NCBI RefSeq assembly: GCF_001618865.1
Contig: NZ_CP015136.1
Span: forward strand, 6,793,001-6,857,000
Length of the DNA stretch: 64,000 nucleotides
Direction of reading: 5' to 3'
From: Luteitalea pratensis
GTDB lineage: Bacteria > Acidobacteriota > Vicinamibacteria > Vicinamibacterales > Vicinamibacteraceae
Shown: positions 1 to 64,000 of the stretch, piece after piece
How positions within the stretch are numbered: the stretch's first letter is position 1
Layout of the letters: the number at the start of each line of letters is the position of its first letter
The notes under the pieces: model-generated
The model's input: the letters and a program-made list of their open reading frames with translations, nothing else
The model's database searches: none
What the model was told of the DNA's origin: nothing
Made by a program: the position numbers and the translations under genes

Positions 1-469
1 TCTCGAGCGGCGCCTGCACGCCGAGCATGATCGGCACATTGGGGCCGTAGATATCGGCATCGAGCAGGCCGACGCGGCTGCCGCGCAGCGACAATGCCAG
101 CGCCAGGTTGACCGCCATCGTGGTCTTGCCCACGCCACCCTTGCCGGCGCCTACCGCGATGATGTTCTTCACGCCGGGCAACGCCTGGCGCTGCCCGGGC
201 ACCGCGCCACTGCTGCGAACGCTCGATGTCATCTCGATGTCCACGGCCGTCACGCCGTCGAGCGCGGCCACGGCCTGGTGCGCCTGCTCCTTGAGCAGGT
301 CCTTGACCGGACAGGCCGGGGTCGTGAGTTCGATGGCGAACGCCACGCGCCCGTCGTCCCCGATGACGACGTGCTTGACGAAATCGAGCGACACGATGTC
401 GCGACGCAGATCGGGGTCCTGCACCACGCGCAGCGCGTCGAGGACCTGGGCAACGGAGGGAAGGCTCAC
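1..469 (-). CDS. Mrp/ApbC-family Fe-S cluster carrier ATPase (3' part beyond window)
   Basis: N-terminal part of an Mrp/NBP35-type P-loop ATPase that holds and transfers Fe-S clusters in the cytoplasm. The first ~95 residues are a MIP18/DUF59-like domain ([20 protein letters not shown] at the start). A deviant Walker [12 protein letters not shown], follows near residue 110, and then [12 protein letters not shown], which is typical of Mrp. The start is a GTG at 469, chosen because the DUF59 domain begins there at its usual place; no strong ribosome site is visible. The gene runs off the left edge, so the C-terminal CxxC motif cannot be checked. Family assignment is secure; Mrp versus a close paralogue is not resolved. 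Confidence 0.9.
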
Positions 470-700
470 AAGGGGATTCTACGAAATGCCGCGCTGCTGC
501 GATGCCGGGAATGCCGCGAATTGGTCAGACCAAAGGCCAGGGACGCAAGGCCGCCTCAATCAGGCGCCGTCAAACGGCGCGGAGCGCGACGAGTGGGTCC
601 CGGTCGCGCCCCGTTGATTCTTCGCCGGGAGGGCCGACAACCGGCGCCTTGGGCGCCGGATCCTCTTGGCGGAGGCGGCCGGGGACTGCACGCTGCGGAT

Positions 701-1057
701 CTAGAGGTTGGCGCTCTGCTGTTCGGCGATGTTGCCGATGACGGGCAGTTTCCACCATTCGCCCTTGAACGCTTTCAGGAGGGCGATCAGCCAGACGACG
801 AACATGGCGATGGCGACGAGCGGCCACAGCAGCAACGTGGCCCATCCGAGGACGGGGATCATGCCGATGATCCCGAGGACGAACCAGGTGGCCATCCACG
901 CGACCAGCAGGCCGAGGGATTGCACGGCATGGAACTTGACGAGCCTGCTGCTCTTCTCGATCACCAGGAACACGATCGCGACGATCGGGATGTAGGTGAG
1001 GGCGGCGGCGATGTTGGCGTCAAGGCCCGTGGACGACTTCTCGGCAACCGTGTTCAT
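701..1057 (-). CDS. DUF4870-type small membrane protein
   Basis: 118-residue protein with three hydrophobic segments. The order LTYIPIVAIVFLVIE, then KFHAVQSLGL, then a long apolar stretch and a WKLPVIGNIAE ending matches DUF4870 (Tic20-like) membrane proteins. The K-F-H-AxQS signature between the first two helices is the diagnostic part. Function of the family is unknown. It stands alone between the Mrp gene and a membrane-protein/DnaJ-like pair on the same strand. About 230 bp upstream of the Mrp start show no gene. Confidence 0.85.
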   Translation of the reverse strand: MNTVAEKSSTGLDANIAAALTYIPIVAIVFLVIEKSSRLVKFHAVQSLGLLVAWMATWFVLGIIGMIPVLGWATLLLWPLVAIAMFVVWLIALLKAFKGEWWKLPVIGNIAEQQSANL

Positions 1058-1130
1058 GCGTGCTGCGCTCCTTCTTCACATCAACGCGTGGGCGGGAGAC
1101 GACGAACGGCGAACCCGCAAGGACGCGGCA

Positions 1131-1529
1131 TCATACTCCCGAACGGTCGGGTTGCGGCCGCTCGAACATCCGCTTGCCTGCTTCCTGCAGCAGCACCCAG
1201 AAGGCGTAGGCCGACAACGCCGTGCCAAACGGAATCACGAAGACATTGACGATGGCGAGAATCAGTGCGGCGGGCCGCGCCCAGGGCTGGTGCTGCGGCA
1301 GCGCCCACCCGACGCCGAGGAGCACGCCACCCCACACGAGCGCGATGGCCGCGCAGGCAAAGAAGATGGCCGCCGCGAGGCTGGCCGCGACCTCCGGGCC
1401 GGAGCGCATGGTCAGGCTGACCGCGCCGATGCCGAGCAGCACGAGCGAGATCGCAGCAAGGGACGCGAGCCACCCGGCGACCACATAGAGGCGGCCGAGC
1501 AACTGGACGTGCAGCAGGATGCGCGTCAC
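1131..1529 (-). CDS. Four-helix membrane protein, unknown function
   Basis: 132-residue protein with about four hydrophobic segments (near residues 10-32, 40-60, 75-95 and 100-118) and a basic tail. I do not recognise the family. The GTG start at 1529 overlaps the TGA of the upstream DnaJ-like gene by four bases (GTGA), which implies translational coupling and co-transcription. A longer in-frame reading up to 1694 exists, but it would lie inside the upstream gene and is low-complexity, Arg-rich shadow sequence. Confidence 0.7.
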   Translation of the reverse strand: MTRILLHVQLLGRLYVVAGWLASLAAISLVLLGIGAVSLTMRSGPEVAASLAAAIFFACAAIALVWGGVLLGVGWALPQHQPWARPAALILAIVNVFVIPFGTALSAYAFWVLLQEAGKRMFERPQPDRSGV

Positions 1530-2077
1530 CGGACGGCGAGTCGCACGTCGAGGCGCACCAGCGGACCGTACGGCAGCGCCAGCCGGTAGCGCAGGGTCGT
1601 GCCATTCACGGTGTTGGCCGGCACGCGCACGACCAGGTAGCGCGTCGCGATCGCAGTGCCCACGCCCTCGCACGCGGCACAGGGCTCGTCCCACGCCTCA
1701 CCGCGTCCCCCGCAGGCATCGCACAGCGCCGGCACGTGCACGCACAGTGGCACGCGTTTGCTGCGACGGGCTTCGAGCGGCGTGAGCGTGACGTCCACGA
1801 GCAGGCGGACCGCGGGCCCATCCGCTTCGGCGAAATCGCGCCTGGCGTGGTCGATGGCCTGCTGGCCCGAGGGAAAGTCGAGTGCGACCTCGTCGCGCAA
1901 CGCCCCGTCCACCGGCCGCTCCGGCTCCAGCGCCCGCACCAGGTGGAGGCCCTGAGGCGGCGTGCGTGGCGCCGATGCCGGCATCGCGTGCGCAACGACG
2001 GCCCACGCCGGCACGGCGCGCGCCGGCGCGCGGCGTGTGGCGCCCGAGATCTCTGCGATGCGGTAGTAGTCGTGCAT
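1526..2077 (-). CDS. DnaJ-like zinc-finger/C-terminal-domain protein lacking a J domain
   Basis: 183 residues. The start MHDYYRIAEISGAT looks like the first helix of a J domain, but no HPD motif or remaining helices follow; the sequence becomes Ala/Pro-rich. Residues ~90-115 resemble DnaJ C-terminal domain I (VDVTLTPLEA..). CDACGGRG and CAACEGVG follow (two of the four CxxCxGxG repeats of DnaJ), then VPANTVNGTTLRYRL, which matches the DnaJ peptide-binding barrel. ATG 2077 was chosen because it gives the J-like start; a TTG at 2137 is an alternative. It overlaps the next membrane-protein gene by 4 bp. Without HPD it should not stimulate DnaK, so it may only bind peptide or zinc (inference). 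Confidence 0.75.
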   Translation of the reverse strand: MHDYYRIAEISGATRRAPARAVPAWAVVAHAMPASAPRTPPQGLHLVRALEPERPVDGALRDEVALDFPSGQQAIDHARRDFAEADGPAVRLLVDVTLTPLEARRSKRVPLCVHVPALCDACGGRGEAWDEPCAACEGVGTAIATRYLVVRVPANTVNGTTLRYRLALPYGPLVRLDVRLAVR

Positions 2078-2179
2078 GTCCGGCAGCGTGCCGCGCGGCA
2101 CAGGCGTAGTGTGGGGAGCGCCTCTGTCGCTTGTCAAGGCACGTCACGTGCGTGCCGATATCACCGACAGGAGACATGT

Positions 2180-2383
2180 GTGGCCGAACGACAGGATTGC
2201 CCGATGTGCGCGGAATCGATGCGGCTCGAGCCGGTCGAGCAGATCAGTCGCATCGCCGGGACCACCCAGACCTCGATGCGCCATGCGCTCGAGTGGCGCT
2301 GCCCCGATTGCGACTACTTCGAGGAGGTCGAAGGGCAGATCGAGAATCTCTCACCGGAGTTGCAGGCGTGGATTGACAAGTAA
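2180..2383 (+). CDS. Small zinc-ribbon protein
   Basis: 67-residue protein with two paired cysteine knuckles, CPMC at residues 7-10 and CPDC at 41-44, the spacing of a zinc ribbon. A short acidic C-terminal helix follows. The GTG start at 2180 is preceded by AGGAG at 2169-2173 with 6-base spacing, which decides the start. It is transcribed divergently from the DnaJ-like gene and convergently to the AddA-like gene. No specific family or function recognised. Confidence 0.75.
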   Translation: MAERQDCPMCAESMRLEPVEQISRIAGTTQTSMRHALEWRCPDCDYFEEVEGQIENLSPELQAWIDK

Positions 2384-2418
2384 TGCCTGATGCCTGATGC
2401 CTCATGCCTGATGCCCGA
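2384..2418. repeat. Five tandem copies of a 7-bp unit
   Basis: Units are TGCCTGA, TGCCTGA, TGCCTCA, TGCCTGA and TGCCCGA, directly after the stop of the zinc-ribbon gene and before the stop of the convergent AddA-like gene. There is no hairpin with a T-run, so it is not an obvious terminator. It looks like a short slippage-prone repeat. Confidence 0.8.
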
Positions 2419-2440
2419 TGCGGCAGCGGGCCTGCTGGCG

Positions 2441-5400
2441 TCAGGGATCGAAAGGAAGGCGTGGCGCCGTCATCGGGCGGCTGGTTTCCGCTCGCGTCGC
2501 GTAGACCAGTTGGCCGTGCACCGGCGTGCCCGGGGCCATGGCGCGGACGGCGTCGACGTACAGCGCGAGTTGTCGACGATGTGACGGCTGTGGCTGGCCG
2601 GTCTTGAACTCCAGCACCAGCAGGCGATCGCCGTCAGGCACCAGGCAGTCGACCGTGCCCCGCACCACGTGCTCCACTCCGGCCTCCTCGTGACGGAACG
2701 CGATCGGGACCTCGAAGCGTGCCGCTGGTGACGCCAGCACACGGCGCATCGTCACGTCGCGCCAGACGCCCCGCACCAGCGCCACGACGTCACCCGCGAA
2801 GTCGGTCGCCTCGTCGACGGCGAGCATTTCGTCCGGTTCCAGATCGGCCAGCACGCGCGCGCGCAACGTCGCATCGCCGTCGTCGGCGCCGGCACTCGCG
2901 AGCAAGCGGTGCACCGCTCGACCCGTCACCAGGTCCATGTCGATCGGCGGCCGCACGTGCCCGGTGTGTCCGCCGGTGTGCCTGCCCGCGGCCAGGTCGG
3001 TGACCCGCCGGCGCTGCATGTGCGGACGCGTCACCAATGGTTGCAGCGACAACGGCACCACGTCGCTCACCGGCACCGCTTCCGGCTCCGCAGTCGTCGG
3101 TGCGATCGCGACGGCAGGTGGGCACACGCGCAGGCGGTGCACATGCTCCACGCCAATCCAGGTGACTTCCGCAGCGCCCTCGAGGGCGGCCTGCATCTCT
3201 TGGACCAGGCCTGCCGGAGAGACATGCGCCAGGCTGCCTGGTCCGGCGACGATGCGGCCTTGCTTCTGCGCCGCTGCACTCAGGTACAGGCGTTCGCGTG
3301 CCCGCGTCACGGCGACGTACATCAGCCGCTTGCTCTCCTCGCGATCGCGCACCTGTTCGGCCTCGGTCGCGCCCGGTTCGTACCTGGCGATGCCGACGAT
3401 GGGCTCATCGCCACCGTCGCCGGCCACGACGCGCAGCGGCGGTGGCACGCCGCCGGTCCCGCGCGTCATGTTCACGAGGAACACGATCGGGAACTCGAGG
3501 CCCTTGGACGCATGCACCGTCATCAGGTTGACCGCGTCGGCGGCGTCGATGGCGGCATTGGACTCGTCTCCTGCCGACACGCGATCGATGTGACCGGCGA
3601 TGCGCGCCATCGTCGCGTAGCCGCGATTCTGGATGCGACGCACGAGGCCGCGGAATTTCTTGACGTTCTCGCGTGCCTGCTGCTGACGGTGGCCGCGCAG
3701 CGTCACCGCATACGCCGACGATTCGATCACGTGGTCGAGCACGTCGGCCGGCGGCAGGCGATCGACCAGCGCCAGCCAGCCCGGCCACGCCTCGCGCAAT
3801 CGCCTCAGCGCCTCGACGTCGCGCGACGGCAGTCCGTCGTCGGCCTCGCCAGGGAAGGTCAGGCGGGTGGCGAGGTCAGGGGCGAGGCGCCGGAGCGCTT
3901 CGTCGGAGAGGCCGACGAACCCCGATCGGAGCAACGCTGCTGCACGCAGGTCCGACTCCGGGGCCGCGAGCACGCGGATGAGCGCGACGAGGTCCTTGAT
4001 CTCGTCGGCATCGTAGAAACCGAGTCCCTTGTAGACGTAGCTCGGGATTGCTCGCGCCGACAGCGCCCGCTCGACCTCGCGGTGGCTCTCGCGCGATCGA
4101 AAGAGGATCGCGATGTCGCCCGGCCGCGCGCGCCGTGGCGCGTCGAGGCCACGATCGGTGACGAGGCCCTCCTCCAGCACGCGGATGATCTCCGCGGCCA
4201 CGCCTGCCGCGCACGCCTCCACGTCCTCACCCACGACCAGCGCGAGTCGCGGCTCGGGCTCCCGGCCCGTGACGTGGCCGGACGGCAGCGGGAACCGGTC
4301 GTCGGGTCCATAGCGGAACGCCACCGCCGGCGGGGCGCCGGCATGGACCATCCCTGCGGCGACGTCGTTCGAGAAGGCCAGCAGGTCGGGGTGCGATCGA
4401 AAGCTCTGCGAGATCGCCTGGCGCACGGGCCCGGTGCCGCCCATCCCCTGCACGAACGCGACCGCTTCGTCGAGCAGTCCGACGTCGGCGTCACGGAAGC
4501 GATAGATCGACTGCTTGCGATCGCCGACCAGGAACAGCGACGGCGGCAGCGGGCCCTCGTGCCCGAGCCCGAGTCCCTCGCCCCAGGACTGCACGAGCGA
4601 GGCGACGAGCTGCCACTGCAGGCGGCTCGTGTCCTGGAACTCGTCGACGAGGACGTGCTGATAGCGCGCCTCCAGTCGGAAGCGGCTGCGCGAGAACTCG
4701 TCCATCTGCCCGAGCAGCAGCACGGCCCGCGCCAGCACCTCGGAGAAGTCGAGCGCATCGTGCATCACGAGCGTCTGGAGATACCGCCGGTGCGCGAGCC
4801 GGAAGACGCGGCGGATGCCGCGCGCGAGCAGCACGTTGAGCGATGCCTCGAACCCGCGTCGCGCCGCCCGCACCGCATCGGCGACGCTCGGTAACCCGGC
4901 GCGATGTGCGTCGAAGGCCGCCGCGGTGATGAACTCCGCCCTGCTGGCGACCGGCCTCTTGCGCGGTGTGCCGTCTCGCGTCAGCACCCAGCGGGAGAGA
5001 CCGTCGAGAGCGGCGCGCACCTCTGCCGGGCTCATCGGCGCCTCGACCGCTGTTGCGACAAGACGCGTCATGTCGAGGCGGAACAGGGTCCAGAGGTCGG
5101 AGTCGGCCGGGCCTGTCGCCAGCCATGCGGCAAGGCCACCGGGCACCGCCTCGAGCTGCCGTCGCAAGTCCTGGCGCGCACGCTCCGCGGACGCGGCTTC
5201 CGAGCGCACCTGCCGCAGCTGTCGACCGAGATACCTCCGCAGCGCCGCCGGCGCGACGAACCGGCGCTCGAGCAGGGCCCGCAGGCCCTCGGCCAGTCTC
5301 GGCAGCGTCATCTGCGCCAGCACGAGGCGAATCGCTTCATCGAACGGCGCGCGATCGCGGCAGTCGCGCAACGTGCGATCGAGCGACATCTCCACGAGGC

Positions 5401-5788
5401 GTGCGACTTCGGTCTCGTCGGCCAGCGTGAAGCCGGGATCGAGGCCCGCCTCGAGCGGAAACTCGCGCAACAGCGAGAAGCAGAAGGCGTCGATCGTCGA
5501 CACCGCGATCTCGTCGGCGCGATCGCGCAGGGCGTGCCATACGCCGGGATGGCGGACCTGCAGGTCGGTGACGATGCGATCGCGCATCTCGGCCGCGGCC
5601 TTGCGCGTGAAGGTGATGGCGAGGACGTGCCGGGGATCCACGCCGGCCGCGAGCAGGGCCAGGTAGCGGTCCACCAGCACGCGGGTCTTGCCCGTGCCGG
5701 CCGAGGCCTCGAGCACCACGTGATGGGACGGGTCGGTCGCGTACGTGCGCGCCGCCTGGTCGACGGGGATCACCGGCGCCTCATTCAT
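2441..5788 (-). CDS. AddA-like UvrD/RecB-family helicase-nuclease
   Basis: 1115-residue superfamily 1A helicase with a C-terminal PD-(D/E)XK nuclease, the AddA/RecB layout for processing double-strand breaks. Visible motifs: Walker A SAGTGKT at 29-35, motif Ia ITFTRKAAAEMR at ~58-69, TIDAFC at 98-103, Walker B VDEFQD at 381-386, motif III VGDRKQSIYRFR at 421-432. Near the end, GTVDCLV (from 1044) and LVLEFKTGQ supply nuclease residues D1047, E1060 and K1062. Length suits AddA. The start ATGAATGA overlaps the stop of the AddB-like gene by 8 bp, so the pair is translationally coupled. A partner that degrades and loads RecA at Chi-like sites is expected from the family; the Chi sequence is unknown here. 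Confidence 0.92.
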   Translation of the reverse strand: MNEAPVIPVDQAARTYATDPSHHVVLEASAGTGKTRVLVDRYLALLAAGVDPRHVLAITFTRKAAAEMRDRIVTDLQVRHPGVWHALRDRADEIAVSTIDAFCFSLLREFPLEAGLDPGFTLADETEVARLVEMSLDRTLRDCRDRAPFDEAIRLVLAQMTLPRLAEGLRALLERRFVAPAALRRYLGRQLRQVRSEAASAERARQDLRRQLEAVPGGLAAWLATGPADSDLWTLFRLDMTRLVATAVEAPMSPAEVRAALDGLSRWVLTRDGTPRKRPVASRAEFITAAAFDAHRAGLPSVADAVRAARRGFEASLNVLLARGIRRVFRLAHRRYLQTLVMHDALDFSEVLARAVLLLGQMDEFSRSRFRLEARYQHVLVDEFQDTSRLQWQLVASLVQSWGEGLGLGHEGPLPPSLFLVGDRKQSIYRFRDADVGLLDEAVAFVQGMGGTGPVRQAISQSFRSHPDLLAFSNDVAAGMVHAGAPPAVAFRYGPDDRFPLPSGHVTGREPEPRLALVVGEDVEACAAGVAAEIIRVLEEGLVTDRGLDAPRRARPGDIAILFRSRESHREVERALSARAIPSYVYKGLGFYDADEIKDLVALIRVLAAPESDLRAAALLRSGFVGLSDEALRRLAPDLATRLTFPGEADDGLPSRDVEALRRLREAWPGWLALVDRLPPADVLDHVIESSAYAVTLRGHRQQQARENVKKFRGLVRRIQNRGYATMARIAGHIDRVSAGDESNAAIDAADAVNLMTVHASKGLEFPIVFLVNMTRGTGGVPPPLRVVAGDGGDEPIVGIARYEPGATEAEQVRDREESKRLMYVAVTRARERLYLSAAAQKQGRIVAGPGSLAHVSPAGLVQEMQAALEGAAEVTWIGVEHVHRLRVCPPAVAIAPTTAEPEAVPVSDVVPLSLQPLVTRPHMQRRRVTDLAAGRHTGGHTGHVRPPIDMDLVTGRAVHRLLASAGADDGDATLRARVLADLEPDEMLAVDEATDFAGDVVALVRGVWRDVTMRRVLASPAARFEVPIAFRHEEAGVEHVVRGTVDCLVPDGDRLLVLEFKTGQPQPSHRRQLALYVDAVRAMAPGTPVHGQLVYATRAETSRPMTAPRLPFDP

Positions 5789-8700
5789 CGCCGACGTAAT
5801 CCTTCCGGCAGACGGCGGCGTAGTCGCAGAACTGGCAGCGGAACGGGTTGTGCGGCTTCACCGGGAATACGCCGGCTTCGATGCGATCGACGGCCTCCAC
5901 GAAGGCGCGCGCGTGCTCGTCGGCGCCCTCCTGATCGGCGAGGGCCTGCACCCACGGCACGTCCTCGCGGAACGCGACGAATCCGCTCGGAGCGATGCCC
6001 ACGTGACGACCGGATGCACGCTCCTGCTGCACGACGGCATGCGCGTAGACGCCTGGCTGCAGGGCCTGGGTCGGCCGCCGGCCGGTCTTGTAGTCGATCA
6101 CGCGTACACGGCCGTCGCCGGTCCAGTCGACGCGGTCGATGCGCCCTCGCAGGTGCACCGTGCGTGTGCCATCGGCCGCCGGCAGGGTGACGTGCTGGTC
6201 GATCGGGTGCTCCAGGCCGCGACGCACCACGTCGCCGAAGAGTTCAGCCTCCACCCGCAGCATTTTCTCGAGCACGCCCGTCGCGACAGCCGACCCGAAC
6301 AGGCGGACGCGCTCGACGGCCCGATCGGCGGCCGGCAGCGCGCGCAGTGCCCGCTCGGCCACCGCCGCGAAGACGGCACGCGCCTCGGGAAGATCATCGG
6401 GACGTATCGCCACGTGTCCGCGCTCCCGCCACGCCTGGAAGCAGTCGTGCAGGACGTCGTGCAGCAGCAGGCCCGCGTCGCGCGCCGGCATACCGGGTTC
6501 GTCGTCGGCTTCTTCCTTCAGGCCGAGCACTCGCCCGGCAAAGTACTGGAAGGGGCACTGCAGGTACGTTTCGACGGCCGTGACGCTGTAGCGCTCGCCC
6601 ACCATTGGCGACGTCTGTCCCGCGTCTGTGCGCGGCGGGAGCGAGAGCCGCCACGCCGCCCAGTCCCGCGCCTCGGCGCCGAGGACGGTCGCCGACGGCA
6701 CGGCAGGCGTGGCCAGCAGGGCGTCCTCGCGCGTCACCGGGAGTTCTCGCTCGTCCGACGGGATGGCGATCAGGGCATCGGCGCCGAATACCTCCAACTC
6801 GTCGAGCAGCGACGAGGGCCGGACGACGGCGTCCTGATCGAGTTCGGGGACGGAGACGCCGACCGCGATCGCCGGCAGCGTCAGCAGATCGGCGAAGCGG
6901 GCCCGCAATGCGGCAGTGCGCGTCCGTTCTTCGGGCCATCCGAGCCGTTGCAGCATGAACGCGGGATAGAAGATCTCGCGAGCGGATGGCGCCGGCCATT
7001 CGCCCTCGAGCAGTCCGACGATGCGCGCGTGATCGAAGCGGCCGTACGGCGCGGCATCGGCATCGACGAGATGCACGCCTTCGTCGTCGCGCGGCAGGGC
7101 AAAGGTGCGCTCCTCGATCCACCGACGCACGAGGATGCAGGAATCCCTCGCCGGCACCGGTGTGGCGTCATGAGTGTCCAGCGCACGCTCGAGCTGATCG
7201 AGCAGCAGGTCCAGCGCGGCACGCGTGCGGCGCGTGCGGCTCGCATGCGGGTCGCCTTCGAGCGGCAGACGCTCGCAGGCTCGCCACGCCTCGCGAAGTG
7301 CGCGCACGTGTTCGGCGCCTGGAGCGGCACCCTGCAACGGTTCGAGCCGTTCGAGCCACGGACGCACGGCATCGGCGACGGCCCTGGCGGCGCGATCCTG
7401 CCGCCATTGGTCGGCGTGGCGGGTCGACGGGTCGGCGCCTTCGCGCGGCGGCGCGGCCGCCGGCAATGCCCGCAGGTGATCGAGTTGATCGAGCGAGCCC
7501 AGGTACCGCTGCCGAGCCAGCCAGGCATCGAAGGCGGCGATGTCGCCAGCCTGCACAGGCGTGCCGTCCTCGAGGCGCACCAGGACGTGGGGCGAGCGCA
7601 GCACGGTCACGAGCGCCGCCCGCGTGAAGCCGGAGAGGGCGGCGTCCATCAGCAGATCCAGGCCGGCGGCCCACGGCTCCGCAGCCAGCGGCAGCGTGCC
7701 GGCAGACTGGTACGGGATGCCCGCCGACTCGAACAGGAACTGCGCGGCGTAGAGATAGGGCAGGGGGCGGCGATAGACGAGCGCCGTGACGGAGGCGTCC
7801 GCTGGTCGCAGCGCCTTGACTCGCCGTGCGTAAGACAGCACTTCCTCGTCTCGATCGCGGCTGCCGATCCAGCGGCGATCGGCGCAATCGACCTCGAGCC
7901 GTGTCTCCGCCGGCCGCTGCCGTGGCACCCGCACCTCGGTCGCGTTCGGCCAGAGACGCCGCAGCCGCGCGAACAGGTCCTCGCCGACGCGACGCGTGGC
8001 GACGATGTCCAGGCGCTGGAGGCCGGGCGCCTGCGCCAGCAACTCGAAGTCCACGGGCCAGAGCCCCTGCGGCTCGGCATGGTGATCGGCGACGCTGACG
8101 ACCATGTGCGGCAGGCACCACGGACGGACCGATCCTCGCAGGGCCGCGTGAAGCGCGCGCTCATCCATGCTGTCGAGCGCCGCCACACGCGCGTCGAAGA
8201 CCCGGCACGCCTCGCGCAGGAACCGTGTCTGCAGCAGCAGGCGTTCGGCGCCACGATCGGAGGGCGCTTCGTCCTCGAGCCTGACCGCGGCCTCCTCGAG
8301 CCAGGTCGAGGGATCGTGCCCGAGACGCGCCACCTGGTCGTGCAAGCGCAGCATCTCGGCCACCAGTCCCGGGCGCAGCAGGAAGGGCGGGCGATGCACG
8401 CGCGACGCCTGCCGGGCACTGGCGCCCATCAACACCTCGCGCGTGAGCGGGGACAGGCGCGGCGCATCGATGCGCGCAGCGCGATGCCATGTGTCGTACA
8501 GGTCGTCGCGCGTCAGCAGGCGCGGCATCGCGATGGCGGCGTGGGGGCCGGGCGCGACGTGATGATCGAGCGCGTCCTGCAGCGCGAGCGGCGGCGTCCA
8601 CCGCTCGGCGAGAAGACGTTGCTCCAGCGTGCGGCGCCACTGCTCGGCCGCGGCACGATTGGGCACCACCATGATCGGTGGATCGATCTCCGTCCTCGTC

Positions 8701-8801
8701 TCCTCCTTTCCTCCGGCCGGCAGGCCGAGGACGAGGAGGACGCGCTGCCAGGCGTCGAGGTCGTCGGCCTGGATCAGGCGAATCGCGCACGTCATGGTCA
8801 A
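5781..8801 (-). CDS. AddB-like PD-(D/E)XK nuclease with Fe-S staple
   Basis: 1006-residue partner of the AddA-like protein. The N-terminal half is an inactive helicase-like region with MVVPNRAAAEQW near residue 45 in place of a Walker motif. The C-terminal nuclease has GRIDRVDW (D889) and VIDYKTG (D903, K905). Four cysteines flank it, C749 in YLQCPFQYF and C989/C992/C998 in CQFCDYAAVC, the 4Fe-4S iron-staple arrangement of AddB nucleases. It overlaps the upstream gene by 4 bp and the downstream helicase by 8 bp, so all three genes form one tight operon. Divergent enough from Bacillus AddB that a gene symbol is not given. Confidence 0.9.
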   Translation of the reverse strand: MTMTCAIRLIQADDLDAWQRVLLVLGLPAGGKEETRTEIDPPIMVVPNRAAAEQWRRTLEQRLLAERWTPPLALQDALDHHVAPGPHAAIAMPRLLTRDDLYDTWHRAARIDAPRLSPLTREVLMGASARQASRVHRPPFLLRPGLVAEMLRLHDQVARLGHDPSTWLEEAAVRLEDEAPSDRGAERLLLQTRFLREACRVFDARVAALDSMDERALHAALRGSVRPWCLPHMVVSVADHHAEPQGLWPVDFELLAQAPGLQRLDIVATRRVGEDLFARLRRLWPNATEVRVPRQRPAETRLEVDCADRRWIGSRDRDEEVLSYARRVKALRPADASVTALVYRRPLPYLYAAQFLFESAGIPYQSAGTLPLAAEPWAAGLDLLMDAALSGFTRAALVTVLRSPHVLVRLEDGTPVQAGDIAAFDAWLARQRYLGSLDQLDHLRALPAAAPPREGADPSTRHADQWRQDRAARAVADAVRPWLERLEPLQGAAPGAEHVRALREAWRACERLPLEGDPHASRTRRTRAALDLLLDQLERALDTHDATPVPARDSCILVRRWIEERTFALPRDDEGVHLVDADAAPYGRFDHARIVGLLEGEWPAPSAREIFYPAFMLQRLGWPEERTRTAALRARFADLLTLPAIAVGVSVPELDQDAVVRPSSLLDELEVFGADALIAIPSDERELPVTREDALLATPAVPSATVLGAEARDWAAWRLSLPPRTDAGQTSPMVGERYSVTAVETYLQCPFQYFAGRVLGLKEEADDEPGMPARDAGLLLHDVLHDCFQAWRERGHVAIRPDDLPEARAVFAAVAERALRALPAADRAVERVRLFGSAVATGVLEKMLRVEAELFGDVVRRGLEHPIDQHVTLPAADGTRTVHLRGRIDRVDWTGDGRVRVIDYKTGRRPTQALQPGVYAHAVVQQERASGRHVGIAPSGFVAFREDVPWVQALADQEGADEHARAFVEAVDRIEAGVFPVKPHNPFRCQFCDYAAVCRKDYVGDE

Positions 8802-10264
8802 GGGGTGCCGGTCGCAGGCAACGCGGGCGGCCGGAGGAGCGCGGGCACGTCGACCCGCAACTGCTGCAGCAACATCAACGCTCCCGCAGCTGCAGCGGAT
8901 GCCTCCCAGGCCTGTTGCAGGTTGCCACTGCGGATGGCGCCGCGGCGCGTCTGCAGCGCGCGGGCCGCGAGCTGCTGCGCCGAGAGCCAGAGCTGATGTG
9001 CGGTGCGGGCCTCGTCGGGCACCGGCGCGCGGTGGGCGTCCCCGCGGGCGGTCGCCAGTTGGACCTCCGCGGCACTCAGCAAGCCCGGCTCCGGTCCACT
9101 CAGCGCCTTCACGTCCTCGAGCGCGCGGGGCAATGCCGTCGAGGCAGCCAGGTGCGGCGTCACGGCGATCGCGTAGGCCTGCAGGGCTGGCTGACGCTCG
9201 GTCCAGCGCTGGAGAAGCAGGCGATGACGGCGTGCACTCTCGAGGCGCATGTCCAGCGTGGCCAGCAGCGATGCGACCTCGGCCGGGCGACGTCGTTCGA
9301 GCTTGATGTCACGGGCAACGAGATCTTCGCGGACTCGCATCAGGCCACGCACGTCCGCCGCCGCAAGCATTTGCGACGTCTTGTCCAGCATCCATGCGCG
9401 CAGCCGCTCATACTTGCGCGTGACGTTGGTTTCCGTTTCGATCTGACGGTGGATCTGCCGGCGCGTCGTCCGGGCCCATCCGCGATCGATGCCTTGTGAC
9501 TGCGTCAGCATCGCCTCGGCCGAACGCAGCAGCAGCATGCGTTCGGTCGCGTCGGCGACGCGCGGGGCGAGGCCGAGTGCCTGTGCGATCATGTCCTGCA
9601 GCGTCGGCGGTGGCAGGAGGGGCACCGCGGGAGCGACCGGCGCCGGCGGCGTTCCCGCGGTCAGTGCCAGCGTGAACGTCTTCTGCCCTGCGGCCGCACG
9701 CATGCCGTTGAGCAGATCGTCGACCACCGACAATGTCTGTGCGACCTCCTCGGCCCGATAGCCGTGATGGCTGGCCGGCCATCGCGCCAGCTGGACGCGG
9801 GCCGCTTCCAGGCGTCGAATACGTTCCAGCGGATCGGGCAGCACGGCGACGTCGCGCAACGTCGCCGCCACTTCCTCGGTGAACACGGCGTAGGCGCGTT
9901 CACCGCCGGCCTGCTCGAACTGGGCCCGCCGGAGGGCGTCACGGTAGGCGTCGGTGCGCGGCCAGTCGACGGCACTCGCGGCGATCGTGACGGTGCGTGT
10001 CTCTGGCGTCCCCGTCGTGCCTGGCGCGCCGAGCGGCACCTGCAAGAGCACGGCGTCGTCGACGCGCGTGAACTCGCCGACCGTACTCAGGATCTGCCCG
10101 TCACGCAGGAAGACACGGAACCAGGGCTCGCGCGCGAGGCTGGCCGGGACACCGGCGACGCTGCCCTGCTGGGGCCCGGCCGCCTCGCCCGGAGACGACA
10201 AGGCCAGGACGCACAGGCCGCAGGCCCACACGCCAGCCGATTTCCCTCGTCCCCGCGACGGCAC
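8798..10264 (-). CDS. Secreted alpha-helical protein, unknown function, first gene of the addBA-like operon
   Basis: 488 residues. A basic start and hydrophobic stretch (residues ~8-28, ending near GEAAG) look like a Sec signal peptide. After a small beta-rich part (FRVFLRDGQILSTVGEFTRV, ~48-67) the rest is helical, with many Leu/Arg/Ala heptads, and has a Pro-rich linker near 205-225. No enzymatic motif is visible. It overlaps the AddB-like start by 4 bp (ATGA), so it is co-translated with cytoplasmic recombination enzymes, an odd partnership for an exported protein. No family recognised. Confidence 0.8.
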   Translation of the reverse strand: MPSRGRGKSAGVWACGLCVLALSSPGEAAGPQQGSVAGVPASLAREPWFRVFLRDGQILSTVGEFTRVDDAVLLQVPLGAPGTTGTPETRTVTIAASAVDWPRTDAYRDALRRAQFEQAGGERAYAVFTEEVAATLRDVAVLPDPLERIRRLEAARVQLARWPASHHGYRAEEVAQTLSVVDDLLNGMRAAAGQKTFTLALTAGTPPAPVAPAVPLLPPPTLQDMIAQALGLAPRVADATERMLLLRSAEAMLTQSQGIDRGWARTTRRQIHRQIETETNVTRKYERLRAWMLDKTSQMLAAADVRGLMRVREDLVARDIKLERRRPAEVASLLATLDMRLESARRHRLLLQRWTERQPALQAYAIAVTPHLAASTALPRALEDVKALSGPEPGLLSAAEVQLATARGDAHRAPVPDEARTAHQLWLSAQQLAARALQTRRGAIRSGNLQQAWEASAAAAGALMLLQQLRVDVPALLRPPALPATGTP

Positions 10265-10552
10265 AATCCTCTGATGATGGCCGCTTCCTGCGCTCGTGTC
10301 GAGCGCTCTCCAGCGGACCCACCTTCAGATACGAGCGCCAGCTCCAGCCGGTGGCGCCCGGCGCGATGGCCTCCAGCGGTCGCGTCGCCGGGGGCCTGTG
10401 GAAAACCTGCGGACGAATGGTGGATATCGTGTGCATTGCTGTCGACGCGGCACCGCAAGTCCCTGCATCCACGATGCTTGGCGAGGTGCCCCTGACATGT
10501 GCACAGTCTTTCGCGGACCTCTTCGCTTGCGTGGATCTGACAGTTCTCTAAA

Positions 10553-10831
10553 ATGACCGTCGCTTCGGGATTGTCCGAGGCCGCCTCCCGATCAACGTCA
10601 GACAGGCTTCGTGGGCCACGCGTGCAAAGAATCGAGCAACACATCAACGGTCGGCTGTACCACATCGAGTTGTCGCAGGTGCAGCGCCAGCGATGGCGCG
10701 CACACGTCGTCACGGCGCAGGGCGCGCCAACGGCATTAATGCCGTTCTACGACGACACAGCGGATGCGGCGGCGCAGCGCCTGGCGGACTGGCTCACACG
10801 CCTGACCCGCCCCAGCGTAGCGCATGCGTAA
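10553..10831 (+). CDS. Small protein of unknown function upstream of asparaginase
   Basis: 92 residues. The conserved-looking core begins at residue ~25 (IEQHINGRLYHIELSQVQRQ) and ends with a helical ADAAAQRLADWLTRL segment. A GTG at 10622 is an alternative start that removes the weak N-terminus; neither start has a clear ribosome site. Its stop overlaps the asparaginase start by 8 bp (ATGCGTAA), which supports a real, coupled gene. Function unknown. Confidence 0.65.
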   Translation: MTVASGLSEAASRSTSDRLRGPRVQRIEQHINGRLYHIELSQVQRQRWRAHVVTAQGAPTALMPFYDDTADAAAQRLADWLTRLTRPSVAHA

Positions 10832-11918
10832 GATTTCGCTTTCCGCTCTCCTGTGCCTCGTCACGGTCGCAATGCCGGCCATGGCGGGGCAGGGAGCGGC
10901 GCCCTCCACACCGGCAGCCGTCACGCAGCCGGCCACCACGCCCGCAAGTCCCCTCCCGCGCGTCCGCCTGGTCGCCACCGGCGGCACCATCAGCAATCGC
11001 CGCGGCGGACGACTGACCGCCGCAGAGATCGTCGCGTCGGTGCCGGGCTTGGCCGACGTCGCCGCCGTCGAATCAGAGCAGTTTGCCAACGTCGCCAGCG
11101 CCGAGATCACCCTCGACCAGTGGCTCGCGCTAGCGCGGCGCCTCAACGCGATCTTCCGCGACGATCCGTCGTTGTCGGGCATCGTCGTGACGAGCGGGAC
11201 GGACACGCTCGAGGAACTGGCCTACTTCCTTCACCTGACCGTGCGCGATCGCCGCCCCGTCGTCGTCACCGGATCGATGCGCAACCCGAGCCAGGTCGGC
11301 TACGAGGGACCGGCCAACCTGCTCGCGTCGGTGCGAGTGGCCGCCGACGCCCGCGCCGCCGGGCGCGGAGTGCTCGTGGTGCTGAACGACGAAATCAACG
11401 GCGCCCGCGACGTTACCAAGACCGACGCACTCCGCCTGAACACGTTCGCGTCGCGCAGTTTCGGAGCGCTCGGCGTCGTCGATGCCGACCGGGTCGTGTT
11501 CCGGAGGACGGCCGAAGGGCGCCACACGGCGGCATCCGAGTTCGATGTCGGCACGATCGAGACGCTTCCCCGAGTGGACGTGTTCCTCGTCTATCAGGGC
11601 GCTCCCGGCGATCTGATCAAGACCGCCATCGACCTCGGCGCGCGTGGTGTCGTGCTCGCGACAGCGGGAGCGGGCGCGACCTCGGGCACACAGGATCAGG
11701 GCGTCGCCTACGCGCGCGAGAAGGGCGTCCCGGTCGTCGCCACGACACGCGCGGGCAGTGGACGTGTCGCCGGGCCGCGCGATCGTTCCGCGGCGACGGG
11801 GTCCAGGCGCATAGTCGGAGGGGATCTCTCCGCGGTGAAGGCGCGCGTGCTGCTGATGCTCGCGCTGACGCGGACCACCGAGATCGCGGAACTGCAGCGG
11901 ATCTTCGAGGAGTACTGA
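10824..11918 (+). CDS. Secreted type II-like L-asparaginase
   Basis: 364 residues. Hydrolyses L-asparagine to aspartate and ammonia. A signal peptide (residues 1-21, MPAMAGQG cleavage region) and a Thr/Pro-rich linker place it in the periplasm. Catalytic motifs are complete: ATGGTIS with nucleophile T55, TSGTDTLEE with T126/D127, and K199 in DVTKT. Length after signal removal matches type II enzymes (~325-340). Translation is coupled to the 92-residue gene upstream. Glutaminase cross-activity cannot be judged from sequence alone. Confidence 0.93.
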   Translation: MRKISLSALLCLVTVAMPAMAGQGAAPSTPAAVTQPATTPASPLPRVRLVATGGTISNRRGGRLTAAEIVASVPGLADVAAVESEQFANVASAEITLDQWLALARRLNAIFRDDPSLSGIVVTSGTDTLEELAYFLHLTVRDRRPVVVTGSMRNPSQVGYEGPANLLASVRVAADARAAGRGVLVVLNDEINGARDVTKTDALRLNTFASRSFGALGVVDADRVVFRRTAEGRHTAASEFDVGTIETLPRVDVFLVYQGAPGDLIKTAIDLGARGVVLATAGAGATSGTQDQGVAYAREKGVPVVATTRAGSGRVAGPRDRSAATGSRRIVGGDLSAVKARVLLMLALTRTTEIAELQRIFEEY

Positions 11919-11936
11919 CTCGGGACACAGTGGTAG

Positions 11937-12032
11937 GGACGCCTCTCCGAGGCGTCCAACTCCACCATGCGTAGCCTCTCCGAGGCGTCCCAACTCCACC
12001 ATGCGTAGCCTCTCCGATGCGTCCAACTCCAC
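11937..12032. repeat. Tandem repeat block A, ~34-bp unit, three copies
   Basis: Three head-to-tail units start near 11937, 11971 and 12005. Each contains CCTCTCCGAGGCGTCC-like sequence with the small inverted repeat GCCTC-TCC-GAGGC; the third unit has one change in the stem. It lies just after the asparaginase stop. The stem resembles REP-type intergenic palindromes; no promoter or T-run is visible. Confidence 0.85.
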
Positions 12033-12051
12033 GACCGCTGTCCTCGAGGGG

Positions 12052-12227
12052 GCGATGTGGACCGCTCGGAGAGCGGTCCCTACCTAAGCGATGTGGACGC
12101 TCGGCGAGCGGTCCCTACCTAAGCGATGTGGACGCTCGGCGAGCGGTCCCTACCTAAGCGATGTGGACGCTCGAAGAGCGGTCCCTACCTAAGCGATGCG
12201 GAGGCTCGGAGAGCGGTCCATACCTAA
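12052..12227. repeat. Tandem repeat block B, 35-36-bp unit, five copies
   Basis: Units at 12052-12087, 12088-12122, 12123-12157, 12158-12192 and 12193-12227. Each unit reads GCGATGTGG, then a short palindrome around CGCTCGG..GAGCGGTCC, then CTACCTAA. The palindrome is best preserved in unit 1 (GACCGCTC/GAGCGGTC). The last unit contains the TAG stop of the minus-strand membrane-protein gene. Blocks A and B carry related stems in opposite sense, so together they may act as an intergenic boundary or mRNA 3' end. Confidence 0.9.
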
Positions 12228-12688
12228 CTCCGCTGCACGCCCAGGAGCACGACGACCGGCACGACGACCGCCGCCATGACGCCGGCCGTCAGGTGCATGG
12301 GGATCGTCAGGAGCGGGAAGCCGGGGGGAACGGGCATGCCATCAGGTAGTACCGGCGTGAACGGCGCGATGCATGTGGTCGCCGCGGTGGCCAGGCAGCC
12401 GATCACATAGAGCGGTGTGGCAATGATGAAGCCGCGCGACAGCAGCAGGTACACCCCCGCCGCCAGCAATACCGACAACACCGTCGCGATCGCCACCGAC
12501 GCCGGATCGATCAGGTCCGGCACCGTGTACCCGGTGAGTCCCTGATACGCGTTGCGCCAGGCAAGGTTGACGGCCGCGGCAGACGCCGCGGCCACAATCC
12601 CCCCAACCACGTAGCGCCAGGCCGGCGCGGCGGCGGCACGCGTTGGAAGCGTGCCGCCTTCATGAAATGACGCGCCCTGCTCCGTCAC
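12224..12688 (-). CDS. DUF6069-like four-helix membrane protein
   Basis: 154-residue membrane protein with four hydrophobic segments. LYVIGCLATAATTCIAPFTP and FPLLTIPMHLTAGVMAAVV near the end fit DUF6069-type proteins, whose role is unknown. The GTG start at 12688 overlaps the TGA of the upstream giant propeller gene by 4 bp (GTGA), implying coupled expression. Its stop lies in the last unit of repeat block B. Confidence 0.75.
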   Translation of the reverse strand: MTEQGASFHEGGTLPTRAAAAPAWRYVVGGIVAAASAAAVNLAWRNAYQGLTGYTVPDLIDPASVAIATVLSVLLAAGVYLLLSRGFIIATPLYVIGCLATAATTCIAPFTPVLPDGMPVPPGFPLLTIPMHLTAGVMAAVVVPVVVLLGVQRS

Positions 12689-15600
12689 GGAAGCGGGTTG
12701 CCGAGCGCGTTGGTGCCGACCTGGAACGTGATGCCGTTCACGTTGCGGTACATGGCCCGCTCCACCACCAGCGGCAACGTCGTGCCCTCCGACTCGATCA
12801 GCACACCAGCCTGCGTGTCGGTCGGCAGCCCGGCCGCCGCCAACAGGTCGTGGAGGTAATACGTCGTGCGCGACTGCGCTGCCACCGGCTGGCCCGTGAG
12901 TACGGCCGTCTGGCCGTTCGGCAACAGCAGTCGAATCCGCAACGATCCGGCAACCGAGCCGGTGTTGGCCACGAGGATGTACGTGTTCCAGCCGAAGCTG
13001 CTGTTGTGCTCGCCCTCGGCGACGACCCAGCGGCTCGCGGGGCGCGTCGAACCAGGCGAGTTGTGCGCCTCGTACCACGTGTTGGAACCGCCGGGCCACC
13101 ACATCGCCCGCTCGACGATGATCGGCACCCCGTTGAGCGATCGGATGCGCACCGACACGTCGGTGTTGCCGGTCTTGAACGGCTTGTCGCCGGGCGTCAT
13201 TTCTTCTTCGTCGACCCAGATGTTGAAGCGTGACGTGGGGTTCACCTGGTACTGCTTGGTGTAGATCGTACCGGTGTTGCCGACGATGAACTCGGCCTGC
13301 ACCAGGGCGACGCTGCCCGTCGTGTTGCCGATCAACACGAACTCGTCGAAGAAGTCACCGGCGTTGCCTTCGGCCAGGAACCACTCGGTGGCGAGTTCTG
13401 TCAGGCCCGCACTCTCGTGGCCTGCCTTGAACAACGGCGCCGAACCGCGATACATCGCGCGCTCCGCGATGATGTTGGCGCCCGCTGTGACCGTGAACTC
13501 CGCCGACAGTTCGGCATTGGCCAGCGGCGTCGTGCCGTTGAAGTCCTCGACGTTCGCCCAGATGTTGAATCGGCTGTTGGGCGCCAGCGTGAACGACTTC
13601 GTGTGCACGGCGCCGGTGCCGAGCAGGAATCGACCCTCCACGGTGACTTCGGCACTGGACGGGTTCTGCAGCAGGTAGAACAGGTTGAAACCGCCGATTG
13701 TCGCGCCCTCGGCGAAGTACCATTTGCGCGAGGCGCTCACGACGCCGGTCTCGGCGTGACCCGCGTACGTGTTCTTGTCCCAGGTCATCGTGCGATCGAC
13801 GCCGATCGGTCCGGTGGCCTTGACCGTGGTGGAGAACTCGTACGCCGGGTCAGGCCCGGTCTCGGCGATGCCGGGCTGTTCGTCGAGCAGCACCGTCTTG
13901 CGCTCGAAGGGCTGCAGCGTAAACAGCGTCACCGGGACAGGCACCCCCGACGGCAGCTGGTACGAAATCTCGCCCGTCACGACCGTGCTGCCCGGGTTGG
14001 CCAGCGCAATGCGCGTGTCGAAGTTCAGGCCCGCGGTCTTGGTCGCGCCCTCGGCGAAGTAGCGTGTGAAGGCTCCGAGCAGCGGGTTGCCGTCACCGCC
14101 CTGACCCGTTCGCTCCTGGTCGTTCGTCCAGCCGTCGCCGTCCGGATCGGCAAACGGGGACCCGGCGTTGCTGCAGGGATCGAGACCGTACAGATTGGCG
14201 AACGCCGTGTAGCCGACGAGCGTGCCCTCGATGAAGTCGCACTCGCCGTTGCCGAAGATGCCGGCGCGGATGAAGGCGTCTACCATGCCGTTGGTGTCGC
14301 CAGCCACGAGATTGGTGAACCCGGACTGGTACACGGTGGAGCGAGCGTTGCCGGCGATCTCCGGGTTCTCCGTGTCGAAGCCGGTGCCGCCGCTCGGTTC
14401 GGCGCCACCCGCGGTGGCGCTGAGGCGGACGATGCCGCCGAACGCGCCGGCCGGAGGCGCCCCGCCGGCGGCTGCGCCCAGGATCACCCGCGCGAACACG
14501 TCGGCCGCGTTGTTGGTGTCGGGAGCGGCCAGGTCGCTCGCGTATGAACGGTAGCTCATGAAACGGCCGAACATGCTCAGCGTCGGATCGTAGGAGCCCT
14601 GCGTGGTCCCCGTTCCCTCGGTGACTCCGTTCACCGGCCCCCGCACACTGGTGCCGTCGCTGCGCGCCACGTACACGTCGGACGTCGCGGCGGCCTCACT
14701 GGTGAGGATGGAGCTCGAAAGCAGGTAGGTCACATAGCGCCCATCGGCGTTGATGAACGCGTCGCGGGCTTCGATCGACGTCGGCTGTGCGTCGACGTTC
14801 GTGCTCACGCGAGTGATCGTCCCGGTGTCCATGTTGCGGACGAACACGTCCGATCGGCCGTTGAGGTCGCCGGCAGCCAGGGTCGCGTCCGAGGACACGA
14901 ATGCGACGAGCTTGCCGTCGGCAGAGATCGTCGGAGTGTTGCCGCCGACGGCGGCGGCCGCCTTGCTCACGAGTACCTGCGTCCCGGTCATGCGGTCGAA
15001 CCGGTACACGTCGATGCTGCCGTTGCCGTCGTTGGCATTATCGAAGTTCGCGTTCGTGAGGAAGGCGACGTACCGGCCGCTCGCGCTGACGCGCGGCTGC
15101 GCGCCTGCCGCCGCCGCAGATCCCGGCGACGCGGCACTCACGGTCTGCGTCGTACCGTTGAAGCGGTCGTAGAGGAACGAGGCGCCGCGGTTGTAGGCGA
15201 TGAACCGCCCGTCATGGCTGATCGTCACCCAGTCGGCGTCAACCGTGTCTAACCCGGCCGGAATCGGCAGGCGCTCGGTGGTTCCGGTGACGCGATTGCG
15301 CACGAAGACGTCGGTGTGCGAGTTCGTGTCGCCGGGCACCACGTTGGTCGCCGAGGACAGGAACGCAACGATGGTGCCGTCGTAGCTGGGCGCGGGCCGC
15401 AGGCTCTGGCCTGAATAGGTGGGCGAGACGGCGGCCGCGGTCGCGGTCATCTTCGTGATCGTCGTGCCGTTGCTGGTGAACACGTCCGTGTCGCCGTTCG
15501 TGTCGCCCTCGACCAGCGTCGGCTCGTCGGACGCGAAGACCGCCAGGCCGGCGTCGCTCACGCCGGTGCCACCGACAAAGGTGGCAGTGGTCGCTTCCGA

Positions 15601-16764
15601 GGCGCTGACGCGCGTCAGCGCCGTGACCGACACTGGCGATGTGGCTCGCGACAGCGTGGCGCGGAAGACGTCGAAGTAGGCGTCGAAGACGTCGTCGAAG
15701 TTCGACGCCTGCGAGGTGAAGACGAGGAAGCCGCCGCTCGGGCTGAGGGCGCCTTCGAAGCTGTTGCCGTTGCCACCGGAGCCGGCCGCCGTTCGCGAGA
15801 CGAGCACGGTGCTGCCGCCGATGCGGTCCCGCACGTAGATGTCGCTGAGGCCGTTGGTGTCGCCAGTCACTGCCGCCCCGGCGGTGTCGAACGCGACCAG
15901 CTGCCCGTCAGCGCTGATCGACGGGCGGCTCGAGGGCGAGGTGAGCTGCGCGCCAGTCGCCGACACGCTGACACGGATGGTGGTGGGCGCGCCGCCCGTC
16001 GCGCCGAGGCGCAGAAAGACGTCGGACACGGCGTTGGTGTCGGCGCCGCCGGCGACCAGGCCGCTGGTGATGCTGGCAAACGCCACCGTGCCGTCATTGG
16101 CCACGCTCGGACGCACGTCGGACGTGCCGAGCGCGCCGGCCGCGCCGTCCGCACGCGACACGAGGAACGTGTTGCCGTTCAGCAGGTCACGCAGGAACAC
16201 GTGGATCGCGCCCGAGCCGCCGGCGAGGTCGGCGGCGTCGCTCAGGAATGCCACGAACTGTCCGTTCGGGCTGATCGCGCTCGAGAAGCTCCGGCCGTTG
16301 CCCTGCGTCTCCGTCGACGACAGCGAGGCGCGAGTCAAGGTGCCCGTGGACCGATCGAGCACAAAAACGTCGCTGAGACCGTTGGTGTCGTCGGCGACGA
16401 GGTTGCTCGCGCACGAATCGAAGGCGACGAAGCGACCGTCTGCCGAGACCGAGGCGCGCTGCGACGCGCAGTTGGACTGCACCGCCCCGTTGCCGAGGAT
16501 GCGCGCGACAGTGGAACCGGTGGCGATGAAGATGTCGCTGACCAAGTTGGTGTCGCCCGCCACGAGGCTCGACACCGGACTTTCGAAGACGACGACCGTG
16601 CCGTCGCCACTCACGGTCGGCCACGCGACGTACCGTCCGCCGATCGCCTGCCCCCCCGCGCCCGGGACGCTGACACGCTCGGTCGTCTGGCCACTCGAGG
16701 GCGTCGCGGCCACCAACACTGCGGCCACGATGGCCCCGCCCCACGCTGCTTGCCTTCTCTGCAT
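12685..16764 (-). CDS. Giant secreted PD40 beta-propeller protein with DUF5719-like C-terminal repeats
   Basis: 1359 residues. A signal peptide (1-26, ends PSSGQ) is followed by ~800 residues of TolB/PD40-type propeller blades. The recurring signature is SADGR(F/Y)VAF plus GDTN-x-x-(S/A)D(V/I)F, seen over ten times. At ~865-890 a DPDGDGWTNDQE segment looks like a thrombospondin-type-3/EF-hand calcium loop. From ~895 four ~110-residue repeats begin with a Y/F-(F/V/L)-AEG(A/N/E) motif (~898, 1018, 1128, 1246) and carry ERAMYR/ERAMWW, like DUF5719. Start ATG 16764 has GGGGAGG just upstream; a longer reading to 16926 lacks sense. Probably a surface or extracellular scaffold (inference). Coupled to the membrane protein downstream. 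Confidence 0.88.
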   Translation of the reverse strand: MQRRQAAWGGAIVAAVLVAATPSSGQTTERVSVPGAGGQAIGGRYVAWPTVSGDGTVVVFESPVSSLVAGDTNLVSDIFIATGSTVARILGNGAVQSNCASQRASVSADGRFVAFDSCASNLVADDTNGLSDVFVLDRSTGTLTRASLSSTETQGNGRSFSSAISPNGQFVAFLSDAADLAGGSGAIHVFLRDLLNGNTFLVSRADGAAGALGTSDVRPSVANDGTVAFASITSGLVAGGADTNAVSDVFLRLGATGGAPTTIRVSVSATGAQLTSPSSRPSISADGQLVAFDTAGAAVTGDTNGLSDIYVRDRIGGSTVLVSRTAAGSGGNGNSFEGALSPSGGFLVFTSQASNFDDVFDAYFDVFRATLSRATSPVSVTALTRVSASEATTATFVGGTGVSDAGLAVFASDEPTLVEGDTNGDTDVFTSNGTTITKMTATAAAVSPTYSGQSLRPAPSYDGTIVAFLSSATNVVPGDTNSHTDVFVRNRVTGTTERLPIPAGLDTVDADWVTISHDGRFIAYNRGASFLYDRFNGTTQTVSAASPGSAAAAGAQPRVSASGRYVAFLTNANFDNANDGNGSIDVYRFDRMTGTQVLVSKAAAAVGGNTPTISADGKLVAFVSSDATLAAGDLNGRSDVFVRNMDTGTITRVSTNVDAQPTSIEARDAFINADGRYVTYLLSSSILTSEAAATSDVYVARSDGTSVRGPVNGVTEGTGTTQGSYDPTLSMFGRFMSYRSYASDLAAPDTNNAADVFARVILGAAAGGAPPAGAFGGIVRLSATAGGAEPSGGTGFDTENPEIAGNARSTVYQSGFTNLVAGDTNGMVDAFIRAGIFGNGECDFIEGTLVGYTAFANLYGLDPCSNAGSPFADPDGDGWTNDQERTGQGGDGNPLLGAFTRYFAEGATKTAGLNFDTRIALANPGSTVVTGEISYQLPSGVPVPVTLFTLQPFERKTVLLDEQPGIAETGPDPAYEFSTTVKATGPIGVDRTMTWDKNTYAGHAETGVVSASRKWYFAEGATIGGFNLFYLLQNPSSAEVTVEGRFLLGTGAVHTKSFTLAPNSRFNIWANVEDFNGTTPLANAELSAEFTVTAGANIIAERAMYRGSAPLFKAGHESAGLTELATEWFLAEGNAGDFFDEFVLIGNTTGSVALVQAEFIVGNTGTIYTKQYQVNPTSRFNIWVDEEEMTPGDKPFKTGNTDVSVRIRSLNGVPIIVERAMWWPGGSNTWYEAHNSPGSTRPASRWVVAEGEHNSSFGWNTYILVANTGSVAGSLRIRLLLPNGQTAVLTGQPVAAQSRTTYYLHDLLAAAGLPTDTQAGVLIESEGTTLPLVVERAMYRNVNGITFQVGTNALGNPLP

Positions 16765-16933
16765 GCTGCCTCCCCCAGGAGCCGCCCATAGGCACACTCC
16801 CACGCTGGTGCCGTGTCTCGGCGCGGCCGGGCCACTGCAATAGAGGGGCCGCAGCCGGTCCGGTTCAAACGATCGGTCCGGTTGCCTCAAGAAGACGCCG
16901 GATCCCGTCGATTCCTCCTGCGGCACCTATCGA

Positions 16934-18019
16934 ATGTCCAGTCGCCCCATCGCGCTCGAACTCGCCCACGGTCTCCCGTCGCATGCCGCGGACACGCGTG
17001 CAGCTCTCGACGGCGTGGTCGACGATCTCGTGGCGCTGCTCGAAGCACAATTCCCGGCCGGCCCGGACTTCCCGGCCGATGCCCTGCGCACTCGCCTGTC
17101 GCAGTCCCGGGAACGCCTCCGAACGAGCGAGTGTGCTCCGGACGCCTCGGGCGCCGGCCGGCGATTGATCGGAGATGCCTCGCAGGCGTACGCACGCCTG
17201 TCGGCCCACGCGTCGGCCCGCGAGGCGGAGTTCACCGGCGTCATTCGCCTCCTGCGCGAGCTCGTGGATGGTCTCCGCGGCGACGCGGTGGCCTTCCGGC
17301 ATGATCTCATCCGCAGCAGCGAACGGGTCGCCGATCTCACGCAGCTGGAGGATATCCGGACCCTGCGCCGCGCCCTCAACCGCGAGGTGGACCAGTTGCG
17401 GCAGTGTGTCCAGCAGGGCGAACGGCAGGAAGCGGCGCGGCTCTCCAGGGTGGCCGGTGACCTGCGCAAGGTCGACGAGACCATGGCCCAGGCCACGGGC
17501 ATAGGCGAAGGTTCGCACGGCCTGCTGGGCCGTCCGGCGCTGCTCCGCGACCTCGCCGCCGAGCCTCACGCGCATGCCTCGATCGTGATCTGCCGTATCG
17601 ACGAGGCGCAGGCCATCGTCGACGGCCACGGCGCACCGGTGCTGGAACGGGTCATCATCGCGCTGGCGCACCTGCTGAAGGGGTCATTTGGCAACGACAC
17701 GAGAGTGTACCGGAGCAGTACACAGTGTGTCGCGATGTTGCTGCCCCGGTCGGCGGCACGTCAGCTGGCGCAACAGGTGAGGAAGGTGCAGGCGCGAGTC
17801 GCGCCCGAGTACGAGTACGAGCGCAACGGCGTGACGCGGCGGGTGGTGTTCACGTTCAGCAGCGTAATCGCGCACACCCCAGGGCGGACGGCCAGCAACG
17901 GCGTCGATGCCCTGGCGCGGGCCGAGACGCAGGCCGAGGGCGTCAAGGGCCTGTCGCAGCTGCAGACGGAGTCGAGCGGGCTCGAACGCCTCGTCGACTG
18001 GTTTTCGTCGGCTGGTTAG
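16934..18019 (+). CDS. Degenerate GGDEF-domain protein
   Basis: 361 residues. Residues 1-190 are helical and Arg/Glu-rich, likely coiled coil (LLRELVDGL, LRRALNREVDQLRQC). Residues ~195-340 show the GGDEF fold pattern: GRPALLRDLA, SIVICRIDEAQAIVDGHG, VLERVIIALAHLL, the catalytic stretch replaced by DTRVYRSSTQCVAMLLP, then ARQLAQQVRKVQARV. The GG(D/E)EF loop is absent, so diguanylate cyclase activity is unlikely; a regulatory or binding role is inferred. It is divergent from the propeller gene and ends 23 bp before tRNA-Ala. Confidence 0.75.
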   Translation: MSSRPIALELAHGLPSHAADTRAALDGVVDDLVALLEAQFPAGPDFPADALRTRLSQSRERLRTSECAPDASGAGRRLIGDASQAYARLSAHASAREAEFTGVIRLLRELVDGLRGDAVAFRHDLIRSSERVADLTQLEDIRTLRRALNREVDQLRQCVQQGERQEAARLSRVAGDLRKVDETMAQATGIGEGSHGLLGRPALLRDLAAEPHAHASIVICRIDEAQAIVDGHGAPVLERVIIALAHLLKGSFGNDTRVYRSSTQCVAMLLPRSAARQLAQQVRKVQARVAPEYEYERNGVTRRVVFTFSSVIAHTPGRTASNGVDALARAETQAEGVKGLSQLQTESSGLERLVDWFSSAG

Positions 18020-18042
18020 GATATACTCCGTCGTCTTTGCGT

Positions 18043-18118
18043 GGGCCTGTAGCGCAGCTGGGAGCGCGCCTGAATGGCATTCAGGAGGTCACCGGTTCGA
18101 TCCCGGTCAGGTCCACCA
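18043..18118 (+). tRNA. tRNA-Ala (GGC anticodon)
   Basis: 76-nt cloverleaf. Acceptor GGGCCTG pairs with CAGGTCC (one G-U), D arm GCGCAGCTGGGAGCGC, anticodon stem CCTGA/TCAGG around loop ATGGCAT with anticodon GGC, T arm CACCGGTTCGATCCCGGTC is slightly irregular, and CCA is encoded (18116-18118). The 3' 38 bases are also covered, on the other strand, by the end of the recombinase ORF, so this tRNA is the target site of the adjacent element and its sequence is restored by the insertion. Confidence 0.95.
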
Positions 18119-19598
18119 ACCTTTTATTTCCCTCCTCAATCGGCTGCAAGTAGTTGAACGCCCTTGCGGTTACGGCGGTTCCAACGAAGTCGCGGCCGTC
18201 GAACGTCATCCCCTCCGGAAAGAACAGCTGTTGGAACCGCTGGCGCTGCGCCAGTGAGGCCTGCACCCACAGGTCTGCGGCGCGGGGCAGCACCCGCTCG
18301 GCAAACGCCAGGATGCCCTCAACGTCGAGCTCTTCGAGCTCCGTGGCGTGCCGGTCGATGCGGACCAGTGTGAGCTCCTCGCGCAGCTTCTCCGCGTGAC
18401 GGTCGTACACGTCGATATCGATCGAGCGCTCGAACAGGAACGCCTCGTCCAGACGGTCGAGCTTCTTCTGAATGGCTTCGGCCTGGCGCTCGGCGCGCGC
18501 GAGGTCCGCACGGGCAGACTCCTTGCGAGTCTTCCATACTTGGAGGACCGATTCCTTCAGCAGCCGCATGTAGCCGGCAGTCGGCTGCAGCCGGGTCAGC
18601 TCCTTCTCGAATAAGGTCTCGAGCCTGGCTTTGGTCACGTTGACGCCGCGACAGCCCGGCCGGCAGTGGTAGTAGGCGTAGTAGCTGCTTCGTCCCTTCG
18701 ACCAGCTGCCTGTGAGGCCGCGCCCGCAGGACTCGCACCGCACGAAGCCACGCAGCGGGAAATCCGGGTGCCCCTGTAACTGCGGCGCCAGGCTCGGCGT
18801 GTGGCCCGACAGCACGGCCTGAACTCGGTAGAAGGTGTCCTCGCTAACGAGCGGCTCGAAGTCCCCACGTCGGCCGCGCACCCCGTACTCGGCCACGTCG
18901 ACGATGCCGGCGTAGAGCTGGTTGCGCAGCAGCATCCCGATCGCCTGCGAGCTGAGAGGCTGACCGCGCCGGTTGCGCAGTCCCCAGGCCGTCACCTGCT
19001 GCAGCAACTGCTGCTTCGTGAATCGTCCGGTTGCGTACTCCTCGACGGCCCGCCGCACGAGCGGCGCGCGTTCCGGGTCGGGAATCAGGCTCTTGCCCAT
19101 CGCGCGCGGCGCATTCATGTATCCGAGCGGGGCCAGGAACACCCAGCGCCCGAGTTCGAGCGCCGCCTTCATGCCGGCCCGTGTGCGGTCCGAGCGCACG
19201 TCGTTGTCGAACTGCGCGAACGCCGCCAGCACGCCTTCCATCAACTTGCCGGTGGAGGTGTCGTCGATCGGCTCCGTCGCAGACCGCAGCGAGATGCCGA
19301 GCGACTGCAGATAGGAGCGCAACGCGAAGTGGTCGTACTTGTCGCGAGCGAAACGCGTCAGGTTGAACACGACCACGAAGTGCACGCGGCCCTTGTTCGT
19401 GCGGCAGAAGGCAAGCAGTCGCTGCAGTTCGGTGCGGTCCGCTGTCTTGGCGCTCTCACCCTCTTCCCTGAAGCGCTCGAGGACATCGAGCCCTTCGCGG
19501 CGGCAGTACTCCTCACAGGCCCGGAGCTGGGTCGGCAAGCTCAGGTTCTCCGTCTGCTCCTTCGTGCTGACGCGGATGTAGACGACGGCGCCGGCCAT
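18081..19598 (-). CDS. Large serine recombinase/integrase whose C-terminus is encoded by tRNA-Ala
   Basis: 505 residues. Catalytic domain: VYIRVSTKEQ with nucleophile S11 and R9, later NLTRFARDKYD (~79-89). A recombinase domain follows (~155-260). A zinc ribbon has C288/C291 (CESCGRGLTG) and C312/C316 (HCRPGC), and a coiled coil lies at ~355-410, the usual order of large serine integrases. The end, LVDLTGIEPVTS, is the antisense of the tRNA 3' half; the related copy at 33.1 kb instead ends LNSASWNPLISWLRR. Start ATG 19598 is placed just before the catalytic domain; no clear ribosome site is visible. Likely integrates and excises the adjacent element at tRNA-Ala. Confidence 0.92.
   Translation of the reverse strand: MAGAVVYIRVSTKEQTENLSLPTQLRACEEYCRREGLDVLERFREEGESAKTADRTELQRLLAFCRTNKGRVHFVVVFNLTRFARDKYDHFALRSYLQSLGISLRSATEPIDDTSTGKLMEGVLAAFAQFDNDVRSDRTRAGMKAALELGRWVFLAPLGYMNAPRAMGKSLIPDPERAPLVRRAVEEYATGRFTKQQLLQQVTAWGLRNRRGQPLSSQAIGMLLRNQLYAGIVDVAEYGVRGRRGDFEPLVSEDTFYRVQAVLSGHTPSLAPQLQGHPDFPLRGFVRCESCGRGLTGSWSKGRSSYYAYYHCRPGCRGVNVTKARLETLFEKELTRLQPTAGYMRLLKESVLQVWKTRKESARADLARAERQAEAIQKKLDRLDEAFLFERSIDIDVYDRHAEKLREELTLVRIDRHATELEELDVEGILAFAERVLPRAADLWVQASLAQRQRFQQLFFPEGMTFDGRDFVGTAVTARAFNYLQPIEEGNKRLVDLTGIEPVTS
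18107..18118. other. Attachment-site core at the tRNA-Ala 3' end (attL-like)
   Basis: TCAGGTCCACCA, the last 12 bases of tRNA-Ala, is repeated exactly at 33157-33168 inside the 3' end of the second recombinase gene and with one change at 25390-25401. Sequence identity with the second recombinase copy resumes within the recombinase body on the right of the core and is lost on the left (tRNA) side, as expected of an attL junction. Confidence 0.75.
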
Positions 19599-19677
19599 GG
19601 ATGGCAGCGTAGTCCCGTCGCCGGGCGGCTTCAAGGCGTTTGTGGTCGGGCGCATCGGTTCACTCGGCCTGGGCTCG

Positions 19678-19845
19678 CTAATGCAGAAACACCTCCAGCA
19701 GTGTGTGGGCGAGCACGTGCGCGTGACGGCGAATCTCCTCGATCTCGGCGTCGGTCAGGTCGATGGCCTCGTCGCCCAGCAGGCGACGGCAACACGTAAT
19801 CGGCAGCACGTCTCTCGCGTTCTGCGGTTCGACCGTGTCGTCCAT
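19678..19845 (-). CDS. Small recombinase-associated acidic protein
   Basis: 55 residues, mostly two helices: VLPITCCRRLLGDEAIDL and an acidic TDAEIEEIRRHAHVLAHTLL segment. It lies 79 bp upstream of the recombinase on the same strand. ATG 19845 was preferred (AGGACAGGA just upstream); ATG 19878 would add 11 residues. By position it could be an excision or regulatory accessory protein, but this is inference; no motif is diagnostic. Confidence 0.6.
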   Translation of the reverse strand: MDDTVEPQNARDVLPITCCRRLLGDEAIDLTDAEIEEIRRHAHVLAHTLLEVFLH

Positions 19846-19899
19846 GGCGGTGTCCTGTCCTGACAGGGCCAGCGCCATGCAGGGCGGGGGACGGGTCTT

Positions 19900-20040
19900 G
19901 GACCATCACGTAATTGCCGGTCTCCCGGCTCGTTCAAGGGTCCCGTCAAGGTCGAAGCCGCGCCGCCGGCGCGGGCCGAGCGCCAGCGAGGCGCCTTGAC
20001 GGGCACGAGAACGGGCCGACCATCGAGCGCGTGATGGTCC
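19900..20040. ncRNA. Candidate structured RNA element (nested stems, three-way junction)
   Basis: Perfect outer arms 19900-19910 and 20030-20040 (11 bp) enclose a second perfect 10-bp stem 19942-19951/19994-20003. Inside that stem sit a 7-bp hairpin, 19958-19964/19968-19974 with a 3-base loop, and a 4-bp hairpin, 19981-19984/19990-19993, so the core is a compact three-way junction. No convincing ORF covers it. It lies upstream of the 55-residue gene and recombinase on their strand, so it could be a leader, an sRNA or a DNA site for the element. Coding strand and transcription are not known. Confidence 0.45.
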
Positions 20041-20391
20041 TGCTCGTCGAACTGGTCTGGCGGGCGCCACTGGGGCGCGTGTGGTGGTACCGCCCGGGCC
20101 GTGGTGGCGCGGGCGCGGACGACCACTCAGGTCGCCGAGAAGTGAGACCGATGGGTCACTGTGGAGATCACCGCCGGGTCGGTGGCGCCGTGCGGCACGC
20201 TCCACGAACGCAGCGCCGGTGTGGCGTGCGCGACGACGTTGCTCCGCCCGGCTTCGAGCATGCAGCGCCGTATTGCTCTCTGCTTACCTGAACTCGCGTT
20301 CGCGGCGGAAGCTTACAGCCGGCCCGTGATGCGGCGCTCTGCTTCCCGTCTGGAGGTGCCACCAGATGGGCCGGACAGTTGCACCTGCAGC

Positions 20392-20463
20392 GGGCGTGAA
20401 CGACCCCCTCGGGGCCGCGGCGTAAACCGCGCCGCGGGTCTAAGGTGGGGGTCGTTCACGCCC
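20392..20463. repeat. Long palindrome with nested hairpin, MITE-like
   Basis: A perfect 17-bp inverted repeat (20392-20408 with 20447-20463) encloses a second perfect 8-bp stem CCGCGGCG/CGCCGCGG (20415-20422/20430-20437) with a TAAACCG loop. The arms read TGAACGACCCCC inward, similar to IS3-type termini (TGAACCGCCCC). An IS3 transposase relic follows 225 bp downstream. It could be a minimal non-autonomous element or fused IS ends. No T-run follows, so it is not a standard terminator. Confidence 0.75.
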
Positions 20464-20687
20464 CAATCTCGCGCAATTGCCTGGTTGGTCGGAGCGACGG
20501 TGGCGCCACAGAGCGCCGCCACCGTACAGTCGTCTAGTTCTCGCAAGTCGCCGCGTCGGCGCGGGTTGCGACGTTGCCTCAGTTCACCAGGCGGAAGAGA
20601 CAGAGACGGCGCCACTCGATCAGTCGTACCGCTTACGGGCGAAGACAGGCCCCACGACCATCTTCGCGCCCATCTTCGGTGCAAACG

Positions 20688-20993
20688 AGCGGCATCGACC
20701 CGCCGCATATCGATCCCGGCAAGCCTTGCCCGAACGGCCGCGACGAGAGCTTCAACGGCAAGTCTCGCGACGAGTGCCTTAACTTCGAGTGGTCACGGCG
20801 ACGCCACGAGGCGGTGGTGCTGATCGAGCAGTGGCGGCAGCACTACAATGCCGTCGGTGCGCACGCGAGCCTTGGCTACCGAACGCCGCACCAGTACAAG
20901 GCCACCCTGTGCCAACCAAGAAGAAGGTGTCACGGAGCGTCGGTCTCCAGTGAAGATCGGCCTGAGGAAGTCAGGCGGGTCATTACGACGTGA
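20688..20993 (+). pseudogene. IS3-family transposase (ORFB) C-terminal relic
   Basis: The readable part IDPGKPCPNGRDESFNGKSR, then DECLNFEW, then EQWRQHYNAVGAHASLGYRTPHQYK is the end of the IS3-family DDE integrase core: catalytic Glu within ESFN, and the YN..R/AHASLGYRTP signature. Everything upstream of the third catalytic residue is missing or scrambled, and Cys/Arg/Gly replace usual W/N/E positions. After YK the frame runs on into unrelated sequence. Not functional. Confidence 0.8.
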
Positions 20994-21050
20994 CATGCGT
21001 CGAGGCGCGGCGGTCAGCTGACGCTCGCAACCAGACAATTGAGTGCACCG

Positions 21051-21227
21051 ATGGCCGACTACGATTTCCGATCCCTGTCACCGCACGACTTTGAATTGCT
21101 ATCCCGCGACGTGCCGCAAACGGTGCTCGGGGTACGGCTTGAGAGTTTCACGACGGGGCGGGATTCCGGGATCGATTTCCGTTATCGCGGAGGCGGGATC
21201 AACCTGATCGTGCAGTGCCTTAATTAA
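21051..21227 (+). pseudogene. Truncated Mrr-like restriction endonuclease N-terminus
   Basis: 58 residues starting MADYDFRSLSPHDFELLSRD and continuing GVRLESFTTGRDSGIDFRY, then NLIVQC. This is the start of the Mrr/restriction-endonuclease-like fold: helix SPxDFE(L)L, then the GxDf acidic residue and IVQC(K). The catalytic Lys of QxK is lost because the frame stops at LN after VQC. In related proteins this domain often precedes an nSTAND-type NTPase, so it is probably a relic of an anti-phage gene (inference). Confidence 0.65.
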
Positions 21228-21228
21228 G

Positions 21229-21459
21229 GTGCAGACCGCAACTGAAGTAGCCGAATTATTGATTCGCACTGCCGCGTGGGTGGTACCCGCGACGACGGCA
21301 CTCGTCGCCGTGGCGAAGTTCGCACTCCAGTGGCAGTCCCAACGTCATCGCCTAGGACGGGCAAAGGTCGCCCTAGCAACGGCTCGCGGGCTGTCTGCCT
21401 GGCCATGGGCGGCTAGCTACGGCTTCCGTTTAACGGCTGCTGCTGACGCCACGTCTTGA
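21229..21459 (+). CDS. Short ORF with one membrane segment, doubtful
   Basis: 76 residues from GTG 21229. There is one hydrophobic stretch (AAWVVPATTALVAVAKFALQ, ~15-34), then a basic tail that looks like random read-through. It begins two bases after the stop of the truncated endonuclease. It may be the broken start of a membrane protein gene. No family recognised, no good ribosome site. Confidence 0.3.
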   Translation: MQTATEVAELLIRTAAWVVPATTALVAVAKFALQWQSQRHRLGRAKVALATARGLSAWPWAASYGFRLTAAADATS

Positions 21460-21621
21460 AGTGCGTCTCGAGCACACCCAGCGCCTGTGATGGGCCGACG
21501 GGCCGTACCCGTCATGGATCTCGCCAGTGAGCGAGCGCGCTCAACCTTCCGGAGAATAGGGTGACCGTCGTGCAGACGAGGTGCCGTGGGTCGTCCCAGA
21601 AACGAGTGTTTGTCCCGCGGT

Positions 21622-22251
21622 TTAATGAGGCTCGTCCTCGCGGCCAGGACCCACGGTGACGAACCCGAACATCCAGTTCGACAGGTAGTGGTTTCGATTC
21701 ATGCAGACAGCCAAATAGCGACCCGCCTTCGTAAAGCGAAACTGGAGCTGCGTCCCGGCAGTCGTTTCAGTCGCCCCCGCGAGAAAAACGCCAGAGAGGT
21801 TACCGACCTGAGTGGATGTCGCGAACAGTCTGTCGGTTGGATCGTCAACTCGCTGGAATGGCGGATTTGGTCCCGTCACGATGATGACGTTGCCCTTGCC
21901 ATCCAGAATCGTGTGATCGCCGTTCGCAAATAGCGGGTCCGTGCATTCCTGGGTCACCGGATCGTGACCGCAGAGCTGTGCGGCAATGCCGTCGCGAGTA
22001 GTGTTGGCGCTGACCGGATACAGAGCGATTCCATGGCCGGCTCCGTGGACAACGAAGGTGACGTTCTGGTCTTTATCGATTAACACCTCCTCGGGAACGA
22101 CAACATGGTTGCCAGCTCCCGCCAACGTGACTGGATCGCCGAAATTCACGACGACGTTGACCTCGTTGTGCCCCGTTCTGGCGTTTAGCGGAAATGCCAA
22201 GGTTAGAGCGAGGGTGGCGCTCACGATCGGAACGGATCGGCGATTTGCCAT
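21622..22251 (-). CDS. Secreted cupredoxin-like copper protein
   Basis: 209 residues. Signal peptide 1-25 (ALTLAFPLNARTG). The mature part is beta-rich: VVVPEEVLIDKDQNVTFVVH, then HGAGHGIALYPV, which supplies a likely first His ligand. The C-terminal loop CMNRNHYLSNWMFGFVTV has Cys, His and Met in cupredoxin ligand order. An inserted region with two Cys (LCGHDPVTQEC) may form a disulfide. Start ATG 22251 has AAAGGAG nearby with 8-base spacing, which rules out the longer reading to 22356. It may carry electrons or bind copper in the periplasm; the partner is unknown. Confidence 0.75.
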   Translation of the reverse strand: MANRRSVPIVSATLALTLAFPLNARTGHNEVNVVVNFGDPVTLAGAGNHVVVPEEVLIDKDQNVTFVVHGAGHGIALYPVSANTTRDGIAAQLCGHDPVTQECTDPLFANGDHTILDGKGNVIIVTGPNPPFQRVDDPTDRLFATSTQVGNLSGVFLAGATETTAGTQLQFRFTKAGRYLAVCMNRNHYLSNWMFGFVTVGPGREDEPH

Positions 22252-22399
22252 TTCGCTGCTCCTTTGAATTGAGAGCTCTTCAGTTGCCGGTATACCGCTG
22301 TTGCAGGGCTGCGGCGCAGCTTCCCCGATCGCGCTTGGGTTCGAGCCAGCCATCAATCTGGACCTTCAGCGGTTTGTCGTGCTGGGTCGAAGACGGAGC

Positions 22400-22756
22400 A
22401 TGAGGCATCCGCGACACGAGAGCCCGCAGCACGGCCCGATTCTACTCCCAACCCTTGACCTCGAATGCGGCTCGCCAATACTCGGCCCGATCGACCATCT
22501 CGCCACCGGAGCGGCACACGTGAGACTTCATCAAGTCGCCATCGCCGAGCGCTTCGCCAACGTTCCGCGCACCTATCGCCTCCGCGGTCTCGGCGCCACG
22601 GTGTACCGCCTCGGTGTGCCGAAGCCCGACGCACCTTGGTGGCATTTCGAGGCCTACGGAACCATAAAATGGGGCAGCGCGGCGAACGGGGCGTCGAAGC
22701 TCGTCGAGGACTTCATCGAGACGAACTACGACGCGATGGCGCCGGCGAGCCAGTAG
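22400..22756 (+). CDS. Hypothetical protein
   Basis: 118 residues. The C-terminal half looks like real protein: RLHQVAIAERFANVPRTYRL, GVPKPDAPWWHFEAYG and a helical NGASKLVEDFIETNY end. The first ~40 residues are less convincing and the start is uncertain; no ribosome site is visible. Divergent from the cupredoxin gene and convergent with the subtilase. No family recognised. It could also be the surviving 3' part of a longer gene. Confidence 0.45.
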   Translation: MRHPRHESPQHGPILLPTLDLECGSPILGPIDHLATGAAHVRLHQVAIAERFANVPRTYRLRGLGATVYRLGVPKPDAPWWHFEAYGTIKWGSAANGASKLVEDFIETNYDAMAPASQ

Positions 22757-22805
22757 GCCGCTTGCCGAGGCGGGAACCGTAGTTCCCGTCCCGTCGAAAG
22801 TCGCG

Positions 22806-25103
22806 CTACTTGCCCTCGAGGTTGAGCACCACGTCGTCTGCTGCGATCCGCAGCGTGTAATGCTCACCAACCGTCGGGACGCCGAAGGTTGGGATGCTGA
22901 AGCCCACCACCCGGGCCGTCCACTTGCCCGCGACCGGCTCGGTAACCACGCACAACTCCGGCGTGCGGTTCGTATTGCAGGAGTTGACCACCGGCCCGGA
23001 TGGCGGCGTGAGGATCACGTCGACGTCGCTGATCGGGTAGTTGCCGTTCATGTTCATCCAGGTCAGACGGGTCTCGAGTGCGGCCGTGCCCGCGGGCACG
23101 TCGAAGGTGTAGACGTGACTCTCGCCGTTGCCGATCTTCGCCTTCGCGCTGTGCTGCGGGAATGTCTCCTTGCTGGTCCAGATGTCCACGGTGTAGGAGA
23201 CGGTGCCCGCGTTGGTCCAGTCGCCAGCGGGCGAGATCCGCCAGATGCCCTCCTCCGGCCGGGTGAACGTGTACAGCCGTTCCTCTCCCGCGGGGAGGAA
23301 GGGCACGTTGCCCTGGCGCATATCGTCGTTGTGCACGACCGAGCTCTGGATCTTCAGGAACACGTCGTCGGTGAAGAACGGGTTCTGCTGCGCGAGCGGC
23401 AGGTCCGCGGCGATGCTGTGGATGCGCACGAACAGCTGTTCGGTCTTTTCGCTGACCACGAACGGGATGTCGGTCACCTGCGCCGGCCTGACACCAGCGA
23501 AGTGGAGCGACGTCGGACCCGCGTACACTTTGTGTCCCGCGCGCTCCATGTTCGCCTTGAGATTGCGCGTGAATGGCGCGGTGTCGTAGCTGTCGGCCGC
23601 GTTGCCCGCTTGCAGCAACGCCAGGGCCGCGGCCGCATTGATGAACCCGGCGCCCTGGTCGTTCGCGTCGGCGGTCGGCACCTTCGACGCGTCCGCCGAC
23701 TCGATGATCGCGCGCCGCACCTGCCGCGCCGTCGCGCCGGGCACCGCCTGCCGCAGCACGGCGGCAATCCCGGAGACCGTCGGCGTCGAATAGGACGTTC
23801 CGCTGCCGAAGTTCACGGTCGTCGCGCCGCCAGATGACTGGCTGTAGTTGAACGACCCGACGGCGACGACGTCCGGGTCGGTGCGGCCGTCATGCGTGGG
23901 GCCGCGCGAGCTGAACTCGGAGATCTGCACGTTGGTGTCCGGACGGTACGACTGCGCGCACGCGAACACCATCTCCAACGGGGTGCTGGCGAGGCCGCAG
24001 GGGGCGGAGAATTGCGCGCGAAAGATCTGCTCGTGCCGATGATCGTTGGCGCTGCCCACCGTGAGGGCCGCAAACGACGTGCTCGGCGATCCCGTGGTCA
24101 CCGACGAGTGGCCCTCGTTGCCTGCGGCGACGACGGGGACGATGTCGGCGTTGATCAGGGCTTCGACGGCCTCGTCATCGAGCTCCCGTGCCGCTGCGTT
24201 GGTCGGCCCCCCGAGGCTCAGGTTGGCCACGCGGATGTTGAGCCCGTCGGCCTGTCCCGTGTCGAACTTCTGGCGCAGGTCGATCGCCGCTTCCATGGCC
24301 GCGATCACGCGCGAGGTCGGTGCGCCGCCGCCGCCCGCCGGAAAGACCTTGATCGGAAAGATGCTCGCGCCGGGCGCGCTGCCGACCATCGGCACCAGCC
24401 GGGCAGTTGCCGCGCACGGTGGGCCGGCAAACGCCGCGCCGTAGAACTCCGCGACGACCACGAAGCGGGCCGCCGCGCTGAAGCAGAACGCGACGTTCGC
24501 CGCCGCCATCCCCGATACGAACGTGCCGTGCGGCTCGTTCAGGTCGCTGATGGCGGGAGGCTCCGTGGCGCCCTGGACCAGGTTCAGGCCCGGGGCGATG
24601 ATGCGCGACGGCGCGACATGGACCTTGATGGGACGGAAGCCGCTGTCGATGACCGCGATCACGACTCCAGCGCCGTTCTGCCCGGCAGCATGCAGCGGCG
24701 CCACGTTGGTCAGCGCCGCGTTGAAGGCATAGTTGGCCGGGTCGATCGAAACGCCACCTGCGTCGAGCGCGACGATGTCGTCGGCCTCGGCTTCGCCGTC
24801 GACGGAGCCGCCGCGCGGATCGGTCGTAGCGGGGAGTGGAATCAGCTCGTCGCGGCCGACGTTGTCCGGGCCAACCAGTCGTTCAATCAGCCCCATTGCC
24901 GAATCAGGCACCTCGGCCGCGATGCCTTTCACGTGCTTGAATCGATGGGTGACGGTGCCACCGGCCTGCTCGATCGCTCGAACGAGCGAGTCGTGCGGCT
25001 GGGCCGCTCGGATTAATACGCTACGACGACCTTGTGCCGACACGTCGGAAACGAGGAGAAGCAGCACGATCACCAGACAAATTCGCTTCATGGACGCCCC
25101 CAT
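22806..25103 (-). CDS. Secreted subtilisin-like S8 serine peptidase
   Basis: 765 residues. Signal peptide MKRICLVIVLLLLVSDVSAQ (from the second Met). An inhibitor-I9-like propeptide (~27-90) precedes the S8 domain with D153 (AVIDSGF), H192 (EPHGTFVSGM), oxyanion N329 (AAGNEG) and S437 (GTSYSTP). A beta-rich C-terminal region (~560-760, TWMNMNGNYPISDVDVILTP) resembles P/proprotein-convertase-like domains. Two starts, 25103 and 25091, are possible; the GGGGG before the second fits well. All catalytic residues are present. It is flanked by relics of the mobile element, so it is likely cargo, or a chromosomal gene trapped in the island. Confidence 0.9.
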   Translation of the reverse strand: MGASMKRICLVIVLLLLVSDVSAQGRRSVLIRAAQPHDSLVRAIEQAGGTVTHRFKHVKGIAAEVPDSAMGLIERLVGPDNVGRDELIPLPATTDPRGGSVDGEAEADDIVALDAGGVSIDPANYAFNAALTNVAPLHAAGQNGAGVVIAVIDSGFRPIKVHVAPSRIIAPGLNLVQGATEPPAISDLNEPHGTFVSGMAAANVAFCFSAAARFVVVAEFYGAAFAGPPCAATARLVPMVGSAPGASIFPIKVFPAGGGGAPTSRVIAAMEAAIDLRQKFDTGQADGLNIRVANLSLGGPTNAAARELDDEAVEALINADIVPVVAAGNEGHSSVTTGSPSTSFAALTVGSANDHRHEQIFRAQFSAPCGLASTPLEMVFACAQSYRPDTNVQISEFSSRGPTHDGRTDPDVVAVGSFNYSQSSGGATTVNFGSGTSYSTPTVSGIAAVLRQAVPGATARQVRRAIIESADASKVPTADANDQGAGFINAAAALALLQAGNAADSYDTAPFTRNLKANMERAGHKVYAGPTSLHFAGVRPAQVTDIPFVVSEKTEQLFVRIHSIAADLPLAQQNPFFTDDVFLKIQSSVVHNDDMRQGNVPFLPAGEERLYTFTRPEEGIWRISPAGDWTNAGTVSYTVDIWTSKETFPQHSAKAKIGNGESHVYTFDVPAGTAALETRLTWMNMNGNYPISDVDVILTPPSGPVVNSCNTNRTPELCVVTEPVAGKWTARVVGFSIPTFGVPTVGEHYTLRIAADDVVLNLEGK

Positions 25104-25321
25104 CTCTGTTCCAGGCCGGTAACCGCCCAGCCGGTACAGGGCGCAAACCTATGAGCGGTGGTCAGCGACGTCAAGCTAAAACTAAACAGTTGGACCGGCA
25201 CCCATGATGACGAGGGTTCCTGAAGCTCGAGCGGTCGCTTGAGGCGTGTCCTTCAGCGAGGAATCGCCGCTGGCCTTCCTGCGGTAAAGCATGCGGAGGG
25301 ACGGCATGCTTCGAGGTCGGG

Positions 25322-25402
25322 TCAGGCGGCATTCCGGAGTCCTTCGAGTCGCCGCAGCCAGCCGGCGACCTGGTTCCAACTGGCGCTGTTCTGGTCCACC
25401 AT
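25322..25402 (-). pseudogene. Recombinase C-terminal tail relic with att-like core (attR candidate)
   Basis: Reads MVDQNSASWNQVAGWLRR, then LEGLRNAA and stop, homologous to the intact tail of the second recombinase copy (VDLNSASWNPLISWLRR). The core at 25390-25401 is TCTGGTCCACCA, one base off the tRNA core. To the right of the core the recombinase body is absent and unrelated sequence begins. That is the structure expected of attR, the right end of an element inserted at tRNA-Ala. Confidence 0.65.
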
Positions 25403-25630
25403 TCTTCGCTCACGCGAGCTAACGCCGAAGCGTGAGCTTCGGCTCGGCGAGCCACGTGAAGGATGTCGCGCCGGAGCCGCGCAGCGGCGAAGGCGGACCC
25501 TCTGCGCCCGAATTTTCCACCCTTTTCATGTCGCCAGGTCGCAGAAGCTGCGATCGTCGCAAGGCCATGACGCCGATTCCGTGGTTTTGAAGCCGTCAGC
25601 GTTCGGCATTGCCGTTGCCTCCGGCCTCGT

Positions 25631-25884
25631 ATGCCGGGAGGCAAGCGCTTCGTCTACGTTCTCAAGAGTGGCGGTCCGAACCCCAACTTCTACATCGGCC
25701 TGACCTCCGATGTCTCCGCGCGCCTCGCCGACCACAACGCCGGCCGCTGCCCCACACGGCGCGCTACCGCCCCTGGCAACTTCACGTCACCATCGAACTG
25801 CCCGACGAGCAACGAGCTGTGGCGTTCGAGCGCTATCTGAAATCAGGCTCTGGTCGCGCCTTCGCGAAGCGTCATTTAGGGTGA
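25631..25884 (+). pseudogene. GIY-YIG endonuclease-like gene, single-base frameshift
   Basis: Frame 1 gives MPGGKRFVYVLKSGGPNPNF, then YIGLTSDVSARLADHNAGRCP; frame 2 continues HTARYRPWQLHVTIEL and ends AFERYLKSGSGRAFAKRHLG. Together they form an ~84-residue UPF0213/GIY-YIG domain with the YVL..YIG motif, R and the C-terminal E/N positions. The break is at the CCCC run near 25752; one extra C would restore it. Either a pseudogene or a sequencing slip; other frameshifts nearby favour decay. Confidence 0.8.
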
Positions 25885-25896
25885 TGAGTCGCTACG

Positions 25897-25974
25897 CGTC
25901 TTCGAGCAGCTGCCGGTGAGGCCTCGACCACAGGACTCACTGCGCACGAACGCGCGCCATGGGAAGTCCGTTCC
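25897..25974 (-). pseudogene. Recombinase zinc-ribbon fragment
   Basis: 26 codons reading DFPWRAFVRSESCGRGLTGS with neighbours. They align with DFPLRGFVRCESCGRGLTGS of the intact recombinase; one zinc Cys is now Ser. The distance from the core at 25390 (about 0.5 kb) is close to that in the intact gene (about 0.6 kb), so 25322-25974 is probably one decayed recombinase copy whose middle was replaced by the GIY-YIG sequence. Confidence 0.7.
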
Positions 25975-25975
25975 C

Positions 25976-26734
25976 TTCGCGCGCCCCGGCAAGCGGCGTT
26001 TCCGAGGCACGACTTCTACTCGACGCTGATCATGTGATGGCCGACGCACCGAGTACAGGAAACGAAATCAGCGCCCAAAGCGCAGTGCGTTCGTGCGCGA
26101 TCTGCGATGAGTGCGTAACGGACAACGCACTCGCAAACCGACAGCAGATCACTCACCGCTTCGATGGTGGTTTGCGACAGCGGCAACGGGGCGTTAGCAA
26201 CCCTCCGGGCCGGCTTCAGGAGGGCAGTGGGTCCAGAACCGGGGGGTGCTCACGCCCCCGCTCCATCAGTGACACCGGCCAAGTGGGTTTCCTGCGCGGC
26301 ACAGAACGCCGCGCTCGTTGTTCTGCCTCTCAACTTGCAAGTCGTCGGTGTGGAGACCTGCGACAGGAGTTCCCACTACCTGAGCACATCATCTTAGGGC
26401 CGGTAATGAAAGAGTCCGAAATGCGGCTCGCCGGAATCGAGATCGGTGGGCTTGTGTGACGCAGAGGGGGCACACCCGCGTCGAGCCCTGTTCCCCCTCG
26501 TGTTCCCCCAAGCAGCGCCGTCGACACCTTCCCGAGTCGCCGAGGTCGGCTCACTCCTCTCGCGCCCTCACTCATCTGCATAGGCATCACCTCAGTCACT
26601 CCGCCGGACATCTAAGAGGAAGGCGTATATATAATCGGCCCGTTCACAGCACACGACGGCTGCTCTTTCTGCGGCGCCCGAACGACGACAGAGACGCGGT
26701 CGGGCCGCGTGGGTGATGCTCCAGGATCTGACCG
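25976..26734. other. Gene-poor stretch with a possible promoter
   Basis: No convincing ORF on either strand. At 26625-26635 GTATATATAAT is by far the most AT-rich spot nearby and contains a perfect TATAAT (26630-26635) about 100 bp before the TolB-like fragment start. A -35 at the right distance is weak (GGACAT near 26606-26611). The rest appears to be decayed sequence of unknown origin. Confidence 0.4.
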
Positions 26735-26905
26735 ATGCGCCTCCGTCTTCTGGCACTCGTGGTAGCGGCTGCCGTCATGCCCGCGGCCGCCGGCGCGCAG
26801 GACTACTCCATTGCCTTTACCCACTTCGGGCCACTGAACTCGGACATCTTCATCGCCGATCGCGAAGGGGCGGGCGCGGTGCCGTTTCTGCCGCATGTCA
26901 CCGAT
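26735..26905 (+). pseudogene. Truncated N-terminus of a secreted TolB/PD40-like protein
   Basis: Starts MRLRLLALVVAAAVMPAAAG, a signal peptide, then DYSIAFTHFGPLNSDIFIAD and REGAGAVPFLPH, the first blade of a PD40-type propeller. Homology stops near 26905, where antisense IS630-like sequence begins, so an IS insertion or rearrangement cut the gene. The frame runs on to 27241 through the transposase in antisense, which is not real coding. Confidence 0.65.
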
Positions 26906-26909
26906 GCGG

Positions 26910-27330
26910 GCCAGCGGCCGACGCATCGTCGCGACGAGCCCGCGGGCGACGATCTCCCGTGCAGGTCGGGCACCGACCAGTGCGCCAGCGGCACGCCCAG
27001 GTCCGTCGGGCGTTCACAAGCGATCCGCTTCACCTCGACGACGAGGCTGGGGGGAAAAGCGGGCTGGACGCCCGCCGCGCGGTTGCTCGTCGAGGCCCGC
27101 GAGGCGGTGGCGGTGGAAGCGCTGGCGCCACTTGCTGACGATCTGGCGCGGCGTGTCCAAGCGGGCCCCGATCTCGTCGTTGCCGAGGCCGGTCGCTGCC
27201 AGCAGGACGATTTTGGCGCGAATCACGTCGCGATACGGTGACGTATATCGACGTGCCCTGGCCTCCAACTCGCGTCGCTCCGCGCTGGTGAGACTGATGA
27301 TGAATGGGCTGGTGCGTGGCAGATGATGGC
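26910..27330 (-). pseudogene. IS630-family transposase N-terminal relic, frameshifted
   Basis: Frame 1 reads LTSAERRELEARARRYTSPY, then VIRAKIVLLAATGLGNDEIG, DTPRQIVSKWRQRF and GGRPARF: the helix-turn-helix N-terminus of IS630 transposases. Frame 2 continues PPSLVVEVKRIACERPTDLG and PLAHWSVPDL, and a third frame gives AREIVARGLVAT. The first shift is at a run of six G (27049-27054). The DDE domain is absent. It abuts the truncated TolB-like fragment. Confidence 0.75.
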
Positions 27331-27422
27331 CCTCCCTTGCCTGGCAGAGGGTAGCAGCTCGGCCGCATTCTGTCACTCAAATACGTCACTGTATTTATGA
27401 AACAGAGGACTAAGGTGGCGCA

Positions 27423-27794
27423 ATGAAACAACGGATCATCGTGGTGGCGCTGGTCGTGCTGCAGATGGCGGCCGCTGTTCATGGGCAAGCGCCGGCACTG
27501 ACCAAGGCGGCCTTCGGCAAGCTCCCTGCCCCACAGGCCGACGCCTATATCGACGGGCTGCAGGACGGCCTCCTGGCCGTCGTCTTGATGCTGAAAGTCA
27601 AGGGTGGAAGCGAGGCGCCCTTGCATCCCTGCGTAAACGCTTGCGCCACTCTTCCGCGTAGCGCTTTCAGGCGACAGGTGCGAGAGTTCCTGTTCAGCCT
27701 GGGCGATGACGCCTTGGCGGTGGTGAGCCTGATCCAATTGGTGGACCGTTGCGAGGAGGCCACCGCAAACGCCGCAGCCGCACCTCCAGGCTGA
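27423..27794 (+). CDS. Small secreted protein, unknown function
   Basis: 123 residues with a clear signal peptide (MKQRIIVVALVVLQMAAAVHGQ). The mature part is helical and has three cysteines (CVNAC around residue 65, RCEE near 113), so one disulfide is possible. AAGGTGG lies 6 bases before ATG 27423. No family recognised. It stands between IS630 and phage relics, so it may be cargo. Confidence 0.65.
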   Translation: MKQRIIVVALVVLQMAAAVHGQAPALTKAAFGKLPAPQADAYIDGLQDGLLAVVLMLKVKGGSEAPLHPCVNACATLPRSAFRRQVREFLFSLGDDALAVVSLIQLVDRCEEATANAAAAPPG

Positions 27795-27897
27795 TGGTCT
27801 CTTGACCGCAATCGGAGGGCCGATCACCGTCGTGATCCATTGCGAATCGGCCTCCCGGTCGCCGTCGATAGCTGCCTCGAAGTCCTCCGCCAGGGCG

Positions 27898-28417
27898 TCA
27901 CACGCCGCGGGGGATGGCACGGCGGCCGCGTGTCCCAGCGTGCGGCGCAGTCAGCCGCTCCCACTTGGTCGGCTCGCGCGTCTCGGGCGGCAGTGAAGGC
28001 GTCCGGACGGCCGCGGCCGGACTCAGGCAGAGATCGATGCTGTGCTGGCGGCACTCCAGGCGGACCGCCCGGAGTTGGGAGACCAGCGGATGCGCCTTCA
28101 GCGCGACCTGCTCTTGCCCGGCGCCGTCGACAGTCGTCACGACGTGCGCGAGCGGCGCCGTCGCGATCTCGGCCTGCAAGCGGTCGCGCAGGTCGAGCGC
28201 CTCGCAGTAGCTCCTGAGCGTGTCGCGCGCGCTTGACGTCCAGAGGGTCACGCCGACGCAAGAGCGGCGCGTAGCAGGTCCAGTAGGCGAGCGCCGCCGG
28301 CGTGAGGTCGTCCGGCGCCGTCACGTCGGCCGTGCGGTCGCGCAGCGACGCCGGTGCGTCCGCCTTCCACGGGCCGCTCCGGATATGTCCGCCGCTCCGT
28401 CCTCTGGCGCCTGCCAT
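27898..28417 (-). pseudogene. Phage terminase small subunit (P27-like), frameshifted
   Basis: N-terminal frame: MAGARGRSGGHIRSG, then LTPAALAYWTCYAPLLRR and DPLDVKRAR. C-terminal frame: DTLRSYCEALDLRDRLQAEI, HPLVSQLRAVRLECRQHSID. Joined they match P27-family terminase small subunits, which bind phage DNA for packaging. The shift falls in the GC-dinucleotide run at 28224-28232. A good ribosome site (AAGGAG, 9 bases before ATG 28417) survives. With the capsid relic downstream it shows a decayed prophage. Confidence 0.7.
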
Positions 28418-28669
28418 GCGTCCTACTCCTTTTGCTGCGTCAACCTCCCGCGGTCGCCCTCGGGAGGTCCGGAACCATTTGACCGGCGTCTGTCTGCAAG
28501 AGGGGGAACCGGGTCGCCACGGCCGCAGACGCCAGAGATTTTGATCCCCCAGTGGAGCTGCTGACCGACCACTCCTTGGCCGCTGACGGTGCTGCCCCGG
28601 CCGACCGCTTGTGTCGGTCGGGGCTACCGTGCCGGAACCTCGCGGCCAACATAATGGAAGTGCAACCTT

Positions 28670-29101
28670 TCAGCCCGGCTGCCTCTTTCCGGTTCCGCGC
28701 TTGATGGTCTGGCTTCGCTCCAGCATCTGCGCGATATGCATCGTCTCGCCTTCCAGCGTTAACGAGATCAATGCCCAAATGGGCTGGCCGTTCTCAAGGA
28801 GCCCCGGCCGCGCCTCGTGGCTCACTGACAGCACCAGCATGTCGCCGTCTTTGACCATGCCGGTAACGCCGGTCGGCGGAAACTTCTCCACCTGCACGCT
28901 GGCTTTGAGGGCTCCGTCCTCTTCCCAGATCCTTACGGTCTGTTGCGAGCCAGCGGGGTTGCTCATGCTGAACACCCATGTACCTACGAATGCGCGCGCG
29001 TTCGTTGCCGTGACATTCGCGACCTGTGCATTAGCGGGCAGAGCCGCCGACATGAGAAGCGCCGCGATTGCCCTCAACAACCATCTTCGAAGCGTGATCA
29101 T
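28670..29101 (-). CDS. Secreted beta-rich protein, unknown function
   Basis: 143 residues. Signal peptide MITLRRWLLRAIAALLMSAA, cleaved near PANAQ. The mature part, GTWVFSMSNPAGSQQTVRIW, then alternating strands up to WALISLTLEGETMHIAQMLE, resembles small lipocalin-like/DUF-type secreted proteins of Acidobacteriota, but I cannot name a family. Start ATG 29101 is preceded by GGGG; ATG 29119 is an alternative. It sits between phage relics without shared strand logic, so it may be independent cargo. Confidence 0.65.
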   Translation of the reverse strand: MITLRRWLLRAIAALLMSAALPANAQVANVTATNARAFVGTWVFSMSNPAGSQQTVRIWEEDGALKASVQVEKFPPTGVTGMVKDGDMLVLSVSHEARPGLLENGQPIWALISLTLEGETMHIAQMLERSQTIKRGTGKRQPG

Positions 29102-29372
29102 CTGAACCCCTGTAATCATGATCCGAGCGTAGGGCCTGCGTTTCCGTGTTTGACACCGGACGAGCGTGGAAGGTTCTTCAGGGAGGGCGCAGGCCGCGTT
29201 GCAGACCCTGACGGATGCCGGCCTGCTCACGACACGCGGACGGTGGCATACGCTCATCGAGTCCGAGGCGCCGGCCCATGCCTTTCTGCCCCTCCTCCCG
29301 CTCCGGCTCGGCGGCCGCAGCCGGCGACGCGCGGCGCGGTAGCGGCAACGATCCGACCGCGAGCCGCACCGA

Positions 29373-29678
29373 TCAATGCCGCGCGGTGCGTCGTTCTGAG
29401 GGCGCTGTAGGCGGCGCCAGGACAGCGGTGTCCTTCCGACGCGGACGCGCCCATTCGATGAGCGCGACGTTGCGGTTGTGGCGCAGGCACCAGACCTGCA
29501 CGCCGGCATCCGTGATGCCCACCGTGAACCGCATGTACTCGCGCGGCGACTGGTCACCGCCACGCCGCTCCAGGTCCGTCATGCAGCGGGCGCAGTTGAA
29601 GTACAGATGCCCCACGTCCGGGACCGTGTCGGCGCTGTCAACGGTAGCGCCCATCAACTCTCGTGTCGTCGTCGCCAT
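29373..29678 (-). CDS. Hypothetical protein with Cys-rich motif
   Basis: 101 residues. HLYFNCARCMTDLERRGGDQ followed by YMRFTVGITDAGVQVWCLRH suggests a small zinc- or metal-binding fold (C-x2-C ... C-x2-H). The last ~25 residues are less conserved-looking. It lies between the secreted protein and the capsid relic on the phage strand. No family recognised. Confidence 0.6.
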   Translation of the reverse strand: MATTTRELMGATVDSADTVPDVGHLYFNCARCMTDLERRGGDQSPREYMRFTVGITDAGVQVWCLRHNRNVALIEWARPRRKDTAVLAPPTAPSERRTARH

Positions 29679-29887
29679 GTCGGTGTGCCTCCTGCATCTG
29701 TCGCGCCGGAAAGCCGGCGGTTAGCCAGAACCATGCCAGCCACGTCCACGAAGCACGGGCAGCCTGACCGAGACATGCGCTCGGCCAGGCCGGATGAGTC
29801 CCGTCCGCGTCCGGAGGAAAGTGGCCGCGGCACGCCCGCCGTGCGGTTGCTGGCGCACGACGAGCGCGGCATCTGGTAGGCGCGCGG

Positions 29888-30530
29888 TTACTTCTTCGCG
29901 GCGCCCGGCTTCTCCCGCTCGGCGCGGACCTCGACGCCGGTCGTGATGATCTGCACCGCGGCAGGATGCAGCGGCGCGATGGCCCAGCGGCTCGTGACGC
30001 GGAACGCCGACTGGTCGAACTCGCTGCAGCGGTACGGATCGTAGTGGACGGTCACGCGATCCCTGACACCGACCGCGACGTGGCGCATGTCGGCGACGAC
30101 GATGCTCGTCCCCACATGCGGCGTGATGAAGACGGGCACGCCGAAGACGACAGGCCGCGTCGCCGCGCTCGCATCCGGCTGCAACACATAGCCGCCAGTC
30201 GCGCCGCCGTCGCGTTCCAGGCGCAGCGCGCTCCAGTTCGCCGGCGAGATGAAGATCGCGGTCGGCGAGGCATAGGCCGCCTCGACACGCGCAATCGCCG
30301 CTGCGACGTTGTCGAGCGTCGCGGCGCCCGGCGTCGAGACCACGCCCGGCCAGGTCAGGATCCCGCTCAACTCCGGCGCGATCCCGGTGCCGTTGAAGAA
30401 CTGGTCGTCGAGCGCGATAGCCATCTCGCGCAGGAGGTTCTGCTCGATGACACTCCGGCCATTCGGCCCGCGTCATTGAGCCACTCGTTCGACGCGCGGA
30501 CCAGACCGGCGAGCTTGCGCGCTACGCCTA
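29888..30530 (-). pseudogene. HK97-type phage major capsid protein relic
   Basis: Frame 1 (from the 5' side): RKLAGLVRASNEWLNDAGRM. Frame 2: VIEQNLLREMAIALDDQFFN, then GTGIAPELSGIL, ISPANWSALRL, GVPVFITPHV, VGVRDRVTVHYDPY. These are successive pieces of the HK97 capsid fold. A one-base shift near 30450 separates the frames, and the N-terminal arm is cut where the next gene begins (~30530). Not functional as such. Confidence 0.8.
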
Positions 30531-31214
30531 GCCGGCCTCGACCACACCGATGGGTTGTCGGTCGGGAAAGTAGCGCACCGTGACGTCGGGCGGTGTGCCG
30601 AACCGGAGGTGTGGCAACCACTCCAAGGTGAGCGACGTGCCGAACGTACGAACGAAGTGGTCCCACTTGTCGCGCTCGGTCGCCAACCAGGGGATCGATG
30701 GCGGCGCCGGAACCGCGTCCAGGATCATCAACCGCTCCATGGCCCGCCCCGCAGGCAGCGGCTTCCGAAAGCGGCTATGTGGCTCGCCAATGGCCGTGTA
30801 CAGCCGACGATGATGGATGTGGTACAGCCGCGCCCGCGCATGCAGCGCCGCGTACGGCGTCGCGATGCGACGCTCGACCAGGCGGGCGAAGAACTCACGG
30901 GCGTTGTGGCCGTGGGCGATGCCGGCGAAGGCACAGTATTGCCGCACCATGCAGACGCCCGCGTGCAGCATCACGGTGACGACGAAGGCAGCCTGGCGCT
31001 GAGTGAAGCCCTCGTTCACCATCGCGTCGATCCGCGAGTCGAGCATCCATGATGACGACGCTCCCTTTGGCAGGTCACCGTTCACCGCGTCGGCAGCGCG
31101 CAGGATCGACGAGCCGTCGCTCCTAGCCGCCCCGCCTAGTCCGGTCGCGCTCCTCGAACTGGCGCTCAGTACGTCACCCTGCGACGGTATGACTTCTTCT
31201 TGCTGCCGCCGCAT
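30528..31214 (-). CDS. Mobile-element protein of unknown function, probably C-terminally truncated
   Basis: 228 residues. After a weak N-terminus the core MLDSRIDAMVNEGFTQRQAA, then FVVTVMLHAGVCMVRQYCAF, REFFARLVERRIATPYAALH, RLYHIHHRRLYTAIGEPHSR looks helical with winged-helix character, as in plasmid/ICE replication or regulation proteins. That link is inference. The protein stops just after RYFPDRQPIGV, at the junction with the capsid relic, so the 3' part is probably lost. The start could also be the internal ATG before LDSRID. Confidence 0.55.
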   Translation of the reverse strand: MRRQQEEVIPSQGDVLSASSRSATGLGGAARSDGSSILRAADAVNGDLPKGASSSWMLDSRIDAMVNEGFTQRQAAFVVTVMLHAGVCMVRQYCAFAGIAHGHNAREFFARLVERRIATPYAALHARARLYHIHHRRLYTAIGEPHSRFRKPLPAGRAMERLMILDAVPAPPSIPWLATERDKWDHFVRTFGTSLTLEWLPHLRFGTPPDVTVRYFPDRQPIGVVEAG

Positions 31215-31676
31215 TGCGTTCCGCTCGCGTGAGGGCGATATGTCCTACACATTCGTCCTGCACGGAGTAGAACTCGCGATGCGAGCGGGACCTTACGCTG
31301 CTCGGCGGGACAGGCGATGGATGCGGCAGAGCGTCGGGTGGGTCGGACTCGCGCGCCGGCTCTACGCCGGCGCGCCCTCACGTATGACGTGTCTAGGCCT
31401 GTTCGATATGGCGATCGTCGGGCCGTACCTAGCATGTGCGCCTGACCGCGGTGTGGCACGCCGGGGGGGTGTTTCGTGCCCGAAGTCTGACACCGGGTGA
31501 CACCCCTGTATGTGCCCTCCGCGCCAACGGCTGGGCTGCGTGTCGTTGCTGCTGGGGTTGACGTAAGGAATTCGCTCGGTCAGTCACTACGGGCCGGACG
31601 ATGACTGGGTTCGACTGGCCCATCATCAAACCGATCTGCGGCGCGGACCGACGGGCCGGACTTGCGATGAAGCAAA
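31215..31676. other. Intergenic stretch without recognisable gene
   Basis: Short overlapping ORFs on both strands have no protein-like features. GC-rich palindromes (GCCGGC/GCGCGCC) occur around 31355-31375, and TGACACC-GGG-TGACACC is directly repeated at 31489-31505. Nothing else supported. Confidence 0.4.
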
Positions 31677-31871
31677 GTGGGCCGCTACAGCGTGTGTGTT
31701 CCGGCCGACTTCAACCCGGCAAACAATAGTCGTGATGGCGAGACAGTTGCGAGACTCAAACTGTTCTTGTCCACCACGTCAGAGATGGCGGCTGAGAGGG
31801 CGCTGATCGGCGAGATCATCGACGGCGTCAATCGCGTCATCGAGGACCTGTGCGGAGCCACCATCAGCTAG
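31677..31871 (+). pseudogene. DUF4062-like N-terminal fragment
   Basis: The readable portion LKLFLSTTSEMAAERALIGE, then IIDGVNRVIEDLCGATIS, resembles the start of DUF4062 proteins (F(I/L)S-S/T-TSE/D..ER). These are often N-terminal to nSTAND or other effector modules. A stop follows directly, so only ~40 residues remain. The region before it is not convincing. Likely another relic of defence-type cargo (inference). Confidence 0.45.
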
Positions 31872-31990
31872 GCGGCTGTCGGCCTTTGTAGAGCCGTTAG
31901 CTGAGAGCTGACCTGACAACTGCGATTGTTTTCTCCTATGTCCACTCGAAAGAATTGCGGGAACGCATCGAACGGGAAAAGCAGGACGCC

Positions 31991-32446
31991 ATGAACATTC
32001 GTGTCCGGCAATTGTGGGCTCCGGTTCTGTCTACCTTCCTCATCTCGGTTGCGGTGCAGTTCGTAGCGCTGCGCGTGCCGCAGTTGCCACCTTGGGTATT
32101 TTTCACGCGGAATGGCGTATCGATCGTGCTGGCGCCGCTGTGGATACTGGCGCTGCCGTTCATCGGCGCCCTGGGAGCCTGGATCTCCCTGCGCGCCGGC
32201 GGGAATACCCGCGACCGCCTGCTGACCGCGCTGGGCTCAGCCTGGTTGAATGGAGCCATCCTGACGCTGGGGGTTCCGCTGTCGATGATCATCGAACGCC
32301 ACTTCTCGCTGAGCATCAAGCTGACCGCCTACATCGTGTACATGATCGCCTGGTGCCTGGTCCCGGCGGTCTTGCTGGCGCTGGGGGCCCTGCCGTGGCT
32401 GGGACGCAAGGCCACGATGCGCGCCCGGGGCGCCACCGGCCTCTAG
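31991..32446 (+). CDS. Four-helix membrane protein, possibly N-terminally truncated
   Basis: 151 residues with four hydrophobic helices (~10-25, 35-65, 85-105, 115-140) and a basic C-terminus. The reading frame is open back to 31901 and includes KELRERIEREKQDAMNIRVR, a charged helix that might belong to a longer parent protein. ATG 31991 has AGGA 6 bases upstream; TTG 31955 is an alternative. I cannot name a family or function. Confidence 0.65.
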   Translation: MNIRVRQLWAPVLSTFLISVAVQFVALRVPQLPPWVFFTRNGVSIVLAPLWILALPFIGALGAWISLRAGGNTRDRLLTALGSAWLNGAILTLGVPLSMIIERHFSLSIKLTAYIVYMIAWCLVPAVLLALGALPWLGRKATMRARGATGL

Positions 32447-33064
32447 CGACCCCAATCTTCTCGTAGTAGGGTCTGCCTGTACCAAAAGTTCGCTTGTGAG
32501 GCACGAGGCAGGATCGATAGCTCGCGAGTCGAAGCGCTTACGCGAGACGCGAATCCGCGGTTGAGGGCGGCACGACGAAAGGCGACGTGATCCGCTTTTT
32601 CGGGAGGATGAACCTTACCCGGATCGCGAGAGGGCTCTTTCAGAGAGACGATGGCGCTGTGATCCGCAAATATCTCGGACGCGTAGCTCACGCGGCGTGT
32701 CGCTCAAGCCGGTATTCGTGATGGAGGCCGCTCAGGATTGGCGTCGCCGCGACTCGGCAACGCGCCGGAACCGAGCGGCCGTTTGACTCTCGGACGACCG
32801 GAGCAACGATGGAACCCTCCGGACCGGTGTTTTCAGGATCCTCAGGCCCATCGCCTCAAGCGTGCGGTCGACGCGTTTGCAACCGTCGGTTTCTCGACCG
32901 CGCACGTCCCTGCGTTTAGGCGCGTTGGCGCAGGAGAGCATCAATAGGTTGCGCAATCCGTCCAGTACGGCCTGGGACGCCGCAACACATCGAGAACATG
33001 CGACTTGCGCGCTGTCCCCGATCAATCTGTCCGCAAGTTCCTGATTTTATTGATTTTACAGGCG
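32447..33064. other. Gene-poor stretch before the second recombinase copy
   Basis: No supported ORF or RNA gene. A minus-strand reading at 32443-32691 is open but shows no protein-like pattern or ribosome site. An AT-rich segment CTGATTTTATTGATTTTACA lies at 33041-33060, directly next to the tRNA-like fragment, and contains the direct repeat TGATTTTA. Confidence 0.4.
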
Positions 33065-33088
33065 TGGCTCGCCAGGCTGGACTCGAAC
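33065..33088 (-). other. tRNA 3'-end-like fragment (possible second att site)
   Basis: On the minus strand GTTCGAGTCCAGC, then CTGGCGAGCCA, has the T-loop GTTCGAGTCC, a T-stem 3' strand and an acceptor end with CCA, as at the 3' end of tRNAs. The 5' part is absent: the recombinase stop codon abuts directly. Such 24-nt tRNA ends are left at the far side of elements that insert in tRNA genes. The parent tRNA identity is not determined. Confidence 0.45.
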
Positions 33089-34293
33089 TTACGCGACACT
33101 TCTCAGCGCCTCGATCCGCCGTAGCCAGCTGATCAATGGGTTCCAACTGGCGCTGTTCAGGTCCACCATCCTGTCGTTTCCCCTCTCAATCGGCTGCAAG
33201 TAGTTGAACACCGGTGCGGTTACGGCGGTTCCAACGAAGCCGTTGCCGTCCAACGCCATCCCCTCGGGAAAGAACAGCTGTTGGAACCGCTGGCGCTGCG
33301 CCAGTGAGGCCTGTACCCACAGGTCTGCGGCGCGGGGCAGCACCCGCTCGGCAAACCCCAGGATGCCCTCCACGTCGAGCTCATCGAGCTCCGTGGCGTG
33401 CCTGTCGATTCGAAGCAGCGTGAGTTCCTCGCGCAGCTTCTCCGCGTGACGGTCGTAGACGTCGATATCGATCGAGCGCTCGAACAGGAACGCTTCGTCG
33501 AGCCGGTCGAGCTTCTTCTGGATGGCTTGGGCCTGGCGCTCAGCGCGTGCGAGGTCGGCGCCTGGCGGACTCCTTGCGCGCTTTCCAGATCTGGAGGACC
33601 GACTCCTTCAGCAGCCGTAGATAGCCAGCACTCGGCTGCAGCCGAGCCAGCTCCTTCTCGAACAACGTCTCGAGCTTGGCCTTGGTCACGTTGACGCCGC
33701 GACAGCCTGGACGGCAATGGTAGTAGGCGTAGTAGCTGCTCCGGCCCTTCGACCAGCGGCCGGTGAGGCCGCGGCCGCAAGCCGCGCAACGCACGAAGCC
33801 GCGCAGCGCAAAATCCGGGTGCCCCTGCAGCTGGGGCGCCGTGCTCGGAATGCGGCCCGAGAGTACTGCCCGGACTCGGTAGAAGGTGTCTCCACGCTGT
33901 CGCCTGCTGAAGCAACTGCTGCTTCGTGAACCGGCCGGTCGCGTACGCCTCGAAGGCCCGGCGCACCAAGGGCGCGCGTTCCGGATCGGGCATCAGGCTC
34001 TTGCCCGACGGGCGCGGCGCGTTCATGTATCCGAGCGGGGCAAGGAACACCCAGCGTTCGAGTTCGAGCGCGGCCTTCATGCCGGCCCGCGTGCGGTCCG
34101 AGCGAAGTCGTTGTCGAACTGCGCGAACGCGGCCAGCACGCCTTCCATCAGCTTGCCGGTAGAGGTGTCGTCGACGGGCTCCGTCGCGGACCGCAGCGAG
34201 ATGCCCAGCGACTGCAGGTGCGAGCGCAGCGCGAAATGGTCGTACTTGTCGCGTGCGAAGCGCGTCAGGTTGAACACGACCACGAAGTGCAGC
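33089..34293 (-). pseudogene. Second large serine recombinase copy, truncated and frameshifted
   Basis: Highly similar to the 18.1-kb recombinase but broken. The first ~92 residues, with the catalytic Ser, are missing (homology begins at HFVVVFNLTRFARDKYDHFA). There is a frameshift after AAFAQFDND, a deletion of ~50 residues of the recombinase domain near 33893, and another shift near 33560. Its 3' end is the complete one: NDRMVDLNSASWNPLISWLR and ~12 more residues. It therefore shows what the intact recombinase tail looked like before insertion at tRNA-Ala. Confidence 0.88.
33157..33168. other. Attachment core inside the recombinase 3' end (attP-like)
   Basis: TCAGGTCCACCA, identical to the tRNA-Ala 3' end core at 18107-18118. 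It encodes the VDL step just before the tail (NSASWN). Recombinase sequence is continuous on both sides, as expected of an unrecombined attP or of the junction between two tandem elements. Confidence 0.7.
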
Positions 34294-35564
34294 CGCATCA
34301 TCGACCAGAGCTCCAACGCGTACCTGCTGGTGTACGAGTCGCCGGTGTCCCGGGAGCGTGGGCGACATCGCATCGAGTTACGGGTGAGGCGACCAGGCGC
34401 ACGAGTCTCGGCTCGCAGAGGCTACATCGTCGAGCCGCCTCGCCCGGCGAAAGCACCTCCGCGACCACGGCCGACGACGCTTGCTGCGTCGCACGTTGCT
34501 CGGCAGTGCCCCTCAGGGAAAGCTGCGGCTCATCGTGGATGCCGTCCCCCGCTCCGCGAACGGCAAGACCGGATCGGTGTCGGTCACCGTACTCGCCGAC
34601 GGTGGGGATGAGCGGATCGGCGCGCCGGTCGATGTCGTCCTCGCCACCTTCGACGATGAGGGGCGGGCAACCAACCAGCATCAGGTACGCCTTGACTCGC
34701 CGCCGGCCGGGCAGCCGCTGGAGTTCACCACGGAGTGCCTCTGCCGCCTGGGCGACACCAGTTACGGGTGGCCGCCGTCACGGCTGACGCGACGAAGACT
34801 GGCCTCGTGATTACGCCCGTGGAGGTCATCGAACCTGGGCGCCAGTTGATGATGGCGCCACCGGTCGTGCCACAGCGCGTGGGTGAGCAGGTCGCGCCGA
34901 CGGCTGCGCAACGTTTCGCGCCAGGTAGGCCACCCGGCGTACAGGCCGAGATCGCAGGTCGGCCGGTTCAGGAGGGCACGGTCGTCGTCCGGATCTCGCT
35001 AGCCGATCGCGCCGGTACGGTCGTCAGCAAGGCTGATGGCGCCGTCGACGCGGGCGGGCGCCTGACCGGCAGCGCGCCACCGGGCTGATCGACACGACTG
35101 GTCTGGGCAACGGAGCCTACCTGCTCACCATTGAGGCTGTCCCACCCAAGGCCGCCGACGCCGTCCGACACGTCATCCCTATCCGCTTGGACTCGGCCAC
35201 GAGTACGGCCGTAGGACCGCGTCACCTGGTCGTGGCGCACGGCCCGTCGTCACACCATGCTGCTGCGGGGACGTTCGTGATCCGCACCGAGGAGGAGTGG
35301 CGCGCATTCTGGAGCCACCTGCCGACGCGGCAGACCGTGCCGCCCATCGACTTCAGCCGCGCGACATTGTTCGCCGTTGTCGGCGGCGGCGCCGACGCAC
35401 CAGCAAGCAAGCCTCTCGTGGTGTCGGTGAACGACAATGCCGGCCAGACCGTGGTGGTCTGGCGGAGGGAGCCCGACGTCTCCCCGACCGACGAGAAGCC
35501 CTTCACCGTGGTCGCGATACCACGAACAATCGAGGGGCCGGTCAGATTCGAACGACAGCAGTAG
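34294..35564 (+). pseudogene. VWFA-type exported protein, N-terminally truncated with at least three frameshifts
   Basis: Pieces in successive frames: IIDQSSNAYLLVYESPVSRE and RRPGARVSARRGY (34295-34480); GKLRLIVDAVPRSANGKTGS to FTTE (34510-34730); PLPPGRHQLRVAAVTADATK to DAGGRLTG (34738-35070); TGLGNGAYLLTIEAVP on to RTEEEWRAFWSHLPTRQ and the end (35095-35564). The order matches the C-terminal half of Acidobacteriota VWFA proteins, after the A domain (..YLLGY.., RARRGY). The 5' half is replaced by the recombinase relic. The last ~115 residues may be an unrelated downstream domain. Confidence 0.7.
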
Positions 35565-35704
35565 TAAGTCGTCGCACTGAGCCCACATCCGAACAGAGAT
35601 GCGTTCTCGTTCAGTACAAGCGGAGTCGAATTCCGTGGCGAGGCGGGAGGGACATCCGCCGGTGATACAGCTGAGGGGCCGGCATGACCACGCTCGCTGA
35701 GCGC

Positions 35705-36013
35705 TCAGCGAACCTGAAACTGAACGCCTTCGGCCTGCTGCAATTTGGCGAGCACTTCGAACAGGTTCTTGGCCTGCGGATTGCCGCTGGGTCCGAACAT
35801 GCGCATCAGGCTCTTGGCGGGCGTACGCGTCCGGTCGCCGAGTTCCTCGAACCCGATGGTGCCGTTGATGTAGTCGCGAAGGATGGCCTTGCCCGTATCG
35901 ACATCACCGGAGAGAAGGCACTCGATCGCTTCACGAAGCATCGCGCGGCGAAACTTCGACGAACGCTCCATGCGTGCCTTCACGGTGTCCTTGAAATCTG
36001 TCGTTAGCGGCAT
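35705..36013 (-). CDS. HigA-like antitoxin of a toxin-antitoxin pair
   Basis: 102 residues, DNA-binding antidote type. LREAIECLLSGDVDTGKAIL, then DYINGTIGFEELGDRTRTPA and KSLMRMFGPSGNPQAKNLFE form the Cro/XRE-like helices typical of addiction-module antidotes paired with RelE/HigB toxins. ATG 36013 has AGGAGCAGG just upstream, 10 bp after the toxin stop, so toxin precedes antitoxin as in higBA. Expected to neutralise the toxin and repress the operon through the palindrome at 36344-36365. Confidence 0.8.
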   Translation of the reverse strand: MPLTTDFKDTVKARMERSSKFRRAMLREAIECLLSGDVDTGKAILRDYINGTIGFEELGDRTRTPAKSLMRMFGPSGNPQAKNLFEVLAKLQQAEGVQFQVR

Positions 36014-36023
36014 CGTCCTGCTC

Positions 36024-36353
36024 CTACGTCTTGCGCTTCTTGTACTGCTTCCAGTGGTCCCGTGCGACCTCGATGTCTCGGCTTTGGCGCTTCTTCGTAC
36101 CGCCGCCAAGCAGGATGACGATCCTGTCACCGTCCTTGCCGAGATACACGCGGTAGCCAGGGCCGAAGTCGATCTTGACTTCGAATACGCCTGCGCCCAC
36201 AACCTTCACGTTCGACCAGTTGCCGGTGCCGAGCCGTGTCAGCGAAGTGGTGACGCGGGCTGCAGCCATATCGTCCAGCCGGCCGAACCACTGATCAAAA
36301 GGGCTCCGGCCAGCAGCGTCGACGTACTGGCTGAGTTCAAGCGATGGTAACAT
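36024..36353 (-). CDS. RelE/HigB-superfamily toxin
   Basis: 109 residues. Sequence order SPFDQWFGRLDDMAAARVTT, then GTGNWSNVKVVGAGVFEVKI, DFGPGYRVYLGKDGDRIVIL, LLGGGTKKRQSRDIEVARDH is the phage-Gp49/HigB-like RelE fold: the conserved GPGYR(V/I)Y core and the GGxKxxQxxDI catalytic end. It likely cleaves mRNA at the ribosome. ATG 36353 lies inside the palindromic operator. Length and all landmark residues are intact, so the locus may be active. Confidence 0.85.
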   Translation of the reverse strand: MLPSLELSQYVDAAGRSPFDQWFGRLDDMAAARVTTSLTRLGTGNWSNVKVVGAGVFEVKIDFGPGYRVYLGKDGDRIVILLGGGTKKRQSRDIEVARDHWKQYKKRKT

Positions 36354-36365
36354 TTACGTTACCAT
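36344..36365. promoter_or_regulatory. Palindromic operator of the toxin-antitoxin operon
   Basis: Perfect 8-bp inverted repeat ATGGTAAC/GTTACCAT with a 6-bp spacer, overlapping the toxin start codon. Its position and symmetry fit autorepression by the antitoxin or toxin-antitoxin complex, as known for higBA-type loci. Confidence 0.6.
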
Positions 36366-36459
36366 GCGTCCACTGGGCATGCCCTGGACGGTGGGCGCGC
36401 CTGCGCCACCCTGTCAACACGACCTTCGGCCGCCGGCACAGCCGATTCATCGGCTGGCG

Positions 36460-36774
36460 TCACCCAGCGGCGCGAGCCCTGTGAGGACCACTGGCTCCTG
36501 GTCCGGGAACTCCGCTACCAGCGAGAAGCTTGCCGCCCATGGCTTCGACGTAGTCGCGCAGCGTCGAGATCAGCAGGTCGCTGCGCTGCTCGAGCCGGGA
36601 GACGCCGTCCTGGCCGATGCCGAGCACCTCGGCCATCTTCTGCTGCGTCAGCTTGTGCGCGCGGCGCAGCTCCAGCAAGGAGCAGTCCTCGGCAACGATG
36701 GTCGCTGCACGCGCCGCGACCTTCCGCTTGCGTCCGGGGCTGAGCCCCTTGCGAAGGTGTGCGATGTTATTCAT
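36460..36774 (-). pseudogene. XRE-family antitoxin with frameshifted end
   Basis: MNNIAHLRKGLSPGRKRKVA leads into LLELRRAHKLTQQKMAEVLG, GQDGVSRLEQRSDLLISTLR and DYVEAMGGKL, a classic XRE helix-turn-helix antitoxin. After GGKL the present frame gives a Gly/Pro-rich tail, whereas the other frame gives LVAEFPDQEPVVLTGLAPLG, the usual ending. So one base was gained or lost near 36525. The DNA-binding part is intact and could still be made. Partner toxin upstream is decayed. Confidence 0.7.
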
Positions 36775-36960
36775 GACTTGCGCGCTCTTCGTCGAGCGTC
36801 GGCGCAATGCTCCTGCCTGAAGTGCTGCCAGGTGAGCTTCGAATCGGGCATTGGCTCTCTCAATAGCGGCCGATAGAGCCGCTTCTGACCGCCGCCGGAC
36901 TTGTCGCCCTCGTACAGGATGATGGCCCTGCGTCCTGCACCTCGTCGTCCAGCGCCCCGA
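36771..36960 (-). pseudogene. RelE-type toxin relic
   Basis: Frame 1 gives RAIILYEGDKSGGGQKRLYR, frame 2 continues ANARFEAHLAALQAGALRRR up to the antitoxin ATG. Together they are the C-terminal half of a RelE/HigB-like toxin that normally overlaps the XRE antitoxin start. The N-terminal half is gone at a junction near 36960, so it cannot be active. Confidence 0.6.
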
Positions 36961-37010
36961 ACTATCAGTCCGTCGTTCTGGCTCGGACACGACCTGCTCG
37001 CGACGTCTAC

Positions 37011-37421
37011 CAGCAGATGGGAACAGCGAGCTGGCACTCAAAGCTCTGGACGAAGCCGACGCCTTAACCCCCAACAGCAAGAACCTGTCGCTTCGAGGAT
37101 ACATCCTGGCGAAATCGGGGCGCAGGAATGAGGCCGAGCAAGTGTTGCGCACACTGGAAACCCGTGCTCGCGAAAGTGTTGCTCGCGAACGTTACGTGCC
37201 ACCCTCTACAGTCGCGATCGTGTACGTTGGGCTTGGCCAACGCGATTTGGCCTTCCACTGGCTCGAGAACGCCTTACAAAGCGCGAGACGTTCACCTTGT
37301 CTATCTGGCAGCCGGGTCTTCCGGGTGGGACGACCTTCGCGAGGACCCACGCTTTTGTGCACTTGTCGAACGCTGCGACTTCATGCGCACGGCGAACACG
37401 GGTGGCCACACAGAGCGATAG
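37011..37421 (+). pseudogene. TPR-repeat protein C-terminal relic
   Basis: Frame 1: NSELALKALDEADALTPNSK, YILAKSGRRNEAEQVLRTLE, RYVPPSTVAIVYVGLGQRDL, AFHWLENALQS. Frame 2 continues ARDVHLVYLAAGSSGWDDLR, EDPRFCALVERCDF. This is the typical ending of TPR proteins fused to kinases or transcription regulators in Acidobacteriota. A one-base shift lies near 37278. The 5' part is missing. It borders the decayed toxin. Confidence 0.7.
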
Positions 37422-37568
37422 AGGCGAAGGCAGCGGTTCAATGAACCGTCGTGCGATTTGGCCTGTTCTGTAGACTTTCGATTGGTAGTACTGCGGCACA
37501 GACCGTGCTAGATTCGCGAACTGCCTTCCTGCGACTGGCTGTCGTTTCAAATTTTGCCGAGATACTTG

Positions 37569-38363
37569 ATGGGGCTTTCTGCGCGAACTACGGCATTCTG
37601 TGGTCCATCGTTGGTGGGAAGCGTCACGAGGGCGTTGCACGTCCTGCTCGTGCTCCTGGTTCCGGGTTGCAGCCCACTGGCCGCGCAGACCAACGCCACA
37701 CCTCCCCCTTCGATTGGCGCCGTCGTGCGGGAGATGCCCCGCGACCTCTGGCGCTTCATTTCGTGGGACACCGGCATCGTCCTCGGGATTGGCGGTGGCG
37801 CCGCCGCCATCGGACATGTCTGGGACGACGATCTGGCGGGCGAGATCGAGACCAACGTCAGGCTCAACAATGCGATGGAGCCGGGGCACACCTACGGCGC
37901 CTTCTCAGTTCAGGCGCTCCTCGGCGTCGGCTTGTATACCGGCGGGTGGCTTGCCAAGGAGGGACGGCTCGCGACCACGGGCGCGGACATCATGCGCGCG
38001 CAGCTCCTCAGCCAGGCGTACGTGCAGGCGATCAAGTACACCGTGCAGCGTGAGCGGCCGGACGGATCGAACTCGGTGTCGTTTCCGTCGGGTCACTCTG
38101 CCAGCGCATTCGCGACCGCGAGTGTGTTGCAGCGGCACTACGGCTGGAAAGTCGGTGTCCCTGCCGCCCTCGCCGCTGGGTATGTCGCGACCGCGCGCGT
38201 GCACGACAACAAACACTACTTGAGCGACGTGATTTTCGGAGCCGCCATGGGCATCGCTGCTCAGCGGACGGTCACCCTGCACGCCGGCCGCTACGGCATG
38301 GTGCTGACGCCCGTCGCCGGTGGAGGACGTGCTGGCGTGCTGGCCGTCATTCGACCGCGCTGA
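37569..38363 (+). CDS. PAP2-family phosphatase (secreted or membrane-anchored)
   Basis: 264 residues. A hydrophobic N-terminal segment (HVLLVLLVPGCSPLAAQ) is a signal peptide or anchor. The acid phosphatase/vanadium peroxidase signature is complete: KYTVQRERPD (~156), SFPSGHS (~171-177) and RVHDNKHYLSDVIFG (~210-224), with catalytic His in SGH and RxxxxxHxxSD. It probably dephosphorylates lipid phosphates such as undecaprenyl pyrophosphate or phosphatidic acid. ATG 37569 is used; TTG 37554 is an alternative. It stands alone. Confidence 0.88.
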   Translation: MGLSARTTAFCGPSLVGSVTRALHVLLVLLVPGCSPLAAQTNATPPPSIGAVVREMPRDLWRFISWDTGIVLGIGGGAAAIGHVWDDDLAGEIETNVRLNNAMEPGHTYGAFSVQALLGVGLYTGGWLAKEGRLATTGADIMRAQLLSQAYVQAIKYTVQRERPDGSNSVSFPSGHSASAFATASVLQRHYGWKVGVPAALAAGYVATARVHDNKHYLSDVIFGAAMGIAAQRTVTLHAGRYGMVLTPVAGGGRAGVLAVIRPR

Positions 38364-38400
38364 CCCCTACCGCGGGGAATCCACGGGGTCTGGTGCGGTG

Positions 38401-39702
38401 TCAGGGAACTCGAATGGCAGCCGCGAAGACCGGACGGCGCGGATCGATGACCGCCCAGCAGCCGGCGCCGATGAGAAACAGCACGCCCATCACGTAGAGC
38501 GGCAGATCCCAGTTGGCGAACCATTCAACCGAGTAGGCGACGATGAGCGGGTTGAGCATCGCGACGAGGTTGCCGATGGAGTTCATCGTGCCGCCGACGA
38601 CGCCCACGTGGCTGCCGCCGATCTCGATTGCCGTCCCCCATGCCGCGCCCAGCGTGAACATCGTCAGGCCCGTGCCGATGGCAATCAGGCCGGCCGCCGC
38701 GACGGGCGACGAGGCGTGGCCGGCGGCAATCAGGCAGAGGCCGACGACGAAGTAGGCGACGCCCCCCAACACACAGCGGCCGACGCGGAGCCCGTAACGG
38801 CTGCACAGGTGGTCGGTGAGCCATCCGCCGAGCAAATCGCCCGGCATGCTGACCAGCAACGGCAGCCCGGCAAACAGCGCCATGCCGGAGATGTTGAAGC
38901 CATGGCGCTCCAGCAGATATGTCGGCAGCCAGGTGATGCAGAAGTAGAAGATCATGCAGTTCGGGATGTACATGACGCTCAGTGCGATCATGTTCCGGCT
39001 GCGAATGAGCTCTCTCCAATACGCCCAGCCGCTCGGGTGAGCGGCCTCGCGCGGGCGGCCGGCGACGATGGCGTCCAGTTCTTCCGCGTTCACCGCGGGA
39101 TGTTCCGACGGATCGTTTCGGAACCAGTACAGCCACACGGCGACCCACACCACGCCGACCAGGCCGAAGGTGACGAAGACGCCGCGCCAGGACATCACAC
39201 TCAGCATGCCGGGCCACCAGCTGCCCAGCAGGCCGCCGCCGACGATCAGGCCAGGAGTCAGGCCGGCGACCAGGTGAGCGCCGGCAAAGAAGATGCCTTG
39301 CGCCCGTCCGCGCTCGCTGCGCGGAATCCACCGCGAGAACGTACGCGCGACGCACGGCCACGCGCCCGCCTCGCCGGCGCCGAAGAGGAATCGCACCGCC
39401 AGCAAGACGGGATAGTTGAACGCGGCCGCCGTCGCGACGGTCAACGCCGACCACCAGATCACGATTCGCGCGACCACCGAGCGCGTGCCGACCCGATCGG
39501 CCCACCGGCCGGTTGGCACCTCGAACAATCCGTATGCGAACTGAAAGGCGGTGAACACCCAGCCCATCTCGACGGCGGTCAGCCCGAGGTCTCGACGGAT
39601 TCCTGGAGCGAGCGTGCCGATGGCAACGCGGTCAAGGTAGGTCACCATCGCCAGCGTCGTGGCGAGCGCAACAACCCGATAGCGCGCGCGGGTGGCCGGC
39701 AT
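38401..39702 (-). CDS. MFS transporter of the ACS/hexuronate-type family
   Basis: 433 residues, 12 hydrophobic helices. [20 protein letters not shown] near the start and [10 protein letters not shown] (~65-74) plus [20 protein letters not shown] (~103-122) are the hallmarks of anion:cation symporters that take up organic acids such as hexuronates or phthalate. The second half has [18 protein letters not shown], the repeat of the loop motif. No sugar-acid catabolic gene is adjacent, so the substrate is unknown. Confidence 0.88.
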
Positions 39703-39997
39703 GGGCGCCCTATCTTACAGGTAGTTCGACGGCACGGACACCGCCGCCGTCGGCTCATCACGTGACTTGCGCCGCCCGGCGCCGGCAAACGCACGTGTTC
39801 ATTACGAGCTCGGTGGGTTGACGGTCACACGTGATGGCCGATGGGCGCTCGCCAACCGTGACCGATCGGTGGGAGAGCGACATCATGGCCGCCGAGAGCG
39901 TGCGCTGACCGAGACGTGATTGGCCCGACGACAAGTCCGAGGACCGCGGCCTTACCGTGGCATGTCGCGGGGGGCTGTATGACTGTGACGCCGATCC
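39703..39997. other. Intergenic stretch, no gene seen
   Basis: 295 bp between the MFS start and the hybrid kinase stop. It contains CACGTGTTC and TCACACGTGATG elements around 39792-39835 but no ORF, T-run terminator or clear promoter. Confidence 0.4.
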
Positions 39998-42394
39998 TCA
40001 GGCCTCGCGCAGCGGTGGCCGCGTCGGACGCCAGTGCCGCAGGTGTCGTGCGACGAGGTCCACGAGCAGCGTGCTCGACACCGGCTTGCGGGCCGAGTCC
40101 GAGAATCCGTGGTCGCGCAACGTCGCTTCCCGGTCCTCGCCGCTGCCCGAGATCGCGATGATCGGGCCCTCGTAGCCGTGCGCGCGCAACTGAGTGGCCG
40201 TGACGAGACCGTCCTGATCGGGCAAGTCGAGATCGAGCAGGATGGCTTCCGGCGCGAGGGAGTGCGCGAGGGCAACGGCCTCCTGTCCGGTGCCGGCCGT
40301 GACGACGCGGGCACCCGCGCTGCTGAGCACGACGGCAAACAGCTGCCGGATGTCCTCGATGTCGTCGCACACCAGCACCAGCGGTCCGTCGCCGGTGCTC
40401 TCGACGACATCCTGCTCGTGCGGCGCCGCGAACACCGTCGGCGGCGTGGCTTCCCGCGCCGGCAGCGTCAGGGTGAAGCGACTGCCGCATCCCTCGGACG
40501 AGGAAGCCTCGAGGTCTCCTCCCATCAGCCGGGCGAGTCGGCGTGACACGCTGAGGCCGAGGCCGGTGCCGCCCATGCGCTGCGCGCGCTGGTATCCCTG
40601 TTCGTACTCCTCGAACATGCGGGCGAGCGCCTCGGACGGGATGCCGCTGCCGGTGTCCTGGACCACGAGCGTCAGTCGCCCGTGATCCCAGGCGACGACG
40701 AGGCGAATGTCGCCGGCCTCGGTGAACTTCATCGCGTTGCCCAGCAGGTTCAACAGGATCTGGCGCACGCGAAGGGCGTCGATCAAGAGGTACGCCGGGA
40801 CGCCAGGGGCGACATTGCCGGAGAGGGCGACCCCATCGTTGCGGGGCAGACCCTCGACGGTGGCCAGCACGTCGCTCAACAGTTGCCGCACGTCCACCGG
40901 TTGCGGGTCGATGCGAGCACGTCCCACCGCGATCGTCGCATCGTCCAGGAGGTTGTTGACCAACTGCAGCAGGTGCGCGCCGTTTCGCGAGATCACTCGA
41001 GCGTACTCCTGTACCTCACGAGGGTCGCGACCCTCGACGATGAGGCGCCCGAAGCCGAGAATGGCGGTGACCGGCGTGCGCAGTTCGTGCGCGATGTGGT
41101 TGAGGAATTGCGTCTTGAGCTCTGAGGCGCGCTCCGCCGCCTGACGCTCGGCCTCGATGAGGCTGCGTTCCCGACGGAGCCGGACGAGGTCGGCGAGGGT
41201 CAGCAGCCCAGCCGATGTGGCCGCCGCGACCAGTGGGCCAAACAGCCACGTGCGCTGCTGCAGGAGCACCAGCATCGACGCCGCGAGGGCAGCGGTAGTC
41301 AGGCCCGAGAGCAGGAGCGCGACGAGCGTGGTGCGTGACCGATCGGGACGCCATGCCCAGCCGAGCAGCAGGACGCCCAGCGCGAGTGCGAGCCCGATCG
41401 TGTCGATCACCGCGACGCGCGGACGCACGACGGCGCCGTCTCGAAGGAGGACCGTGGTCAGGCGGATGAACTCGACGCCTGGCACTCGTCCGACGGGCGT
41501 CGGCACGGCTTCTTCCAGCAGCAGGGCCGTCGCCCCGATGAAGACGCGACGTCCGCGCACGTGCGCGGCGACGTCCGGGTCCCCGACATCTGTCACGGCC
41601 GCGCGCACGAGTCGCGAGAACGCCAGCGTGGCCAGCGCGGGCTGCGCTGATGGATACCGGAGTTCGACCTGGCCAGCCCGGTCGACGGGGAGCGCATGCC
41701 CAGCGATGAAGATCGTCGGCCCTCGCCAGCCTGGCCGCCACGTGACGTCGTCTTCACTCCCGAACAGGGAAGCGACCGCCATCGCCGGCAGCCACGCGCG
41801 CCCGACGCGCGTCAGCACGGGGAGGCGCCGGACGATGCCGTCCTCGTCGGCCCCGGCCGTCGCCACACCCAGTCGCGCGGCGGCCTGCAATTCGGGCCGC
41901 GGCGCCACCAGGCTGATCGCTTCGCTCGCCGGCGTCCCGTCCGCCACCGTCATGCCGGACGTGGCTCCGGGCGCAACGGTACGGTCCGTCGTCATCCTGA
42001 AGGGAACGGGCACGGCGGGCAGCACGATGCCGGGGGTGCGGGCCAGGGCTTCGCGCAACTGATCGTCACCGTCGCGCGGATCCGCGGCCAGGACGTCGAG
42101 GGTCACGTGTCGCGCGCCCTGTGCGCCGAGGTAGTCCACGACATGCGCCCAGACATCCCGACGATAGGGCCATCCGCCGATGAGCGGTTGCAGGTCGGCC
42201 ATCGAGGCGTCGTCGATCCCGAAGACCACGGTGCCGTCGTCGGCGAGAGTGGGAGCGAACAGGGCCGCCAGACGATCCCACAGCCATGCGTCCAGACGGC
42301 GACCCGGACCACTGACGTCGAGGCCGACCGCGACAGCGATCGCCACGATGACGATGACCTGGGCTGCGCGGGCGTGGCGCAACCCGGTGTGCAT
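39998..42394 (-). CDS. CHASE2-domain hybrid sensor histidine kinase
   Basis: 798 residues. TM helix at 11-26, extracytoplasmic CHASE2 domain (~45-320; VVFGIDDASMADLQPLIGGW start), three TM helices (~327-347, 357-377, 384-402), HisKA with phospho-His H436 in HIAHELRTP, HATPase with N553 (NLLGNAMKF), DTGSGIP and GGTGLGLS, and a C-terminal receiver domain with D721 (LLDLDLPDQDG). It senses an extracytoplasmic signal and passes phosphate to its own receiver; no output regulator is next to it. The start follows the stop of the LysM-FecR gene by one base, so the two are one operon. Confidence 0.93.
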   Translation of the reverse strand: MHTGLRHARAAQVIVIVAIAVAVGLDVSGPGRRLDAWLWDRLAALFAPTLADDGTVVFGIDDASMADLQPLIGGWPYRRDVWAHVVDYLGAQGARHVTLDVLAADPRDGDDQLREALARTPGIVLPAVPVPFRMTTDRTVAPGATSGMTVADGTPASEAISLVAPRPELQAAARLGVATAGADEDGIVRRLPVLTRVGRAWLPAMAVASLFGSEDDVTWRPGWRGPTIFIAGHALPVDRAGQVELRYPSAQPALATLAFSRLVRAAVTDVGDPDVAAHVRGRRVFIGATALLLEEAVPTPVGRVPGVEFIRLTTVLLRDGAVVRPRVAVIDTIGLALALGVLLLGWAWRPDRSRTTLVALLLSGLTTAALAASMLVLLQQRTWLFGPLVAAATSAGLLTLADLVRLRRERSLIEAERQAAERASELKTQFLNHIAHELRTPVTAILGFGRLIVEGRDPREVQEYARVISRNGAHLLQLVNNLLDDATIAVGRARIDPQPVDVRQLLSDVLATVEGLPRNDGVALSGNVAPGVPAYLLIDALRVRQILLNLLGNAMKFTEAGDIRLVVAWDHGRLTLVVQDTGSGIPSEALARMFEEYEQGYQRAQRMGGTGLGLSVSRRLARLMGGDLEASSSEGCGSRFTLTLPAREATPPTVFAAPHEQDVVESTGDGPLVLVCDDIEDIRQLFAVVLSSAGARVVTAGTGQEAVALAHSLAPEAILLDLDLPDQDGLVTATQLRAHGYEGPIIAISGSGEDREATLRDHGFSDSARKPVSSTLLVDLVARHLRHWRPTRPPLREA

Positions 42395-42395
42395 G

Positions 42396-44051
42396 TCAGA
42401 ACGCGGCCACGAGGGCGCCTGCCCCGAGTGGCAGGAGGATCCACCACCACTTGCTGCGTGGCGGCTTCGGGATGTCGAGCGACTGTGTTGGACCGAAGGG
42501 ACCGCTCACGCCCTCGGCGTTCACCACGCGAACACGGACGTGGTAGCGGCCTGGTGTCGGCCTCGGCACGGTGATCATCGGCGCGTCCACCTCGGCGTCG
42601 ACGATGGCCGCTCCGAACCATGGATCGGCCGCCATCTGGACGACGTAGCGATCTCCGGGCGCGCCCGCCGACCAACGTAGCGTGAGGTCGCGCTTCTGCA
42701 CCGAGGCATCGGGCGCTGGCCCGGCGGCGGGCCGCGCCCGCAACTCGACCACGGTCGGGTCTCCCCATGGGCCGCGATCCTCGCCCACGCGCGACGCCAC
42801 GCGCCACACGTATCGTCCCGGAGGCAGCGCCAAGGTGGCGGTCACCTCGCGGATCGCCGTCTGCTCCGACCGCGTGGCCGCGAAACCATCATCGGTGGCG
42901 ACCTGCAGGTCGAACGCCTCGACGCCGTCGGGACGGGTCCACTCCAGCGCCACGCTGTCGCCGTACGTCACGCCGTCACCGGACGACTTGACGAGTGGCG
43001 GTACGGGGCGTGCGTCGACAGTGAATGTCGCGGTCGCCTCGAGCCCCTCGAGGTCGTCGGCATCGATGCCGCGGACGGCGATTCGGTAGATGCCGTCGGC
43101 AAGGTCCGGCCACGTCACTTCGGGTGAGGGGACCTGCTGGTCCTCCAGGGCAGGCGCGTCGCCGGAGGGTGCAACGCTCACGCGATATGCCGTCGCTCCG
43201 GCGATGGCAGGCCAGCGTACCCGCACTGGCAGCCGGGCGGAGGAGGCCGACAGTGCCGCGAGATCGGTCTGCGGCAGCAGGGCGCGCGGCGGTGCGAGCG
43301 GCACGCCGACGCGTGCGCGCATGCCGTACCCGGCGGGGAGCGCCACGTTCTCGGGGCCACGCCCGACGCCGACCGATCCATCTGTAACCTCGGTGGCCAC
43401 CGACGCGGCGTCGGTACCTACCGACACGCGGAACTCCGTGCCGCGCACCGTCGCGATCACGACCGGCGTACTGATCTCGTGCTTTTGCGCCGGATGGGTC
43501 GCCGGTACGACCGACGATTCGACGCGGCCACGCTGGACGTCCACCCGCGTGCGGCTGACCTGTGGTCCCGCCAGCGTCCGCAGTTCGACGAGCGTGATGC
43601 GAGCCTGCTCGCCGAGGGTGACGAGGCTGCCCGTGGACAACTGCAGCTTCACGCTCTCGTCGTCAGCGGTCACGACGGAATCGCCGGGAGCGAGCGTCGC
43701 GCCGAGCAGCGCGAGCACGGTGCCCGCGCCGGCCGTTTCGACGCGCGGCTTGCCGCGCACCCAAAGCACGCGTGCCTCACCTGGCAGGCTCCGCATCCGA
43801 TCGAGCGGGAAGGCCAGCGTCCGACCCGGCCGCAGGCGCTTCGGGTTGCGCACCTTGTTGAGGCGGGCGACGATGGACCAACGGTGTGGCTCGCTGAGTA
43901 GTTGCTCGGCGAGTCTGATCAACGTGTCGCCACGCACGATGGTGTGCGTGTACGTGTCGTCGGGCGTGAGGGGAGCTGGTGGACCCTGCGCCTCGACCGT
44001 GGCCGACAGGCCCGCGATCAGCAGGCTGCATGAGACTCGCCGCAGTGACAC
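42396..44051 (-). CDS. LysM-FecR domain protein with fibronectin-like repeats
   Basis: 551 residues. Signal peptide (VSLRRVSCSLLIAGLSATVE). LysM at ~35-85 (YTHTIVRGDTLIRLAEQLLS) binds peptidoglycan. FecR domain at ~95-245 (PGDSVVTADDESVKLQLSTG, STPVVIATVRGTEFRVSVG). Two or three Fn3-like modules (~260-525, SARLPVRVRWPAIAGATAYR, DSVALEWTRPDGVEAFDLQV) and a C-terminal hydrophobic anchor (KWWWILLPLGAGALVAAF). GTG 44051 chosen because AAGGGGAG precedes it. It probably sits in the periplasm against the wall and signals to the CHASE2 kinase encoded next (inference from operon). Confidence 0.9.
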   Translation of the reverse strand: MSLRRVSCSLLIAGLSATVEAQGPPAPLTPDDTYTHTIVRGDTLIRLAEQLLSEPHRWSIVARLNKVRNPKRLRPGRTLAFPLDRMRSLPGEARVLWVRGKPRVETAGAGTVLALLGATLAPGDSVVTADDESVKLQLSTGSLVTLGEQARITLVELRTLAGPQVSRTRVDVQRGRVESSVVPATHPAQKHEISTPVVIATVRGTEFRVSVGTDAASVATEVTDGSVGVGRGPENVALPAGYGMRARVGVPLAPPRALLPQTDLAALSASSARLPVRVRWPAIAGATAYRVSVAPSGDAPALEDQQVPSPEVTWPDLADGIYRIAVRGIDADDLEGLEATATFTVDARPVPPLVKSSGDGVTYGDSVALEWTRPDGVEAFDLQVATDDGFAATRSEQTAIREVTATLALPPGRYVWRVASRVGEDRGPWGDPTVVELRARPAAGPAPDASVQKRDLTLRWSAGAPGDRYVVQMAADPWFGAAIVDAEVDAPMITVPRPTPGRYHVRVRVVNAEGVSGPFGPTQSLDIPKPPRSKWWWILLPLGAGALVAAF

Positions 44052-44283
44052 TGAAGGTGGCTCCCCTTTCGTCGGCACGCACGGCGCTTCATGCGATGCG
44101 GTTCACGATAACAGACGGACCACTGCTGAGTTCCGAGGGACTTGCCTGTAACTGCCCACGCGTCCATCCTTGCCGTGGCCATCGCCATCGCCACCTTGTG
44201 TGTGTCCTTCCGCCAGAAAGAACTCGCGGGGCCGACCTACTGGCTTGCTTCTGGGCACGGTTCCCTTACGCGCCGGTTGAGCG

Positions 44284-46722
44284 ATGAGCAACTTTCCCAG
44301 CACCGCCTGGACAGGCGTTTCGCGAGCGCGCAGTGGCGGCGAGCCCGGGGCGCGAGAGGCGCTTGCCTTTCTGTGTGCGGCGTACTGGCGTCCCCTGTAT
44401 GGCTTCGCCCGCGGGCTGGGTTATATGACTGAGGACGCCCATGACCTCACGCAGGGATACTTTGCGCTGCTCATCGAGAAGGACTACCTCGGTGACGTGC
44501 GGTTGCGGGAGGGCCGATTCCGCGCGTTCCTCCTGACGTCGTTCAAGCACTTTCTGTCCAAGGAACGCGACCGCGCGCGGGCGCTGAAGAGAGGCGGCGG
44601 CCGAGTGCCGGTGGCGATCGACGTCCGGGAAGCGGAGGCGCGGCACCCTGACGATACGCTCGACACTCTGGATCCCGAGGCGCTCTTCGAGCGGCGGTGG
44701 GCCTTCACCATCCTCGAGCGGGCGATGGCACGTCTCGGTCAGGAACTGAAGCACGCAGGTCGCGGCATCGAGTTCGAGCAGCTTGAAGGCTATCTGACGG
44801 GCCGTGAACCGCGGGTGCATTACCACGACGTGGCCGAACGCCTCGGGACGACCGAAGGCGCCGTCAAGAAGATGGTGCACCGGCTGCGTCGCCGCTACGG
44901 TCATCTGCTCCGCGAAGAGATCGGGGCCACGGTGGCCGAACCGGGAGACATCGACGCCGAACTTCATCATCTGCTGTCGGCAATCAGGCCGTGGGAACCT
45001 CCGGTGGCCCGAAGCCTGACCGATACCCAGGCTGAGACCATCGTAGGAACCCCGGGGTACATGTCTCCGGAGCAGGCGGACGGCCTTCCCGTGGACGCGC
45101 GCGCCGATGTGTTCTCGGCCGCCGTGATTCTCGCGGAGATTGTCTCGCCGAGGACGATCGGAACAGGCGAATCAGCGAATGACAGACGCAGCCTGTGGGC
45201 GGAGTTGCGTCAAGACCCCCCTCTGGTTTCGGCCGGACCTTGGAGTGCAGCGCTCCGCCGGGCACTGAGCCATTCCCCTGGGGACCGTTATTCGTCCGCG
45301 GGTGCGCTGGCGCGCGCCCTGGAAGTCGAGCAGCGGGAGACGAATCGCGCCGACCAGAGCCCGTACCCGGGTCTTCTGCATTTCACACGAGAGAACGCCC
45401 GCTTCTTCTTCGGGCGCGAGCTCGAAGTGGAGTCGCTGCTTCGTCAGTTGCGACGCCCTCGCCTGCGAGCCGTGATCGGGCCGTCCGGTGCCGGCAAGAG
45501 CTCGGTGCTCCGCCAGGGCGACGGCCGCAGCACGCGGCGCGTGTCGCTGCGCAACGTCCTCGTCGTGGGCCAACTCGCGGTGGCGCTCGTGCTGCTGGCG
45601 ACGGCGTCGCTGTTCGTGCGCAATCTCGCGCAGGCGCATCGTCTCGATCCGGGCTTCGACACGGAGAACACCCTGGTGGGGCTCGTGAGTTTCGTCGAGG
45701 GCCGCTATACCGACGAGACGCGGACCGAATTGCTGGACCGCGCCGCCAGCCGGGCGCTCGCGCTGCCTGGCGTCGTCGCGGCGGGATATGCCTACGGCGC
45801 ACCGCTGACCATCCGGAGCGGGATGAGCACCGGCGCCGATCTGACGCTCGAGTCGACCGGCGCGAAGTTTCAGGCGAGCTATGAGACCAACTTCGCGGGG
45901 CCAGGCTTCTTCGAGGCGATCGGCATTCCCGTCGTCGAGGGTCGTACGTTCCGTGGCGACCACAGGCGGGGTGCGCCGGCCGTCGCGGTGGTCAACGAAG
46001 AGTTCGTCCGGCGTTACATGGCCGGCGCCGACCCGATCGGCCAGCGTCTGCACCTGCCCGGGCCCGAAGAGAAGACGTACCCGGTCGAGATCGTCGGTGT
46101 CGTCGGCGACAGCAAGTTCCGATCGCTCGGCGAGGACCGTCGGCCGGCAATCTACGAGGCCTACGCGCAGCGCTCCCATGGACAACGGGTGGCGCACGTG
46201 TTCGTGCGGAGGAGTCCCGGAGCGGCAATGAGCCCGCACGAGGTCGTCAGTGCGCTCACCGCGCTCGATCCGTCCATGGCGGTCGAGGTGAGCACCATGC
46301 GCGACACGCTGGCGTTTGCGTTCATGCCGAGCCGACTCGGGGCGGCGTTACTGGCAGCGCTGGGCGCGCTGGGGCTGCTGCTCGCGATGGCGGGCCTGTT
46401 CGCCGTGGTGTCCTACTCCGTCAGCCGGCGCACCGGCGAGATCGGCATCCGGATGGCGCTCGGTGCGAACCGCTGGCGAGTGACGCAACTCGTCCTGCGC
46501 GATGCGGTGCTCCTGACGGCCATCGGCGCCGCGCTGGGGCTTGCCGCGGCCTGGTTCGTCACCCAGCCGCTGGCGATGTTCCTCGTTGCGGGCGTGAGCG
46601 GAGACCCGATCGCGTTTGCCGGCGCCGCCGCCCTGCTGGTGCTCGTGAGCCTCGCTGCAGCGTGGGTGCCTGCGAGGCGCGCCGTCCGCGTCGATCCGGT
46701 AACCGCCTTGCGGTGCGAATGA
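44284..46722 (+). CDS. In-frame chimera: RNA polymerase sigma factor / kinase C-lobe / nSTAND P-loop / ADOP permease
   Basis: 812 codons with four unrelated parts. Residues 1-~235: an ECF-type sigma factor (DAHDLTQGYFALLIEKDYLG, EGAVKKMVHRLRRRY region 4). ~250-345: Ser/Thr kinase C-lobe only, from GTPGYMSPEQ (252-261); the ATP-binding lobe and HRD/DFG are missing. ~358-411: start of an nSTAND NTPase (YPGLLHFTRENARFFFGREL, P-loop GPSGAGKSS 399-407), cut off right after. ~413-812: the last half of a MacB/ADOP permease (LRNVLVVGQLAVALVLLATA, then TGEIGIRMALGANRWRVTQL). Each boundary keeps the frame. It looks like two or more deletions fusing neighbouring genes. Sigma activity could remain; permease function is doubtful. 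Confidence 0.8.
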   Translation: MSNFPSTAWTGVSRARSGGEPGAREALAFLCAAYWRPLYGFARGLGYMTEDAHDLTQGYFALLIEKDYLGDVRLREGRFRAFLLTSFKHFLSKERDRARALKRGGGRVPVAIDVREAEARHPDDTLDTLDPEALFERRWAFTILERAMARLGQELKHAGRGIEFEQLEGYLTGREPRVHYHDVAERLGTTEGAVKKMVHRLRRRYGHLLREEIGATVAEPGDIDAELHHLLSAIRPWEPPVARSLTDTQAETIVGTPGYMSPEQADGLPVDARADVFSAAVILAEIVSPRTIGTGESANDRRSLWAELRQDPPLVSAGPWSAALRRALSHSPGDRYSSAGALARALEVEQRETNRADQSPYPGLLHFTRENARFFFGRELEVESLLRQLRRPRLRAVIGPSGAGKSSVLRQGDGRSTRRVSLRNVLVVGQLAVALVLLATASLFVRNLAQAHRLDPGFDTENTLVGLVSFVEGRYTDETRTELLDRAASRALALPGVVAAGYAYGAPLTIRSGMSTGADLTLESTGAKFQASYETNFAGPGFFEAIGIPVVEGRTFRGDHRRGAPAVAVVNEEFVRRYMAGADPIGQRLHLPGPEEKTYPVEIVGVVGDSKFRSLGEDRRPAIYEAYAQRSHGQRVAHVFVRRSPGAAMSPHEVVSALTALDPSMAVEVSTMRDTLAFAFMPSRLGAALLAALGALGLLLAMAGLFAVVSYSVSRRTGEIGIRMALGANRWRVTQLVLRDAVLLTAIGAALGLAAAWFVTQPLAMFLVAGVSGDPIAFAGAAALLVLVSLAAAWVPARRAVRVDPVTALRCE

Positions 46723-46732
46723 GCGCCGCGCT

Positions 46733-46818
46733 CTCTCCTTGACGCCCTAGGAGAGTCGTGATGCTCTCCTTGACGCCCTAGGAGAGCCCTGCATCCTCTC
46801 CTGGCGCGTCCAGGAGAG
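46733..46818. repeat. Three tandem short hairpins between chimeric genes
   Basis: Units at 46733-46755 and 46764-46786 are identical (CTCTCCTTGACGCCCTAGGAGAG); 46796-46818 is a variant with CTGGCGCGTCCAG centre. Each folds as CTCTCCT/AGGAGAG. The 3' arm of the last one supplies the AGGAGAG ribosome site 4 bases before the GTG of the next gene, so folding would hide it and could limit translation (inference). Confidence 0.85.
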
Positions 46819-46822
46819 CCGC

Positions 46823-47164
46823 GTGAGCGACACCACCGAACTGCTGCTAGGTACCCTCAACCTCCTCATCCTCAAGGCCGTCTCGCTCGGGCCGCTGCAC
46901 GGCTACGGCGTGTTGCTGCGGATCCAGCAGATCTCTCGGGGCGAAACCTTGCTACTGGTGACCATCGGAGCAGTGCTCGGCACGCTGTCCTCACTTGCCG
47001 CCAACCGCTACATCGCGGCGCAACTGTTCGGCGTCACGCCCCGCGACCCGGCGGCGGTCGGTGTCGCCCTGTCGGTGCTGGGCCTCGTCACGATGCTGGC
47101 TGGTTACCTGCCCGCGCGCCAGGCGAGCCGCATCGACCCGGTCAGGGCGCTGCGGACGGAATGA
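46823..47164 (+). CDS. In-frame chimera: PadR regulator N-terminus / ADOP permease C-terminus
   Basis: 113 residues. Residues 1-~38 (TTELLLGTLNLLILKAVSLG, LHGYGVLLRIQQIS) are the first helices of a PadR-family repressor. From residue 39 (RGETLLLVTIGAVLGTLSSL) to the end (YLPARQASRIDPVRALRTE) it is the last two helices of an ADOP/MacB permease. PadR plus ADOP permease is normally a two-gene operon; a ~2.5-3 kb in-frame deletion would give this ORF. Not expected to work as regulator or transporter. GTG 46823 has a strong AGGAGAG site. Confidence 0.75.
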   Translation: MSDTTELLLGTLNLLILKAVSLGPLHGYGVLLRIQQISRGETLLLVTIGAVLGTLSSLAANRYIAAQLFGVTPRDPAAVGVALSVLGLVTMLAGYLPARQASRIDPVRALRTE

Positions 47165-47261
47165 CGGTGCCCGATCCGCCCGTCGTGGGCGAGAGTCGAC
47201 AAACGAGGTCCCTCATGACGTTCGTCGCATCGCCGGCTGCAGCGGCCCTCGCGAAGGGCGT

Positions 47262-48058
47262 TCAGCGCACGAGCCTCCAGACTCCGGCGGCGTTCAGGAT
47301 CACGCCGGTGATCCGTGCGGCGTGCGCGCCCAGGGGCGCCAGTTTTTCGAAGGCGACGAATGCGGTCAGCGCTGCAATGACCGTCAGGTTCATCACGCCT
47401 CCGGCAAACAGCAGCAACATCAGCGCCCAGCAGCAGCCCACGCAGTAGGTGCCGTGCTCGACGCCCATGGCCAACGCACCAGGCCATCCCCCGCGCCATC
47501 GGCTCATCAGGAAGCCCAGCGGGGACTGGCACGTTCGCAGGCACGCGTGCTTGATCGGCGTCAGCTGATACACGCCGGCGAGAAGCAGCAGCGTCGCACC
47601 AACCCGCGAACTGGTGACCTCCATCATCGGCGACACGAGCCGGAGCACCGCGAGCCACGCTGAAGCGCGGTGGCCACCAGGCTGAACACCGTCCACACGA
47701 GGAGATAGCCCGCCGCAAGCGCATAGATCTGGCGCCCCGCCGTTCCGTGTGCGGATCGTCGGGCGCTGGCACCGTACAGGAGCACCAGGGGCGAGGCAGA
47801 CGGAAGCATCATGCCAGCCATCATGACAATCCACATTGCCCAGAGCAGCAACAGGTGTGGTACGTCCCAGTCCGCCGTCATCATCCACGCACTGGCGCCG
47901 GTCATCGATCCGTACATGTCGCGCGCCATCACGCCGATCCACAGCCAGCAGAACACGGGCACCAGGACCAGGACGACCACATCGGGCGCGCGGTCGTACC
48001 GCAACGCCCGGTCGAGGATGGTGGACGGACGCTCGGCGGGAGTGGCGGGTCCGGGCAT
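47262..48058 (-). pseudogene. DUF2182 integral membrane metal-binding protein, frameshifted
   Basis: Frame 1: ...DVPHLLLLWAMWIVMMAGMM, LPSASPLVLLYGA, AAGYLLVWTVFSLVATALQ. Frame 2 continues LAVLRLVSPMM, AGVYQLTPIKHACLRTCQSP, GVEHGTYCVGCCWALMLLLF and a last helix. The WAxMxxAMMxP and (K)xxCLxxC, CxGCCW motifs mark DUF2182. A single-base deletion near 47653-47655 splits it; otherwise it is complete. DUF2182 proteins usually partner DUF1326, and that gene lies just upstream and is broken too. Confidence 0.8.
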
Positions 48059-48121
48059 CGAGGGAGACGACGACTCGCGATGGTGACGCAGTCGCGGCCA
48101 GCGCAGGCCGCAATGAAGTGC

Positions 48122-48747
48122 TTACGCGTTGCGCCAGGAAAACGGCGCGTACTGCCCGTTGTTCTTGCCGCTTGCGTCTTCCCAGGCCAGGCCGAGGGCA
48201 CGCACGCGGCTGTTGGCAGCGCGCGCCAACGCAAAGCGACCGGCGGCCCGATGGCCCGTGTTGTCGAGGTACAGCGGCTCGGTGGCGTCGGGGTTGAGTC
48301 CCTTCGCGCCCTCGGCAGTCATGTCAACGAAATCCGACGCCTTGACGGTCCACTTCGCACCGCTGCGATCGAAGCGGATTGGTGCGGGCTGCACGCCCAG
48401 GAACGTTCCGATCAGTCCTGACAGTGCCGCCATCGGACCGCCTGCGGCTCCGCTGGCGATAGCCGTGATGGCCTCACCCTGCTCGGCGGTTGCTCGCTCG
48501 TCCGCGATGAGCCCGACCGACCAGTTGCCATTGGCCATCGCCTCGGGCGTGAAGCCTAGGATGATGAAGCCCAGGCCATCCAGCGGGACGTTTCCGTAGG
48601 TCCCGCGATTCACCTCGAGTGCCATGGCAAACGTGCAAGATCCCCTGGTGGGTCGTACCGCCATTCCTCCCGGGAGGCAGGGCACACGAAGTCGCAACTG
48701 CACGTCTCGTAGTACTGGCCGCTGACCTGCCACGTTGGTATCGCCAC
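48122..48747 (-). pseudogene. DUF1326 protein, frameshifted near its N-terminus
   Basis: Frame 1: VAIPTWQVSGQYYETCSCDF VCP stops making sense; frame 2 continues CLPGGMAVRPTRGSCTFAMA, LEVNRGTYGNVPLDGLGFII and the rest (~190 residues). Together they give the DUF1326 signature GxYxExCxCxxxCPC....GxC. One base near 48680 breaks it. GTG 48747 has GGGAGGTGG upstream. The partner DUF2182 gene follows 63 bp downstream on the same strand; the pair is thought to be metal-related in other bacteria, with no firm function. Confidence 0.8.
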
Positions 48748-48921
48748 GATCCACCTCCCAGAGCGGCGATTGTAGTCCCGCCCATCTCTCCTCCTCGAGA
48801 CGACCGGGCGGTTGTTTGTCAAGAACCTACGGCCGAGGTAGCATGGACGCCTCAGAGCGGTCAAGTTCCACCTCTAGACCTACCCGCTCGCCCTGGTAGA
48901 ACCGCGGAGCCGTCGAGCACC

Positions 48922-50373
48922 ATGGCCCAGATTCCAAGCCACGCCCAGTGGATGAAGGACACGCATTCCCTCACGAGCCCGCGGAGCCCGTTGATCAAGG
49001 CGGTGGATGACGCCGTGGACCGCTACGGCAAGACGCCGAACGCGCAGAACAAGGAGGCGATCAAGACCGCGCTCGACAAATGGCGGTTCGACCAGAGCCG
49101 GCAAGGCAAGGACTGGAAGAAGAGTGTCCGCAACGAGAAGGGCGCCGTTACCAACCTTCACCGGGCCCTGACCGACCTCGACAAGCGCAAGCTTACCCGC
49201 GAAGAGCTCGAGGCGATGCAGTACATCGCCCGGATGCAGGCGACGGCCCTGCAGCGTCAGTTCGATGGCAAGGAACTGAAGTTCAAGAGCAACACGCTGC
49301 TGGGTCTCGCGTCCAACACGGGTAGCAAGTGGCAGAAGTTCAAGGGCGCGTCCGCCTTGGTGGCCGGCGGTGCATCGGGCGCCGCGTCGGCAGCGAAGAC
49401 GGGACGATCGCTCGCGCAAGGCGCGAGCCTGGTCCATCAGGTCGGGGGAGCCGGCGCGATCGCCGCATCGCAGGGGTCGATGGTCGGCATCGTGATGAAG
49501 ATCAAGGAACTGTGCCGGGAATTGTGTCCCGGCCTCGATCCCGATCAGGTGTTCCAGGCACTGCACCTCGGCAACATGGAACAGTTCGCGGCCGAGTTGG
49601 CGCCTTTCGTCGGCGCGATCTCGTCCGGCGGCAAGGCGATCATCGGGTGGGCCGGGGTCATCAAGCAGCAGTACGGCCAGTACAAGATGCAGGACATGCG
49701 GCAGGACATCGCGCCGGGCGATCCCGAGGCGGCGTTCGACGCGCTGTCGGCGTTGCTCGACCGTGAAATCGCGTCGGCGGCCGCTCGTGCCGCGGTCAAG
49801 ACCGGCGCCTTCACCGCGAAGACGGCCGGCGCATTCGCCGATGCGGGAGCGGTCACCGGTCCGGTCGTGGGCGTGCTGGAAATCCTGGCGGAAGTGATTC
49901 AGTCGATCGTCGAATACGTGCGCGATTACAAGGAGTGTGAAGCGGCGAACCAGCTGCTGCGCGTCGGCGCCCTGAATCTCGAACTGTTCGGCGTCTGCCC
50001 GATCCTGGGTTGCTATTTCCTGGTGATCCAGGACCACAGCACGATCATCAATTTCGCCGTCGGCGAGTACGGCACCGCGAACTGGATGTTCGACGTCGAA
50101 CGGCTCGTCACGAAGGTGCAGGCCGTCCTCGAGAAGTGCCGAGAGCTCATTCGCCTCTCGCGTCTCGAAATCCTGGGAATGGACGGCGCCAAGGGCCTCG
50201 TCGAGGAGAACTACAGCGTCAAGAGCGGCATCGGCAAGGTCACCGGACTGCCAGGCGCGATCGCGGACACGATCGCAAACCAGCTCGAGTCGTGGTTTGG
50301 AAACCCCGTCAAGCCCAAGGAAGTGGACAAATCGCGCATCCAGGGGATCGCCAGCTCCAAGTGGCGCGAGTGA
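48922..50373 (+). CDS. Large protein of unknown function, effector-like architecture
   Basis: 483 residues, no signal peptide. The N-terminus (LIKAVDDAVDRYGKTPNAQN, ALDKWRFDQSRQGKDWKKSV, RNEKGAVTNLHRALTDLDKR) resembles a short helical module that I associate with proteins near type VI secretion or polymorphic-toxin loci. Gly/Ala-rich hydrophobic stretches follow (~150-200, ~290-340: GAFADAGAVTGPVVGVLEIL), which could insert in membranes. C-terminal part has CPILGCYFLV and several Cys. No known toxin motif. ATG 48922 fits; the frame is open further upstream but is antisense to the DUF1326 gene. No secretion genes in the window. Confidence 0.75.
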   Translation: MAQIPSHAQWMKDTHSLTSPRSPLIKAVDDAVDRYGKTPNAQNKEAIKTALDKWRFDQSRQGKDWKKSVRNEKGAVTNLHRALTDLDKRKLTREELEAMQYIARMQATALQRQFDGKELKFKSNTLLGLASNTGSKWQKFKGASALVAGGASGAASAAKTGRSLAQGASLVHQVGGAGAIAASQGSMVGIVMKIKELCRELCPGLDPDQVFQALHLGNMEQFAAELAPFVGAISSGGKAIIGWAGVIKQQYGQYKMQDMRQDIAPGDPEAAFDALSALLDREIASAAARAAVKTGAFTAKTAGAFADAGAVTGPVVGVLEILAEVIQSIVEYVRDYKECEAANQLLRVGALNLELFGVCPILGCYFLVIQDHSTIINFAVGEYGTANWMFDVERLVTKVQAVLEKCRELIRLSRLEILGMDGAKGLVEENYSVKSGIGKVTGLPGAIADTIANQLESWFGNPVKPKEVDKSRIQGIASSKWRE

Positions 50374-50376
50374 CGC

Positions 50377-51232
50377 GATCAACCGGCCCTGCCCATCACC
50401 GAGGTCCGTCCGCCCTCCGGATTCACCCCGATCCGCCGTCAGTTCGTGCATTCGTCGGTGGCACTGGCGGCGGCGTTGGCGGCGTCAGGCACCGTCGCAC
50501 GCGCAGTCGCGCCCAGGACGCTGTTGGTCCTCGGTGGCACGGGCTTCATCGGTCCTCACCTCGTGCGGCGGGCGGTGGAGCGTGGTTCATACCGACCCGG
50601 CAGATCCGAAGGACGGCTCGGAGAGCTTCGGCACGCGCAAGGCCCGATGCGAAGCCATCCTCGCGCGCGTGTTCGGCCCTCGCGGCATCGTCGTCCGCCC
50701 GACCTACATCGTTGGGCCTGGCGATCACACCGACCGTTTCACCTACTGGCCGGTGCGGCTCGCCGAGGGTGGCGACGTACTCGCCCCTGGCAGCAAGACC
50801 GACCCCGTGCAGTTCATCGACGTGCGCGACCTTGCAGCCTTCATGCTCAGGCTCGTCGAAGACGACGCGTCAGGCATCTTCAACGCCATCGGCCCCGGTA
50901 CGGCGATGACCATCGAGACGTTCCTGCGTGAGTCGATCGCCGCGCTGAATGTCACGGCGCGACTGGTCTGGGTCGATGAAGCGGCCTTGAAGGCGCGGGA
51001 GATCGATGGGATGGTGCCGTGGATCCTGGCGCGTGGCAACGACCTGGGACACACGAGCATCCGGACGACGCGGTCGGTGGCGGCCGGCCTGTCGCATCGC
51101 CCCGTGACCGAGACGGTGCGCGACACCCTGGACTGGTTCACGGAATTGCCGGCCGATCGGCGTGCGAGCGCGAAGTGGGTGATCTCGCGCGAGACGGAGC
51201 GCGAGATCCTCTCCGCAACGCGCACGCGTTAG
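50377..51232 (+). pseudogene. NAD-dependent epimerase/dehydratase with internal deletion
   Basis: Frame 1 (to ~50590): IRRQFVHSSVALAAALAASG, a twin-arginine-like leader, then RTLLVLGGTGFIGPHLVRRA, the NAD-binding GxxGxxG. Frame 2 (from ~50595): TDPADPKDGSESFGTRKARC, GIVVRPTYIVGPGDHTDRFT, then the C-terminal domain to the stop. About 100 residues including the YxxxK-containing part are missing and the frame changes at the junction. No clear start codon remains besides GTG 50446. Non-functional. Confidence 0.75.
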
Positions 51233-51269
51233 CGGAGGCCGCCCAGTCAACTTGCCCTGACGACGGCGC

Positions 51270-51309
51270 TCGAAGGTCGGCCTTCGTCAATCGGCCTTCG
51301 GCCTTCGAA
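51270..51309. terminator. GGCCTTCG repeats forming a possible bidirectional stop
   Basis: CGAAGG (51271-51276) pairs with CCTTCG at 51281-51286; two further GGCCTTCG copies follow at 51293-51300 and 51300-51307. It lies between the converging ends of the epimerase relic and SGNH hydrolase. No T-run, so rho-independent termination is uncertain. Confidence 0.4.
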
Positions 51310-51315
51310 CCCACC

Positions 51316-52368
51316 TCAGCGCGCGGGCATTGTCTGCGCTGGCAGCAAGCGCTCCAGCGTTTCGGTCATCGCCGCGGCCCACAGGTCGTAGCCCTTCGCC
51401 GTAGGGTGGAGGAAGTCGTACATCACCTCCCGGGCGATCGTCCCGTCGGCGGATACGAACACCGACCCGATATCGAGGTACGTGATGCCGTGGCGGCCGT
51501 CGAGCGTCGCGAGACGTCGATTCACTTCTCCGACGGAGTCGCGTGCCGGATTCGGACGTTCACCGCGGGGCAGAAGTCCCAGCAGCAGGATGCGTGTCTG
51601 CGGCGATCGCGCGTGAATCGTCGAGCAGATCGCCTCGACGCCCGCGGCGATGTCGTCGGCCGTGTTGAGCCCGATGTTGTTGGTGCCGATCAGCACGACC
51701 ACGACGGCTGGCGACACATCGTCGAACTCGCCGTGCGTCAGTCGCCAGAGGACGTTCTCGGTCCGGTCCCACCCGTAGCCCAGGTTGACGACGCGCCGCC
51801 CCGCGAAGAATCGATCCCACTCCGCGGCGCCGTTGCGTCGACCGCCCACCGGATCGCCACCCCAGAAATGCGTGATCGAGTCGCCGAGCATCACGATCTC
51901 GGGCCGGCGCTCGCGCATCAGGGCAACGGCCGCGGCGTGGCGATCCTTCCAGTCGTACACGCGCCAGTCGCGGTTCTGGGTGACGGGCACGAGCGATGTC
52001 GGTGTCCGAACGGTACCGTCAGGCAGCGGCGTCTCGCGCAGCGCGACATCACCAGCGGCAGTACCGTCGTCGGTGAACGCGCGCACTTTCAGCACGTATC
52101 CGGGCGGCACGTCGACCGACGCCAGCCATGCACCCGAGTCCCGTGTCGGCTCCGTGCCGTCGAGCGTGTAGCGGAGGATCGTGCCTGCCGCTGGCACAGA
52201 GGCGTCCCAGGGACCATCCGCCCGCCGCGTCAGCGCCGGGGGTTCGGCCTGCGCGTTCGCGGGCGGCGCGCACGGCAAGAGCGCGGTCACCATGATCCAC
52301 GCCAGGATGCGGCCCGCGGCTCTCGTGGCGCGTGTCTTCGCTGTCACTGTGCCGATCCGGCGCGCCAT
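51316..52368 (-). CDS. Secreted SGNH/GDSL-type esterase with N-terminal chitobiase-like domain
   Basis: 350 residues. Signal peptide 1-40 (ILAWIMVTALLPCAPPANAQ). Residues ~45-110 (ILRYTLDGTEPTRDSGAW) match the chitobiase/beta-hexosaminidase C-terminal-type fold. The SGNH domain follows: S164 (LGDSITHFW), G199 region (NLGYGWDRTENVLWRL), N230 (IGTNN), D318 and H321 (YDFLHP). The family resembles platelet-activating-factor acetylhydrolase-like enzymes; it probably removes acyl groups from glycans or lipids outside the cell. ATG 52368 starts the signal peptide; longer readings add no sense. Confidence 0.9.
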   Translation of the reverse strand: MARRIGTVTAKTRATRAAGRILAWIMVTALLPCAPPANAQAEPPALTRRADGPWDASVPAAGTILRYTLDGTEPTRDSGAWLASVDVPPGYVLKVRAFTDDGTAAGDVALRETPLPDGTVRTPTSLVPVTQNRDWRVYDWKDRHAAAVALMRERRPEIVMLGDSITHFWGGDPVGGRRNGAAEWDRFFAGRRVVNLGYGWDRTENVLWRLTHGEFDDVSPAVVVVLIGTNNIGLNTADDIAAGVEAICSTIHARSPQTRILLLGLLPRGERPNPARDSVGEVNRRLATLDGRHGITYLDIGSVFVSADGTIAREVMYDFLHPTAKGYDLWAAAMTETLERLLPAQTMPAR

Positions 52369-52485
52369 GAACGAGCGCCTGTCACTGACGATGGATTCAA
52401 GCGGGCCGGAGCACATGGTTGGATTCTCGATCAAGGGTTCAAGGCAGGGCCAGCGCTCCGAGCGCGGCCGGTGCTTGCAAGAGCC

Positions 52486-53427
52486 TCACCCGCCGCTTCT
52501 CAACCCGCCGGCACGTACCGCCCAGCGCAGTTTGGCGGACGCCGCACGCCGATTCGCGAACGTCTCCTCCCTGGCAGACCGCACGACCGTCTCCGCGATC
52601 TCGGCATAGACGCCGGCCCGTCGACCACTGCGGAAGGCCTGCTTCACACGCCGGTCCTCTCCCGAATGGAACGTGAGGACGACGACGCGGCCGCCCGGTG
52701 CGAGGCCGGAGGGAAGTGCGGCCAGCAGCGTCTCGAGCGCGTCGAGTTCGTCGTTCACGAGGATGCGCAGCGCCTGGAAGGTCCGCCGTATGGACATCTT
52801 CACCTCCGCGCGGGGTAATGCAGGCATCGCCGCGGTGAGCCCCGCCCGGATGAGCCGCTCGAGCGCGTGCGTCGTGCGGGGCAGTGCCTCCACGAGCAGA
52901 CTGGCAATGAGATCGGCGTGTGGTTCGTCGGCGTAATCGACGAGGATCGCACCGATCGCGGCCGCGTCCAGAGTGCCCAGCCGTTCCCATGCAGGCGGTC
53001 CGCTGGTGGGATCCATGCGCAGGTCGAGGGGCCCTGGATGCTTGTAGCTGAAGCCACGCGCGGGCGAATCGTGCTGCATCGACGACACACCGAGGTCGAC
53101 CAGGATTGCGTCGACGCGCTCGTACCCGTGCGAGGCAAGCACGGCAGGCAGCGAGCGGAAGTTCGCCTGCTGCGCGATGAACGTCTCGGGGCCGAACCCT
53201 GCCTCCCGAAGGCGGGCGAGCGTTGCTGGCAGTTCCACGGGGTCGACGTCGAGTCCGATCAGGCGCCCGCCCGGCTGAAGGCACTGAAGGATGGCCTGCG
53301 CGTGGCCGCCGCCGCCGAGGGTGCAATCCACGACGGCCTCGCCAGGTGTCGGCCGCAGGTGAGCCAACACCTCCGCAACCATGATCGGCCGGTGTGGCGA
53401 CGCGTCTGCCGGGGTGCCCCCGATCAC
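52486..53427 (-). CDS. rsmH: 16S rRNA m4C1402 methyltransferase RsmH (MraW)
   Basis: 313 residues, normal family length. Methylates N4 of C1402 in the 16S decoding site using SAM. Start HRPIMVAEVLAHL, SAM-binding DCTLGGGGHAQAIL and GLDVDPV, the catalytic-region VDAILVDLGVSSMQHDSPAR GFSY, and GGRVVVLTFHSGEDRRVKQA are all hallmark RsmH motifs. It is not beside mraZ, ftsL or other dcw-cluster genes but between a PQQ-type propeller and an esterase, so either the dcw cluster is split in this lineage or this is a second copy. Confidence 0.93.
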   Translation of the reverse strand: MIGGTPADASPHRPIMVAEVLAHLRPTPGEAVVDCTLGGGGHAQAILQCLQPGGRLIGLDVDPVELPATLARLREAGFGPETFIAQQANFRSLPAVLASHGYERVDAILVDLGVSSMQHDSPARGFSYKHPGPLDLRMDPTSGPPAWERLGTLDAAAIGAILVDYADEPHADLIASLLVEALPRTTHALERLIRAGLTAAMPALPRAEVKMSIRRTFQALRILVNDELDALETLLAALPSGLAPGGRVVVLTFHSGEDRRVKQAFRSGRRAGVYAEIAETVVRSAREETFANRRAASAKLRWAVRAGGLRSGG

Positions 53428-53467
53428 TTAACGAAGTCTCCTGTCTTCTCCGCGGTGCGGCCGTTCG

Positions 53468-54733
53468 CTAGCGGAGCTCCGTCACGCGAAAGAACTCGCC
53501 GGTCTTCTCCAGCAAGACCCCCGCAGTCCCATCGGGGAAAGTGAAGAACCTGGGATCTGGCCGAGCGTTGCCAGCAAGCGCCTTCAAGGTGGTGTCCTTG
53601 CCCTCGGCATCCACGACGCCGACTTCGAGAACCGCCTGCCTGCGCGCGGTCATCGGCCCCGTTGTCGCGAAGACGCGACCGCTGACCAGGTCACCGAACA
53701 AGAGCGTGATCCGCGAGAACGAAGGGCCGCCAGGTACGGGGCCGGAAACAGCGATTCGCTCGCCCGTCGCGCGTCCGACCTGCGCGATCGGCTGCACGAA
53801 GCCCGGCTCGTCGTCGGGCAACTGCGCTGCCGAGTTACCCAGGCGATCGATGTCGTAGGTGCCCTCGCGCGCCTTGCCGTCGACGGGATGTCGGCCCCAG
53901 CCGAAGTCGAGCGATGCAGACGACGAGAAATCGGTCAGGCGCGCGCCATTCACTTCCTCGGAGATCCAGCCACCCGGGTCGACGAACGTGAGCCAGCGCT
54001 CGCCTGCCCACGTGCCGATCGCCAGCCGCTGCGCGGCGCGCACACCGAGCGCCGCCACCGAGACCGCTCCATCGGATGGCGTGATCCGCATGATTTTCGC
54101 GAGATGTGTCTGCGCATCCTGACCGTGCCCGCGTCCGTCCTCGTACGAGTCGCCGTTGTCACCGACGGCAAACAGCACCAGGTCATCGTCGGCAACCACC
54201 AGTCCGCCGCCTGTGTGGCCCTCGCTGCGCATTTGCAAGGCCACGATCGGCCGTGGCGAAGTGAGAGTCTGGCCGTCGAACTGGTACTGCACCAGTACGT
54301 ACCAGCCGTCTGGGTCGCGCGGCGACATCAATCGCTTCACCCCCTTGGGCACCAACGACGATACGAATACAGCGTAGACATGGGTGCCGGCCCGATCGGC
54401 GGCGACGTTGATCAAACTCTCTCCGCCTAGCAGACGCACGCCTGGCGGCAACGATTTGGGTGTCAACAGCGTCGTCGCGGCATGGCCGTCCCAACGCGAC
54501 AACGTGCCCGCTTGATCGACCAGCAGGAGTTGATCTCCCGCAACAACGGGAGACGTCGGGTTGATGTGCGTGGGCATCACACCCACGCGATCAACGCGCA
54601 CGCGGAGGTCCGATGGCGCCGGCGGCGGTGGAGTCAGTCCTGGCTTCTGAGGCGGTGCTTGCGCGCCACGCAAGGTCACGCTGGCAGCGATGATCCCGGC
54701 GCACGCAACGAGGATCCGTGATTGGAGCCTCAT
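53468..54733 (-). CDS. Secreted PQQ-type/sorbosone dehydrogenase-like beta-propeller protein
   Basis: 421 residues. Signal peptide 1-24 (ILVACAGIIAASVTLRGAQ), Pro-rich linker, then a six-bladed propeller with SPVVAGDQLLLVDQAGTLSR, GGLVVADDDLVLFAVGDNGD and AKIMRITPSDGAVSV, characteristic of glucose/sorbosone dehydrogenase-like proteins (Asp-His-like GDNGD, K-I-xR). Usual catalytic His of soluble glucose dehydrogenase is not evident, so activity is uncertain. Its start overlaps the stop of the DUF1080 gene by 4 bp (ATGA). Confidence 0.8.
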   Translation of the reverse strand: MRLQSRILVACAGIIAASVTLRGAQAPPQKPGLTPPPPAPSDLRVRVDRVGVMPTHINPTSPVVAGDQLLLVDQAGTLSRWDGHAATTLLTPKSLPPGVRLLGGESLINVAADRAGTHVYAVFVSSLVPKGVKRLMSPRDPDGWYVLVQYQFDGQTLTSPRPIVALQMRSEGHTGGGLVVADDDLVLFAVGDNGDSYEDGRGHGQDAQTHLAKIMRITPSDGAVSVAALGVRAAQRLAIGTWAGERWLTFVDPGGWISEEVNGARLTDFSSSASLDFGWGRHPVDGKAREGTYDIDRLGNSAAQLPDDEPGFVQPIAQVGRATGERIAVSGPVPGGPSFSRITLLFGDLVSGRVFATTGPMTARRQAVLEVGVVDAEGKDTTLKALAGNARPDPRFFTFPDGTAGVLLEKTGEFFRVTELR

Positions 54734-55893
54734 GGTAGCGGCCTCACGAACACGTTCGCGAACTCGACCTTCCGGCCTGCTGGAACGAGCGCGATGCGTC
54801 CCCTGGCAGGCAATCGGTCCTGCGGCACGTCGGCCAGCACCACCGTGCCGTTCACCGTCATCGTCAACCGGTTGCCCTCGATGCGCTGGACGACACGGTT
54901 CCACTTGCCGGCAGCCTGTGCCGGACCGCCGGGCTGGGGCATTACCACCGTGCGAACACCCGGCAGCATGCGAGCCGAGACGACCGCTGCGGCCTGAGAC
55001 GCGGCGGGCTCGGCCTCGTCGACCCAGCGCCAGTCGGCGATCACCTCGATGTCGCCGTAAGGGTCCGACGAGAGCAGCGGCTTGCCGGGTGCAGGTATCG
55101 CGGCCTCGTAGGCGATGGTCCAGTCGTTGGTACGCCACCGCGGCGCCTGATCCGGCGGCAATTGCCACCCCGTCATGGTCTTGCCGTCGTAGAGCGCCTT
55201 GTGACCCGCGTCCGCGGCGGCCACCTGCTCCGGTGGGAGCGTGCCGGCACTCAGTAGCTCCCGGATCCGGATGTTACGGAACAACGTGGGCGCGCCCTCC
55301 GACTCCAGCGCGATGTAGCCCTTGCGCGGCGAGATGTCGTAACCGCCCGACACCTCCTTGCCGTTGACGGCCAGCTTCAGGGAGCCCTTGTTGGCCGTGA
55401 TGCGGTAGTGGTTCCACTCGCCAGGCCCCTTCGCGCGGTGCTCGCTCGGCAGGCTGCGCATCGTGCCCTTCGGGTGTGGCCGGTCGGGCGTGAGTCCCGC
55501 GCCGTGGATGGCAAAGACGTCGCCGTGGCTGGTATACGTCTCAGAGTTGCGGCCGTCGAGCACCTGCACCTCGATGGCGCGTTCGAACGGCTGGCCCCGC
55601 GCCGGCAGGGCGTCTGCCCAGATGAACACGCCGGCGTTACCCAACGGCTTCACGTGCTGGTACTCGAGTTCGAGCACGAAATTCTCGTACATCCGCTCGG
55701 TGCGAATCTCGCAGACGGGGACACCGGTCGAGGTGATCATGCCTTCGCGCACGCCGAAGGTATCGGGCGCACAGTTGATGTTCACCCACCCTTTCAGCGT
55801 CGTGCCGTCCAACAGCGGGACGAACCCGGGCTCCGGCTGGATGGCGCCGATCGACAAGGCGCCGACGAGAAGGAAGATGGCACGTCGCGACAT
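54730..55893 (-). CDS. Secreted double DUF1080 (3-keto-disaccharide hydrolase-like) protein
   Basis: 387 residues. Signal peptide 1-18. First DUF1080 jelly roll ~22-212: GFVPLLDGTTLKGWVNINCA, FVLELEYQHVKPLGNAGVFI, GEWNHYRITANKGSLKLAVN, GYIALESEGAPTLFRNIRIR. Second, more divergent, ~235-385: KALYDGKTMTGWQL, AAGKWNRVVQRIEGNRLTMT. The family includes 3-keto-glycoside hydrolases and lectin-like carbohydrate binders. It is the first gene of the four-gene minus-strand run (DUF1080, propeller, rsmH, esterase), and its start is 32 bp from the divergent M28 peptidase start, so they may share a promoter region. Confidence 0.88.
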   Translation of the reverse strand: MSRRAIFLLVGALSIGAIQPEPGFVPLLDGTTLKGWVNINCAPDTFGVREGMITSTGVPVCEIRTERMYENFVLELEYQHVKPLGNAGVFIWADALPARGQPFERAIEVQVLDGRNSETYTSHGDVFAIHGAGLTPDRPHPKGTMRSLPSEHRAKGPGEWNHYRITANKGSLKLAVNGKEVSGGYDISPRKGYIALESEGAPTLFRNIRIRELLSAGTLPPEQVAAADAGHKALYDGKTMTGWQLPPDQAPRWRTNDWTIAYEAAIPAPGKPLLSSDPYGDIEVIADWRWVDEAEPAASQAAAVVSARMLPGVRTVVMPQPGGPAQAAGKWNRVVQRIEGNRLTMTVNGTVVLADVPQDRLPARGRIALVPAGRKVEFANVFVRPLP

Positions 55894-55925
55894 GCGGGCA
55901 GTCTAACTCGTCTACCCTGTCTGGC

Positions 55926-57572
55926 ATGCCAGCTCGACGCCTCGCCTGCGGACTGTTGTCCGTGCTCGTGTCTGCGGCGCCCACCGCCCGCGCGCAGGAC
56001 GCGGCGCTGCCGGCGGCCGCGCGTGCCGCAGCCGACGGGATCACCGCGGCAGCACTGGCGCGTGATCTCGACTACTTCGCGGCCGACGCGTTGCGCGGAC
56101 GCGACACCGCGTCGCCCGGTTTCGACGCGGCGGCGACGTACATCGAGGCGCGCCTGAAGGCCGCCGGCGTGACGCCCGCCGGCGATGCCGGCACATTCCG
56201 GCAGCACTACGACTTGCGCGAACTGCGGGTGAACACCGCCGCCGCGTCACTCGAGATCGCCGGGCGTCGGTTTGCGTTCGGCACCGACTTCGTCCTGCGG
56301 TCGTTCGCCGGACCGATCGATGCGACCGTGCCGGTGGTGTACGTGGGGCACGGCTGGCATGCCCCGGCGCGCGGCTTCGACGCCTGGGCCGGCCTCGACG
56401 TGCGCGGCAAGCTGGTGCTGGCGCACGGGCCACGCGCGATGCCGAAGGGCGTCACCATCACGCAGATCGGACGCGTCGCCGTTGGCGCCTCCTCGGTATT
56501 CGCCGAGGCGAAGGCGCGCGGGGCGGTCGGCGTCCTCTTCCTCACCGCCTCTGATCCCAAGGCCGACTGGACCACGATGCAGTCGGCCAACCTGCTCCGC
56601 CGAGAGATCGACCCGGTGGTGCCATCGGCCTACGCGGCGCCACCCATCACGTCACTGCTGCTCGCCCGGCCAGCGATAGAGGCCCTCCTGGCGGGCGATC
56701 GCGTCGACGCCGGCACGCTGGTCGCGCGCGGCGACAAGGGTGACTACCCTCGACCGTTCCAGCTGGCGCGGCGCATCCGCGTGCACGTGCCGCTCGCGTC
56801 GGTGGCGAGCGAGCGGCCGTTCAACGTGGTGGCTATGATCAAGGGCAGCGATCCCCTTCTGGAGGACGAGTACGTGACGGTCGCATCGCATCTCGACGGC
56901 GCCGTCGGCATGGGCGAAGTCGACGGCGACCGCATCTACAACGCGGCCGACGACAACGCCACCGGCAGCGCCGGCACGCTGGCGATCGCCGAGCAGATCA
57001 TGAAGGGGCCACGTCCGAAACGGTCGCTGATCTTCATCTGGGACAGTGGCGAGGAACGCGGGCTCTGGGGCACGCGGCGATTCGTGCACCAGCCGCCGGT
57101 GCCGCTCGACCGAATCGTCGCGCACGTCAACGTCGACATGATCGGCGCGACACGTGCGCCTGGCACTCCCGACGCGGGCTCGGCAGACGCAACCGGACCG
57201 AACGAAGTGTTCCTGATGGGACCCGGCGTGCTGAGTCCCACCGTCGACGCCCTGCTCGAGCGCGTGAACGCGTCGTACCTGCGGATGACGCTCAATCGCC
57301 GTGACGATCGGCCGGAAAGCGAGTACTTCTATCCGCGCACGGATGCCGGGCCATACCTCGAGCGCGGCATCCTCATCGTCGGCTTCACCACGGGATCGCA
57401 TCCACGCTACCACCTGCCCACCGACGAGGCGCGGTACCTGGACCCGGCCAAGATGGAAGCCGTCGCGCGGACCATATTTGCCAGCGTCTGGGCGCTCGCG
57501 AACACTGCCGACCGCCCTCGTATCGAACGAGAGATTCCCGCGACGGTGCCGCGATACATGACGCACCACTGA
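55926..57572 (+). CDS. Secreted M28-family zinc aminopeptidase
   Basis: 548 residues. Signal peptide 1-23 (VSAAPTARAQ). PA-type insert ~130-260 (VVYVGHGWHAPARGFDAWAG LDVRGKLVL). M28 catalytic domain with zinc ligands H322 (ASHLDG), D342/D343 (NAADDNATG), E376/E377 (DSGEERGLWG), D404 (VNVDMIG) and H496 (HPRYHLPTDE). All metal and catalytic residues are present. It likely trims peptides in the periplasm. Followed on the same strand by the acetylesterase after 60 bp. Confidence 0.93.
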   Translation: MPARRLACGLLSVLVSAAPTARAQDAALPAAARAAADGITAAALARDLDYFAADALRGRDTASPGFDAAATYIEARLKAAGVTPAGDAGTFRQHYDLRELRVNTAAASLEIAGRRFAFGTDFVLRSFAGPIDATVPVVYVGHGWHAPARGFDAWAGLDVRGKLVLAHGPRAMPKGVTITQIGRVAVGASSVFAEAKARGAVGVLFLTASDPKADWTTMQSANLLRREIDPVVPSAYAAPPITSLLLARPAIEALLAGDRVDAGTLVARGDKGDYPRPFQLARRIRVHVPLASVASERPFNVVAMIKGSDPLLEDEYVTVASHLDGAVGMGEVDGDRIYNAADDNATGSAGTLAIAEQIMKGPRPKRSLIFIWDSGEERGLWGTRRFVHQPPVPLDRIVAHVNVDMIGATRAPGTPDAGSADATGPNEVFLMGPGVLSPTVDALLERVNASYLRMTLNRRDDRPESEYFYPRTDAGPYLERGILIVGFTTGSHPRYHLPTDEARYLDPAKMEAVARTIFASVWALANTADRPRIEREIPATVPRYMTHH

Positions 57573-57632
57573 GAGCGGTGCGTCGGCCTCGCAAGACCTC
57601 ACACACCGAATGCCTGCCCGAGGAGTAACGCG

Positions 57633-58427
57633 ATGCGCAGAATCGTGCTGACGTTGTTGGGTATCGCGGTGCTGGCGACCACCGGTGTCGCGCAGTCGCC
57701 CGCAGTCCCGGCAACCGGGTCCATGGACCTGTTCCTGCTCGTCGGCCAATCGAACATGGCCGGACGAGGCAGGGTCGAATCGCAGGACACCGCGCCCATC
57801 CCGCACGTGCTGATGCTCGACAGGCAGCGGACCTGGGTACCCGCCGTCGATCCGATGCACTTCGACAAGCCCATTGCAGGGGTCGGCCTCGGCCGGAGCT
57901 TCGCCGCCCGCATCGCCGACAGCCACCCCGGCGTGACCATCGGACTGATTCCGGCCGCGGTCGGTGGTTCACCCATCGACGCATGGCAGCCCGGCGTGTA
58001 CTACGAACCGACGAAGAGCCATCCCTGGGACGATGCGATCGCTCGCGCGCGCGTCGCCCTGGCATCAGGGACGTTGAAGGCAATCCTCTGGCACCAGGGG
58101 GAATCCGATGCGACGGCCGACCTCGCACCAGGCTATGAAGCGAAACTGCACGATCTGATCGCTCGCCTCAGGACGGCACTCGACGCTCCGGACGTGCCCT
58201 TCATCGTCGGGCAACTCGGGCAGTATCCGGACGTGCCGTGGGACGCGTCGCGGCGCATCGTCGACGCCGCGCACCGCTCGCTGCCGGGCAAGGTTCGACG
58301 CACCGCGTTCGTCTCGAGCGACGGCCTCGTGCACGGCGGCGACAAGGTGCACTTCGACACTCCGTCGTTGCGCGAACTCGGCCATCGATACGCGGACGCG
58401 TACCTGTCGCTCAGCGCCCGCCCCTGA
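57633..58427 (+). CDS. Secreted CE6/SASA-type carbohydrate acetylesterase
   Basis: 264 residues. Signal peptide 1-20. SGNH-like catalytic set: S40 in LLVGQSNMAGRG, AAVGGSPIDAW (110-119), WHQGESD (153-159), and D237/H240 in GGDKVHFD. This is the sialate O-acetylesterase/acetylxylan esterase (CE6) pattern; it removes acetyl groups from plant or bacterial glycans. Its last 17 bases overlap the end of the convergent VanZ-like gene. Confidence 0.92.
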   Translation: MRRIVLTLLGIAVLATTGVAQSPAVPATGSMDLFLLVGQSNMAGRGRVESQDTAPIPHVLMLDRQRTWVPAVDPMHFDKPIAGVGLGRSFAARIADSHPGVTIGLIPAAVGGSPIDAWQPGVYYEPTKSHPWDDAIARARVALASGTLKAILWHQGESDATADLAPGYEAKLHDLIARLRTALDAPDVPFIVGQLGQYPDVPWDASRRIVDAAHRSLPGKVRRTAFVSSDGLVHGGDKVHFDTPSLRELGHRYADAYLSLSARP

Positions 58428-59637
58428 GCAACGCGCCGGTGCCGAGCATGGCGAGGATCGTGAACAGCACCGCGGAGGTATCGGGGCCTCGCCCGGGAAT
58501 TCGCGTTTGCGCCAGTTCGAGCGCGAGCACGAGCACGAGCATCGCGAGCGGCCAGCGCCGGGCCTGCGCCCGGTCTCGCTGCCGCTGGGCCGTGTGGGCC
58601 GCGACGACCACGCCGCAGCCTGCCCAGGCAAAGAGCGCCGCGAAGTCGAGCGCGCCGAGGCGTTGGCCGAGTCCGACGAGCGGGATCCAGCTGAAGGCGT
58701 GCGTGCCACCGGCCGCCGGGCGCAACTCATAGGTCGCCACGACCATCACGACACCGGTCAGGAGCACCCGCGGCCACCAGGCATGGCCCTCCGGGTACGG
58801 CATCAGCAGCAGGGCCGGCGCTGCCAGGCCGATGGCGGCCGCGACGCCAACGAGTTCCTCGACGGTCAGCGGCGACGGGGCCGCGAGCATCACCTGTAGC
58901 GCGAGGCACCCGGCCACGGTGGCAAACAGCGACGCGGTTGCCATGAGACGAGACGATGCCGCGAGGCGACAGGCGGCGACCAGCGCCAGCCAGGCGCCGA
59001 AATGGCGCAGCAGGTTCCATCGGTCGAGTGGAATGGCGTCCTGCCAGTGGCGCAGGAAGGCGAGGTTCCTGGCAAAGGTGCCCACGTCGGCCGTGAACGC
59101 CCACGGCATCGTCTGCGCGAGGACCCACAGCATGACGATCGACATCGCACCCACGCGGAGTCGCGCGCCAGAGGCACTCTCGTGCGTGCCGGGCGCCCGG
59201 GCCGGCTCCATCGCCCGGGCCACTGCCGGCAGTATCAGCGCCAGGGCCGCGCCAAGGGCCGCGCCGGCTGAATTGGTGGCCCAGTCGGTCGCCGACGAGA
59301 CGCGGTTGGTCTGGCAGGACTGCGCCATTTCGAGGGCAAGGGAGAACAAGGACACCAGCGCGACGCTCGCGAACATCGAGGAGATGCGACGCCCCCTCCA
59401 TCGCGCCTCGGCGCTGGCCGTGACCGCGCACAGCCACCCGAGTGGGACGTACCCCAGGACGTTGGCCAGGACGTCGATGCGCGAAACGTGGTGCGATGGC
59501 CACGCGAGCACGTCACCGCCACACACCCATGCGCCGCCGTCGGCAAGCGACTGGTAGGCGATGAACGCCGCGTAAAGGAGCACCGGGCCGATGCTCCTCC
59601 AGCGGAGGTGCGTCTCCGCGTGCAGGGGCCATTCCAC
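58411..59637 (-). CDS. VanZ-like multi-pass membrane protein
   Basis: 408 residues, ~10 hydrophobic helices. The first third has the VanZ pattern: RIDVLANVLGYVPLGWLCAV (~58-77), FSLALEMAQSCQTNRVSSAT (E in ALEMAQ), DWATNSAGAALGAAL. The second half is an extra membrane region with GLGQRLGALDFAALFAWAGC and another LALELAQTRIPGR, so it may be a duplicated VanZ unit. GTG 59637 is used; no strong ribosome site was found, and the frame is open far upstream as antisense of the peptidase. VanZ proteins affect teicoplanin resistance in some species; here the role is unknown. Confidence 0.8.
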   Translation of the reverse strand: MEWPLHAETHLRWRSIGPVLLYAAFIAYQSLADGGAWVCGGDVLAWPSHHVSRIDVLANVLGYVPLGWLCAVTASAEARWRGRRISSMFASVALVSLFSLALEMAQSCQTNRVSSATDWATNSAGAALGAALALILPAVARAMEPARAPGTHESASGARLRVGAMSIVMLWVLAQTMPWAFTADVGTFARNLAFLRHWQDAIPLDRWNLLRHFGAWLALVAACRLAASSRLMATASLFATVAGCLALQVMLAAPSPLTVEELVGVAAAIGLAAPALLLMPYPEGHAWWPRVLLTGVVMVVATYELRPAAGGTHAFSWIPLVGLGQRLGALDFAALFAWAGCGVVVAAHTAQRQRDRAQARRWPLAMLVLVLALELAQTRIPGRGPDTSAVLFTILAMLGTGALLRGGR

Positions 59638-59663
59638 TCCTACATCATCGCCTGCCCGTGAGA

Positions 59664-61100
59664 CTATCGCGCGGCGGCGAGGTCGCGAACGATCTCGAAG
59701 TGCACGCGCACGAACTTCAGGAAGCCCTCTTCGAGGATGCGCTCCTGGTCGCTGTGGGCCCCGAAACCGAGTGTCGCATCCTCGGTGTCGGCGACGGGAC
59801 CGATGCCGTAGCACTGCACGCCCCGGGCCCGGACCTGCGCCATGTCGGTGCCACCGGTCAGCATCGACGGCAGCGTCGGCACGCCATATACCTTCTTGTG
59901 CGCCGCTTCGATGGCCTTGAAGGCCTCGGTGTCCAGGCGCGACGGCGCCGACCCGGGACGCGTCGGATAGCTCTCCACCCGGGTCACGGCGATGGCCGGG
60001 TCGTCGACGATTGCGCGAAGGCGCTCGAGGAACGCCGGGAAGTCCTCGTCCGGCAACGCGCGGATGTCGAGCGTCGCCTCGGCCTCCGACGGAATCACGT
60101 TGCGCAGGTAGCCGCCCTTGATGATGTTGGGCGAGATCGACGTGCGGATCTGCGACGACAGCGACGGCTCGTTGGCGGCGAGGTGGTCCTGTACGCGCTC
60201 GAGATCTCGGCCTTCCACGAGCGCACGGTAGGGTTCGGCCTCCTCGGGGGACGAGAGCCGCGCCAGGCCAGTGAAATACGCCCGCGTGGTGTCGTTGAGG
60301 CGCATCGGCGTGCGCCACGCCGCGATCCTGGCAATCGCCTGCGACAGGTGCACGATCGCGTTGCTCTGGAGCGGCACCGACCCATGGCCAGCGGTGCCAC
60401 GCGCCACCAGGCTGATCGTGTGTGCGATCTTCTCGGTCGTCGCCACCGCGGCGAACCGGACCTGCCCGGCAGTCCGCTCCACGCCACCGCCTTCGGCCAG
60501 GCAGTACTCGGCGTCGATGTCGGCCCAGTGATCCGCCACCATGTGGTTGATGCCGAACGGCCTGTTGCCCTCCTCGCTCGCTTCGGCGAGGAACACCACA
60601 TCGCGATCGAGGCGGACTCCGCTGCGCTTCAGTTGCAGCACGGTCATGAGCCCCGCGACGACGCTCGGCTTGTCGTCCTGCGTGCCTCTGGCATAGATGT
60701 AGCCGCCTTCACGCGTGGCCGAGAACGGCGGGTGCTTCCATTTCGTCGCGTCCACGGTCACAACGTCTGTGTGGCCCATCACGAGCAGCGGACGCTTCGT
60801 GCCAGAGCCCCGGAGGCGAGCCACCAGGTTGGGCCGCTTCGGATCGAGCGCAAACACGCGAGTCTCGATGCCGGCCTCCTCCAGCACGCCCTTCAGGTAC
60901 TCGACGACGAGCACCTCGTTGCCTGGCGGGTTCTGGGTGTCGAGGCGGAGGATGGCGAGAAAGTGCCGCAGTGCCTCTTCGTCTGGTGACTCGTAGGCGC
61001 CGACCTTCGGGTAGGCCGATCGGTAGGCGTCGACCTTCAGGTCGACGCCCAGCAACAGCATCGCCGTCACTGCAATCGCCAGCCGTCGCGATTTCGTCAT
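59664..61100 (-). CDS. Secreted M20-family metallopeptidase
   Basis: 478 residues. Signal peptide 1-25 (RLAIAVTAMLLLGVDLKVDA). Two-zinc site: H110 and D112 (VMGHTDVV), D142/D143 (GTQDDKP), E176/E177 (LAEASEEG), and H in GFGAHSDQER near the end. A dimerisation (lid) domain, ~225-370, contains AHTISLVARGTAGHGSVP. Family members cleave dipeptides or N-acyl amino acids; the relaxed active-site context suits an exported carboxypeptidase/dipeptidase. ATG 61100 starts the signal peptide. Confidence 0.92.
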   Translation of the reverse strand: MTKSRRLAIAVTAMLLLGVDLKVDAYRSAYPKVGAYESPDEEALRHFLAILRLDTQNPPGNEVLVVEYLKGVLEEAGIETRVFALDPKRPNLVARLRGSGTKRPLLVMGHTDVVTVDATKWKHPPFSATREGGYIYARGTQDDKPSVVAGLMTVLQLKRSGVRLDRDVVFLAEASEEGNRPFGINHMVADHWADIDAEYCLAEGGGVERTAGQVRFAAVATTEKIAHTISLVARGTAGHGSVPLQSNAIVHLSQAIARIAAWRTPMRLNDTTRAYFTGLARLSSPEEAEPYRALVEGRDLERVQDHLAANEPSLSSQIRTSISPNIIKGGYLRNVIPSEAEATLDIRALPDEDFPAFLERLRAIVDDPAIAVTRVESYPTRPGSAPSRLDTEAFKAIEAAHKKVYGVPTLPSMLTGGTDMAQVRARGVQCYGIGPVADTEDATLGFGAHSDQERILEEGFLKFVRVHFEIVRDLAAAR

Positions 61101-61168
61101 GCGTGAGATTGTGACGCAAGGACGCGCTGGACACGCGAGCGACACGACTCGCCGATGCGGCGCCGGGG

Positions 61169-61951
61169 TCAGGCGAGGTGTCGCACGAGCCAGGGCACGA
61201 CGGCATCGCAGACGGCGGGAATCGCGCCCGTGAACCGGTGGTCGACGCCTGGCAGGACGACCAGATCAGGACGGCCGCCGGCCGCCGCCCGGGCGTCGAG
61301 CGAGTCCTGCAAGGGCACGAGTTCGTCGGCATCGCCGTGCACCAGCAGCCACGGCACGCGGACCGCCGCGGCCTGAGCCGTGAGTGAGGCGAGCCGCGCC
61401 GCGTCCGCCTCGAGCGCGTGATTCCAGGCACATCCGGGCTTGTCGAGCATCAGCCCCCCGTACGGCAGGTGGCCGAAGGTGCGCTGCATGAAGGTGTGAA
61501 CGTGGAACATGCCGGCCAGCGAGACGAGCAACTCGATGCGGTCGTCTGCGGCGGCGCGGATGGCGCCGACTGCGCCCCCCATGCTGTGGCCCGCATACAT
61601 CAACCGCGTTACACCCCACGCCTGCAACGCATCGAGCACGCTGCCGAGGTCGGCCACTTCCTTTGTCGGCGTCACGTCCTCGAAGCGTCCTTCGGACGCG
61701 CCGTTGCCGGCAAACGAGACGAGCACCGACGCGATGCCCGCATGGCTCAGCGCGGCACTCAGTTCGGTCTGCCAGGGCCGGTCCCAATGCGACGTCACAC
61801 CGTGGCCGATCACGACCATCGGTGCTGACCGCGGATCGGAACTCGCAGGCGACCGATCGCCCCTGGCGTGTCGCCACGCCGCGTCGATCCGCTCGCCCTC
61901 GGCATTACGGATCTCGAACGGCAGCAAGCGGAGGTCAGAAGCGGCCGACAT
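61169..61951 (-). CDS. Alpha/beta hydrolase (dienelactone hydrolase/S33-like)
   Basis: 260 residues. Nucleophile elbow YAGHSMGGAVG, oxyanion loop IGHGVTSHWDRPWQ, acid in VHGDADELVPL and His in PGVDHRF, in the right order. ATG 61951 has AGGGA upstream; GTG 62005 is possible and would overlap the UPF0261 stop at 61980. Last gene of a three-gene run with the UPF0261 and PEP-hydrolase-like genes, so it may act on the same pathway's product, but the substrate is not inferable. Confidence 0.85.
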   Translation of the reverse strand: MSAASDLRLLPFEIRNAEGERIDAAWRHARGDRSPASSDPRSAPMVVIGHGVTSHWDRPWQTELSAALSHAGIASVLVSFAGNGASEGRFEDVTPTKEVADLGSVLDALQAWGVTRLMYAGHSMGGAVGAIRAAADDRIELLVSLAGMFHVHTFMQRTFGHLPYGGLMLDKPGCAWNHALEADAARLASLTAQAAAVRVPWLLVHGDADELVPLQDSLDARAAAGGRPDLVVLPGVDHRFTGAIPAVCDAVVPWLVRHLA

Positions 61952-61979
61952 CGTCTCGCGGTCCCTGAAGGCGTCCAGG

Positions 61980-63254
61980 TCAGGCGCGGCGACGGGCGGC
62001 GGCACGCCTGCCCGTCCGGGTGCCGCCAGCCTCGATCAGGGCGATGAGACGGTCCACCGCTTCCTGCACGAACGCCGGATCCTCGGCGTGCAACGGTCGC
62101 TCGACGATCTCGATCGTCGTCGGTACCGCCGCCTTCAGGGCCGTGAAGTACGCGCGATCGTCTTTCGGATCGTTCAACGGCCCGCCCGGCATCGCGTAGC
62201 TGCCCGTCCCGAGGGTCGGGATCATCAGGACGGCATTGCCGCGCGTGGACTGGAGTCGCGCACCGACCTCTCGCGCCACCATCTTCAGTTCCTTCGCGTT
62301 CAGCCGCGGCGCGAGCACCACTTCGTTGTGCCACACATGCTTGTGCTCCTTCCAGCGCTCCGGCAGCTGGTGCGGCACTGACACGAGGATGCCGAGATGC
62401 TCGGATCCGCCGGGACACAGGACCTGCGGCAGGCCCAGCGTTCCCGCCACCGACAGCCGTTCCTTGCCACCGGCGCGGAGACCGTGGAACAGCTCGTCGC
62501 TGATCTCGCCCATCGCGTAGTCGAAGACGGCACCGATGATGCCCTGCTTCATCATCAGCTCCATCGCGCGGCCACCGGTGCCGACGGCGTGGAACACGAT
62601 CGACTCGTAGCCGCGCTTCCGGAACAGCTCGATCGCGAGCATGGTCCCGCGCGTGAGTACGCCGAGGTTCGAGATGCCGATCAGCGGCCTGGCGCCCTTC
62701 GCGCGCGCCTTCACCGCCACCTTGACCTGCGCCATACCATGCGCGGCGCCGGCGGCGTTGGCGAGCACCTTGCGCATGAACGAGTTCAGGCCGAGGATGT
62801 CGCCGACCGAGAACATCATCGTGATGTCGGAGATGCCGACGTACGACGAGGTGTCGCCCGAGGCCACGGTGGAGACCATCACCTTCGGGACGCCGTACGG
62901 CAGGGCGCGCATCACGGCAGTGCATGCCGCCGTGCCCTGAAGTCCACCGAGCCCGATCACGCCGTGGACCTCGCCCCGTCCGATGCGCTGCAGCAGCAGC
63001 TTCGTGGCCCCGGCCGACATCACCGGCTGCGCGGCTTCACGCGACTTGCCGGCCTTGAGGGCAGCGAGGGCCGTGCCACCGGCGCGTGCGACCTGTGCCC
63101 GCGTGAGGTCCGCGGCCGTCACGGGCGCGTTCATCACGCCAATGTCCACCAGCAGTGCGCGGCTGCCCAGCGCCTCGAGCTGCTCGCGGAGGAACTCGGC
63201 CTCCTGCCCCTTCGTGTCGAGCGTCGCGAGGACGGCAATGACTTTCTTCGGCAT
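61980..63254 (-). CDS. UPF0261/Tm-1-like ATP-binding domain protein
   Basis: 424 residues. Starts MPKKVIAVLATLDTKGQEAE FLREQL, the UPF0261 signature. N-terminal Tm-1-like ATP-binding domain to ~185 (GVIGLGGLQGTAACTAVMRA, PKVMVSTVASGDTSSYVGIS, SDITMMFSVGDILGLN), then the C-terminal half (~200-405; LIGISNLGVLTRG, HAVGTGGRAMELMM, LNAKELKMVAREVGARL). Plant Tm-1, which blocks tobamovirus replication, shares this domain; the bacterial role is unknown. It starts 10 bp after the PEP-hydrolase-like stop, so both are co-expressed; fungal homologues are fused to that TIM barrel. Confidence 0.9.
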   Translation of the reverse strand: MPKKVIAVLATLDTKGQEAEFLREQLEALGSRALLVDIGVMNAPVTAADLTRAQVARAGGTALAALKAGKSREAAQPVMSAGATKLLLQRIGRGEVHGVIGLGGLQGTAACTAVMRALPYGVPKVMVSTVASGDTSSYVGISDITMMFSVGDILGLNSFMRKVLANAAGAAHGMAQVKVAVKARAKGARPLIGISNLGVLTRGTMLAIELFRKRGYESIVFHAVGTGGRAMELMMKQGIIGAVFDYAMGEISDELFHGLRAGGKERLSVAGTLGLPQVLCPGGSEHLGILVSVPHQLPERWKEHKHVWHNEVVLAPRLNAKELKMVAREVGARLQSTRGNAVLMIPTLGTGSYAMPGGPLNDPKDDRAYFTALKAAVPTTIEIVERPLHAEDPAFVQEAVDRLIALIEAGGTRTGRRAAARRRA

Positions 63255-63264
63255 CGTGGCTCCG

Positions 63265-64000
63265 TTACCGGTTGTCTGGGAAGCGAAGCGCCTGGAATTC
63301 CTTCGCCGCGGCCGAGACGGCGCGTTCGATCGGCAGGCGCTCGGTGGACGAGCCGGTCCAGAAGCCTTCGCAACTCGTGTGATCGAGGATGTACTGGGCG
63401 TCGGCCGGTGACTCCATCGCGGCCCCATGCGCCACGAGGATGATGTCGCTCTTGAGCCGGCGCAATTTCTCGTTGGCTTCCTCGGTGCGCCGCGCCGTCT
63501 CCTCGATCGTCTCGCCCGAGTCGTAGCCGCGCAGACCACCCTTGGTGGTACCGGCATGGAAGCAGAAGATGTCGGGCTGCGCGTCCTCCACCAGGCGCAT
63601 GCTGTCCTCTTCGTCGAAAGCCAGCCCGATCGTCACCATGTCCATCTCGCGTCCGAGCCTGAGCAGCTCGATCTCGTTCTGCAGGGTGATGCCGGCGCTC
63701 GTCAGCACCTTACGGATCTCGCTGCCCTTGTCTACGTAGGAAATCGACGGTCCGATGTTGGAGACCGAGTACACGCCCATGCGCAGGCAGTCGTCGAGCA
63801 CCATGCGCATGTCCTTGAGCGGATCGTTGGCATTGAGGCAGGCGCACACGAACGCGTCGCCCTTCATCGCCGGCATGATGTCCTCGCGGGTGTAGTCGAG
63901 GGTCTGCTTGTTGGAGTCGAGAATCGGCCAGAGCATCGACATCGTGCCCATGCCGTTGGCCCGCAGCCGCGCTCCAGAGAACGTGTTCACGCAATCGACG
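63265..64000 (-). CDS. Phosphoenolpyruvate-hydrolase-like TIM-barrel protein (5' end beyond window)
   Basis: 245 codons visible, cut at the right edge. Barrel strands and signatures: MSMLWPILDSNKQTLDY, GDAFVCACLNANDPLKDM, VYSVSNIGPSISYVD, LTSAGITLQNEIELLRLGRE, DIFCFHAGTTKGGLRGYDSG, GFWTGSSTERLPIE. These match the PEP-hydrolase (IGPS-like) family that accompanies UPF0261. A GTG at 63990 could start a short form, but family members begin ~60-80 residues earlier, so the real start is probably outside. Reaction unproven in most homologues. Confidence 0.85.
   Translation of the reverse strand, partial: VDCVNTFSGARLRANGMGTMSMLWPILDSNKQTLDYTREDIMPAMKGDAFVCACLNANDPLKDMRMVLDDCLRMGVYSVSNIGPSISYVDKGSEIRKVLTSAGITLQNEIELLRLGREMDMVTIGLAFDEEDSMRLVEDAQPDIFCFHAGTTKGGLRGYDSGETIEETARRTEEANEKLRRLKSDIILVAHGAAMESPADAQYILDHTSCEGFWTGSSTERLPIERAVSAAAKEFQALRFPDNR

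Follow-up and report, generated by a model that had tools for sequence, protein, structure and literature searches.

The large serine integrase gene that abuts a tRNA-Ala gene in Luteitalea pratensis runs into the 3′-end of that tRNA on the opposite strand, and a decayed relative of the same gene, elsewhere in the same stretch, ends differently. This raises the question of whether the enzyme's own C-terminus is rewritten when its element is inserted. The first-pass annotation of this DNA had proposed that it is, placing attP in the 3′-end of the recombinase gene. We addressed the question in the window (the whole stretch of 64,000 nucleotides, from a genome that is one contig of 7.48 Mb) and in related elements from other genomes and from viral contigs.

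Integrase, tRNA and core in the window

The integrase of the locus, integrase A, is intact (Table 1). Its end at 18081 had been correctly placed by the first-pass annotation, but the start given there, the ATG at 19598, is an inner start within an ORF of 18081-19655 on the minus strand. The protein carries the Resolvase catalytic domain, the Recombinase domain and the zinc ribbon (PF00239, PF07508 and PF13408, all above cut-offs), and sequence and fold matches link it to phage large serine integrases (A118/LI, Bxb1, SPbeta, phiC31). Against the integrase chains of SPbeta, Bxb1, phiC31 and A118, Foldseek gives a probability of 1.00 and query TM-scores of 0.20-0.45; in the model of a relative, L200, two long helices (338-387 and 392-435) make up the long coiled-coil after the zinc domain. 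The intact tail of integrase A reads LVDLTGIEPVTS up to the stop, and the last eight residues, TGIEPVTS, are the antisense of the tRNA-Ala 3′-end; this earlier reading of the end is borne out both by ARAGORN and by the sequence.

Table 1. Features of the integrase locus and of the neighbouring element ends, in window positions
Feature	Position	Strand	Basis or remark
tRNA-Ala(GGC), target gene	18043..18118	+	ARAGORN
Large serine integrase A	18081..19655	-	Intact, attL (integrated) form, 524 aa
Predicted attL	18093..18139		Sequence; predicted with the geometry of PMC3783163
B′ half of predicted attL (tRNA)	18093-18112		GAACC at 18094-18098 on minus strand
Core at attL, TGGTGGACCTGA on integrase strand	18107..18118	-	Core search
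P half of predicted attL, inside integrase gene	18115-18139		Predicted
P′ arm with core TCTGGTCCACCA (25390-25401), one change from TCAGGTCCACCA	25325..25402	-	Tail MVDQNSASWNQVAGWLRRLEGLRNAA up to the stop at 25322-25324
Hairpin beginning TTCTTCGCTC	25402..25470		Borders the 25.4-kb arm
Presumed GIY-YIG-like ORF, between hairpin and integrase fragment	25609..25884	+	ORF list
Fragment of further integrase, residues 298-323, 81% identical	25891..25968	-	Sequence comparison
P′ arm with core (33157-33168)	33092..33169	-	Tail MVDLNSASWNPLISWLRRIEALRSVA, stop at 33089-33091
Decayed sibling integrase, pieces in several frames	33155..34382	-	Sequence comparison

The core TCAGGTCCACCA occurs exactly at 18107-18118 and at 33157-33168, and these are the very points at which the intact and the decayed recombinase diverge, as had been claimed for a 12-bp core common to both. 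With at most one mismatch, the core has three matches in the window against 0.31 expected by chance, a count that 1 of 100 shuffles reached. From the 25.4-kb core the minus strand opens, in the integrase frame, into the peptide VDQNSASWNQVAGWLRRLEGLRNAA and a stop; from the 33.1-kb core it opens, in the same frame, into the similar peptide VDLNSASWNPLISWLRRIEALRSVA and a stop. The latter arm continues the reading frame in which the decayed integrase on its right ends, which makes an attP-like junction, and the sibling does carry the other tail, MVDLNSASWNPLISWLRRIEALRSVA, from the core onward, as first described.

The 25.4-kb arm is probably the right end (attR) of element A, which would most simply span about 18107-25401, with older remains beyond. 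This extra arm and the recombinase fragment near it are both missing from the first-pass annotation, and with them we read the region as a stack of element ends and not as a single pair. The hairpin that borders the arm is probably the chromosomal B half, since in a relative, L180, tRNA-Ala is followed by a similar sequence where the site seems to be empty; no integrase is seen in the 588 bases left on that contig, and the genome that contains it (G539) has no match to the C-terminal query described below. Hairpin-like sequences of this kind, starting with CCTTCGCTC or a near variant, come after the tRNA 3′-end at that seemingly empty site and also flank many attR arms, whether the core is of the Ala, Lys or Glu type (the window, L180, L074, L076, L079, L093, L167 and L169); they resemble a repeat family located at tRNA ends or favoured as the B half-site.

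Three further features of the genome were seen. The ORF beyond the hairpin, which we take from its motif to be GIY-YIG-like, was found only at the 25.4-kb arm in a motif search that covered up to 900 bases beyond each arm, many flanks being shorter. Inside element A, ORF 22806-25103 (765 aa) looks by eye like a subtilisin-type protease and is possible cargo. A second decayed integrase lies near 4.68 Mb in the same genome (L011, 4798-6014, minus strand), with an arm, LASPVWASWNQLEQWLRAVDGLRLAA, at 7636-7713 on the minus strand, about 1.6 kb past the N-terminal side of that decayed integrase.

The symmetry of GGT-GG-ACC suggests that the core is centred on the GG at 18113-18114. Counted from this centre, GAACC lies at 15-19 in the B′ (tRNA) half and at 20-24 in the P′ half; in the other two halves, P and B, no matching motif was seen by eye. 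Large serine integrases act on an attP of about 50 bp and an attB of about 40 bp. In serine integrase sites the zinc-domain motif is at 16-24 in attP and shifted by 5 bp, to 11-19, in attB (PMC3783163). The GAACC offset may correspond to this 5-bp shift, by which attB and attP are distinguished. As the T-loop shared by tRNAs reads GAACC on its antisense strand, the use of several tRNAs by related integrases would be explained: the enzyme may recognise the universal T-loop, as GAACC on its own strand, and the family could then use several tRNA genes.

Related elements, their targets and their arms

Related loci were drawn from a scan of genome contigs (31 loci), a survey of the phylum (44 of 396 genomes matched at E 1e-30) and a survey of the order with a 94-residue C-terminal query (54 of 162 genomes matched at E 0.001). 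The first-pass annotation had drawn attention to where the C-termini of this family lie relative to tRNA 3′-ends, and among 66 distinct C-termini that we classified, 37 do overlap with an intact tRNA of the opposite strand (Ala 16, Glu 13, Lys 7, Gln 1). The frame G-[IFV]-E-P is found in 36 of these 37, the exception being L064, where the tRNA is read in another frame. The other classes are 15 tRNA 3′ remnants, which include a tail-like end (L177), an early stop (L029) and two ends cut by contig ends (L110 and L123); nine P′ arms, two of them (L121 and L173) without a clean tail; and five others, among which L022 looks tRNA-derived and L177 is counted a second time. Met tRNAs lie beside two more distant loci, L037 and L039.

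Homologues with GIEP-like ends beside no intact tRNA, which the first-pass annotation had thought would speak against its proposal, do exist: they make up 13 of the 15 remnant rows, and one of them (L126, at the same site as L075 and L015) ends exactly in TGIEPVTS. The remnant rows carry the T-loop motif by pattern, and L075 shows a 3′ piece of tRNA-Ala. Since the tail in such cases is still read from tRNA sequence, we do not take these ends as refuting the proposal.

A same-strand arm lies 4.9-16 kb upstream of the integrase in 16 of the 27 loci that have at least 3 kb of upstream DNA. The sites of these 16 are at Ala, Lys and Glu tRNAs, and the loci include Nitrospira (L099) and Omnitrophica (L100) MAGs. 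No arm was found in the remaining 11, with flanks of 3-18 kb; among them are two tRNA-Ala loci (L077 and L092, flanks of 18 and 12 kb), a tRNA-Glu locus in a ‘bacterium’ MAG (L102) and a tRNA-Met locus in Flavobacterium (L104). A Chloroflexi locus, L103, in which WN is present with no clear tail, was left out.

Where elements are stacked, the end of the older, inner integrase is joined to the conserved tail. Homologous recombination between related elements might produce such stacks, with the core repeats a coincidence, and stacked elements do have integrase sequence in common. However, the arm junctions fall at the core, and do so beside several kinds of tRNA. The arms were picked with a pattern that contains the core, but arms found by the core repeat alone fit as well, and we regard a recombinational origin as highly improbable.

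At two stacked tRNA-Glu elements (L095, oriented 11870, and L096, oriented 19408) the tail is a different one, containing GWH, and the inner integrase (L019) is intact; the sequence would fit either a second type of tail or a diverged one. In collections of plasmid and phage records, 620 and 652 records matched, each at <60% identity. Among the matches listed, identity was 22.6-30.8%, so low that these proteins are too distant for the question of the tail.

The alternative tail

To describe the alternative tail, we used P′ arms matched by a DNA pattern. The fetched DNA gave 42 matches, from which six without core (L103 among them) were dropped to leave 36; removal of a false match, L080+2539, left 35 arms, and L200 is not among these. 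The pattern fixes the spacing to GGAAC, a spacing also seen in the arms that were found through core repeats without the pattern. Twelve of the 35 come from loci fetched with a query that contains the tail, and the arms are related, so that all counts are of non-independent events.

The tail has a consensus of roughly SWN-x(4)-WL-x(5)-LR-x-[AV]A, followed by the stop. Codon 15 is Leu in 34 of 35 arms and uses all six Leu codons; codon 22 is Arg in 28, likewise with all six codons; codon 21 is Leu in 28, with five codons; and codon 14 is Trp in 33. Several codons of the att half do not vary, in keeping with a DNA site: codon 9 is Asn in every arm and always AAC, and codon 7, where it is Ser (27 arms), is always AGT. 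The stop is at codon index 26 in 21 of the 35; in three arms the first 50 codons contain no stop, and a further arm has it at index 44.

Past the DNA site, pN/pS is 0.64 in the integrase frame versus 1.07 and 1.27 in the other frames, and within the att half it is 0.87 (all computed on the 36 matches, the false one included). Mean pairwise nucleotide identity falls from 0.72 in the att half to 0.49 in the tail and to 0.27 beyond the usual stop (in the 34 arms that have 150 bases). The 23 arms from loci retrieved without use of the tail query agree, with Leu15 in 22, an identity of 0.49 in the tail and 0.26 after the stop. When columns are shuffled, the tail scores z 6.2 in frame versus 2.8 and 1.6 in the other frames, the arms being related; in the att half the values are 3.9, 3.1 and 5.2, and the integrase frame is not preferred.

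These measures bear on a simpler view, in which the arm is conserved solely as DNA to which the integrase binds (the P′ half of attP) and its open frame is incidental. Codons 1-9 behave much as that view predicts, being largely single-codon and without preference for the integrase frame. But conservation extends for some 45 bp beyond the half-site, itself roughly 25 bp long, and ceases at the position of the usual stop codon, and variation in the tail is mainly at the third position (identity by codon position 0.51, 0.61 and 0.36). Taken as a DNA site alone, the arm is largely refuted by codon usage, pN/pS and the drop in identity at the stop, and we give this view very little weight. By these sequence measures the alternative tail is a conserved peptide, selected past the DNA site. 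That it is conserved as protein there strongly supports the earlier claim that insertion swaps the protein tail, and the companion claim, that attP lies in the recombinase 3′-end, is as strongly supported by the same frame running across the core in the window and in related elements.

The tail was also found away from tRNAs, in two IMG/VR contigs. L200 (IMGVR_UViG_3300037692_000185), which was found via the DNA pattern and not via the tail, encodes an intact 517-aa integrase, 50% identical, that ends in LVDLLTPSWNPTLAWLRHLYDTLPRAA; ARAGORN detects no tRNA in its 8.9 kb. In L112, with no tRNA in 13.7 kb by the same program, the integrase is 82% identical and ends in VDLRMPTWNHVNTFLRHFTPLAA but is frameshifted. 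A tail with WN does occur away from a tRNA, in one intact and one frameshifted gene. The two contigs fit a free form, which the first-pass annotation had predicted as the bearer of this tail, but either could instead be a stacked chromosomal copy: they have no end repeats, and no circle was seen. None of the six L200 ORFs besides the integrase matched a PHROG, and its phage nature therefore rests on IMG/VR; among three L112 ORFs, two had matches, one to tail fibre families and the other to a family without known function. An alignment scan of viral contigs returned L112 alone, whereas the DNA pattern for attP gave 20, 15 and 5 stretches, two of which (L200, and L206, which is L112) carry integrase plus tail among the 40. 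A further stretch flagged by the script, L202, was rejected, as translation shows no integrase upstream.

Possible roles of the tail and known systems

Because the arms encode a conserved peptide, the C-termini overlap tRNAs and the L200 tail occurs without a tRNA, it is very probable that the integrase gene contains attP and that insertion swaps the tail. We strongly infer that the integrase gene of the free element runs through the core and ends with the tail, and that insertion at a tRNA leaves the tail at the far end while the frame is closed by antisense tRNA (GIEP...). At occupied sites, the last codons of the integrase are core plus the antisense of the tRNA 3′-end. We consider it likely that the model holds as a whole: a serine integrase family with attP in the 3′-end of its own gene, and a tail whose most probable role would be that of a state-specific regulator. 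A difference in activity between the two forms, and with it the built-in switch between insertion and excision suggested by the first-pass annotation, is still a hypothesis, so that the earlier interpretation is supported in part.

The regulator, which would be carried only while the element is free, may be a flexibly linked amphipathic helix. AlphaFold places a tail helix at 499-516 of L200 (mean pLDDT about 61) after a stretch with values of 33-49, and docks this tail nowhere; in integrase A the last 24 residues are of low confidence and without helix, the two models being of different proteins with alignments of 39 (L200) and 13 (integrase A) rows. Such a tail may act on the integrase complex and favour attP x attB, its loss leaving an enzyme set for the integrated state. 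As a self-encoded directionality element, the helix of the free form would bias the integrase to integration; insertion, by exchanging the helix for antisense tRNA, would convert the enzyme to its integrated-state form, and stacking of a second element would return the helix to the older integrase. This specific role is a tentative proposal. Large serine integrases integrate by themselves and need a directionality factor for excision. Such a factor fused to the C-terminus allows the phiC31 and Bxb1 integrases to perform attL x attR and lowers attP x attB (PMC5737554). Those fusions are C-terminal extensions too, but they are man-made and comprise a whole directionality factor (PMC5737554).

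Alternatively, the tail may act as a turnover signal, as most tails end in Ala. The free integrase would then be short-lived and insertion would remove a degradation tag, as in mycobacteriophage BPs. Ala is the last residue in 26 of the 31 arms with a stop at index 24-31 (a raw count) and also ends several tails with a shifted stop; AA or VA ends 21 of the 31, the genome's own tmRNA tag is AEPQLALAA, and a low-confidence linker precedes the L200 tail. The BPs system offers a precedent, in that attP lies inside an ORF, insertion changes the C-terminus and the free form has the extra tail (PMC4557955); there, however, the gene is the repressor and the tail an ssrA-like degradation tag, whereas here the gene is an integrase and the ends are Ala-rich. 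The conserved Trp14, Leu15, Leu21 and Arg22 go beyond what a tag needs, and 5 of the 31 tails end in another residue. A tag is possible but doubtful as the full account; action on the complex appears slightly likelier than turnover, and both could hold.

It is also conceivable, though rather unlikely, that the tail is a plain structural end whose loss is the tolerated cost of an attP at the gene end, the tRNA-tailed form being simply weaker, a soft version of a ‘suicidal’ integrase that stacking or superinfection revives. Stacked copies do regain the tail, the helix of the L200 tail is of low confidence only, and archaeal suicidal integrases provide a precedent (PMC8371274). Those enzymes likewise have the att site inside the integrase gene, but they are tyrosine enzymes whose gene is split in two, a type described as exclusive to archaea (PMC8371274); the enzymes here have serine recombinase domains and exchange only a short C-terminal tail. 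Against a merely weakened enzyme, a frame of at least 480 codons is open in 25 of the 28 integrases at intact tRNAs with enough DNA, versus none of the four stacked tail-bearing copies with enough DNA (L200, L174, which has too little DNA, L121 and L173 were left out of the latter count), although stacked copies may be older and the variant inner copy L019 is intact. With 25 of 28 open, the tRNA-tailed form, which lacks the conserved tail, seems to be kept while the element is integrated, or else the elements are young; the sample fits either.

In the phages A118/LI, Bxb1, SPbeta and phiC31, attP is not known to lie within the coding frame. The family described here resembles phage large serine integrases in its domains and its sequence and fold matches, and its att geometry may follow the 5-bp shift (PMC3783163). 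The closest published parallel in gene arrangement is dsiB of Dehalococcoides, whose 3′-end always overlaps attL at ssrA, with the stop outside the island and the islands stacked; its authors suggested that full function of dsiB may require the circular form or a position behind another island (PMC3146451). As in DsiB, the 3′-end of the integrase A gene overlaps attL and its stop lies outside the element (PMC3146451). Unlike DsiB, a CcrB-like enzyme with ssrA as target, the integrases here use tRNA-Ala, Glu, Lys, Gln and Met, and where the sections of that report available to us give divergent C-termini and describe no conserved alternative tail or codon-level test, the tail here is conserved (PMC3146451). 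In the open-access literature we found no report of a conserved alternative tail of a serine integrase. A gene/att overlap of a similar kind is therefore already published, for dsiB; what appears to be new is that a different serine integrase family, one found at tRNA genes, has a conserved tail that is under selection.

Should the two forms differ in action, the serine integrase would alter its own protein product through the reaction that it catalyses, and a record of whether the element is free or integrated would require no second gene. The 2011 suggestion made for dsiB becomes a testable pattern in another family, one that would give an accessible test of C-terminal control of direction in serine integrases, enzymes in wide use as tools. 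The tRNA-like ends of this family, such as TGIEPVTS, would likewise be explained as a reading of the target gene and not the enzyme's own end. Finally, if its outer recognition motif is the universal T-loop, a single integrase family may be able to move between tRNA genes.
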